Of a stretch of DNA of 36,637 nucleotides, positions 1-36,637 are shown piece by piece. The first letter of the stretch is position 1, and each line of letters begins with the position of its first letter. This DNA is from Candidatus Bathyarchaeota archaeon (lineage in GTDB: Archaea; Thermoproteota; Bathyarchaeia; Bathyarchaeales; Bathycorpusculaceae), in the NCBI GenBank assembly GCA_003165195.1, contig PLSP01000085.1:1-36637 (forward strand). The letters run 5' to 3'. Below the pieces are notes generated by a model, which saw nothing but the letters and a program-made list of their open reading frames with translations, did not search any database and had not been told where the DNA came from. The position numbers and the translations under genes are program-made.

Positions 1-1048
1 CATGAGCTTCTTCATGTTTTAGTCCGGTTGCAAGCAACACGTGAGAGGGCTCTAAAGTCTTTGAAGCACACGCAGAACCAGAAGAAACAGACACACCATT
101 AATTTCTAAGCTGAGCAGCATTGATTCTCCTTCTATGAAACTATATCTAACGGAGACGTTGTCAGGCAGTCGATTAGTTGGGTGTCCATTTAGAAAAGTG
201 TAAGGCAGTGGTTTGAGCAAACCTTCGATTAGGCTGTCTCTAAGTTTAGTCAACTTTTCGACGTTAGTTTGCATTTCTTGCTTGGCGATTTCAGCAGCTT
301 TCCCAAATGCTACAATACTGGGTATGTTTTCAGTTCCAGACCTAAAGCCTTTTTCCTGCCCCCCTCCATGAAGCAGAGGCTCGATGCGTATTCCATCTTT
401 CACATATAGTGCACCGACACCCTTGGGACCATACATGTCATTTGAGGAAACAGTTAGCAGATCAATGCCTAAAGCTTTCACATCTATTGGGACTTGACCA
501 GCAGCCACTGTCGCATCAACATGCAAGAAAGCGTTTTTACTGTGCACTATTTTGCTGATCTCTTCTATGGGCTCAATTGTGCCTATCTCACTATTTGCAT
601 ACACTATCGATACAAGGGTTGTTTTGTCGTTTAGTTCTTTTTCAAGGCTGCCTAAGTCTAAAGTGCCAAACTTGTCCACGGGAAGAAAGACTGCTTCGAA
701 GCCTTTTGTTGTCAGAAATTTTGCTGGGTTTACGACAGACATGTGTTCTACGCTTGAGGTTATGATTTTCGTGCCTCTGTCTTTGTTGCGGTTGACAGCG
801 CCTTTGATTGCCAAGTTGTTGCTTTCGGTTGCACCTGAAGTGAAAATAATTGCCTCTGCTTTTTCAGCATTAATCAGCTCCGCAACTTTAATTCTTGCTT
901 CATCAAGTGCACGTTTTGCTTCTTGACCAGCGACATGTAGCGATGAGGGATTGCCGTATGACGTTTTCATGTAGGGCAGCATTGCTTCAACTGCACGGGG
1001 GTCAACGGGTTTTCCCGCTGCATAATCCATATTTACTCTTTTTGCCAT
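1..1048 (-). CDS. NifS/IscS-like protein lacking the PLP-binding lysine (3' end outside window)
   Basis: This is a class V aminotransferase-fold protein of the NifS/IscS family; 349 residues are visible and the C-terminus runs off the left edge. The start ATG at 1048 has an AGGTGA ribosome site about 14 nt upstream. The sulfur-accepting loop is intact (SSGSAC, Cys about 327) and His102 of the SSVEH motif is present. However, the cofactor site is altered: the usual S-x-H-K-x-Y-G-P-K-G reads SSNDMYGPKG, so the Schiff-base Lys is Asp204 and the preceding His is Asn203. The pocket Gln of DATQS is Val181. Archaeoglobus fulgidus IscS is reported to have the same Lys-to-Asp change and to lack desulfurase activity, while offering a Cys ligand for Fe-S assembly. 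A scaffold-partner role is therefore likelier than cysteine desulfuration. It lies downstream of dsrE-tusA but after a terminator-like hairpin. Confidence 0.9.
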   Translation of the reverse strand, partial: MAKRVNMDYAAGKPVDPRAVEAMLPYMKTSYGNPSSLHVAGQEAKRALDEARIKVAELINAEKAEAIIFTSGATESNNLAIKGAVNRNKDRGTKIITSSVEHMSVVNPAKFLTTKGFEAVFLPVDKFGTLDLGSLEKELNDKTTLVSIVYANSEIGTIEPIEEISKIVHSKNAFLHVDATVAAGQVPIDVKALGIDLLTVSSNDMYGPKGVGALYVKDGIRIEPLLHGGGQEKGFRSGTENIPSIVAFGKAAEIAKQEMQTNVEKLTKLRDSLIEGLLKPLPYTFLNGHPTNRLPDNVSVRYSFIEGESMLLSLEINGVSVSSGSACASKTLEPSHVLLATGLKHEEAH

Positions 1049-1071
1049 TGACGTTGCTCTTCACCTTATGA

Positions 1072-1106
1072 ATAAAAAAAAATTATCAAACCCTGAATTT
1101 GGGGTT
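1072..1106 (-). terminator. Terminator-like hairpin plus T-run after the DsrE-TusA genes
   Basis: Read on the minus strand, a short AACCC/GGGTT stem (1089-1093 with 1102-1106) is followed by TGATAA and an uninterrupted run of T (A-run 1074-1082 on the plus strand). It lies between the TusA-like gene and the NifS-like gene, so the NifS-like gene may be partly or fully a separate transcription unit. Confidence 0.45.
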
Positions 1107-1160
1107 AATAGCACTGAAATATTATCAACCTGTTTTTCTTTAGTTTCCTGCATTCTGTTT

Positions 1161-1397
1161 TTACTTTATCTTCTTAATAAGGATTCGAATTGTACTGCCT
1201 TCTTTGGTGCTACTAACTATTTCCTGCTCTAGATGCTTTACGAGGCTGTGTATGTCTGATTCAGCAGCGGGATCGTCAGCGACAACCTCTAACGTTTCCC
1301 CTATCTCCATCTCGTCTAGTGCCAATCTCGTCCTGAAGACGGGCTCAGGACAGTACAAACCTAAACAATCAAGTTTTTTGTCAACTTTAACAGTCAT
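1161..1397 (-). CDS. tusA: TusA-family sulfur carrier protein
   Basis: A 78-residue TusA/SirA/YedF-like protein. The N-terminal strand leads into LDCLGLYCPEPV, which contains the CPxP motif whose Cys carries persulfide sulfur in this family; a second Cys lies in LDCLG. The start at 1397 is chosen because GGAGGAG precedes it at good spacing and family homology begins here, although the frame stays open upstream to 1469. It follows the DsrE-like gene by 46 nt and should share its transcript. Known relatives pass sulfur from a desulfurase or sulfurtransferase to acceptor proteins; the partner here cannot be read from sequence. Confidence 0.88.
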   Translation of the reverse strand: MTVKVDKKLDCLGLYCPEPVFRTRLALDEMEIGETLEVVADDPAAESDIHSLVKHLEQEIVSSTKEGSTIRILIKKIK

Positions 1398-1443
1398 CAA
1401 ATCTCCTCCAAAGCATGCCATGTTCTTGTTTAGGGGTGGTTCT

Positions 1444-1815
1444 TTAGAACCACAGAGTAGCGTTAGCACTTAAGGCCAAGTCGTTTAGCGTTGCTGCTCC
1501 CACGATTTTTACTCCTGGAATAAGGGTTATTTTGTCCCACCCTAACATCTGTTTGGAGGCTTCACATACGTCGATTTCGATCCCCATTTGAAGAGTCTTT
1601 TGGATCATTTCGGCAACACTGGGGAAAGTACCTAGCTTTATCTTTTCAGCTGCTCCCGGAAGCAGTATTCTGAGGCCTTGACCCAGAAAGTAGACTTTAG
1701 GATTTAAGCCCATAGCTTTGGCTGTTTGCGCTAAAACTAAAGGAGAATATTGTCTTTCAGGATTGTCGCTAGTTTGCACATATAAAATAAATTTTTCGTC
1801 TTTCAATAAAATCAC
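1444..1815 (-). CDS. DsrE/DsrF-like sulfur-relay protein
   Basis: A protein of about 120 residues with the alpha/beta DsrE-like fold: an N-terminal strand (KFILYVQTSDNPER), a glycine-rich middle (VYFLGQGLRILLPGA) and the EIDVCEASKQMLGW segment, whose Cys sits where the active Cys of DsrE-family proteins lies. The frame opens at GTG 1815. TTG at 1806 is the better start because GGTGA lies exactly 5 nt before it, the spacing seen at other starts in this window. It is first in the operon with the TusA-like gene, and the palindromic operator 1863-1875 lies 48 nt upstream of the frame. DsrE with TusA is a common sulfur-trafficking pair; the exact acceptor is unknown. Confidence 0.82.
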   Translation of the reverse strand: MILLKDEKFILYVQTSDNPERQYSPLVLAQTAKAMGLNPKVYFLGQGLRILLPGAAEKIKLGTFPSVAEMIQKTLQMGIEIDVCEASKQMLGWDKITLIPGVKIVGAATLNDLALSANATLWF

Positions 1816-1862
1816 CCAAAATTTTTACCTGCTATTACAATTATTCGTTCATCGAAATAAAT

Positions 1863-1875
1863 ATAACGGTGTTAT
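1863..1875 (-). promoter_or_regulatory. Sulfur-regulon palindrome (13-mer) upstream of DsrE-TusA
   Basis: ATAACGGTGTTAT, a perfect ATAAC-NNN-GTTAT inverted repeat, 48 nt upstream of the DsrE-like frame. No clear partner ATTCC..GAAT repeat is seen at the expected distance, so this is a half-version of the bipartite element found elsewhere in the window. Confidence 0.75.
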
Positions 1876-2309
1876 TCAAAGGATTTTGATGCTGCAGTTT
1901 CTGAGGAGTGTTTGGTCATAGTCATAATAACTAAAATAATTGCAAAAAAACCATACGTCCATAATCAACTATCAGTTCAGATCGGTGTCACAGACGGAGG
2001 GGTCCCTATAATACCCATTTTTCCCCAAACGGCGTGGATTTTTTTGAATACGTATGTATTAAGTCACATTACGTCTTCTTAATGATTGCTGCGAAATCAA
2101 CAACCTTATTTTAGCTCATATTTTGGTGAATAAAACAGAATTACAAATGCGGCTTCTTATGATAAACCAGTTATTTGAAAAAACTTCAATCCAATCTAAC
2201 TGTATTTTTCTTTAATTCCAAAATTAAGAGGTTCTGCCTCTTAGTTCCAAATAGGAATATTCCATCTTCAACCATCAACTAAAAACAGGTTGAAACGCGC
2301 CGAAAATAT
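1876..2309. other. Intergenic stretch without a recognisable gene
   Basis: AT-rich DNA between the DsrE-TusA promoter and the tRNA gene. I found no convincing ORF on either strand and no strong repeat. A TTGCAAAAAAACC tract near 1941-1953 resembles the BRE part of the bipartite promoters, but it lacks the flanking palindromes. Confidence 0.5.
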
Positions 2310-2312
2310 TGG

Positions 2313-2397
2313 TGCGGAGGGTGGGATTTGAACCCACGAACCCCTGCGGGATAGGAGCCTCAGTCCTACGCCTTTGGCCATGCTGGGCGACCTCCGC
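2313..2397 (-). tRNA. tRNA-Leu (anticodon GAG)
   Basis: On the minus strand the acceptor arm GCGGAGG pairs with CCTCCGC. The anticodon stem TAGGA/TCCTA encloses the loop CTGAGGC, giving anticodon GAG (leucine, CUC/CUU codons). A long variable arm with a CCC/GGG stem is the type II feature expected for tRNA-Leu. The T arm is GTGGG-TTCAAAT-CCCAC. The discriminator A (2313) is followed by a genomically encoded CCA (2312-2310). No intron is visible. A TATA-like CTATATT lies about 30 nt upstream of the 5' end. Confidence 0.96.
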
Positions 2398-2510
2398 GCG
2401 GATTGCTTTGTTCTTTGAGGCGGTGCGGAATATAGAATTAGCTATGACATTTAAAGGCTTTACCGTAAAAGCAAAGCTGCCCCTCAAAATAACGGTCCAT
2501 AGTTGCAAGA

Positions 2511-3110
2511 TCAATTGTTTTTAGACAGCAAGAAAAATCCATATTCACCGAACAAGTTGGGAAGGAGTTTTGTCTGTTTATTTCCAGTTTTGTAGAATGC
2601 GCGTTCAATCTTGAGGTTTCTGTTTTTGCAGTAATCTTTAAAATCGTTTAAGCTCAGGAAATGTAAGTTGGGTGTGTCGTACCATTGGAACGGAAGTGCA
2701 TCGGTTACTGGAACCCGGCCTTTGAAGAAGATTCTTGCTCTGGCTTTGTAGTGGGCAAAGTTGGGGATGCCGACAACGACTTTTTTGCCGACTCTGAGCG
2801 CTTCGATTAGGACAAAGTCGGGTTTTTTGACTTGCTGAAGTGTCTGGTTTAGGATAACGTAGTCGAATGCGTTGTCAGCGTATTCGGAGAGACCCGTGTC
2901 TATGTCTTGTTGGAAAACGCTCAGCCCTCCGGCGACACAATGTTGAATGGCAATATCGTTAAGTTCTATGCCTTGAGCGTGTACCTGTTTTTCATTAATG
3001 AGTAATGCTAAGAGTTCACCGTCGCCGCATCCAAGATCTAGTACAGAAGCTTCCTTGTTAATCCAGTTAAGAATGATTTTTCGTTCTGCCGGCATGGTTG
3101 TCTTTGTCAT
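2511..3110 (-). CDS. metW: Methionine biosynthesis protein MetW
   Basis: A 199-residue protein matching MetW in length and sequence. It has a class I SAM-methyltransferase-type fold with the glycine motif [11 protein letters not shown] near residues 23-33, then [16 protein letters not shown]. It ends in the MetW-typical segment with [20 protein letters not shown]. MetW is found next to MetX and supports homoserine acylation in several bacteria; its exact biochemical role is not settled. Its ATG overlaps the metX stop by 4 nt (ATGA), so translation is probably coupled. It is the last gene of the metY-metX-metW series. Confidence 0.93.
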
Positions 3111-4243
3111 TGTTTACCGCCGTTGTGTCCATTTGAAACGGTGTTAAGGAAATGCTTGATTAGCTGGGTTTCCTGCTCAGTCTCTAAGAGGAAAGAGTCA
3201 TGCCCATATGTGGAGTTTATTTCGCAGTATGTGGTATCGACTCCTGATAGCTTGCAGGCTTTGACGATTTCCTGCGATTGATATGTTGGGTAGAGCCAGT
3301 CGGATTTGAAGGATATAACGAGCACTTTTGCTTTAAGCCCTGCGAATATGCTTGCGAGTTTTTTGTTGCCATTTAGCAGGTTGAAGTAGTCTATAGCTTT
3401 GGTTATGTAGAGATAGGAGTTGGCGTCGAATCGTTTGACAAAGTTGTCGCCGCGATAATGTAGATAGCCTTCAACTTCGAATTCTGCACTGAACTTGAAT
3501 GGTTCCTTGTCTGGCCGAAGGCGTCTGCCGAACTTTTCAGCCATTGAAGCATCACTCATGTATGTGATGTGCCCTATCATTCGGGCTACAGCTAAGCCTT
3601 TCGCTGGAACTGCTGAACCATAGTAGTGGCCGTTTTTCCAGTCGGGATCAGCCATTATTGCTTGGCGACTGACCTCGTTAAATGCTATCTGTTGGGGCGT
3701 ATGCTTCAACGTGGTGGCTATTGGAATGGCTGAGCGTATCGTGTCTGGGTAAGCTACCATCCATTGGAGAACTTGCATGCCGCCCATGGAGCCGCCGATG
3801 ACAGAAACCAACTTTTCTATTCCAAAACGGTCAATTAGGCGTTTTTGTGCATTTACCATGTCGCCGATCGTTATTATAGGAAAATCGGTACCGTAAGGTT
3901 CGCCTGTTTTGGGATTCATCGATGATGGCCCTGTTGATCCGCGGCAACCGCCGATTACGTTGCTGCAGATTACAAAATATTTGTCGGTATCTATGCCTTT
4001 GCCGGGTCCGATTAAGTTTTCCCACCAACCGTCAGCGCCAGCGGCGTGGGAGTCTCCGCTTAGGGCGTGGACAATTAGGATTGCGTTTGAGTTTTGCTCG
4101 TTGAGTTTGCCCCAGGTTTCGTAGGCGAGTGTTATTGGACCAAGTTTTTCACCTAAATCTAATATTAGCTCCGCTGGCGGATTCCCAAAAGTAAATGTCT
4201 GTGAGTTTTCGTCTTTGTTAATCGTGAATTTTTGTTCCTCCAA
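3107..4243 (-). CDS. metX: Homoserine O-acyltransferase (MetX)
   Basis: A 378-residue alpha/beta hydrolase-fold acyltransferase that activates homoserine with acetyl-CoA (succinyl-CoA in some relatives), the entry step to homocysteine. The nucleophile elbow GGSMGGMQ puts the catalytic Ser at 152. The Asp lies in SDWLYP and the His in GHDSF near the C-terminus; the oxyanion-side [10 protein letters not shown] is present. Start codon is TTG at 4243. GGAGGA follows rather than precedes it, and the operator 4263-4275 sits only 19 nt upstream, which suits a nearly leaderless transcript. Its partner enzyme MetY lies upstream and MetW downstream. Confidence 0.94.
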
Positions 4244-4262
4244 AAAATTGGGGGTAGCAGCT

Positions 4263-4275
4263 ATAACGCCGCTAT
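4263..4275 (-). promoter_or_regulatory. Degenerate sulfur-regulon palindrome between metY and metX
   Basis: ATAACGCCGCTAT, one arm mismatch from ATAAC-NNN-GTTAT, flanked by T and A so that the symmetry is TATA..TATA. It lies in the 37-nt gap between the metY stop and the metX start and overlaps a TATA-like TTTTATAG on the minus strand. It may be an internal promoter that lets metX-metW respond on its own. Confidence 0.5.
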
Positions 4276-4280
4276 AAAAT

Positions 4281-5585
4281 TTAAGTTTTCGCTGAAACTT
4301 TCAATGCTTGGTCCAAGTCCTCAATTAGGTCCTCGGGGTCTTCGATGCCTATGGATAGTCGGATGTAGTCTTCTGTGACGCCTGTTGCTTCTTGCTCTGC
4401 CCTAGTTAATTGCTGATGAGTTGTCGAAGCTGGGTGAACGATGAGGCTTTTTGTATCACCGATGTTTACCAAGTGCGAAAAGAGCTTCACTGACTCGATT
4501 AGTTTGCGACCAGCGTCTTTGCCGCCTTTGATTCCAAAGCCAACAAGACCACCATAATTGCCTTGCAAGTATTTAGATGCGAGTTTATGGTTTGGATTGT
4601 CCGTTAAACCTGGATAGACGACCCAAGTTACAAGCGGATGCTGCTTTAGGAACTGAGCTACCTTCAGCGCGTTTTCAGAGTGTTTACGTTGTCTAAGCGG
4701 TAGCGTTTCTAGGCCTTGCAGGAAAAGCCAGGAGTTGAAGGGGCTCAAAGCGGGTCCTAAGTCTCGGAGGAGTTGGACACGCACTTTGAATATGAACGCA
4801 ACATTGCCTAAGTTTGGAAAGTTTCCGAATGCGTCCCAGTATTTGATGCCATGGTAACTAGGATCAGGTTCTGTAAACTCTGGGAATTTGCCGTTATTCC
4901 ATTTGAATTTGCCGCTGTCCACTATGATACCGCCTATGCTGGTTCCATGTCCGCCGATGTATTTTGTGGCTGAATTTGCGATTATGTCTGCACCGAAGTC
5001 AATTGGCCTAACTATTCCTATTCCGACGGTGTTGTCAACAACTAGTGGTATTCCAGCCTCATGTGCAATTTTTGCCAAAGCCTCGAAGTCGGGGACATCA
5101 AGCTTGGGGTTGCCTATGGTTTCTGCGTAGATTGCTTTTGTTTTGGATGTTATTGCTTTTTTGAATTCTTCTGGCTTTTGTGAATCGACAAAAGTTACTT
5201 TTCGACCTAGCTTGGCAAACGTGTAGTGTAGCAGGCTATAGGTTCCACCGTATAGGTTGTTGGCTGCGACTATCTCGTCGCCAACCTGTGTGATGGCCAA
5301 CAATGATAGTGATATAGCTGCTTGTCCTGAGGCTACAGCTAACGCCCCAGTACCGCCTTCTATGGCTGCGACCCTTCTTTCGAAGACATCGTTGGTTGGG
5401 TTTATTATACGGGTGTAGATGTTTCCTAGTTCTTTAAGGGCAAAAAGATTTGCCGCATGGTCCGTGTTTTTAAAGACATAAGAAGTCGTCTGATAGATCG
5501 GGACTGCCCTTGACCCTGTGGTGGGGTCAGGTGTTTCTTGACCTGAGTGGACGGCTACAGTGTCTAATCTTCTTTTTGAAGTCAT
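4281..5585 (-). CDS. metY: O-acetylhomoserine sulfhydrylase / aminocarboxypropyltransferase (MetY)
   Basis: A 434-residue Cys/Met-metabolism PLP enzyme. The N-terminus [31 protein letters not shown] is split here for reading as [11 protein letters not shown] and [17 protein letters not shown], both diagnostic for this family. The PLP lysine lies in [11 protein letters not shown] and the cofactor-stacking region in YAETIGNP and VVDNT. It joins O-acylhomoserine and sulfide to make homocysteine. The length agrees with OAH sulfhydrylases (about 430). AGGAG lies 13 nt before the ATG. It is preceded by the full bipartite operator 5631-5676, and metX and metW follow, so sulfide fixation is placed directly under the regulon. 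Confidence 0.94.
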
Positions 5586-5630
5586 ACTTTTTTATTGCTC
5601 CTTTAGAGTCTTTGTTACTATCATCATCTG

Positions 5631-5676
5631 ATAACGGCGTTATATCCCTTTTTGCAGTTTTTATTCCAAAAAGAAT
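5631..5676 (-). promoter_or_regulatory. Bipartite sulfur-regulon promoter element (metY side)
   Basis: ATAACGGCGTTAT (5631-5643) and ATTCCAAAAAGAAT (5663-5676), 32.5 bp centre to centre. Read toward metY, the order is ATTC repeat, TGCAAAAA (BRE-like), ATATAAC (TATA-like, overlapping the 13-mer), then the gene 47 nt on. The ATTC repeat also lies 30 nt upstream of the divergent HTH-CBS gene, so one element may control both, including autoregulation of the candidate regulator. Confidence 0.85.
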
Positions 5677-5705
5677 ATGTGCCAGCACAAATTTAGTATA
5701 AAACC

Positions 5706-6260
5706 ATGTTTCCAACATTAGAAGATATAGGCAAAAAACGCCGACAACTCGGACTCAAACAAGCCGAATTAGCAAAACTTGCAGGCGTAAGCCAATCCTT
5801 AATCGCTAAACTGGAATCAGGAAAAATCGACTCATCATACACTAAAGTCAAAACCATCTTTGATGTCCTAGAAAGACTGGAAGCAAAAACCAAAATTCAA
5901 GAAGAAAAAGTAGTCCCCAACCAAGTGGTTGCCATTCAAAAAGACGAACCCATTTCAAAAGTAGTCCAAATGATGAAAGAACATGGATATTCGCAAATTC
6001 CAGTGTTCAACAAGAAACAATCTGTTGGCAGCATATCGGAAAAGACTATTTTACGTGAAATTCTTGCTGGAAAAGACATAGCTCAAATTTCCAAGTTACC
6101 CGTTGAATCAATTATGGAAGAGGCATTCCCACAAGTTGGCGATGACGCTCCGCTATCACTAATTTCAAGTCTTCTTCAAACATATCCTGCAATTCTGGTT
6201 TCTAAAAAGGGCAACGTTACAGGCATAATAACAAAGGCAGACCTATTAAGAACGGTTTAA
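5706..6260 (+). CDS. HTH-CBS transcriptional regulator (candidate sulfur-regulon regulator)
   Basis: A 184-residue archaeal regulator with an Xre/HTH_3-type helix-turn-helix at residues 8-58 (RQLGLKQAELAKLAGVSQSL) and two CBS domains, about 70-122 and 133-184. CBS pairs bind adenosyl ligands such as AMP, ATP or S-adenosylmethionine, so a SAM or nucleotide signal is plausible but unseen. The gene diverges from metY across the bipartite operator. It is the only complete DNA-binding regulator in the sulfur-related part of the window; the MarR gene at 11336 belongs to an exporter cluster. That it binds the repeated palindromes is an inference. An alternative is that the true regulator lies outside the window. 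Confidence 0.88.
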   Translation: MFPTLEDIGKKRRQLGLKQAELAKLAGVSQSLIAKLESGKIDSSYTKVKTIFDVLERLEAKTKIQEEKVVPNQVVAIQKDEPISKVVQMMKEHGYSQIPVFNKKQSVGSISEKTILREILAGKDIAQISKLPVESIMEEAFPQVGDDAPLSLISSLLQTYPAILVSKKGNVTGIITKADLLRTV

Positions 6261-6280
6261 TGTCACGCTTTATATAAAGA

Positions 6281-6302
6281 GGAAAAGAATCTTCCTTTTT
6301 CT
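6281..6302 (+). terminator. Possible terminator after the HTH-CBS gene
   Basis: A GGAA/TTCC short stem followed by TTTTTCT, 20 nt past the stop codon of the regulator gene. The stem is weak; archaeal T-run termination alone would be enough. Confidence 0.3.
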
Positions 6303-6339
6303 CCATTGCTTGTTATTGAATTTACTTTGCTATTGTATA

Positions 6340-6966
6340 TTAAACTCGATTCGCCGTAGGAGGTTTCTGGTTTAAAACCATTTTCAGAAAGTATTCGTGT
6401 ATTCTCAGGTCATCGCCTAACTCTGGGTGAAAAGTTATTGCCATAACATTTCCTTTTTTTGCGCCTACAATTGTATCTTCGTACTCAGCCCAAACGCTGG
6501 TTAAGCCCCAAACTTTTTCGATTGTCGGAGCACGGATAAATATTCCTTTGAAAGGCCGTTTTCCGATTTCATCTATTTGCAAATCAACTTCAAAAGAATC
6601 AACTTGCCGGCCGTAGGCGTTTCTATTGACACTTATGTCCATTAAGCCCAGCAGGTTTGTTTTTGTCTGCTGTACTTCTTCATCGCCTTCTTTTGCCAGG
6701 AGGATTGCACCCGCACAAGTTCCAAGAATTGGCAGTCCTTCCATTGCAAGCTCAATTATTTTCTGTTGCAGTCCAGCATCAAACATTAATCGACTTATTG
6801 TTGTTGACTCTCCTCCAGGTATAACAAGCCCAGAAACGTCGTCTAAGTCTATTGTTGTCCTCGCGGGCACGGCGTTGCCGGCGATTTTAAGTTCGTTCAT
6901 TGCCTTCCTTAAAATGTCGATGTGCTCGGTCACAGCGCCCTGTACGGCTATTACGCCTACTTTCAA
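6340..6966 (-). CDS. pdxT: Pyridoxal 5'-phosphate synthase glutaminase subunit PdxT
   Basis: A 208-residue class I glutamine amidotransferase that supplies ammonia to PdxS. Visible motifs are [12 protein letters not shown] at the N-terminus, the PGGEST oxyanion motif, nucleophile Cys84 in LGTCAG, and the His-Glu pair in TFHPEL. The start is TTG 6966, which overlaps the pdxS TGA stop by 4 nt. Length and motif order are normal for PdxT. PLP made here would feed MetY, the CysK-like enzyme and SufS encoded nearby. Confidence 0.95.
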
Positions 6967-7871
6967 TTCGTTCCCCGCGTTTGCATCTTTTGTTTCTCAT
7001 CCATCTTCGAAGTATCTATCCCGTCCATCGGTTCGCCTAGACCTTCAGAGATTTTGGCAAGAAGTTTTGGATCGTCATAATGCAATGCTGCTTCCACGAT
7101 TGCTTTAGCGTATGCTTGTGGGTTTTTGGATTTGAATACACCTGAACCAACAAACAGACCATCGGCACCCAACTGCATCATTAATGCCGCATCAGACGGC
7201 GTGGAAATTCCTCCTGCGGCGAAATTCACAACGGGCAATCTTCCTAAGTCTCTTGTCTCTTTAACTAAGTCTATTGGCACAAAGTATTCTTTGGCCTTCT
7301 CAAGTAATTGGGCATCTGACATTTGTTTTAATGCTACTATTTCCTTGTTCATGAGTTTTAGGTGTCTTACTGCTTCAACGACATTTCCAGTTCCTGGTTC
7401 ACCTTTAGTTCTTATCATGGCGGCTCCTTCATTTATTCTCCGCAAAGCTTCGCCTAGGTTTCTTGCGCCACAGACAAAAGGGACAGTAAACTTTCGTTTG
7501 TCGATGTGGTCGTCTTCATCAGCAGGAGTTAATACCTCACTCTCATCGACCATATCAGCACCTAAGGCTTCAAGCACTTGTGCCTCTGCAGTATGACCTA
7601 TTCTGCATTTGGCCATAACTGGAATAGTTACGGAGGCGATGATTTCTTTAACTTTCTTTGGATCAGCCATTCTTGCTACGCCGCCTTTTGCGCGTATGTC
7701 TGCAGGAACGGCTTCTAGTGCCATAACAGAAACAGCCCCAGCAGCCTCTGCAACCTTTGCCTGCTCCGCGTTAATAACATCCATTACTACACCGCATTTG
7801 ACCATTTTGGCAAATCCTCTTTTCAACCTATCAGTTCCTTTCCGTTCAACTATTTTCTTCGTTTCACTCAT
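6963..7871 (-). CDS. pdxS: Pyridoxal 5'-phosphate synthase lyase subunit PdxS
   Basis: A 302-residue TIM-barrel enzyme that builds PLP from ribose 5-phosphate, glyceraldehyde 3-phosphate and ammonia. It is one of the most conserved proteins of the window: [32 protein letters not shown] with the substrate-binding Lys (about residue 88), and a second Lys-containing segment [13 protein letters not shown]. It is first in the pdxS-pdxT operon. GGTGG lies just ahead of the ATG. An extended perfect palindrome (7889-7910) lies 18 nt upstream and is unlike the sulfur-regulon element. Confidence 0.97.
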
Positions 7872-7888
7872 ACAACCACCAAGTCAAT

Positions 7889-7910
7889 TAGTATAGTTAT
7901 AACTATACTA
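7889..7910 (-). promoter_or_regulatory. 22-bp perfect palindrome upstream of pdxS
   Basis: TAGTATAGTTA followed directly by its exact reverse complement TAACTATACTA, ending 18 nt before the pdxS ATG. It is where the core promoter or transcription start should lie and is a good candidate operator for a dimeric regulator of PLP synthesis. AT-rich core-promoter composition could account for part of it. Confidence 0.55.
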
Positions 7911-7987
7911 TCTAATAAATATTAACTGAAAATAATAGCAAGAGACTTAAAAATTAACAAAAACATTTTGGAAAAAAATACTATACA

Positions 7988-8692
7988 TCATACATCTTTC
8001 CATCTTGTCTTTTTATAAGCAACAAACAAGACGATAGCACAGACCGCCGAAAGAACTACCCAATCCAAAATTGACAAGTTAACTGAAATTCTCAGATAGC
8101 CTGTTGCTGACTGCATAATTTCGGCTGCATAGGTTGTGGGAGAAAGATAGGCGATATAATTCAAGGGTGCAGGGATATAGGAGATCGGATAATAAACGGG
8201 CGGCAAAGTAGCAAACAAGAGCTGAAGAAGCCTAGAAAAAGCATAGCTCTGAACGACATCATTTGAGAAAGTCGATAACATAAATCCCAAAGCCACTGAG
8301 ATAGCAAACATCAACAACAGCGCTATTGATAAAATTGCTATTTGAATAAGTGAAGGATGCAAATAAATTCCGGCAAGTGCAATAAGAATGGCTAAAGAAG
8401 GAATTGAATAAACTATTTCTGCTAGAGTCATTCCCACCATGTATAAGGTTGAACTTGTCGGCGAGCTTACAATCATATCTTGAAGCTTGAAGTCGTTTTT
8501 TAAGTGAGAAAGGTCCGATTGGAGCGAAATTCCACTTGAAAAGAAAGTCATTATCAATCCACCTTCAATCGCACTTCCAAAAAGAGCACCACGTGACACG
8601 AAGGTAATTACAATCAAAGTCGAAAACGGCGTGATAACGGTGCTGAGTAAAACGATTGGGTAATTTTTCATTTCATAAACGGCATTTACCAA
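7988..8692 (-). CDS. ABC-2 type exporter permease (second transporter)
   Basis: At least 234 residues with about six hydrophobic segments and the ABC-2 pattern (YEMKNYPIVLLSTVITP near the N-terminus). Within the frame the first conventional start is TTG 8692. The frame is open back to just after the upstream ATPase stop (8732-8734), and a CTG at 8731 preceded by GAGGG would add 13 residues and give a more usual N-terminus. It pairs with the ATPase at 8732-9634. The substrate is unknown; drug, lipid or polysaccharide export are all possible. It is the last gene of the MarR-led cluster. Confidence 0.85.
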   Translation of the reverse strand: MVNAVYEMKNYPIVLLSTVITPFSTLIVITFVSRGALFGSAIEGGLIMTFFSSGISLQSDLSHLKNDFKLQDMIVSSPTSSTLYMVGMTLAEIVYSIPSLAILIALAGIYLHPSLIQIAILSIALLLMFAISVALGFMLSTFSNDVVQSYAFSRLLQLLFATLPPVYYPISYIPAPLNYIAYLSPTTYAAEIMQSATGYLRISVNLSILDWVVLSAVCAIVLFVAYKKTRWKDV

Positions 8693-8731
8693 TACGCCTG
8701 CGAGAAGTTGGCTGAGTTTACTGTGTTTCAG

Positions 8732-9634
8732 TTATTCGTCCCTCGCTTTTTGCCCAACGAGATTGAAGAAAATATCATCCAAAGTAACAGGGGCAATAGA
8801 GAACTTTACTGCTTGCTCAGCGAACGTTTTGGCTAGACTGAAAGCTTCATCTTCATTAGTCATTATCTGCGTATATCCACTTGCGCTTACAGTTAACTCT
8901 CCATCTTTCAACTGAGGAACATGGACGTTAGGCGGCAGTTTAATGCTGTACTGGTATCTTGTGCTACTTCTCAGCTCTGGAAGAGTGCCAATTGAAATTA
9001 ATTTTCCATCTTTAAGAATCCCTATTTTATCTGCAAGTTGCTCTGCCTCTTCCAGGTAATGAGTTGTTAGAAAAATAAACCGGTCTTTGCCAAGCGTTCT
9101 AAGAATATCCCAAAGCTCATGTCTAGAAATCGGGTCCAACCCAGTTGTTGGTTCATCAAGAAAAATAACGTCAGCTTCAGAGGCAGTTACGGTGGCAATG
9201 AGAACTTTGCGTTTTGTTCCGCCTGAGAGGCGGCTAGTCAAAACATTAGCGCATTGGTCTAAGTCAAACTTTGCAAGCGATTCGTCGGCAAGCCTTTTTG
9301 CTTCATTGTAGCTGTAGCCTCGCCAAAGAAGGTATGAAGAAACAGTTTGTTTGGGGGTCATCCATCTTATCGTTCTGGCTTCTTGTGGAACAATCGCAAT
9401 CGTCTCTCTTAACTTGTTTTCCTGTTTAAGTACATCAAAACCGTTGATGGAGGCGGTTCCAGCGGTCGGCTGAAGCTCGGTGGCAAGAATTCTGATAAGC
9501 GTAGTTTTTCCGGCGCCATTTCTGCCAATTAAACCGAAAATACCTTTAGTTTCTATTGTAAAAGTGACGTTTTCAAGAGCTTTGCGGTGGTCTTCATAAA
9601 CTTTCGTCAACCCATTACATTCAAGATTGCCCAT
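8732..9634 (-). CDS. ABC exporter ATPase (CcmA/DrrA type, second transporter)
   Basis: A 300-residue ATP-binding subunit with Walker A GRNGAGKTT (about 37-45), the signature LSGGTKRK, Walker B VIFLDEPTTGLD and the switch His in TTHYLEEAEQ. The C-terminal 80 residues form the extra domain common in DrrA-type export ATPases. It pairs with the permease just downstream. There are 93 nt between it and the permease of the first transporter, and all genes run the same way. Confidence 0.92.
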   Translation of the reverse strand: MGNLECNGLTKVYEDHRKALENVTFTIETKGIFGLIGRNGAGKTTLIRILATELQPTAGTASINGFDVLKQENKLRETIAIVPQEARTIRWMTPKQTVSSYLLWRGYSYNEAKRLADESLAKFDLDQCANVLTSRLSGGTKRKVLIATVTASEADVIFLDEPTTGLDPISRHELWDILRTLGKDRFIFLTTHYLEEAEQLADKIGILKDGKLISIGTLPELRSSTRYQYSIKLPPNVHVPQLKDGELTVSASGYTQIMTNEDEAFSLAKTFAEQAVKFSIAPVTLDDIFFNLVGQKARDE

Positions 9635-9727
9635 TGATACCAGTCTACCTAAAAATAATGAGTGACATACTTGTTGGTTGTTTTTTCGTTTTTGAAATTA
9701 TGCTTGCGGCGAAGGAAGACCTGCATT

Positions 9728-10534
9728 TTAAAGGATCACCTTGGGATAGAGTTTTGCGCCAATTAGCACTAAAGCTACCAAGATGGCGAACAGCACTAGT
9801 ATGTCCCATCCGATTCCGTAAGCACTGGAGCCGCCTACGATCATTAGTCCTCGGAGAGCATCTACAGAGTATGTAAGAGGGTTTAACCTTGCAATTACTT
9901 GTAGCCAACTAGGCATCATAGAGAGGGGATAAATGGCGTTGCTTGTAAAAAACAGCGGCATAGTTAACACTTGCCCTATTCCCATAAAGCGTTCACGGGT
10001 CTTAACTAAGGAAGCTATGATGAGTGAAAGTGTCGAGAACAAACCCGACGTCAGTACTGCGACAACCACCACTAACGAAAGATTTAGCGGATTCCAAACG
10101 ATACCTACACCAACCAGTATTACAAGAACGTACACTATGAATACTTGAGAGAGAGCACGCAGACCTGCTGACAAAGATTTACCTAACACCAAGGCCGGCC
10201 GTGGTGTAGGGCTGACTAGAAATTTGTGTATAATACCTAAGTCTCGTTCCCAAATTACAGTAATACCAAAGAAAATAGCTATGAACAACACACTTTGGGC
10301 CAAAATTCCAGGCGCCATGAAAGCTATGTAGGACAAGTTGCCAGTGGGTATTGCATGTATCTGCGTGAAAACCTCGCCGAAGACTAGCAACCAGAGAGCA
10401 GGTTGAACGGCACGGGTAATAAGCTCGGCGGGATCATGACGAAGCTTTCGTGCATCCATTTCCACGATACTTAAAGTTTTATTGAAGAAGCGAACAACTG
10501 AATTGGTTACTTCTGTTAAACTTTCTAGCGCCAT
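9728..10534 (-). CDS. ABC-2 type exporter permease (first transporter)
   Basis: 268 residues, ABC-2/DrrB-like, with about six membrane segments and a recognisable LVSPTPRPALVLGKSLS loop, followed by MGIGQVLTMPLFFTSNAIYPLSMMPSWLQ (split: MGIGQVLTMPLFF and SNAIYPLSMMPSW), the conserved ABC-2 signature region. It starts 1 nt after the stop of the ATPase gene at 10536, so coupling is likely. In MarR-regulated archaeal clusters such pairs usually export toxic compounds; the substrate here is not known. Confidence 0.9.
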   Translation of the reverse strand: MALESLTEVTNSVVRFFNKTLSIVEMDARKLRHDPAELITRAVQPALWLLVFGEVFTQIHAIPTGNLSYIAFMAPGILAQSVLFIAIFFGITVIWERDLGIIHKFLVSPTPRPALVLGKSLSAGLRALSQVFIVYVLVILVGVGIVWNPLNLSLVVVVAVLTSGLFSTLSLIIASLVKTRERFMGIGQVLTMPLFFTSNAIYPLSMMPSWLQVIARLNPLTYSVDALRGLMIVGGSSAYGIGWDILVLFAILVALVLIGAKLYPKVIL

Positions 10535-10535
10535 T

Positions 10536-11333
10536 TTAAGCGAGCCTCCCTGCTGTTCGTCTAGTCATAGATGTTTCTCTATAACTCTCGCCACTTTCAA
10601 GAGTTCCACAGGAATAATGGGTAAAAACATCTTCGAGTGTGGCATTTTCTTTTTCTAAAGATGCTTTCAATTCCGCTGGGACACCGATAGCGGCTAGTTT
10701 TCCTTGATTCATTATTCCTACATGAGTGCAGAGTTTGTCTGCCTCTTCCATGTAATGGGTGGTGATGAAAATTGTGGTTCCATAGTCTGACCTTAGTTTT
10801 TCGATGTGATCCCAGACTATTTTCCGTCCAACTGGGTCAAGACCAATTGTAGGCTCGTCCAAGAAAAGCACCTTAGGGCGATGAAGCATGGATTGGGCTA
10901 TTTCCAAGCGTCTTATCATGCCGCCTGAATAGTTTTTTACCAGTTTGCCTGAAGCGTCGTTAAGACCCATGAATTCTAATGATTCATTGATTCGCTTCTC
11001 GCGTTCGCGACGGGGAATATCATATAATTTGGAGAAAACCAAAAGGTTTTCACGACCCGTAAGCGTGCCGTCTGCTGAAAGGATTTGTGGTACGTATCCA
11101 ATTAGTCGTCGCACTTCGGACGGGTTACGAATTATATCCAACCCTCCGATACTGGCAGTTCCGTGAGTCGGGGGAAGCAGGGTGATTATCATTTTGATGG
11201 CGGTTGTTTTACCGGCGCCGTTGGGTCCGAGCAATCCGAAGATTTCACCTTGATTAACTGAAATGCTCAAGTCGTTCACGGCTTTGAATTCGCCAAACTG
11301 ACGAGTAAGGTGGTTGGTTGTTAAGATGGGCAT
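10536..11333 (-). CDS. ABC exporter ATPase (DrrA type, first transporter)
   Basis: 265 residues with Walker A GPNGAGKTT, the signature YSGGMIRRLEIA, Walker B VLFLDEPTIGLDP and the switch THYMEEADKL. The C-terminal tail is short (LEDVFTHYSCG and about 20 more residues), as in small DrrA proteins. It lies 2 nt downstream of the MarR gene and directly upstream of its permease. Confidence 0.92.
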   Translation of the reverse strand: MPILTTNHLTRQFGEFKAVNDLSISVNQGEIFGLLGPNGAGKTTAIKMIITLLPPTHGTASIGGLDIIRNPSEVRRLIGYVPQILSADGTLTGRENLLVFSKLYDIPRREREKRINESLEFMGLNDASGKLVKNYSGGMIRRLEIAQSMLHRPKVLFLDEPTIGLDPVGRKIVWDHIEKLRSDYGTTIFITTHYMEEADKLCTHVGIMNQGKLAAIGVPAELKASLEKENATLEDVFTHYSCGTLESGESYRETSMTRRTAGRLA

Positions 11334-11335
11334 GT

Positions 11336-11806
11336 TTAGGTCACATCGCTTAATTTGTTTGCAACTGTGAAGACAGATCTCATCGCTTTCATAGCTTTGA
11401 TGACGGTTGCCCTATCATCAGCAGTCATGTTGCCCGTTTTTTGTGTTAGGTAGGCCATGGTTCCTTTTCGAGATGCTTCCGTGATTTTGACTCCACTGGG
11501 TGTGGCGAGTAATTTTACTCTTCGTCGATCGGCTGGATGTTCTTCTCTTGTTAGTAAGCCTTTTTTGAGTAGGGAGTCTACGAGTTTGGACATGGAGGGT
11601 AGTGTGATTCCAATGTGGTCTGCGACTTGGGTGAGTGAAACGCCGGCGTTTCGGTTTACATATGACAGTGTGCGGAATTGTGGTATGGTGAGGTCGGGTG
11701 TCCGTCGGCCGCGCATTTGGGCGCGTATGTCTCTCATGACTAGTGGTACTACTTCGAGTAGTTCTCGGGTGCATTCTTCGGTGTTGTCGGTTTTGTTAAT
11801 GGTCAT
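11336..11806 (-). CDS. MarR-family transcriptional regulator
   Basis: 156 residues with a winged helix at about 40-120: LTIPQFRTLSYVNRN, VSLTQVADHIGITLPSMSKLVDSLLKKG (recognition region, shown with a comma break: VSLTQVADHIGI, TLPSMSKLVDSLLKKG) and the wing EEHPADRRRVKL. MarR proteins usually repress their own operon and release DNA when a ligand binds. It is the first gene of a five-gene exporter cluster and has a near-ideal operator 19 nt upstream, which supports autoregulation. Confidence 0.93.
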   Translation of the reverse strand: MTINKTDNTEECTRELLEVVPLVMRDIRAQMRGRRTPDLTIPQFRTLSYVNRNAGVSLTQVADHIGITLPSMSKLVDSLLKKGLLTREEHPADRRRVKLLATPSGVKITEASRKGTMAYLTQKTGNMTADDRATVIKAMKAMRSVFTVANKLSDVT

Positions 11807-11824
11807 ATTAGTTGCACTTTCTAA

Positions 11825-11843
11825 TAGTTAGAAAATCTAACTA
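11825..11843 (-). promoter_or_regulatory. MarR operator (inverted repeat)
   Basis: TAGTTAGA-AAA-TCTAACTA, a perfect 8+8 inverted repeat with a 3-nt centre, 19 nt upstream of the marR ATG and in the only gap before the cluster. Length and position suit a MarR dimer that blocks the core promoter. Confidence 0.65.
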
Positions 11844-11868
11844 ATTAACCTTGCGCAACAAATGAAAA

Positions 11869-13408
11869 TCATGAACTAACCAAAGATCGCCCAGACATTT
11901 CCAGCGGTTTTTTAACCTGCATTAACTGCAGAATAGTTGGTGCCACATCAGCCAATCGCCCAGCATGCAATCTCAACTTCTTTTCAGTCACTATGACGAA
12001 AGGAACACTATTGGTCGTATGCGCCGTCCAAGGCCCACCGGTTTCATAATCAATCAGCTGTTCAGCATGACCATGATCAGAAGTAACAACACAAAGTCCA
12101 CCCACGCTTTCCACAGCTTCAATCACTTCTAAAAGACATTTATCAACAAGCTCAAGAGCCTGTACAGTTGCCGATAGGTTTCCCGTGTGAGCAATCAAGT
12201 CAGGATTAGCATAATTAACCAAAACAAAATCGTACGCATTAGATTTAATGCTGGCGATCAGTTTCGCTGTAACTTCAAAGGCGCTCATTTCAGGTTTCAA
12301 ATCGTAAGTGGCAACTTTGAGTGACTTTACAAGAATCCTTTGTTCGCTAGGATAGGGTTTCTCTCTTCCCCCATTAAAAAAGAAGGTCACATGAGCGTAC
12401 TTCTCAGTCTCTGCAATACGCAGCTGAGTAAAACCTAAATCACTTAACACTTCTCCCAAACCTTTCTCCAAACTTAAAGGCGGAAACAGCGTTGGCAAAT
12501 TAAACTCTGCATTATATTGAGTCATGCAAATCAGTTGAATACCAAAAAATTGTTTCCTTTCAAAAGATGTGAACTGTTTTTGGAAGAGGCTCTCAGTTAA
12601 TTGTCTGGGTCTATCTGACCTAAAGTTAAAAAAGATAATACAGTCCCTCTCCGCTAAGCCACTGTAAGCTGCCCCATCTCCCCCAATAACCGAAGGCAAA
12701 ACAAACTCGTCTGTCTCTCCATGGCGGTAAGCTTGCTCTAAAGCTTCTTCAGCCGAATCTGCCCTCAACCCGTTTCCGAGTGCTATTGCGTTATATGCTT
12801 TAGCTGTGCGGTCCCATCTGTTATCTCGGTCCATAGAGTAGAATCTTCCCATAATCGTAGCGATTCTGCCAACTTTTAACTCACCTAGTTTTTTTTCTAA
12901 AACTTGCAGATACTTGAGAGCGCTTTTAGGCGGCGTGTCTCTTCCGTTCCAGAAAAGCGTGAACCCACACTTTTTTGAGACCGTGTTGCTTTGCAACGTC
13001 GAGGAGTGCAAATAAATGGTTAATGTCACTGTGAACTCCACCGTCAGATAATAAACCCATAAAATGTATATTTGCACTCGCCGCTTTTGCTTGTTCCAAG
13101 TTTTTTATAAGGACATCGTTGCGTGAAAAGCTGCTTTTGGCTATCGATTGATTTATTCTAACTAAATCCTGCACCACTACTCTTCCAGCGCCAAGATTTA
13201 GATGCCCCACCTCAGAGTTTCCCATAACTCCCTGCGGTAAGCCTACAGCCAAACCTGATGCTTGAAGAGTAGTATGGGGGCATTCCTTCCAAATTCGGGT
13301 TATTTCGGGAAGGTTTGCGTGTGCTATTGCGTTTCCAAGTTTTTTTCGTTGTATGCCCCAGCCGTCAAGAATCACAAGTACAATGGGTTTAACTTTGTTA
13401 ACGCTCAA
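11869..13408 (-). pseudogene. gpmI: Cofactor-independent phosphoglycerate mutase, split by a one-base insertion
   Basis: Interconverts 3- and 2-phosphoglycerate in glycolysis/gluconeogenesis. The N-terminal part (TTG 13408, about 154 codons) has the metal-binding VLVILDGWG, the phosphoserine region GVMGNSEVGHLNLGAG and LLSDGGVHS, and reaches VHAFL. The next expected residues DGRDTPP appear in another frame (NGRDTPPKSALKYLQ), after which the rest of the enzyme follows to 11869, including the metal site VTSDHGHAEQ. Removing one A (plus-strand T 12947 or 12948) gives LDGRDTPP and restores one frame of about 513 codons, normal for GpmI. A sequencing or assembly error is as likely as a true mutation, since the rest is well conserved. 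Confidence 0.88.
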
Positions 13409-13497
13409 GCTGTTTATCGCTCCAGCCCTTGTTCCTTTGCATCGCAGTTATTAAGTTATCAAAAAAATGAAAAAGAAAAAGTTGTTGTTCTTTTGGT

Positions 13498-14889
13498 TTA
13501 TTCCAGCATTTCTATGAAAGCGTTGACACGATTTTGTAGTTGCTCAGTCTGTTCTCCTCTTTGCTCATGCTCTATGATTAGTGTGGGGAGGTCTGTTTCT
13601 TCTTTGATGATGTCACATAACATTCTTGATATGGCTGATTGTGTGTTGCAACCCCAATTATAGAGGAATAACGCTCCGTCTGCACGCGATTTCTTCAGTA
13701 GCTCTATAGTCCATTTTGCTCTCTCTTCTATAGGTTGCTCGTATGGGTAGGATAGAATGGCTTTGGCTAGTTTTTCGTATGGATCGCCTGTTTCTTCAAC
13801 GATGGTTGTTATGTCGCTCCAGTGATTGTCGTTTCCAACAATTATTCCACCGGCTTCTTCGACACGGAAATCGTTTGGGAAAACGCATGAACCCAGAACA
13901 AAGAGTCTCTTGGCATCTTCTGCTACGCCCTCTCCTTTTACGCCATATTTAACGCGATCTTTGACATATCCATTTGATTCTTTTAGAACAGTTAAGGTAG
14001 CGTTGGGGTCTCCGTGGAGTTCCATGCCGCCCATCTGGAATATGTCTCTTCGGTCTGCACCGTTAGTCGGCGGAACTTTAGCTGACCACCAGACATCTGC
14101 AGTTTCAATTGCCAGTTTACGTCCCTCATTATGCAGCTTTATCTCCTTGTGCAATGCTTCCTCTGTGACTTCTTTTCCTGCTAATTTGCCGATTTTTTGG
14201 GTGAGTCGTTGAAGCGTTTTGGCTAAGTAATCAACAGCCCATTCCTTGTCTTTTTGGTGATCCAATGGGTAATCTACGAGAAATAGGTCAACTTTATGTT
14301 TGCCATGGCGGTGGGCTTCTAAACCGTAACTTACGTCGGAGCATCTAAGGCAAAGATATGGCGCCACCATGTCTACGGGCAAGTTACCTTCTTGTATGGT
14401 TTCATAGCCAGCGGTGTTGCATATTTCAACGCTGAGGGATCGGCGAGCTTTTTCGCGTTCATCCATTCTGCTTAATTCTTCTTCTCGAAGGTTTAATCCT
14501 TCCACTCTGCCACGTGCCCATAGACCTGTGCTGGCTGGTCTTAATGCTATGCCTCCTGCTGCATAGTAGGGGTCAACGCTTTGGCCACCTTGAACGAAAA
14601 TGATTGGGATACCTGATTCACGTGCTTTAGTTATTCTGTCTGTCATTGTAAGCATTAGGTAATTGTGTTTTATTGTACTTGGAAGGTGAACGTCACCTGA
14701 TAGTCGTCGGTGGTAATAGCGGCTGTTGCTGAAAGCGTGGGGGTACCTTATGGGTGCTTCTTCGGTCATGAAACGCCAAATTTCCGCTGCAGAAACACGG
14801 ATGCCATTTCTAAACGCTATGTCTTCGGTTTTTACGAATTCATTTTTTATTTCTTCAGGGTACTTATAGAGGGTTTCAGTTTTGCTCAT
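13498..14889 (-). CDS. 2-hydroxyacyl-CoA dehydratase / benzoyl-CoA reductase-like large subunit
   Basis: 463 residues, HgdB/BcrB-like superfamily. Family landmarks include PIIFVQGGQSVDPYYAAGG, Cys residues in SVEICNTAGY and APYLCLRCSDVSYG, LFVLGSCVFPND, and the C-terminal LFLYNWGCNTQS followed by LPTLIIEHE, which matches the Fe-S/substrate region of these enzymes. Known relatives bind [4Fe-4S] clusters and use electrons energised by ATP hydrolysis in the activator to make ketyl radicals or reduce aromatic rings. The real substrate is unknown. Its start overlaps the smaller subunit stop by 4 nt. An organosulfur role is inferred only from the regulon and neighbours. Confidence 0.88.
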   Translation of the reverse strand: MSKTETLYKYPEEIKNEFVKTEDIAFRNGIRVSAAEIWRFMTEEAPIRYPHAFSNSRYYHRRLSGDVHLPSTIKHNYLMLTMTDRITKARESGIPIIFVQGGQSVDPYYAAGGIALRPASTGLWARGRVEGLNLREEELSRMDEREKARRSLSVEICNTAGYETIQEGNLPVDMVAPYLCLRCSDVSYGLEAHRHGKHKVDLFLVDYPLDHQKDKEWAVDYLAKTLQRLTQKIGKLAGKEVTEEALHKEIKLHNEGRKLAIETADVWWSAKVPPTNGADRRDIFQMGGMELHGDPNATLTVLKESNGYVKDRVKYGVKGEGVAEDAKRLFVLGSCVFPNDFRVEEAGGIIVGNDNHWSDITTIVEETGDPYEKLAKAILSYPYEQPIEERAKWTIELLKKSRADGALFLYNWGCNTQSAISRMLCDIIKEETDLPTLIIEHEQRGEQTEQLQNRVNAFIEMLE

Positions 14890-16070
14890 GCTTCAATCTC
14901 CAAAGGATGTTTATTTTTTAAAATTTCAACGAATGTTTCTATTCTGGTTCGAATTGCTTCAGTGTCAGAGCGCGCGTACTCCGTGTGGATGTCAAGCAGC
15001 GGAATGCCCTCTTTCTGAAGCACATCTTTGGTTTCCAATGTTTTGAAAGTGAAGGGGTCGCAGTAACGTAGTGTGTGGTAGATTACGCCCTGAGCTTGGA
15101 ATTCATGAATTAACTGTTTTAGGTTTTTGAGTCGCTTATCTGAGTCTAAATCAAGATAGGGTAATGAGCCATGGGGAACTCGGTTAATGTATGCTTCAGC
15201 GATGCCTTTCACGGAGGGCTCTTTAATATCGATTCCTAAATATGGGTTCAGCCCTGACCAAAGATCATCACCTACTATCCTACCGCCTACCTGCTCTATG
15301 ATGTTGATAATTTTGGTGTCTTTGGGTGGGATTATGCTGCCTGACAGAAATATGCGTGCATTTCCTTTTTGTTGACCTATCACTGGTTTGCCGTGTTGTT
15401 TGAGTTCTGTGAGTAATTCATTTAGTAATGAGAGGTACTGTGCTCGGTCAAGGTAAAATCCGGCGTGGACAACGTCAAAAACTTCTTTCCAAGTTATTGC
15501 TTGGTTGTCGGCTGCTTGATAGGTGTAGAGGTTTTGTATCGCTTTTCTTATGCCATTGTAAAGTTGGATGGCTTCTAAAAGTTTGTCTTCATCCAGTTTT
15601 GCGCCGGCGAACGTTTCTAGTTTTGTTACAAAGTATTCAAGTTCTTTTTCAAAGTATACTTTGCCTTCGGGCAAGTAGAAGTTCCGCGGTACTCCGAGAA
15701 TAAGCGTGTTAACTTTGAAGTAATGTTGAATTACTTCTGCTAATCTATAAATTTGGAGGCAACTTGAGTCAACAGCCACTAAATCGGCGTTCTGAATGTA
15801 GGGATCTTGTTTCTTTGCGAATAATCCCACGGTTTCTCTTACGAAAACACAGTTGTTTTTTGAAATATATCTTCCGCCGACCTCAACTAAACTTTCGTCT
15901 CCACCGCTGCCTAAGCGAATTGGGATCAAACCTAAGGCATAGATAATTTCTTCGGGAATGTTATAGTTGATCCAACCGACGACTTTGACTCCGTTCTTTC
16001 TGAGTTGCACGAGTTCTTGAGGTCGTTTCTCAACTGCCTCTCGAATCTTGCTTAGGGTTTCCAAAGTCAA
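14886..16070 (-). CDS. 2-hydroxyacyl-CoA dehydratase / benzoyl-CoA reductase-like small subunit
   Basis: 394 residues of the HgdB superfamily. The N-terminus KVVGWINYNIPEEIIYALGLIPIRL is typical and is given here as KVVGWINYNIPEEII plus YALGLIPIRL. Cluster-type cysteines lie in NNCVFVRETVG, AVDSSCLQIYRL and LRYCDPFTFK, the last matching the CDPF/CDPY motif of the family. It shares 4-nt overlaps with both neighbours, so activator and two subunits form one translationally coupled set. Two different subunits plus activator resemble dehydratase or BcrBC-like enzymes more than the single-subunit double-cubane proteins. Confidence 0.88.
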   Translation of the reverse strand: MTLETLSKIREAVEKRPQELVQLRKNGVKVVGWINYNIPEEIIYALGLIPIRLGSGGDESLVEVGGRYISKNNCVFVRETVGLFAKKQDPYIQNADLVAVDSSCLQIYRLAEVIQHYFKVNTLILGVPRNFYLPEGKVYFEKELEYFVTKLETFAGAKLDEDKLLEAIQLYNGIRKAIQNLYTYQAADNQAITWKEVFDVVHAGFYLDRAQYLSLLNELLTELKQHGKPVIGQQKGNARIFLSGSIIPPKDTKIINIIEQVGGRIVGDDLWSGLNPYLGIDIKEPSVKGIAEAYINRVPHGSLPYLDLDSDKRLKNLKQLIHEFQAQGVIYHTLRYCDPFTFKTLETKDVLQKEGIPLLDIHTEYARSDTEAIRTRIETFVEILKNKHPLEIEA

Positions 16071-16855
16071 TTGGGTGCGCGCTCCTGTGCAATTACGGCC
16101 GCTCCGTAGGCTCCGACCAGTTGTGGGTCAAACCCGTCGTCTGCGATAATTTTTTTCTCGAAGACTTTTTCAATTTCTTTTCGCATGCCAATGTTTTTCG
16201 CTACTCCGCCTGAGAAGAAAATGTCATCCTCGAAACCGGTTCTTCCGAACAAGCCAAAAATTCGGTTTGCAATGGCGTGGTGTATGCCTCCGATGATGTT
16301 TTCTGGTTTTTCGCCTCTTGCAACCAGTGAAATTACTTCGGATTCGGCGAATACTATGCATGTGCTGGAAATTGGGCATGGTTGTGTTGCTGTCAAAGAA
16401 AGCGGTCCTAGCTGGTCAAGAGTTAATCCGAAGACTTTCGCTAATACGTCTAGAAATTTTCCTGTTCCGGCGGCGCATTTATCGTTCATGGCGAAATCTA
16501 CCACGTGCCCATCGTCGTCTACTCTGATAGCTTTGCAGTCTTGCCCGCCCATGTCTAGCACTGTGTGGGTGGTTGGGTAAAGTGTGTGGGCGCCTTTCGC
16601 GTGGCAAGCTATTTCTGTTATTGTTTTGTTTGCATAGGGTGCTGAGATGCGTCCGTACCCTGTGGCTATGATATATCGTAAATCTGTCTGAGATAGGTTC
16701 GCTGCTCTAAGCGCTTTGTCTAGGGCTTCAATGCCGACTTTTTCGCTATAGATTCCAGTTGGGATAAGGGATGTGCCAGCTACTTCACCATCTAATAAGA
16801 TGATTGATTTTGCGGTTTGCGACCCGATATCTACGCCGGCTACGGCACGAGGCAT
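16067..16855 (-). CDS. ATP-dependent activator (HgdC/BcrD-type, BadF/BadG/BcrA/BcrD ATPase)
   Basis: A 262-residue ASKHA-fold ATPase that transfers one electron to the dehydratase/reductase at the cost of ATP. Nucleotide motifs are GVDIGSQTAK, DMGGQDCKAI and SGGVAKNIGM. The two cysteines that hold the dimer-bridging [4Fe-4S] cluster are Cys127 (NDKCAAGTG) and Cys166 (STCIVFAESEV), the same numbering as in Acidaminococcus HgdC. The ATG overlaps the stop of a 21-codon ORF by one base (TAATG), so translation may depend on that ORF. The bipartite operator 16962-17007 lies upstream. Confidence 0.94.
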   Translation of the reverse strand: MPRAVAGVDIGSQTAKSIILLDGEVAGTSLIPTGIYSEKVGIEALDKALRAANLSQTDLRYIIATGYGRISAPYANKTITEIACHAKGAHTLYPTTHTVLDMGGQDCKAIRVDDDGHVVDFAMNDKCAAGTGKFLDVLAKVFGLTLDQLGPLSLTATQPCPISSTCIVFAESEVISLVARGEKPENIIGGIHHAIANRIFGLFGRTGFEDDIFFSGGVAKNIGMRKEIEKVFEKKIIADDGFDPQLVGAYGAAVIAQERAPN

Positions 16856-16920
16856 TACTTAGAACCACCTTGTTTTGACTGTTTTTTTACGTTTATGATG
16901 TTTTGGTTTTTTTGGGACAT
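16855..16920 (-). CDS. 21-residue leader ORF coupled to the activator gene
   Basis: ATG 16920 preceded by GGAGAG at 8 nt; encodes MSQKNQNIINVKK and eight more residues, then TAA overlapping the activator ATG. It is the first ORF after the bipartite operator. The start region resembles the start of the Ssu-like binding-protein gene (ATGGAG, A-run, ATGTCC, then CCAAAACA and TAAAC), so it could be a copied promoter-plus-gene-start or a true leader peptide. Its existence as a protein is unproven. Confidence 0.45.
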   Translation of the reverse strand: MSQKNQNIINVKKQSKQGGSK

Positions 16921-16961
16921 TTTTTGCTCTCCATATTTAGCTTAATGTGATTGAAGGGATC

Positions 16962-17007
16962 ATAACGGCGTTATATGCGTTTTTGCAGATTTTATTCTAA
17001 TATGACT
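16962..17007 (-). promoter_or_regulatory. Bipartite sulfur-regulon promoter element (dehydratase-like operon)
   Basis: ATAACGGCGTTAT (16962-16974) and a degenerate ATTCTAATATGACT (16994-17007), 32.5 bp centre to centre, with TTTTTGCA between them on the plus strand. It is oriented toward the activator/dehydratase genes; the 13-mer is 42 nt from the 21-codon leader ORF and 107 nt from the activator ATG. Confidence 0.85.
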
Positions 17008-17169
17008 ATTGGCGAAAAGCTTAATTCAGGCTCCAATCACCAAATCAGTTAAGTTTTTTCATTATTTCAGCAAGAAGTTAACCCTTCCAAATTCCAAAAG
17101 TGCATAAAACACTAAAGAGTCCATTGCAGTCGAGGGATTAAAAAATATAAAAAAAACTAAAGCCTGGCA

Positions 17170-17979
17170 CTATGACGCAGAGCTTAGCGTCAATGGTTCT
17201 CTATTTGTTTCAAGTTCATTTCGAAGCAAATCTTCAAACTCATGAAATTTAGCTGTCTTCTTCGCTGACATAGGCCTAGCGCGATCAATGTCAATCCAAA
17301 TCATCGACTTTACTGTCCCAGGTCTTCCACTGAGAACAATTACACGGTCCGAAAGATACACAGCTTCATCAATTTGATGAGTAACAAAAAAGATCGTCTT
17401 CCTCGTTTCTCTATGCACCCTTAAAAGCTCCAGCTGCATTTCTTCTCTTGTTTGAGCATCAAGGGCAGCGAAGGGTTCATCCATCAATAGTATTTCTGGG
17501 TCTAATGCTAAAGCTCTGGCCAAGTTTGCGCGTTGCTGCATTCCTCCTGATAATGCGTGGGGATGATAGCGTTCGAAGCCTGAGAGACCGACAGTTTTGA
17601 TGAGTTCTAAAGCTTTGGCTTCTGCTTCTTTCTTGTTAACATTAAGCATTTCTAGCCCGTAAGTTACGTTTCTGAGGACAGTTCTCCATGGTAGCAAAGA
17701 TGGGCTTTGAAATACTAAGGCTCGGTCGCGACCTGGCCTCGAAACAGGTTTACCATCTATGAATATTTGTCCGTTTTTTGGTTTAAGCAAGCCATCAATT
17801 ACGTATAACAAGGTGCTTTTTCCACAGCCTGATGGTCCTATGATTGAGACGAATTCGCCCTCTGAAACTGCCAAGTTAACGTTTTTTAGGGCGGTGCAGT
17901 GAGATTTATTTTTGATATCTGAATATTCGAAGTTTAATCCTGCAATTTTGAGTTTTGCGTTTGGGATCATATAAATCAC
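17170..17979 (-). CDS. Sulfonate/taurine/nitrate-type ABC importer ATPase (SsuB/TauB-like)
   Basis: 269 residues with Walker A GPSGCGKST (48-56), the signature LSGGMQQR (143-150), Walker B ILLMDEPFAALD (163-174) and the switch His in FVTHQIDEAV. Best fits the SsuB/TauB/NrtD clade by the SPSLLPWRTVLRNV segment. The frame opens at GTG 17979, which overlaps the permease TGA. ATG 17970 is preferred because GGTGA stands exactly 5 nt before it. Last gene of a four-gene operon. A possible terminator follows: a GACGC/GCGTC stem inside the 3' end (17174-17191), then a T-rich tract to 17140. Confidence 0.92.
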   Translation of the reverse strand: MIYMIPNAKLKIAGLNFEYSDIKNKSHCTALKNVNLAVSEGEFVSIIGPSGCGKSTLLYVIDGLLKPKNGQIFIDGKPVSRPGRDRALVFQSPSLLPWRTVLRNVTYGLEMLNVNKKEAEAKALELIKTVGLSGFERYHPHALSGGMQQRANLARALALDPEILLMDEPFAALDAQTREEMQLELLRVHRETRKTIFFVTHQIDEAVYLSDRVIVLSGRPGTVKSMIWIDIDRARPMSAKKTAKFHEFEDLLRNELETNREPLTLSSAS

Positions 17980-18758
17980 CTTTGGGTTCTCCAGGCGTCA
18001 AAGTGCGATTCAGCTTTTTTGAGGACCTCGGTTGATACTACGCCTATTAAAGCCACGACTAAAATGACGGCCAGCATCTTATCCGTCTGGAAAGTACCTC
18101 CATATCTTGCTATTAACCAGCCTAACCCTGCTGTAGACGCAACAAGTTCAGCCGCTATAGCACCTACTAATGCTCTGCCTAGAGCCAATCTTAGACCTGA
18201 CAGGATATAAGGAAAAGCACCAGGAACCACAACCGTTGAGAATAGATTCCATTTGCTGGCTCCAAATGATTTTCCAACTTTTAATAAAGATTCATCAGCT
18301 CTTTTAACCCCAGTCATAGTGTTTAGTATGATGGGAAAAATTGCTATGAAAACAACTGTTACTATTTTAGATGTTATGCCTATGCCAAACCATAAAATAA
18401 TTAATGGAATAACTGCAATGAAAGGAATAGAGTAAGTCATAGAGAGAAGTGGATCTAGTGCAAAGTTGACCTTGCGCGTCCACCCCATCAGCAGTCCTAC
18501 TGGGATTCCTATCGCTATCGCTATTGCCAAGCCTATAAGAAATTCTATTGTAGTAATCTCAAGATGTGGCCAAATCATTCCCGAAGCAAACAGGGTATAA
18601 TCAGCTTTTAAAACAGATGAAAGCGGCGGCAGAATTATCTTGTTGGTTCGTTCTCCAATCAGCTGCCAAGCTATGAGAACTACTCCAATCCCTGAAACGC
18701 CCAAGATAGCTTTTTCATGGTTTTTGATTATACGCGGTATTTTAATCACGTATTTCAC
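17976..18758 (-). CDS. Sulfonate/taurine/nitrate-type ABC importer permease (SsuC/TauC-like)
   Basis: 260 residues, about six membrane segments, with the EAA loop near GKSFGASKWNLFSTVVVPGAFPY (given as GKSFGASKWNLF and VVVPGAFPY) and the family start segment LIAWQLIGERTNK. The frame opens at GTG 18758 overlapping the flavoprotein stop (GTGA). GTG 18749 with GGTGA 5 nt upstream is an equally good start. It works with the ATPase at 17170 and the binding protein at 20334. The substrate cannot be read from the sequence; sulfonates fit the regulon. Confidence 0.92.
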   Translation of the reverse strand: MKYVIKIPRIIKNHEKAILGVSGIGVVLIAWQLIGERTNKIILPPLSSVLKADYTLFASGMIWPHLEITTIEFLIGLAIAIAIGIPVGLLMGWTRKVNFALDPLLSMTYSIPFIAVIPLIILWFGIGITSKIVTVVFIAIFPIILNTMTGVKRADESLLKVGKSFGASKWNLFSTVVVPGAFPYILSGLRLALGRALVGAIAAELVASTAGLGWLIARYGGTFQTDKMLAVILVVALIGVVSTEVLKKAESHFDAWRTQR

Positions 18759-20329
18759 CTGTTAATAGCTGAGGCATATTTTGCTCCTCTGTAGATCGGC
18801 TTTTCAGCAGCTGCATGTTCACCGGCTATACGACCTTCAACGAAACATTCTGCTATATTGCCTCCAAGCTGGTATAGGTGGCCATAAAAAGAACCAAGCT
18901 CACCCGCAGCGTAGAGTCTTGAAATCGGGTTACCGTAGGAGTCGACAATCTGTTGTTTCTCGTTGTGTTCTGGTCCACCCTGCGTGTTAGTAATAATTGG
19001 CCACGCTTGGATTGCGTAGAAGGGTGGTTCTTTGATGGAAACCATTGTCCCTATTTCTCTTTTAAAGTCAAGATCTTCGCCTTTTTCATAGAACTGGTTC
19101 CACTGGGTCACGGTTTTCTCAAGTGTGGAGGGGTCTACGGTTATTTTTGCCGCTAACTCCTCAAGTGTATCTGCTTTTATAATCCAGCCTTTTTCAATCT
19201 CAGCACCGTTGTCTTCGCTCCACTGGTAAGTCGCGTCTGTTGTTGTAAGCAGGGGACTTGCAATAGGTCTTAGTTTTCTTCCTGACTCGTCAAATATGAG
19301 GTAACAGGGTATCCTTGGAAAATCCTGAATTTCCGAATCATAGAACTCTAGTGCGCGGTGTCCAGTGTCTTGTGGAGCTCGAGGGTACTCATTCATGAAT
19401 CGCTTCCCGAACTTGTCCACGTTTATCCAAGGCATTCTTAAATTGGGATTTCTAAAGCCGCCCAGTGAGAAACGGAAAGCAACCGGAAACTCTGGAAACT
19501 TGAAACCGTACGAACCATGAAAGTGCCACATATGCCAAAGGGCAGCACCAACCTTTTGTGCCATAATCACTCCGTCCCCTGTATTGCTTAGAGGGGCCAT
19601 GGAATAGACTGGTTGAGCTTCAAAATACTGGAGCTTGAGCCACTCATTATGTTCAAAGCCACCACTAGCTAAGATTACCGCTCGTTTAGCTGTAATTGTT
19701 ACTTTCCTGCCTTTGCTCTCAGCTATAACGCCTGTTATGTTCCCTGAAGAGTCCTGCAACAAACTCTTGGCAGGAGTTTCAAGCAGCACAGGGATTTTTC
19801 TTGAATCTACGTTATCCATAACAAATTTCATTAGTCGTTGTCCTGCGGCGTTACGTGCAAGTATCCAGCGGAAACCTGTGAAACCTGGGATCTCGCTTAT
19901 CATAAGTGCGCCGCCGACGGATTTGGCGCCTGGCAAGTTAGGATATGTAGCGCCGGATGTGTCGCCAGTAAGGTGGCGCACAAAGACTTTTGCTTGGTCG
20001 GTTTTTGCTAATTCTTCAAAAAACTTTGGAAGATCAAATAGACCTTGAGCCATCGCTTGAACAACTTTCGAGTTCACTGTTCCGCTAGAGAGTCTTGTTA
20101 GGTACTTTACAGCGTCGTCAACATCGGATGCATAGATTGCTGCTCCTCCAGCTAGAATGGAACAGCCACCTGGATGAGGTGTTTTTTCTAGGATTAGTAC
20201 TTCAGCGCCGGCATCGTGGGCAGAGATGGCGGAGACTCCACCAGCTAAGCCATATCCTACGACTATGACATCGACTTCTCTATTCCCTTCATTGTGCTCT
20301 GTTGGTTTATCAAGCGATGGATTAGTCAT
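18755..20329 (-). CDS. FAD_binding_2 flavoprotein (fumarate reductase / 3-ketosteroid dehydrogenase-like)
   Basis: About 524 residues. The FAD Rossmann motif VIVVGYGLAGGVSAISAHDAG (written VIVVGYGLAGG and VSAISAHDAG) leads to LILEKTPHPGG, AVILASGGFEHN and the C-terminal FAD segment LYAAGELGS with GGNIAECFVEGRIAG. No signal peptide or heme motif is seen, so it is probably cytosolic. The start ATG 20329 is chosen because GGAG precedes it; the frame is open to 20359 but would overlap the binding-protein gene. It sits inside an importer operon between binding protein and permease, so it probably acts on the imported compound, perhaps as a dehydrogenase or reductase. The real substrate is unknown. 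Confidence 0.88.
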   Translation of the reverse strand: MTNPSLDKPTEHNEGNREVDVIVVGYGLAGGVSAISAHDAGAEVLILEKTPHPGGCSILAGGAAIYASDVDDAVKYLTRLSSGTVNSKVVQAMAQGLFDLPKFFEELAKTDQAKVFVRHLTGDTSGATYPNLPGAKSVGGALMISEIPGFTGFRWILARNAAGQRLMKFVMDNVDSRKIPVLLETPAKSLLQDSSGNITGVIAESKGRKVTITAKRAVILASGGFEHNEWLKLQYFEAQPVYSMAPLSNTGDGVIMAQKVGAALWHMWHFHGSYGFKFPEFPVAFRFSLGGFRNPNLRMPWINVDKFGKRFMNEYPRAPQDTGHRALEFYDSEIQDFPRIPCYLIFDESGRKLRPIASPLLTTTDATYQWSEDNGAEIEKGWIIKADTLEELAAKITVDPSTLEKTVTQWNQFYEKGEDLDFKREIGTMVSIKEPPFYAIQAWPIITNTQGGPEHNEKQQIVDSYGNPISRLYAAGELGSFYGHLYQLGGNIAECFVEGRIAGEHAAAEKPIYRGAKYASAINR

Positions 20330-20333
20330 TGTT

Positions 20334-21542
20334 TTATTCTCCATTCGGTGCGTAGCCATAAGCTATGATTTGGCTGAGCGGAATAGCCTGCGGTATCACG
20401 TTTAACTGTACCATCCAATTTATGGTTGAATTCAATCCGGCTTCATGACCCCCAAATTGACCGAAAGTTGGGCTAATATTCCAAGTTAATATTGTGTCAT
20501 GAACATTGATAGTCGCTTCTGATTCGGAAACATCGTATTTGCTTGCGTAAAATGATGCAGCGCTATTTGGGTCAGCGGAAATCTGTTGTTCTGCAAGTAG
20601 AATAACTTGTCCGAAGCGTTTCAAAGCAGGTCCATTTGCGTTAAGGAACGCAGTATCAGTAAAGTACACTGATCCTCCAAAGCCAGGCAAATCTAGACTG
20701 ACAACTGATATAGTTTTAAGGTCGCCTTGTTCATCTACACTTGATTGAGCGGTTACTCCTGCATCGATGGTTCCAGCTTCAATAGCTGGAATTAAACCAG
20801 TGTTGCCTACCTGTATGATGGTGAGATCTTTATCGGGGTTTAAACCGTACTTTGTAACTAATGCTCTTAGGCTAAGGTCTGAGCCGCTGCCGAATGAGGA
20901 TACTCCAACCGTTTTACCCTTCAGGTCGGTGACTGAATTAATGGGTGAACTGTCTTTAACTGCTACAACGAATTGGTTGGTGGCATCGAGAAGGAAGCCT
21001 TTAAGGTCTGCACCGTTTGCCACCGAGGAAGATAACAAAGAGAAATCACCCTCATGCATGTCGCTACTGCCAGCAATGATTGCCTGAGTTGCCGCGCTTC
21101 CACTGTTAGCGGTCCACGGTTCAACGTTTAGGCTTGCTTGTGTGAAAAGGCCTTTTGCTACTGCCCAATCTACAGCTAAGTTGCCTGTTGAAAATTCGCT
21201 AATTCGTATCGTTGTTACTGGTAATGGGGTTCCTGTCGGCTGTGGTGTTCCTGTAGCTGTCGGCAGTGGTGTGCTTGTCGGAGTTGCTGTTATAACTGGC
21301 GTTGTTGAAGTACTTCCTGGAGTCGGATTTGCGGTGATTATTGGGGATGGTGATGACGCAACTGATGGTGTGGGTGTGGGCACAGATGTTGATGTCTGAA
21401 CTGAGTCTGCGTTTTGTGAATGAATATAAACTGCTACTAATGAGATAGCAATTATTGCAATGATAACAACTGCCAAGTATTTGAGCCGGTTCTTGTTTAA
21501 TGTGTTTTGGATTTTGTTGGACATTTTTTTAATTAACTCCAT
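20334..21542 (-). CDS. Membrane-anchored substrate-binding protein, SsuA/NMT1-like
   Basis: 402 residues. One hydrophobic anchor (about 24-43), then a Ser/Thr/Pro-rich linker (about 50-108, repeated TPTP/PTGTP units) of the kind that tethers archaeal binding proteins and is often glycosylated, then a periplasmic-binding fold: TIRISEFSTGNLAVDWAVAKG, SGSAATQAIIAGSSDM, LKGKTVGVSSFGSGSDL (each under family SsuA/TauA/NMT1). The frame begins at ATG 21542; ATG 21524 (MSNKIQN) with GGAG 12 nt upstream is an alternative. First gene of the operon with flavoprotein, permease and ATPase. It has a doubled operator directly upstream. Confidence 0.9.
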   Translation of the reverse strand: MELIKKMSNKIQNTLNKNRLKYLAVVIIAIIAISLVAVYIHSQNADSVQTSTSVPTPTPSVASSPSPIITANPTPGSTSTTPVITATPTSTPLPTATGTPQPTGTPLPVTTIRISEFSTGNLAVDWAVAKGLFTQASLNVEPWTANSGSAATQAIIAGSSDMHEGDFSLLSSSVANGADLKGFLLDATNQFVVAVKDSSPINSVTDLKGKTVGVSSFGSGSDLSLRALVTKYGLNPDKDLTIIQVGNTGLIPAIEAGTIDAGVTAQSSVDEQGDLKTISVVSLDLPGFGGSVYFTDTAFLNANGPALKRFGQVILLAEQQISADPNSAASFYASKYDVSESEATINVHDTILTWNISPTFGQFGGHEAGLNSTINWMVQLNVIPQAIPLSQIIAYGYAPNGE

Positions 21543-21550
21543 TGGTGTTA

Positions 21551-21612
21551 ATAACAGCGTTATTCTATAACGGCGTTATAAGAATTTTTGCAAACTTTAT
21601 TCCAAAAAGAAT
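21551..21612 (-). promoter_or_regulatory. Bipartite sulfur-regulon element with tandem 13-mers (Ssu-like operon)
   Basis: ATAACAGCGTTAT (21551-21563) and ATAACGGCGTTAT (21567-21579), 16 bp apart centre to centre, plus ATTCCAAAAAGAAT (21599-21612), 32.5 bp from the second 13-mer. TTTTTGCA lies between. This is the only element in the window with two 13-mers, and it stands before the importer operon. A lone further ATTCCAAACAGAAT is found at 21693-21706. Confidence 0.85.
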
Positions 21613-21816
21613 AGTCCAAACAGCACAACCGCCCAACGCAATGATTTATTAACCAAAACGCCGCAAAATCAGCCGATTTCCCAGCAAAGCCTATTCCAAA
21701 CAGAATAAAAAACTCAAAACAATTTTAATGCCCCAGTCCCAACTCTCTTGTTATCGACAAAATAAAGCCGTAACAAAATTGAGTTACATTAAAGCTTTGA
21801 ATGGCGAGAAACATTA

Positions 21817-21829
21817 ATAACAGCGTTAT
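21817..21829 (+). promoter_or_regulatory. Sulfur-regulon palindrome before the sulfite reductase gene
   Basis: ATAACAGCGTTAT, 62 nt upstream of the preferred start ATG 21891. The reading frame is open through it (earlier ATGs at 21801 and 21834), but an operator here argues that those ATGs are not the translated start. The partner repeat ATTCCAAACAGAAT (21693-21706) lies much farther away than usual. Confidence 0.7.
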
Positions 21830-21890
21830 AGCCATGTTTCCGTCAACAATCCCCACCCAAGCCAACAAACTCACGTTAATGGTGAAAAAA

Positions 21891-23360
21891 ATGAGTCCAC
21901 AAAAAAACCAACTTTCAACTTCATTGGAAGATATTTTAAAATTCGCCAACAGATACTCTCTTGGGAGCGAAAAAGGCGAAGGTTCAAAACATTTTCTTCG
22001 AATAAAAATTCCCAACGGTATACTAACAACACAGCAATTCAGAAAAATCGCTGACCTCTCCGAAAAACATGGCAGAAAATATACTGAAATCACAGACCGC
22101 CAAGACATACAACTCCACTGGATAGAAGCAGACGAGGGTCCCACCATTTTTGCGCAGCTCCAAGAATTAGGCTTTACCACAGACAGATGTGGGCAAGGCT
22201 ATCCTGGAGTGGGACATGGAGACGTAAGAAACATTGAAGGCTGTCCAGTGGCGGGGGTAGACAAAGACGAATTAATCGACACATCGCCAATGGCAAAAGA
22301 GCTTGACGAGTTCTTTTCAGGAAACAAAGACTTCGAAGACTTGCCAAAAAAATTCAAGATTTCCATATCCGGTTGCTGTTTAAACTGTCCCAGCCCAGAA
22401 GCCTATGACCTATCGTTTATGGCTCTCAAGAAGCCTTCTGGAAAAGTCGGTTTCATCGTTTTTGTAGGTGGAACACTGGGGTCTCAACCGAAAATCGCTC
22501 AGCAACTCAACGTCTTTGTAGAGCCTGAACTGGTTGTTGATTTTGCGAAGGCGGTTGTTGAAATTTTTAGGGATACTGGGCGACGGGAAGAGAAGGCAAA
22601 GTCGCGTTTCCGATGGTTGGTTGAAGAGTGGGGCACCGATAAACTGCGGTTGGCTATTGAGGAAAAGCTGGAAAAAACGTTGGAGCCCTATGAACTTGAA
22701 CGCTTAAACATTAAACAAGCAGAACACATTGGGGTGAATCCTCAAAAACAAAAAGGCTTATTCTACGTTAACATGCCTATTTTGGGCGGAGTATTAAATG
22801 CCGACCTCATGCGTGAAATAGCCAAGATAGCAGACGAATACGGTAGCGGCGATGTTCGTTTAACACCTTACCAAAACCTCATAATAATCAACATACCCAA
22901 ACAGCACCTTAACTCCGTTGCAGGCAGACTTAAGCAACTTGGTTTTCCCATAAACGGTTCAGCTTTAAGATGGACAACCATAGCTTGCGCAGGAAACTTT
23001 TGTGCTAAAGCACCCGAAGCCCCAAAACAGCGAGCAAAGGAAGTCATCGATTACTTGGAACAATCAGGCAAAAACTTCAGCCCCAATCTACGTATTGGAC
23101 TAAGCGGGTGCCCGAATGGTTGTTCTAGACACTTATTGGCCGATATTGGCTTGCAAGGTGTACATTCATCTGTAGACGGGAAGCCTGCGGCAACCTACAA
23201 CCTGTTCATAGGCGGAGCTTTAGCGCCGGTTTCCGCGTTAGGTAAACTAGACAAACAAGGCGTAAAAGCTGAAGAAGTCAAACTTGAAGTGGAAAAAACC
23301 GTTACTTTGCATGCAAACAAAACAATTGAGCCTTCAAATCAAAACATGAAAAGTCGCTAA
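21891..23360 (+). CDS. Siroheme [4Fe-4S] sulfite/nitrite reductase (assimilatory type)
   Basis: 489 residues from ATG 21891, chosen because GGTGA lies 5 nt upstream; the frame is open to 21801. Two repeats of the NirA/CysI fold: N-half ITDRQDIQLHW, VRNIEGCPVAGVD, FKISISGCCLNC; C-half VRLTPYQNLIIINI, IACAGNFC and GLSGCPNGCSRH. Cluster/siroheme cysteines are 366, 371, 407 and 411. The second pair has the normal C-x3-C spacing, but the first is C-x4-C where C-x5-C is usual. It would reduce sulfite to sulfide (or nitrite to ammonia) with ferredoxin-type electrons. Placement between an Ssu-like importer and sulfide-fixing genes favours sulfite. A run of T follows the stop. Confidence 0.92.
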   Translation: MSPQKNQLSTSLEDILKFANRYSLGSEKGEGSKHFLRIKIPNGILTTQQFRKIADLSEKHGRKYTEITDRQDIQLHWIEADEGPTIFAQLQELGFTTDRCGQGYPGVGHGDVRNIEGCPVAGVDKDELIDTSPMAKELDEFFSGNKDFEDLPKKFKISISGCCLNCPSPEAYDLSFMALKKPSGKVGFIVFVGGTLGSQPKIAQQLNVFVEPELVVDFAKAVVEIFRDTGRREEKAKSRFRWLVEEWGTDKLRLAIEEKLEKTLEPYELERLNIKQAEHIGVNPQKQKGLFYVNMPILGGVLNADLMREIAKIADEYGSGDVRLTPYQNLIIINIPKQHLNSVAGRLKQLGFPINGSALRWTTIACAGNFCAKAPEAPKQRAKEVIDYLEQSGKNFSPNLRIGLSGCPNGCSRHLLADIGLQGVHSSVDGKPAATYNLFIGGALAPVSALGKLDKQGVKAEEVKLEVEKTVTLHANKTIEPSNQNMKSR

Positions 23361-23382
23361 TTTTTTTTGTCTTTATTTTTTA
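23361..23382. terminator. T-rich terminator between convergent genes
   Basis: Two T-runs (23361-23368 and 23376-23380) begin right after the sulfite reductase stop, in the short gap to the convergent TusA-like gene whose stop lies at 23373. Oligo-T tracts are sufficient for termination in archaea. Confidence 0.45.
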
Positions 23383-23636
23383 ATGTGAACAATAATTTTC
23401 CAAGTCTTTTGATCTAAATTAACTACCTCGGCTACTTCGTATCCTCTGTCTTTTAGGGCAGGCGGTATGTCCCTTACTGAGGGCGGATTATTGAGCACCA
23501 CTTCGAGGGTGTCATTTGGTGAGAGTTTTTCCAAGGCTCGGGTAACCAGCACTTGGGGGTAGGGGCAGGTGAGTTCTTGAACGTCTAGGGTGTAATGTTT
23601 TTCGCCGATTTTTTTGGGAGTATAGTCAGTTGCCAT
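23373..23636 (-). CDS. TusA-family sulfur carrier protein (second copy)
   Basis: 87 residues from ATG 23636 (the frame opens at TTG 23651). The core YTLDVQELTCPYPQVLVTRALEKL contains the CPxP motif (LTCPYP), the persulfide-carrying site of TusA/YeeD-like proteins. It is divergent from the CysK-like gene across one 13-mer palindrome and convergent with sulfite reductase. It differs in sequence from the first TusA-like protein (1161-1397), so the two may serve different donors or acceptors. Confidence 0.87.
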   Translation of the reverse strand: MATDYTPKKIGEKHYTLDVQELTCPYPQVLVTRALEKLSPNDTLEVVLNNPPSVRDIPPALKDRGYEVAEVVNLDQKTWKIIVHIKK

Positions 23637-23655
23637 ATTGTTTCCCAACAAATTT

Positions 23656-23668
23656 ATAACAGTGTTAT
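23656..23668. promoter_or_regulatory. Shared divergent sulfur-regulon palindrome
   Basis: ATAACAGTGTTAT, 20 nt from the TusA-like ATG (minus) and 16 nt from the CysK-like ATG (plus). Its symmetric position lets one bound dimer control both genes; the short distances imply nearly leaderless transcripts in both directions. No ATTCC partner repeat is seen. Confidence 0.75.
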
Positions 23669-23684
23669 TAATAAGACTTTAGCC

Positions 23685-24824
23685 ATGCTCCATGAATTCA
23701 ATCAATACCTCAAAGATCTAAACCAAAAAGAATTCTACCATTGGCTAAAAGAAACCGGCATAGGCTTCACCCCACTGGCACGCTTGCCTAAACAAATCAA
23801 CCCCTTCGACGACCACATAAGCATCTTCGCCAAACTTGAATACACCAACTTCGCCGAATCCATAAAAGCGCGAGCGTTTGCAACGATGTATTATTTGAAC
23901 AAGGTCTCCGGGCGAATGAACAATAAATCCAAAGTTATAGCTGCTACATCAGGCAACTTTGGCTTAGCTGGATCTTACCTGTTGCGTGACCAGTTCTCTT
24001 TCACTGTAAACATGTCTGAGAAAGGGGCAAAAGAAAATGTGGATCTATCAACAAAACTAGTAGAAAATGGAGCCAAAATTGAAACTTTCTCAGATGGTTA
24101 TTGCCCAACAGTGGGCGCAAAAAGAGGAGAAGCCATAGCAGCAGCTAGGTTCGTGGAGAAAATTGACTCACAAGTGATAAATTATGATCAATATGACGAT
24201 TGGGCAAACCCGTTGTCCCACTATCTAACCACGGGACCTGAAATTTACCATCAGACAAACGGCAAACTAACTCATTTTATTTCAAGCCTTGGAACTTGCG
24301 CAACCATGATTGGAATTGGCACGTTCCTCAAAGAGGTAAATCCGCAATTAAAGCTGGTCGGTCTATTTCCACAACAGGACCACCACCAGCTAGGACTAAG
24401 AAGCAAGGAAGAGTTGGGCGCAACACGGTTTTTCGGAGAAGCACAAAAGCTGTGCGACCAGTTGACTGAAGTTAGTGACAAAAACGCATACAACACCATG
24501 TTGAAGCTATGGGATCTAAGTATTCCCGCAGGCATTTCAAGCGGCGCAAACATTTGGGGAGCATTAGATGTAGCCAAGGAACTTTATGAAAGCAATAAGC
24601 AGGGGTTAATTGTTACGGTTATTCCAGACTCATGCGAGAACTATAACAGCTTTTTTAAAACTCATTTTGAAAACGTTACAGGCAAGAAATTCCAAGGCGG
24701 CATTTACAAAAAATATGAAGAGGCAGCAATTAAGGCTCAGCAAGCAAGAAAAGAGCATTTAGCTGAGCTAAAGGGTGGAACTAATGAGGTGTTTAATTCT
24801 TTGACAAATAGTGGAAGAACGTAG
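23685..24824 (+). CDS. Cysteine synthase / cystathionine beta-synthase family PLP enzyme
   Basis: 379 residues, fold type II PLP enzyme. Landmarks: the PLP lysine Lys61 in NFAESIKARA, the substrate loop TSGNFG (88-93), the phosphate-binding-type SLGTCATMIG and IPAGISSGAN. CysK normally has TSGNTG and a GTGGT loop, so this is a divergent member. The acceptor could be O-acetylserine, O-phosphoserine or another activated amino acid. The start ATG 23685 is chosen because the operator 23656-23668 lies just upstream; the frame is open to 23595 but that part overlaps the divergent TusA-like gene. It follows sulfite reductase and TusA-like genes, which suits a sulfide-using role. Confidence 0.85.
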   Translation: MLHEFNQYLKDLNQKEFYHWLKETGIGFTPLARLPKQINPFDDHISIFAKLEYTNFAESIKARAFATMYYLNKVSGRMNNKSKVIAATSGNFGLAGSYLLRDQFSFTVNMSEKGAKENVDLSTKLVENGAKIETFSDGYCPTVGAKRGEAIAAARFVEKIDSQVINYDQYDDWANPLSHYLTTGPEIYHQTNGKLTHFISSLGTCATMIGIGTFLKEVNPQLKLVGLFPQQDHHQLGLRSKEELGATRFFGEAQKLCDQLTEVSDKNAYNTMLKLWDLSIPAGISSGANIWGALDVAKELYESNKQGLIVTVIPDSCENYNSFFKTHFENVTGKKFQGGIYKKYEEAAIKAQQARKEHLAELKGGTNEVFNSLTNSGRT

Positions 24825-24864
24825 CTCTATGAGAAAACTATCGTTTAGACTCTGCAAACTTGTC

Positions 24865-25194
24865 TTAGTTCTCTATTAAAGTCAATGTCAGTTTAGCTTT
24901 GACGTTGGATATATCTTTGATCCTGTTGGAAACTACTTCTTTTAGTTTTTTGAACGATTCGGCTTCTACAATGGCGATGATATCGTATTTTCCTTTTATG
25001 GGGTAGACTTCGTTGACACCTTTAACTGCCTTGAGATCCTTTATCACTCTAAGAGTGTCATCCGGTGCTGTGTTTATCAGCAAAAGGGCTTTTTGCGGGT
25101 TTTTTGGGTTTTGACGTTGTTTGTGGAGTTCTGTTAACGAGAATTCCGCAAAAACTTGATTGCTTTGGTCAAACGTTTGTTGGGTTTTCTGCAA
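24865..25194 (-). CDS. Stand-alone Lrp/AsnC ligand-binding (RAM) domain protein
   Basis: 109 residues. Residues about 33-109 match the Lrp/AsnC effector domain (ALLLINTAPDDTLRVIKDLKAVKGVNEVYPIKGKYDI, given in part as ALLLINTAPDD, VKGVNEVYPIKGKYDI, then AKLTLTLIEN). The first 30 residues are polar and Gln-rich and contain no helix-turn-helix. TTG start at 25194 with GGGAGG at 7 nt. Such domains bind amino acids and multimerise; without a DNA-binding part it may modulate another regulator or sense methionine/cysteine. It follows a 35-codon ORF downstream of a bipartite operator. Confidence 0.85.
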   Translation of the reverse strand: MQKTQQTFDQSNQVFAEFSLTELHKQRQNPKNPQKALLLINTAPDDTLRVIKDLKAVKGVNEVYPIKGKYDIIAIVEAESFKKLKEVVSNRIKDISNVKAKLTLTLIEN

Positions 25195-25196
25195 GG

Positions 25197-25304
25197 TTAA
25201 TCCTCCCAGAGTTCATTTTGTAGTTTTACTAGAACCTTGTTTGGGTTGGTGAGTGTTTTCTTTACGGTTAGGTTTTTTTGTGTTTGAATTTTTTGTTGGG
25301 GCAT
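25197..25304 (-). CDS. 35-residue small ORF upstream of the RAM-domain gene
   Basis: ATG 25304 to TAA 25197; begins MPQQKIQTQKNLTVKK and ends QNELWED. AGAGGCG lies 13 nt upstream of the ATG. The end of this ORF contains the GGGAGG that serves the RAM-domain gene 2 nt downstream, so the two are probably coupled. The 13-mer is 33 nt upstream, the same distance as for livH. No known domain; rich in Gln, Lys, Asn and Thr. Confidence 0.5.
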   Translation of the reverse strand: MPQQKIQTQKNLTVKKTLTNPNKVLVKLQNELWED

Positions 25305-25337
25305 TTTATTTTTCGCCTCTTTTTGATACTGATCAGT

Positions 25338-25383
25338 ATAACGCTGTTATATCATTTCTTGATAATTATATTCCAAAAAGAAT
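25338..25383 (-). promoter_or_regulatory. Bipartite sulfur-regulon promoter element (RAM-domain operon)
   Basis: ATAACGCTGTTAT (25338-25350) and ATTCCAAAAAGAAT (25370-25383), 32.5 bp centre to centre, oriented toward the 35-codon ORF and the RAM-domain gene. The TGCA tract is weaker here (TTCTTGATAA). Confidence 0.83.
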
Positions 25384-25487
25384 ATCCGCCAAAAACGAAA
25401 GAAGACTTAAAAACCACCGAAAATGTCGCCCAAAAAGTCGCGCTACTAGTCATCTGCTAGATGTTTTAAAGACCCATACGTGTTTCG

Positions 25488-25637
25488 CTAAGGTTGAAAA
25501 AACGTTAACGCATTTTCCACTTTCTTGAAAACGCACGAAATAGCTCGATATATCGGCGCTCCTCTTTTGCCTGTGGTTGGGTAGGGTATGTCTAGTCCAG
25601 CGTACAGAGCAAGGAAGTCCAATTTTTCTTCAGTCAC
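25488..25637 (-). CDS. 49-residue small protein under its own bipartite operator
   Basis: GTG 25637 to TAG 25488, beginning VTEEKLDFLALYAGLDIPYP and containing GKRGAPIYRAISCVF with one Cys. AGGTG lies 10 nt before the GTG. The 13-mer is 49 nt upstream of the start codon, as in metY. No family recognised. A dedicated full operator makes it a likely real gene; overlapping plus-strand frames in this stretch look like chance. It could also be the start of a longer RNA leading into the next minus-strand unit. Confidence 0.5.
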   Translation of the reverse strand: MTEEKLDFLALYAGLDIPYPTTGKRGAPIYRAISCVFKKVENALTFFQP

Positions 25638-25685
25638 GTTTTGTTTGCACCTATTGCTTTATATTTGCATTGAACCCTTATACCT

Positions 25686-25731
25686 ATAACAGTGTTATAT
25701 GTCTTTTTGCTGTTTTTATTCTAAAATGAAT
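25686..25731 (-). promoter_or_regulatory. Bipartite sulfur-regulon promoter element (49-residue ORF)
   Basis: ATAACAGTGTTAT (25686-25698) and ATTCTAAAATGAAT (25718-25731), 32.5 bp apart, with TTTTTGC between. It lies just beyond the livM stop and points away from it. Confidence 0.83.
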
Positions 25732-25761
25732 ATTTGTCGTAACTATCGTAAAGTTCTATCC

Positions 25762-26931
25762 TTAAGCGGTTTTCTGCCATTGCTCAATTTTCAAAACAAT
25801 GCGCTTCCACAGTCGTTCCAAAAGTGAATCATGCTGCGAAGAATTAAGCAAGGGATCTTCAGTATTTTCACTATCCAAACCTTTAATGCCAGTATTTATT
25901 GTTTTGATGGGCTTTTCAGGAATCAAACCTTGCGGTCGATATATCAATATGAAAATTAATGCAAGGCCTAACAGAAGCGTATCTAGCCAAACTACGTCGA
26001 ACGGAAGAAAGGGAGCAAAGACAGACGAGTAGAACACGATGGTTTGCCTTACAGCGACGAATATGAATGTTCCAGCTACAACGCCAAGGTCGTTTGCTGC
26101 TCCACCTAGCATCACCATAACCCACGGCCAAAACGTCCAATCCACCAATGAGAAACTTGTTGAGATCACATTTGCAGTGTAAAATGCGTATAATACTCCC
26201 GCCATAGCAGCGATCGCTGAAGCAATAATCATCACAGTAAGTCGCTTTCTCTCCACATCCTTACCTAAAGCAAGAGCCGAGTTCTCGTCATCCCTGATTC
26301 CTCTGAGAAGTCTGCCGAGCGGCGAATGCGTCAACTTGCGAACAAGAAGAAACATAACCAAGACTACAACCAACATGAAGGCTACTGCAACAACATTTCG
26401 CATTTCACCTGGAGTTAATCCGAACACGCTGTAGTTCGAAGCCCATGCAAACGGGTCGGGAATTGCTAAGCCGAAGGTGCCGCCGGCAAGTGGTGTGTAA
26501 TTGTTGCCAATTATTAAAAACGCCTGTGCCGCTGCAAGAAGCGTCATGCCTAAGTAGTCGGCTCTGAGTTTTTTTGTTGGGTATGCGACTAATAGTCCAA
26601 GAAATACTCCGAAGAGTATTGCTACAATCAAAGTGGCTATTATGATCGCGAATGATAGTAAGATATTGGTGCTTAAATGCGAGTTGATAATGCTGACAAT
26701 TTGCGGATTGTCGCTATAGTAGTTGAGGCTGGAGCTGACGCCGTATAGTCTTCCAAGAAGCGTCCCAGGTATTAAACCCGCCATGAACGCACCTCCTGCA
26801 ACTGCCAGAGTCTTGCCAAAGTTTGATACTCCCCCGTAGCCGTATTCAAGATTCAGGCTCATTGTAACCAACATATAGGGGGCAAAAGTTGCTAGAAGAT
26901 TCAAAGCGAACAGGCCTGTACTACCCAGCAT
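25762..26931 (-). CDS. livM: Branched-chain amino acid-type ABC importer permease (LivM-like)
   Basis: 389 residues with about ten hydrophobic segments. The LivM signature GRLLRGIRDDENSALALGKDVERKRL (given as GRLLRGIRDDEN and ALALGKDVER) is clear. The C-terminus ends in the usual YRPQGLIPEKP, then an unusual 50-residue hydrophilic tail. Overlaps livH by 11 nt. The family imports hydrophobic amino acids, amides, urea and others, so the substrate is open; regulon membership hints at methionine or a sulfur compound. Confidence 0.92.
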   Translation of the reverse strand: MLGSTGLFALNLLATFAPYMLVTMSLNLEYGYGGVSNFGKTLAVAGGAFMAGLIPGTLLGRLYGVSSSLNYYSDNPQIVSIINSHLSTNILLSFAIIIATLIVAILFGVFLGLLVAYPTKKLRADYLGMTLLAAAQAFLIIGNNYTPLAGGTFGLAIPDPFAWASNYSVFGLTPGEMRNVVAVAFMLVVVLVMFLLVRKLTHSPLGRLLRGIRDDENSALALGKDVERKRLTVMIIASAIAAMAGVLYAFYTANVISTSFSLVDWTFWPWVMVMLGGAANDLGVVAGTFIFVAVRQTIVFYSSVFAPFLPFDVVWLDTLLLGLALIFILIYRPQGLIPEKPIKTINTGIKGLDSENTEDPLLNSSQHDSLLERLWKRIVLKIEQWQKTA

Positions 26932-27862
26932 TTCTATGCCTCCTTATTTTTTTCTTGAGTTCTTGAAAGTTGATGCCGGTTATTCCGCGTGGAGCTATCA
27001 TAAGCGTTATAACCATTGCAGCTAGCGGAATCAACGGCTCGTAGGGGATAACCCACGAACCCCAAGAGTCAGCGAGCACTCTTATAATGACGCTTTGTGC
27101 TACTCCAACTACGAAGCCACCGATAACTGCACCATAAATATTGTAGAGCCCACCTACGACGGCGGCTGCAAAGATGCTTATCAAGAAATAGGTGTCACCG
27201 ACGGTTGTACTTGAAATGTACCATAATGGAATAATGCTTCCAGCCATACCTGCAAGTCCGCCTGCAATAAACCAAGAGATGATGTAAACGGAGCTTGTGT
27301 TGATTCCGACGGTTCCAGCCAAAGGCGGGTTTTCAATGGTTGCTCTCATGGCGATGCCCAGTTTTGTTTTAGTTAGAAGAACGTACAGACTCACGACTGA
27401 GGCTACAACCAAGATGGGGGCAACAATAACTATTCCTCGTATTCCAGCAAATGTGAAATCGTACGGTGCGAGAAGAAAATTTCTTGATTGCAGCCTGAAC
27501 GCGTTTTGAAGGTAGTCGGCAAATATGTTGAGTATAGAAACCAAAAGTATGTCGAAGGCGATGGTTGCAACCATCAAAGTGGTGATAGAAGCGTTACGTT
27601 TGGTTAAGGGTCTGAGAACTGCGACATATTGGATTACGGCGGTTAATCCACCAAGCAGGAATCCCGGTATCAAACCGTAGTAGATGTTTTGCTTAAACAG
27701 TTCAGCTGTTGCCAGTCCCGTGTATATTCCAACGGTGGCAAAGGATCCGTGGGCGAAGTTGGGAACTTTTGTCGTGAGATAAGTCAGGGTTAACCCGACT
27801 GTAAGCAGCGACAGCAGGCTTGCGATGAGCAACGCGTTGGTGAAGATCAGTACATCTACCAT
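26921..27862 (-). CDS. livH: Branched-chain amino acid-type ABC importer permease (LivH-like)
   Basis: 313 residues, about eight membrane segments. LivH landmarks: LTYLTTKVPNFAHGSFATVG near the N-terminus (in place of the common NFAHG motif region), GIAMRATIENPPLAGTVGIN and GGLAGMAGSIIPLWY, PRGITG at the end. AAGGAG lies 8 nt before the ATG. First gene of the livHM operon; the 13-mer is 33 nt upstream. The binding protein and ATPases of this importer are on the opposite strand from 29159, beyond the EamA gene. Confidence 0.92.
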   Translation of the reverse strand: MVDVLIFTNALLIASLLSLLTVGLTLTYLTTKVPNFAHGSFATVGIYTGLATAELFKQNIYYGLIPGFLLGGLTAVIQYVAVLRPLTKRNASITTLMVATIAFDILLVSILNIFADYLQNAFRLQSRNFLLAPYDFTFAGIRGIVIVAPILVVASVVSLYVLLTKTKLGIAMRATIENPPLAGTVGINTSSVYIISWFIAGGLAGMAGSIIPLWYISSTTVGDTYFLISIFAAAVVGGLYNIYGAVIGGFVVGVAQSVIIRVLADSWGSWVIPYEPLIPLAAMVITLMIAPRGITGINFQELKKKIRRHRNAG

Positions 27863-27895
27863 TAATTTGACTCCTTACGGGCTAAGCTCGATGCC

Positions 27896-27941
27896 ATAAC
27901 GGCGTTATATGCTTTTTTGCAAGTAATATTCCAATAGGAAT
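27896..27941 (-). promoter_or_regulatory. Bipartite sulfur-regulon promoter element (livHM)
   Basis: ATAACGGCGTTAT (27896-27908) and the perfect inverted repeat ATTCCAATAGGAAT (27928-27941), 32.5 bp centre to centre, with TTTTTTGCA between. Points toward livH. Confidence 0.87.
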
Positions 27942-27968
27942 CAAAAGAAAAAAACAACAAGACGATTG

Positions 27969-28874
27969 CTACTTGCTGTTCACAATGTAAACCGCAATGA
28001 AAATCAAGAAGGCACCCGAAATGACAAAGACAGTCAATTTTTCGCCAATAAAAGCCGCCGCAAAAACAGCCGTCACCAAGGGCTCACCGAACAAGAAGGA
28101 GCTTGTCGTTGAACCAGCCTTTTTTAAAACGTAAAACCAGATCCAGTAGCTGAGAATTGAGCAAGTTACAGCCAGGTAAAGAATCCCGAACCAAGCATCT
28201 GCCCCAATGGTTAAGATTTGGAAAAATGAGCCTTCAGCGAATGAAAAAGGAACTAGACAAACGCCTCCGATGATAGTGACGTATGCAACAACCAAGAAAG
28301 GGTCATATTTATTCATCATTTTTTCGCCAAGCAGACTATAAATTGCCCACATAACAGGGGTGGATAGAAGAATTAAAGTTCCCATGAGAAGTTGCTGGTT
28401 TTGCTGCAAACCAAAGAGATCCGCTGATATTACTGAGAATGTTCCGAACGCTGCGATGGCAAGACCGAATGCGTGCCGTTTTGTTAGTTTATCCTTGAAT
28501 ATTCGCAGGGAGAAAAGTGTAATCAAGATAGGGGATAGCAGGCAAACGAGGATGGATGCGATGGATGCGCCGGCAAGGGCAATGCCTGTGTATTGGACGA
28601 TGTAGAAAAAGGTCACGCCGGTAAGGGCTAAGATGAGCAGGATTAATAGGTCTTTTTTGTCTATGGCTAGACTATAATTTGGGTTTACGGCTCGCCTGGC
28701 TAGCAGTATGATTGAGATGAGTACGGATGCGACGAGGAATCTGAAGGTTGCGAGGGCGATAGCTGTCAAACCGTTGCCTATGGTTGCTTTGACCACTACA
28801 AATGAGCTTCCCCAGAAAACAATGGCTAGTATCATCAGGAAGGCTTGGAATGGGGTTATAGAGCGTGTGGTCAT
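27969..28874 (-). CDS. EamA/DMT-superfamily permease
   Basis: About 301 residues with ten hydrophobic segments in two EamA repeats; first repeat begins AFLMILAIVFWGSSFVVVKA (conserved WGSSF), second near LMGTLILLSTPVMWAIYSLLG. ATG 28874 is chosen over TTG 28886. Family members export amino acids or metabolites, and some act on cysteine or its pathway intermediates. It lies between the two halves of the Liv-like importer but has no operator in its own orientation, so regulon membership is not supported. Confidence 0.9.
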   Translation of the reverse strand: MTTRSITPFQAFLMILAIVFWGSSFVVVKATIGNGLTAIALATFRFLVASVLISIILLARRAVNPNYSLAIDKKDLLILLILALTGVTFFYIVQYTGIALAGASIASILVCLLSPILITLFSLRIFKDKLTKRHAFGLAIAAFGTFSVISADLFGLQQNQQLLMGTLILLSTPVMWAIYSLLGEKMMNKYDPFLVVAYVTIIGGVCLVPFSFAEGSFFQILTIGADAWFGILYLAVTCSILSYWIWFYVLKKAGSTTSSFLFGEPLVTAVFAAAFIGEKLTVFVISGAFLIFIAVYIVNSK

Positions 28875-28929
28875 GGTTTTAACCAATGTTTTTGTCTAAC
28901 TTTTAAGCGTTAAACGCGCATTTTTAAAT

Positions 28930-28975
28930 ATTCGCTTAGGAATATTTCTTGCAAAAAAGCATATAACGCCGTTAT
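28930..28975 (+). promoter_or_regulatory. Bipartite sulfur-regulon promoter element (livJGF)
   Basis: ATTCGCTTAGGAAT (28930-28943) then TTGCAAAAAAGC (28950-28960) and ATAACGCCGTTAT (28963-28975), 32.5 bp between repeat centres. On the plus strand this shows the layout directly: ATTC repeat, BRE-like A-run, TATA-like CATATAAC overlapping the 13-mer, then genes. Confidence 0.87.
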
Positions 28976-29016
28976 AGAGTGTAAAACTAGCAAATTCAAA
29001 GGGAATGATAAATAAA

Positions 29017-29157
29017 ATGTCAGAAAAAAAATTAAGCACCCTCCAAATCTACGCAGGGGTACATTTCACACCTCCAAACGCAGATCTAGGAGCAGAATCT
29101 ACACACAAAACGACAACAGTCACAGGAAAACTCCCAGTTTTTAAGGAGGTTCCTTGA
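29017..29157 (+). CDS. 46-residue small ORF upstream of livJ
   Basis: ATG 29017 (or in-frame ATG 29005) to TGA 29155-29157; begins MSEKKLSTLQIYAGVHFTPP and ends VFKEVP. Its last codons contain the AAGGAGG that serves livJ, whose TTG is one nt past the stop, so the arrangement is coupled just like the 35-codon ORF before the RAM-domain gene. No family recognised and no membrane segment. Confidence 0.5.
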   Translation: MSEKKLSTLQIYAGVHFTPPNADLGAESTHKTTTVTGKLPVFKEVP

Positions 29158-29158
29158 T

Positions 29159-30457
29159 TTGACCCAAAAAACTGCCAAACCGAAGAGACAAGTTTCGCTA
29201 ATAATCGTAGTAGTCGCACTCATCGCCGCATTGCTCATTGGCTCAGCAGGCGGCTACGTGATAGCACCAAAAACGAGCTCTAGCACCAGTGGCCATGGCT
29301 TGTCAGGCGTGATAAACATCGGCGCAGCCCTTCCCCTGTCAGGACAACTATCTTCATACGGCGCAACAGCAAAAGCAGCATTAACCTTAGCTGAGAACCA
29401 AATTAATACCGCCTTAAGCAACTCAAAGGCAGGATACTCAATAAACGTCCTGTTTGAGGATACCCAGACACAACCTGACGTTGCATTAACTGTAACCCAA
29501 GACTTCGCAGCTAAAGGCGTCCAAGTCATATTAGGATACTACTCGACGAGCGAATTAAGTAACAGTTTGAACTATGCGCAAACAAACCACATAGTGCTAA
29601 TTTCACCCGCTTCAACAGGATTAAGTCTGGCGATAGATAAACCATACATCTACAGATTCGTCCCAGCGGACGACAAACAAGGACCCGCAGCAGCTACAGC
29701 ATTAAAATCCCTTAACATAACATACATTGTATCAATTGCAGTTGATAGTGCATACGGAAATGGCTTAGTCAACTCCACTGAGAGCGCATTCAGCGGGCTA
29801 GGCGGAAGCGCTGACCCTAACGGCATAAGCTACAACCCGAACACCACAGACTTCTCAAGCGATGTGGCACTGTTAGCTCAACAGGTCCAAACCGCCGTTA
29901 CAACCTATGGTGCAAGCCACGTAGCTGTATATGCTGTAACATACGACGAATTAGAAGATATAGTGACAGTGGCAGCCCAATATCCAGTGTTATCACAAGT
30001 ACAGTGGTTCGGATCTGATGGAAACTCCCCATCTCCAGGCATCGCAGCAGATTCAACAGTGGCAACATACCTCGCAGCCGCACCCGTTCAATTCGAAGGC
30101 ACAATCTTTGCACCAGCCACCTCCACAATCCAAACACAGGTAGCTAACTATGTCCAAAGTCAAACAGGCGGCTCTGCAGATCCCTACTCATTTGCCATAT
30201 ACGATGAGCTCTGGGTCGTCGCAAAAACCTTAGCCTTCACACAACAGAACAGCGGTACAGCAATAAACTCGGCACTCCCAACCATTGCTGACCAATCGTT
30301 CGGCGCCAGCGGCTTAACACAGCTCAACTCATTCGGAGACAGATCAAGCGGGGACTACGAGATATACCAGATCTACGCGGTTAACTCGACGGCTTATGAC
30401 TGGAAAATTGCTGGGTCCTATTCGGCTTCAACGCAATCGGTGACATGGAACACATAA
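29159..30457 (+). CDS. livJ: Branched-chain amino acid-type substrate-binding protein (LivJ-like)
   Basis: 432 residues. N-terminal membrane anchor about 12-35, short Ser/Thr/Gly linker, then type I periplasmic-binding fold: INIGAALPLSGQLSSYG, VILGYYSTSELSNSLNYA, YIYRFVPADDKQGPAAA. Start is TTG 29159 with GGAGG upstream. It should deliver ligand to LivHM on the other strand. A T-rich stretch at 30470-30481 between livJ and livG could reduce readthrough, so binding protein may be made in excess of ATPases. Confidence 0.92.
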   Translation: MTQKTAKPKRQVSLIIVVVALIAALLIGSAGGYVIAPKTSSSTSGHGLSGVINIGAALPLSGQLSSYGATAKAALTLAENQINTALSNSKAGYSINVLFEDTQTQPDVALTVTQDFAAKGVQVILGYYSTSELSNSLNYAQTNHIVLISPASTGLSLAIDKPYIYRFVPADDKQGPAAATALKSLNITYIVSIAVDSAYGNGLVNSTESAFSGLGGSADPNGISYNPNTTDFSSDVALLAQQVQTAVTTYGASHVAVYAVTYDELEDIVTVAAQYPVLSQVQWFGSDGNSPSPGIAADSTVATYLAAAPVQFEGTIFAPATSTIQTQVANYVQSQTGGSADPYSFAIYDELWVVAKTLAFTQQNSGTAINSALPTIADQSFGASGLTQLNSFGDRSSGDYEIYQIYAVNSTAYDWKIAGSYSASTQSVTWNT

Positions 30458-30505
30458 AACCCCTATCTCTTTCTTTTTTTTATTTAAGTAAATAATCGGT
30501 GTAGT

Positions 30506-31282
30506 GTGAAAAATTTGTCCCATATTATTCTAGACATAGAGAATGTGAAAAAAACTTTTGGCGGAATCATCGCCCTTAACGGTATTAACATGAGCGTCGA
30601 AAGCGGAAAAATGACAATGTTGATTGGTCCCAATGGTAGCGGTAAAACGACGCTGATTAACGTGATATCTGGGTTTTACAAACCTGACGAAGGCAGAATA
30701 CTATTAGAAAGCAAAGACATAACAGGGCAGTCGCTAAGTAAAGTGTCAAAACAGGGCCTAGTACGAACCTTCCAGATTCCAGCCCCCTTCCAAAAGCTCT
30801 CAGTTATGGAGAACCTGCTTATAGCAGGCGGCGGCAATCCAGGCGAATCATTCCTCAAGGCGCCATTCAAACGTGCTTGGAGGAAACAAGAAGCGGAAAT
30901 TTACGAGCGCGCTTGGAAAGTTCTTGAGTTAATTAACCTTAAATTGCCTGATCAATTTGCAAGCAACCTAAGCGGAGGGCAACTTAAGTTACTTGAAGTT
31001 GGACGCGTTTTGATGACAGGTGCACGAATTGTTATTTTGGATGAGCCTGCTTCAGGTTTAAACCCAACTCTTGCTCACCAAGTGTTTGAGCATCTTGATG
31101 ATATAAAGAAGAAAAGCGGACTAACATTCCTAGTAGTTGAGCACAGGTTGGATATTACGCTGCAATACGTAGATTACGTTTATGCATTAGCTCAGGGCGC
31201 GGTGGTTTCACAGGGCAGCGTTGCGGAAGTGATGAATGACCCGAAGGTTATCGAAGGCTATTTGGGGGTTTCATGCGCATGA
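30506..31282 (+). CDS. livG: Branched-chain amino acid-type ABC importer ATPase (LivG-like)
   Basis: 258 residues with Walker A GPNGSGKTT, the LivG-type RTFQIPAPFQKLSVMENL, signature LSGGQLKLLEVGR, Walker B IVILDEPASGLNP and the switch in VVEHRLDI. GTG start at 30506 with GGTG just upstream. Overlaps livF by 10 nt. Confidence 0.93.
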   Translation: MKNLSHIILDIENVKKTFGGIIALNGINMSVESGKMTMLIGPNGSGKTTLINVISGFYKPDEGRILLESKDITGQSLSKVSKQGLVRTFQIPAPFQKLSVMENLLIAGGGNPGESFLKAPFKRAWRKQEAEIYERAWKVLELINLKLPDQFASNLSGGQLKLLEVGRVLMTGARIVILDEPASGLNPTLAHQVFEHLDDIKKKSGLTFLVVEHRLDITLQYVDYVYALAQGAVVSQGSVAEVMNDPKVIEGYLGVSCA

Positions 31283-32007
31283 TAAAACTAAATGCTCTGA
31301 GTGCAGGCTACGGCAAATTTCATGTACTATACGACATTAGCGTTGATTTCGAAGACATGAAATTAACCGTAGTGCTTGGCCCCAATGGCAGTGGTAAAAG
31401 CACCTTACTAAAAAGCATCTTTGGGCTAACGACCATCTACTCAGGCGATATTCTGCTCAATACCGAAAAAATAACTGGAAAGCCGCCTAACCAAATAGCA
31501 AAGAAAGGCATAGCATATGTTTCTCAGGTACAGAACATCTTTCCAAACCTTTCCGTACGCGAAAACCTCATTATGGCAGGCTACACACTCAGGTCGGGCG
31601 AAGCAAACGAGAGAGTGAAAGAAGTCATAGAGTATTACCCCGTTTTGAATCAGTGCTACAACAGGAAGGCCAGCACTATGAGCGGAGGCGAAAGACAGAT
31701 ACTTGCAATAGCCATGTCGCTGGTACGCAAGCCAGACTTGATGCTTTTTGACGAGCCAACAGCTAATCTTTCTCCTAAAATGGCAACCCAAATCATGACC
31801 GAAATCACCAAGCTGCGGGATAACTTTGGAAAAACAATAATACTTGTCGAGCAGAACGCAATCAAAGCACTAAATTGTGGAGACAGAGCGTTGCTCCTTG
31901 TAGGCGGCAAGGTGAACTTCTACGGATTACCCAACGACTTGCTTAACTCGCCAGAACTAGGAGCGCTCTATTTAGGAATCCAGCAGAAAGAACCATCAGC
32001 CAAATAA
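31273..32007 (+). CDS. livF: Branched-chain amino acid-type ABC importer ATPase (LivF-like)
   Basis: 244 residues with Walker A GPNGSGKST, signature MSGGERQILAIAM, Walker B LMLFDEPTANLSP and the switch in LVEQNAIKAL. Begins at ATG 31273 (second ATG at 31279). Last gene of livJGF. Its 3' end overlaps a minus-strand frame by 65 nt, probably because that minus-strand gene carries a frameshift. Confidence 0.93.
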   Translation: MRMIKLNALSAGYGKFHVLYDISVDFEDMKLTVVLGPNGSGKSTLLKSIFGLTTIYSGDILLNTEKITGKPPNQIAKKGIAYVSQVQNIFPNLSVRENLIMAGYTLRSGEANERVKEVIEYYPVLNQCYNRKASTMSGGERQILAIAMSLVRKPDLMLFDEPTANLSPKMATQIMTEITKLRDNFGKTIILVEQNAIKALNCGDRALLLVGGKVNFYGLPNDLLNSPELGALYLGIQQKEPSAK

Positions 32008-32809
32008 TGGCACGCCAAAAGAAGCCTTTAACCAGAAATCGATCATGGATCAACAGAAGAATTAACGACCGATATTTGTATCGTTGATATACTTCCAGTA
32101 AAGTATGTTGTCTGGATTGAAACGGGTAACTGGTGTTTTCTAAAACTGTGTTTGGGTTACGCCAAAGTGCGACTGTGGCGGTTTCGGTTTCATTGGGCAA
32201 AAATGGGGTGTTGATTCCTAGAGAGTAATTTTGGCCGTCGAATGTGCAGTTGATTGAAGAAACGGGTACGGTTCCTGAGTTTTGAATTGTTGCTTCAAAG
32301 AAAGGAACTTGTTCAGCACTAAAAAACTGGGTTACAGGATTACTTGACGAGTTATAGTTCTGCTGGTATACTGATGCTTTGGTGATTTGGATTTGACCTT
32401 TAAACTGTGGAGTGGAGTACGAAGTAGAGTAATATTGACAGCTTTCGTCTGCGAACACAAACGTTAGCTGCAACGTATAGGTTTGTTTGCTTTCCAGACC
32501 AAAACCTTGTAGGGTAAAAGTTAGGTTTCTTGTTTGGTGGGCTGGAATGAGGAAATATGTGGTTTCAAGGTATTTTTCGTCTATTGTCAGGTTTTGAGCC
32601 AATACGTCGGAGTTGTATACGTTTTTTATAGTAATATCAAGCACAGGGACAACGATATTTTGTTTCTGGTTATAATTTACTCCATACGACATTTCAACAT
32701 TTGACACTTTAACTTCGGCATCATCTTCCATTGACGTTATAACAAAAAAAGGTAGCAACGCCGCCAAAAGCAACAGAAATAAAACTGCAAATATAACTTT
32801 TAAATTCAC
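31943..32809 (-). CDS. Membrane-anchored extracytoplasmic protein of unknown function, probably frameshifted at the 3' end
   Basis: GTG start at 32809; the open frame is 288 codons. One N-terminal hydrophobic segment (about 4-24) is followed by a beta-rich, Asn/Thr/Tyr-rich exterior domain with several N-x-S/T sites (QNYNSSSNP, INCTFDGQNYS, FLPNETET), typical of an archaeal surface protein. The last 55 residues look unlike protein and overlap livF by 65 nt. Removing one A from the minus-strand AAAA at 32136-32139 gives an ending VTRFNPDNILYWKYIND and a stop at 32062, giving about 248 residues and no overlap. The function is unknown. Confidence 0.6.
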   Translation of the reverse strand: MNLKVIFAVLFLLLLAALLPFFVITSMEDDAEVKVSNVEMSYGVNYNQKQNIVVPVLDITIKNVYNSDVLAQNLTIDEKYLETTYFLIPAHQTRNLTFTLQGFGLESKQTYTLQLTFVFADESCQYYSTSYSTPQFKGQIQITKASVYQQNYNSSSNPVTQFFSAEQVPFFEATIQNSGTVPVSSINCTFDGQNYSLGINTPFLPNETETATVALWRNPNTVLENTSYPFQSRQHTLLEVYQRYKYRSLILLLIHDRFLVKGFFWRAIIWLMVLSAGFLNRALLVLAS

Positions 32810-32976
32810 CTGCTGTCTACTCCACGATTAGTGATTGGGAATCTTTCTTTTAGCTCTCCCCAAGGAACAAAGTGTTCCCCAACAAGAACAGCCTCTTGGA
32901 TGTTTCGCGTTAAATTTTTCATCAAATAGAAATTACGATAGGCCCCGACTTTGGCAAGGGTGGGCGCGTCGTACAT
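32806..32976 (-). CDS. 56-residue small protein after the B3/4 domain gene
   Basis: ATG 32976 to TGA 32806; begins MYDAPTLAKVGAYRNFYLMK and contains EHFVPWGELKERFP. It starts 5 nt after the B3/4 gene stop and its TGA overlaps the GTG start of the next gene (GTGA). The longer frame upstream of this ATG overlaps the B3/4 gene and is probably not translated. No family recognised; could be an unrecognised C-terminal extension gene of the B3/4 protein. Confidence 0.5.
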   Translation of the reverse strand: MYDAPTLAKVGAYRNFYLMKNLTRNIQEAVLVGEHFVPWGELKERFPITNRGVDSR

Positions 32977-32981
32977 TCCGA

Positions 32982-33590
32982 TTAGGCCGTGATTTGTTGG
33001 TCGATGATGTTGTATGTTCCGCCACAGTATGTGACGATGTTGCTGCAAACATTTTGCAGTGCAGTTTGCAGGGTGCTTAATGGAGCATAGCGGTTGCCTT
33101 GGACGTAAATTATGAAGTGCTGGGTAGTCTTGGTTATTTTCGTTTCTGCACATTGTTTTTTATCTAGCCGACAAAGGATTTTTTCGTCGTCAACGCATGC
33201 GTATTCACCCTTGTTTACTTTTTCAAGTGAGGTTGACCCTAAAGGCGTATATTTTTCGTTTCCGCGTGTGATAATGAATCGGATATTGCCAACGATTTTT
33301 TCCAGGTCGTGAGCGCCGATGGACAGAAAAGTTTCTGCTGAAACCACATTGTAGCTGTCAACCACAGTGTTAATGTTGGGGAACCTGCCGTTGGCCTGCA
33401 CAAGTTCGATAAGCCACTTCGCAGGAGGCTTTGGATCAACAATACCTTCCTCTTTTTGCAGCCGAGAATATTCGTTCAAAATTTGGTTATCATGTATTTT
33501 GTATAGAGCTATTTTTTCGATCTTTTCCTTTTTTAATCGTTCTAATGCACCATTTTTATTAACAATATTTGCACCTACAAATGTCGCCAT
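32982..33590 (-). CDS. Stand-alone B3/4 (PheRS beta-like tRNA-editing) domain protein
   Basis: 202 residues matching the B3/4 domain of phenylalanyl-tRNA synthetase beta, as in COG3382 proteins: NEYSRLQKEEGIVDPKPPAKWLIELVQ (in part), FPNINTVVDSYNVVSAETFLSIGAHDLEK (key part NTVVDSYN) and GEYACVDDEKILCRLDKKQC. In PheRS this domain removes wrong amino acids from tRNA; free versions are poorly studied. The in-frame residues before ATG 33590 (AVLDKGINVA) look family-like, but a TAG at 33624-33626 and no start codon lie upstream, so the N-terminus may be short or damaged. A degenerate operator (33698-33743) lies upstream. Confidence 0.82.
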   Translation of the reverse strand: MATFVGANIVNKNGALERLKKEKIEKIALYKIHDNQILNEYSRLQKEEGIVDPKPPAKWLIELVQANGRFPNINTVVDSYNVVSAETFLSIGAHDLEKIVGNIRFIITRGNEKYTPLGSTSLEKVNKGEYACVDDEKILCRLDKKQCAETKITKTTQHFIIYVQGNRYAPLSTLQTALQNVCSNIVTYCGGTYNIIDQQITA

Positions 33591-33697
33591 CGCAACGTTG
33601 ATTCCTTTATCAAGAACAGCCTTCTAAACCAGAAGCTCTACATTTCTACTTATCACTTATGTAACCTCTTTGCTTACTAAATTTACGAACGATAACT

Positions 33698-33743
33698 GTT
33701 AGTGCCGTATATCCATTTTTGCAAGTTTTATTCCAAAAATAAT
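33698..33743 (-). promoter_or_regulatory. Degenerate bipartite sulfur-regulon element (B3/4 gene)
   Basis: ATTCCAAAAATAAT (33730-33743) and a conserved TATATCCATTTTTGCAAG tract (33708-33725), but the 13-mer has decayed to GTTAGTGCCGTATAT with a missing base. Oriented toward the B3/4 gene, about 110 nt away. Confidence 0.5.
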
Positions 33744-33950
33744 TTGGGAGACAGGAGACTTTAAGCAAAAGGCTAAAAAAATTTGTACAGTAAAAACACT
33801 TGATTTCATCTTAATTTATTCGGATCGGATCGATACGAGAACTATTGGAAATATCATAAAGACGGCGCCTTATATGTAAAATAGAGTTATTGCTTCATGT
33901 AGCAAAATGAATGATATACGGGGTCATGGTTTTTCAGAAAAAGGGGGGAG

Positions 33951-34025
33951 GTGAATTTGCTGTCGTTTTCATGGCAGAAAATTTTTTTGACAGTTTTGTT
34001 TGTTCACCATCCCTTTTTGTTTTGA
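33951..34025 (+). CDS. Possible 24-residue hydrophobic peptide after an ideal Shine-Dalgarno
   Basis: GGGGGGAGGTGA (33943-33954) is an exact anti-16S match, yet only a tiny frame follows: GTG 33951 (or TTG/CTG a few codons on) to TGA 34025, rich in Leu, Phe and Val. A TATA-like CCTTATATG lies at 33868-33876. It is either a real micro-membrane peptide or a purine-rich tract by chance. Confidence 0.2.
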   Translation: MNLLSFSWQKIFLTVLFVHHPFLF

Positions 34026-34068
34026 TAGGCGTTCAAAGGCGTGCGTTGGAGCACAATATTACATCACT

Positions 34069-34114
34069 ATAACGACGTTATAGGTTTTTTTGATGATTTT
34101 ATTCTAAAAAGAAT
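34069..34114 (-). promoter_or_regulatory. Bipartite sulfur-regulon element with no recognised target
   Basis: ATAACGACGTTAT (34069-34081) and ATTCTAAAAAGAAT (34101-34114), 32.5 bp apart. By orientation it should drive leftward transcription into 33750-34060. The best small frame there is 13 codons (ATG 34010, MVNKQNCQKNFLP, after AAAGGG). Confidence 0.8.
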
Positions 34115-34185
34115 ACGCCAAAAATTGGTGGTTGCAAGAAGTTGCTGCTCACTTGCCGTATGCCTTGTGTTGATCGCATGTTGAT

Positions 34186-34231
34186 ATTCCGTTTGGAATA
34201 GTTTGTGCAAAAAAGCATATAACAACGTTAT
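34186..34231 (+). promoter_or_regulatory. Bipartite sulfur-regulon promoter element (TFS-like gene)
   Basis: ATTCCGTTTGGAAT (34186-34199), GTGCAAAAAAGCATAT (34205-34220) and ATAACAACGTTAT (34219-34231); 32.5 bp between repeat centres. The TFS-like ATG lies 40 nt on. Confidence 0.87.
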
Positions 34232-34270
34232 ATGAATGTTATTTTAACCAACAATACTTAGGCGAAAAAT

Positions 34271-34738
34271 ATGGCAAAACAAACACCTATCCACGTATCA
34301 AGGGAGCGGGTACTTAAAACAGCCATAGATTTAACCACGTCACCCGCTACTCTGGAAACACTCAATAAAACAATCATCAATAGGAAAGTGAACCAGAGTT
34401 TCACCTTGAGTTTTTGCCCAAAATGCGGCTCCCTGCTAGAACCAGCTCATGGAAAAGCGGCAGAAATCTACTGCAGAAAATGCAAATACCGAACCAAACT
34501 CGAGGACAAGCAGGTTCTTGCAAGAAAAATTGATACTTCAATTAGCCACAGGGAAATAGCAGTAGTGGACTCTAAAGATTCACAGCTCAGAACCTACCCT
34601 GTTGTTCAGGCCATTTGCTCAGTATGCAACAATAACACAAGTGAAACTTGGACTTTGACGATTGGGTCAGAAGGAACAAGTGGAGTAACCTTTTTGCGCT
34701 GCACGAATTGCGGGCATACCCGAAGAGAGGCAGAATAG
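34271..34738 (+). CDS. TFS/RPC10-like double zinc-ribbon protein with altered catalytic loop
   Basis: 155 residues. A 48-residue N-terminal extension, then an N-ribbon (Cys49, 52, 68, 71; SFCPKCGSLLEP) and a C-ribbon (Cys116, 119, 144, 147; RCTNCGHTRRE) in the order of archaeal TFS, the RNA polymerase cleavage factor related to TFIIS. In active TFS the C-ribbon loop reads close to RSADEPET before FFRC, with an essential Asp-Glu pair. Here the loop is GSEGTSG before VTFLRC: the acidic pair is gone and one Glu is left. It may bind RNA polymerase without stimulating cleavage, comparable with the inhibitory TFS4 paralogue of Sulfolobus. Under the bipartite operator. Confidence 0.8.
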   Translation: MAKQTPIHVSRERVLKTAIDLTTSPATLETLNKTIINRKVNQSFTLSFCPKCGSLLEPAHGKAAEIYCRKCKYRTKLEDKQVLARKIDTSISHREIAVVDSKDSQLRTYPVVQAICSVCNNNTSETWTLTIGSEGTSGVTFLRCTNCGHTRREAE

Positions 34739-34741
34739 CTT

Positions 34742-34888
34742 ATGGCTAAGATCAACGCTAAAGCCAAAAGGAAACCTGTACAGCTCCCCAAAAATCAAAG
34801 CGCCTCATCTGAAAATAAGAGAAACTCTAAGTCTTCCCTTAATTTTCAGATGGAGTTAGCTGAATCTATTTACGTTACCCATGTTTAG
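34742..34888 (+). CDS. 48-residue basic small ORF after the TFS-like gene
   Basis: ATG 34742, 3 nt after the TFS-like stop, to TAG 34888; begins MAKINAKAKRKPVQLPKNQS and is rich in Lys, Asn and Ser, with a more hydrophobic end (ESIYVTHV). No family recognised. It encloses a long inverted repeat (34806-34852), so the stretch may instead be a structured RNA or transcript end. Confidence 0.4.
   Translation: MAKINAKAKRKPVQLPKNQSASSENKRNSKSSLNFQMELAESIYVTHV
34806..34852 (+). repeat. Long inverted repeat (RNA hairpin)
   Basis: CATCTGAAAATAAG (34806-34819) pairs with CTTAATTTTCAGATG (34838-34852): 14 pairs with one bulge and an 18-nt loop. There is no T-run right after it, so it is not a standard terminator. 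Confidence 0.6.
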
Positions 34889-34924
34889 TTGATGTTATTT
34901 CTTTTGCCAAAGGACAGAAAGCGT

Positions 34925-35530
34925 ATGGTTTCAAATGTAAAGTTGAATTTGGGCTTTGACATTGATGGAGTAATCGCCGACTTCTCACAACCCCTTCTAG
35001 CAACAATAAAAAAGGATTATGGCTTAAATCTGAAGCCAACGGATATTTACTGTTTTGAGTTAGACATTGTTTTAGGAATAAGTCGTTCTGAAGAGGAACA
35101 GTTAATTATTGAGGTTTTAAAGGGCGATTTGCCACTAAGTTTGGGCGCTAAAGAAACGTTAGAGCGTCTAAGCTGCGAGGGCCACAACATTTACCTTCTA
35201 ACAAGCAGGTACGACCATTTGCGTGATATTACGCAGTCTTGGCTAAAGGAAAAAGGCGTACCTTACACCCAACTGCACCTTTTAGACAACGGTAAAAAAC
35301 ACCTTGCACATGTTGACCCGCTTGACTTGATAGTGGAAGATTCACTGCGGGAAGCATTAGGCTGGGCAACAAAAGTCAAAACTGTTCTAATTTATGATCA
35401 ACCATGGAACAAAACATTTAACGTAAAAAACCTAACCAAACGAGTCTACAATTGGACTGAAATTTATAGCGAAATTCAAAAAATAAAAGCATCGACCTGT
35501 CAAAAACCAATCTTAACAACGTGTAAGTAA
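34925..35530 (+). CDS. HAD-family 5'(3')-deoxyribonucleotidase-like phosphatase (NT5C type)
   Basis: 201 residues from ATG 34925 (AAAGGA about 12 nt upstream; the frame is open to TTG 34889). HAD motif I GFDIDGVIADF gives nucleophile Asp12 and acid/base Asp14; motif II is LLTSR, and motif III/IV is in HVDPLDLIVEDSLREA. Fits the NT5C family, which dephosphorylates pyrimidine (deoxy)nucleotides, but such small HAD enzymes vary in substrate. The downstream hydrolase starts 12 nt later, so they probably share a transcript. Confidence 0.82.
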   Translation: MVSNVKLNLGFDIDGVIADFSQPLLATIKKDYGLNLKPTDIYCFELDIVLGISRSEEEQLIIEVLKGDLPLSLGAKETLERLSCEGHNIYLLTSRYDHLRDITQSWLKEKGVPYTQLHLLDNGKKHLAHVDPLDLIVEDSLREALGWATKVKTVLIYDQPWNKTFNVKNLTKRVYNWTEIYSEIQKIKASTCQKPILTTCK

Positions 35531-35542
35531 GGTGGATATTAT

Positions 35543-36421
35543 ATGGAATGCCTCATCGCTGCCCAAAAGTTTTCAGCCACCGACGGTTTCAAACTAGCCT
35601 ACCGTTGCTGGCGCGCCAAATCGGTTAAGCGGGTGGTTCTTTGTATTCATGGTATCGGCGACTACTCAGGCTGGTTCAGAAATCTCGCTCCAGCCTTAGC
35701 CGCTGATGGAGCCCAAGTGTACGGCTTGGACCTTAGAGGCTTTGGTAATTCACAAGAAGAAGGATATCCAAGAGGCTACATTAGAGACTTTGAGCGGCAT
35801 CTGCAAGACATTGATGATTTCGTCATTCACCTGCGAGCTAGCCATAAACGCAAAAAACTGTTTATATTTGGTCATAGTTTAGGCGGCGTTTACGCCCTTT
35901 GGTATGCCATTAGCCACCCAAGCGGTGTTGACGGTTTAGTGCTTGCAGCACCTCCAATAGCTTCGGCGTTAAGCAACCGAAAAAACGCAATCACTTTAGG
36001 TTTAGTTAACAAGTTTACCCCGCGAAAAACTCACAACCCATTTGCATCGTCGAACGCAAAAAATCGGGATCCACAAGAAGCCCAAATTATGCAGCAAGAC
36101 CCGTTGGAAACGCTGCAGTTAACGGTCAGTTATCTTTCAAACGTTAAGAATTTACTTTTGAAGAATGTTTTGAGCAATGCTTCGTTAATACATGCTCCAA
36201 CTTTGTTACTTCAGGGAGAAGCAGACACGACAGTATTGCCCACAGGAACCAAACAGCTCTATGAAAAGCTTAATGCCCAAGACAAAAAACTCGAGCTGTT
36301 CCCTGATGCTGGACACTGGTTCTACGACGCTCTCAGCCCAGCGCCGCCTCGTGCAAAATGTGACCCGGCAAAAAGAGAACAATTCGTCTCTATTGTAAAG
36401 GATTGGCTTAGAGAACATTAA
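35543..36421 (+). CDS. Alpha/beta hydrolase, monoacylglycerol lipase / lysophospholipase-like
   Basis: 292 residues. N-terminal strand VVLCIHGIGDYSGWF (oxyanion HG), YGLDLRGFGNS, nucleophile Ser112 in FGHSLGG, catalytic Asp in LLLQGEADTTV and His in FPDAGHWFYD. No signal peptide, so cytosolic. AAGGTGG precedes the ATG. Matches the Hydrolase_4 (serine aminopeptidase S33/MGL) group; an esterase on isoprenoid or imported lipids is possible. No operator of the sulfur type is nearby. Confidence 0.88.
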   Translation: MECLIAAQKFSATDGFKLAYRCWRAKSVKRVVLCIHGIGDYSGWFRNLAPALAADGAQVYGLDLRGFGNSQEEGYPRGYIRDFERHLQDIDDFVIHLRASHKRKKLFIFGHSLGGVYALWYAISHPSGVDGLVLAAPPIASALSNRKNAITLGLVNKFTPRKTHNPFASSNAKNRDPQEAQIMQQDPLETLQLTVSYLSNVKNLLLKNVLSNASLIHAPTLLLQGEADTTVLPTGTKQLYEKLNAQDKKLELFPDAGHWFYDALSPAPPRAKCDPAKREQFVSIVKDWLREH

Positions 36422-36445
36422 AGAAGGAAAATAATTGAGCCAACC

Positions 36446-36637
36446 TCAGGCAACTTGACGTAGAACATCCACGAAACGGTCAATCTCCTCGAACGTGTTA
36501 TAGATGTAAAAACTTGCACGTGCCGAAGATTGCACTTTGAAAGTTTGGTGTAGGGGTTGTGCACAATGGAAGCCGCTTCTTATTGCTATGCCATAGTTAT
36601 CCATAAAGAGTGCGACTTCGTGGGATGACAAACCTTC
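36446..36637 (-). CDS. sufS: SufS/CsdA-type cysteine desulfurase, C-terminal fragment (5' end outside window)
   Basis: The last 63 codons of a class II cysteine desulfurase. EGLSSHEVALFMDNYGIAIR leads to the active-site Cys in SGFHCAQPLH, matching the SufS RxGxHCAQP motif, then ARASFYIYNTFEEID at the C-terminus. It would release sulfur from cysteine as persulfide for Fe-S assembly. Unlike the NifS-like protein at the other end of the window, the sulfur-accepting Cys loop is of the SufS kind; whether its PLP lysine is intact is not visible here. Confidence 0.9.
   Translation of the reverse strand, partial: EGLSSHEVALFMDNYGIAIRSGFHCAQPLHQTFKVQSSARASFYIYNTFEEIDRFVDVLRQVA

Follow-up and report, generated by a model that had tools for sequence, protein, structure and literature searches.

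The window, meaning the whole 36,637-nucleotide stretch analyzed here from a Candidatus Bathyarchaeota archaeon (contig PLSP01000085.1), contains a gene for a paralogue of the archaeal cleavage factor TFS that lacks the cleavage residues (34271-34738, + strand; 155 amino acids, ATG to TAG). The assignment is based on the open reading frame and on Pfam and NCBIfam matches. Four cysteine pairs (49/52, 68/71, 116/119, and 144/147) make up both TFS zinc ribbons, with all eight zinc ligands of canonical TFS kept and no extra cysteines. The N-terminal ribbon (C49 to C71; 34415-34483, + strand) has the invariant cysteines and matches Zn_ribbon_RPB9 above the Pfam cutoff (E = 5.9e-9). The C-terminal ribbon (C116 to C147; 34616-34711, + strand) is a weaker match than usual, falling just below the Pfam cutoff for Zn_ribbon_TFIIS (19.6 versus 21 bits) and scoring 22.7 bits in the genome-wide search. 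Neither curated family model reached its cutoff (TIGR01384 for TFS, 48.9 versus 64.75 bits; NF047723 for TFS4, 29.7 versus 120 bits). AlphaFold modeled the protein poorly as a whole (mean pLDDT, 67; pTM, 0.36) but the C-terminal ribbon well, and strands 124 to 131 and 137 to 144 form a hairpin there with the altered tip between them. A sulfur-sparing isoform was also considered and was rejected, given that none of the eight cysteines of canonical TFS has been lost.

Between the third and fourth cysteine pairs, the hairpin has the sequence W127-TLTIGSEGTSGVTFLR-C144. Its tip, GSEGTSG (residues 132 to 138; 34664-34684, + strand), replaces the canonical R-x-x-D-E-S-S tip in an alignment of 11 members of an altered clade with 55 canonical TFS sequences. 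At columns 130, 132, 135, and 136, Q, R, D, and E occur in 54 or 55 of the 55 canonical proteins versus T, G, G, and T in the protein encoded at 34271-34738, which has neither the Asp-Glu pair nor the Gln and Arg that precede it. The single Glu left in the tip, E134, lies one column ahead of the canonical Asp. The first-pass annotation had described a TFS paralogue with a GSEGTSG tip devoid of Asp-Glu, and the alignment bears this out; with four cleavage residues lost, the protein would be unable to stimulate cleavage by the known chemistry, as had been supposed.

The same annotation proposed inhibition as in TFS4 of Sulfolobus, the archaeal TFS paralogue known as an RNA polymerase (RNAP) inhibitor, whose action is linked to virus infection (PMC5715097). 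For inhibition, TFS4 relies on a shortened hairpin tipped with three lysines; two or three basic residues are needed there, and an alanine version no longer inhibits (PMC5715097). The TFS4 ribbon surface is strongly positive in structure 7oqy (PMC8448823). A TFS4-type inhibitor would enter the funnel, open the DNA channel, and disrupt the bridge helix and trigger loop. The two-ribbon build, the loss of Asp-Glu, a promoter element that suggests stress-linked expression (see below), and the presence of 7oqy among the structural matches would fit such a protein. However, the hairpin is neutral, has the canonical length of 16 residues, and contains no lysine, the ribbon has a net charge of -1, and the score against the TFS4 model is far from its cutoff. 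We regard TFS4-type action as quite improbable, and this part of the earlier proposal is not supported.

Ahead of the ribbons lies an N-terminal extension (residues 1 to 45; 34271-34405, + strand). It is an open reading frame of 45 to 48 residues and is probably disordered, as judged from AlphaFold pLDDT values that are mostly <50 (low confidence). Its sequence is not conserved, with 7/45 residues identical in the closest relative of the protein (genome G017, contig C20). The extension is probably translated, because of its start context and because the distance from the promoter element to the ATG is conserved in the G017 homologue, in which a good ribosome-binding site precedes the upstream ATG. 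An internal TTG start at residue 45 or 46, which would omit the extension, was considered; G017 has no start codon there, and the long form is preferred. The extension reported in the first-pass annotation is thus present and open, while its sequence is unconserved.

Downstream, the TFS gene is probably cotranscribed with genes for a HAD-fold phosphatase-like protein (34889-35530, + strand; Pfam NT5C, 3.1e-10) and an alpha/beta hydrolase (35543-36421, + strand; Pfam Hydrolase_4, 8.2e-51). Directly 3' of the TFS gene, in the same probable operon, is a small basic open reading frame of 48 amino acids (34742-34888, + strand), with a 73% identical counterpart in the same place in G017. The gene order in G017 is identical (TFS, small basic open reading frame, HAD protein, hydrolase), and the locus there adjoins a cysteine desulfurase gene. 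The 48-amino-acid frame (MAKINAKAKRKPVQLPKNQ...LAESIYVTHV) shows a synonymous divergence of 0.22 from G017, compared with 1.23 for the TFS gene, and may represent a small operon protein or a constrained RNA. An Rfam search of 28500-36637 gave no match. In addition, the start of the HAD gene (34926-35000, + strand) is nearly identical in DNA to that of G017, whereas the TFS gene just upstream has strongly diverged; this contrast points to recombination in the operon or to constraint that varies along it.

When 257 genomes of the class were searched with a profile built from the altered copies, 11 sequences scored ≥142 bits and all others ≤99.5 bits. These 11 members are confined to two genera of one family, and no further members came from 398 genomes sampled evenly across the phylum. 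The altered clade forms a single branch with support of 100/100 in a tree built from 66 TFS sequences; the order within it is uncertain because trees of ~117 columns resolve few forks. A twelfth sequence flagged as nonDE in the tree output (L073) is a canonical TFS, its flag being due to an extra cysteine. Q130, R132, D135, and E136 (window numbering) are replaced in 11/11 clade members. One subgroup, comprising a second altered copy of the genome (contig C16) and its relatives, keeps Asp-Glu in a displaced position within a longer or altered hairpin without Arg; an example is G000:C16:63795-64142 (L057, 6302-6649), which reads NVEAADETIHSTITFFR. A search for relatives of the clade among viruses and phages found none, and a scan of named genomes gave one distant match only, in Pyrobaculum (26% identical). 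No gene neighbor proved consistently common to the other clade members. Histidine kinase or response regulator genes lie within a few kilobases at several loci of those members (L051, L052, L056, and L109).

The closest relative, in G017, is 70% identical over residues 40 to 155. Between the two, the ribbons show a dN of 0.17 and a dS of 1.23 (dN/dS of ~0.14), and the C-terminal ribbon alone shows a dN of 0.13 and a dS of 1.68 (dN/dS of 0.08). The dN/dS of ~0.14 in the ribbons indicates purifying selection, and the protein is thus maintained. These ratios bear on whether the gene is a decaying, functionless duplicate that stands by chance behind a sulfur promoter, as the small number of genomes with the altered clade and the unconserved extension might suggest. 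Together with residues invariant across the clade and the conserved operon and promoter spacing, the selection signal largely refutes decay, to which we give almost no credence.

The clade also has invariant or near-invariant residues of its own (E95, I96, D100, S124, E125, T126, E134, T140, and R151), which suggest a new role rather than mere loss. E125 and R151 stand at the base of the ribbon where other TFS proteins have aromatics (mostly Y; F, Y, or W) and may pair in a salt bridge that replaces an aromatic contact. Such residues, in the linker (E95, I96, and D100) and ribbon base (S124, E125, and R151) and hence beyond the tip, would suit an exchangeable subunit resembling RPB9 or RPA12. 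This protein would bind the jaw, tune elongation, pausing, or termination, and aid the polymerase under sulfur stress without acting as a brake. Plant RPB9A likewise lacks the Asp-Glu pair in its tip, and the protein matches RPA12, RPB9, and RPC10 best in both structure and sequence. Taken as a whole, the Foldseek and sequence matches (RPA12, RPB9, RPC10/11, and TFS4 in 7oqy) are all RNAP-bound proteins with loose global superpositions; they are expected for any member of the TFS family and amount to similarity of fold only. We consider a subunit-like tuning role somewhat unlikely and rank it next after competition with canonical TFS (discussed below), because residues invariant only in this clade point to a function that was gained.

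The double ribbon could instead act away from RNAP, either by sensing zinc or redox state or by binding another partner (e.g., the small basic protein encoded in the operon). Such a function would be compatible with the neutral tip, the unusual operon partners, and how far the protein has diverged from canonical TFS, but the N-terminal ribbon, which contacts RNAP in this family, is well kept, and the zinc ligands are all retained with no cysteines added. A role away from RNAP is, in our estimation, improbable.

The genome encodes five TFS-like proteins: three with canonical tips (contigs C12, C75, and C59; tips QTRGADESS or QTRGGDEAS), the protein encoded at 34271-34738, and the altered copy on C16. 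The gene at 34271-34738 as the sole TFS is thereby ruled out, and the second, normal TFS that the first-pass annotation advised looking for exists in three copies with the Asp-Glu pair. The assembly comprises 171 contigs with 5.5% estimated contamination, and any individual TFS copy could be foreign. More than one TFS match was found in most genomes of the genus that were searched.

The TFS gene shares a promoter element with sulfur-acquisition genes. The core of this element is a palindrome, ATAACNNNGTTAT, found 24 times in the genome (12/24 in the window) versus 8 times for the reversed pattern. At most sites in the window, the palindrome is part of an extended element, in which GAATA is followed by 18 bases (usually with CAAAAA or CAAGAA) and then the palindrome, with strict spacing. 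All nine exact copies of GAATA-N18-ATAACNNNGTTAT in the genome lie within the window; the reversed control pattern matches once per strand in the genome, even with one mismatch allowed, and the count of extended elements therefore exceeds chance. One exact copy (GAATA-N18-ATAACAACGTTAT; 34196-34231, + strand) precedes the TFS gene, leaving 39 bp between the end of the palindrome and the ATG. Other copies precede a gene for a pyridoxal phosphate (PLP) enzyme of Cys/Met metabolism (element, 5631-5666, - strand; gene, 4281-5585, - strand; Pfam) and an operon for an NMT1-type (sulfonate-type) ABC transporter (element, 21567-21602, - strand; operon, 21542-17170, - strand; Pfam). A sulfite reductase family gene and a TusA gene in the window have palindromes close by, and outside the window, further palindromes precede cysteine synthase-like genes on contigs C73 and C106. 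Control of the TFS gene by the element of sulfur genes, as first proposed, thus agrees with the promoter sequence. From the spacing, the palindrome would overlap the transcription start if GAATA, 23 bases upstream, is read as the BRE/TATA region.

A second, divergent extended element (34069-34104, - strand; palindrome, 34069-34081) points to lower coordinates, with no clear gene behind it up to a B3/4 domain gene starting at 33590 in the window. Even given how dense palindromes are in the window, finding two of them in the 200 bp ahead of a single gene is unexpected (p ~0.002). In G017, the TFS gene has the element at an identical distance, along with a divergent second element at about the matching place. 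A third close relative (G022) has the regulon and a TFS locus without the element; recruitment of TFS to the sulfur regulon is therefore seen in two species only. The palindrome was absent from the other four TFS genes of the genome, and the genes of 9/11 clade members are not preceded by the sulfur element. Extended elements also precede small open reading frames in the window (29017-29157, + strand, starting MSEKKLSTLQIYAG) and in G017 (after 6967 on L050, + strand, starting MSEKRLDFLSLYAG), which possibly form a family of small sulfur regulon proteins.

Encoded beside one element is an HTH(XRE)-CBS protein (5706-6260, + strand; Pfam HTH_3 and CBS), which is the best candidate for, and likely is, the regulator that binds it. 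Among 32 genomes of the genus, all 14 that carry an exact copy of the extended element have the HTH-CBS gene, as does one further genome, in which the gene starts 50 bases from the end of a contig. The Fisher p of 3e-8 for this co-occurrence overstates independence, because the element often lies directly beside the HTH-CBS gene and the genomes share ancestry. The spacing of the element suggests that the protein acts as a repressor. A second regulator is possible: a protein of 115 amino acids (L113, 2721-3068, + strand; G000, C73) has no Pfam match at E 1e-5, probably an HTH by eye, and a C-x-x-C motif. Its gene lies beside a one-mismatch palindrome, and in other genomes it often neighbors the gene for HTH-CBS.

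During sulfur shortage, the cell may tune RNA polymerase itself. The HTH-CBS regulator would then permit transcription of the TFS operon, and the encoded protein would bind RNAP like TFS, as its family membership implies, with the N-terminal ribbon on the lobe and jaw and the C-terminal ribbon in the NTP-entry funnel. There it would compete with canonical TFS and supply no Asp-Glu pair; fewer backtracked polymerases would be rescued, and elongation would be slower. Competition of a noncleaving TFS with canonical TFS during sulfur limitation is the reading that we tentatively favor, as possible rather than probable. The protein would be a natural counterpart of the engineered TFIIS D290A/E291A, not of TFS4. 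When the TFIIS Asp-Glu pair is changed to Ala-Ala (TFIISmut), the protein inhibits both intrinsic cleavage and growth in yeast, and in human cells it slows elongation; it traps backtracked polymerase, and the human variant competes weakly and is readily exchanged (PMC6863433). By analogy, the brake of the earlier proposal could possibly arise by a TFIISmut-like route. We infer the sign of regulation and the direction of the effect on RNAP that a global brake during sulfur stress would involve. Because the TFS4 alanine variant loses inhibition, archaeal RNAP would not necessarily be inhibited by a neutral tip; in addition, a net-negative ribbon may weaken binding in the acidic funnel.

Noncleaving TFS paralogues as such have precedents in TFS4 and eukaryotic RPB9. 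The apparent novelty lies in a separate neutral-tip clade with two members placed in a sulfur regulon; no account of the element or of the clade was found in the open-licence literature searched. A second noncleaving clade that has two members in a nutrient regulon would point to repeated recasting of the cleavage factor in archaea as a metabolism-linked RNAP regulator. The clade might include a dedicated sulfur stress regulator of RNAP, embedded in a nutrient regulon and acting globally via the NTP-entry funnel by a mechanism unlike that of TFS4, with a logic comparable to that of bacterial DksA or Gfh1; we think this unlikely, if well short of implausible. The sulfur element and the candidate HTH-CBS regulator together offer a defined, testable archaeal sulfur regulon.

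SurR, which governs the sulfur response of Thermococcales, binds GTT-N3-AAC. Both systems are archaeal sulfur-linked regulons with a short palindromic operator, but the half-sites here are AAC-N3-GTT, and the candidate HTH(XRE)-CBS regulator is a different kind of protein from SurR. With eukaryotic RPB9, RPA12, and RPC10/11, the protein encoded at 34271-34738 shares descent among two-ribbon TFIIS relatives and the best PDB matches in fold and sequence; those proteins are stable RNAP subunits, whereas the likeness here is known by fold similarity only.

Canonical TFS (TFS1; TIGR01384) and the protein have in common their ancestry, two ribbons with a linker, eight cysteines, and hairpin length. 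Unlike canonical TFS, the protein lacks Q, R, D, and E, scores below the TIGR01384 cutoff, and has an extension and a sulfur element. Sulfolobus TFS4 is likewise a TFS paralogue that has lost the Asp-Glu pair, and condition-specific expression, known for TFS4, is suggested by the promoter here. The two differ in tip lysines (none here), the unshortened hairpin, the ribbon charge, and the cue, which is virus infection for TFS4 versus a sulfur gene element for the present gene. In TFIISmut, as here, a neutral tip replaces the acidic pair in an otherwise intact ribbon, although TFIISmut is engineered and eukaryotic and its Q and R, lost here, are unchanged. On these comparisons, TFIISmut would be a better model than TFS4 for the protein encoded at 34271-34738.
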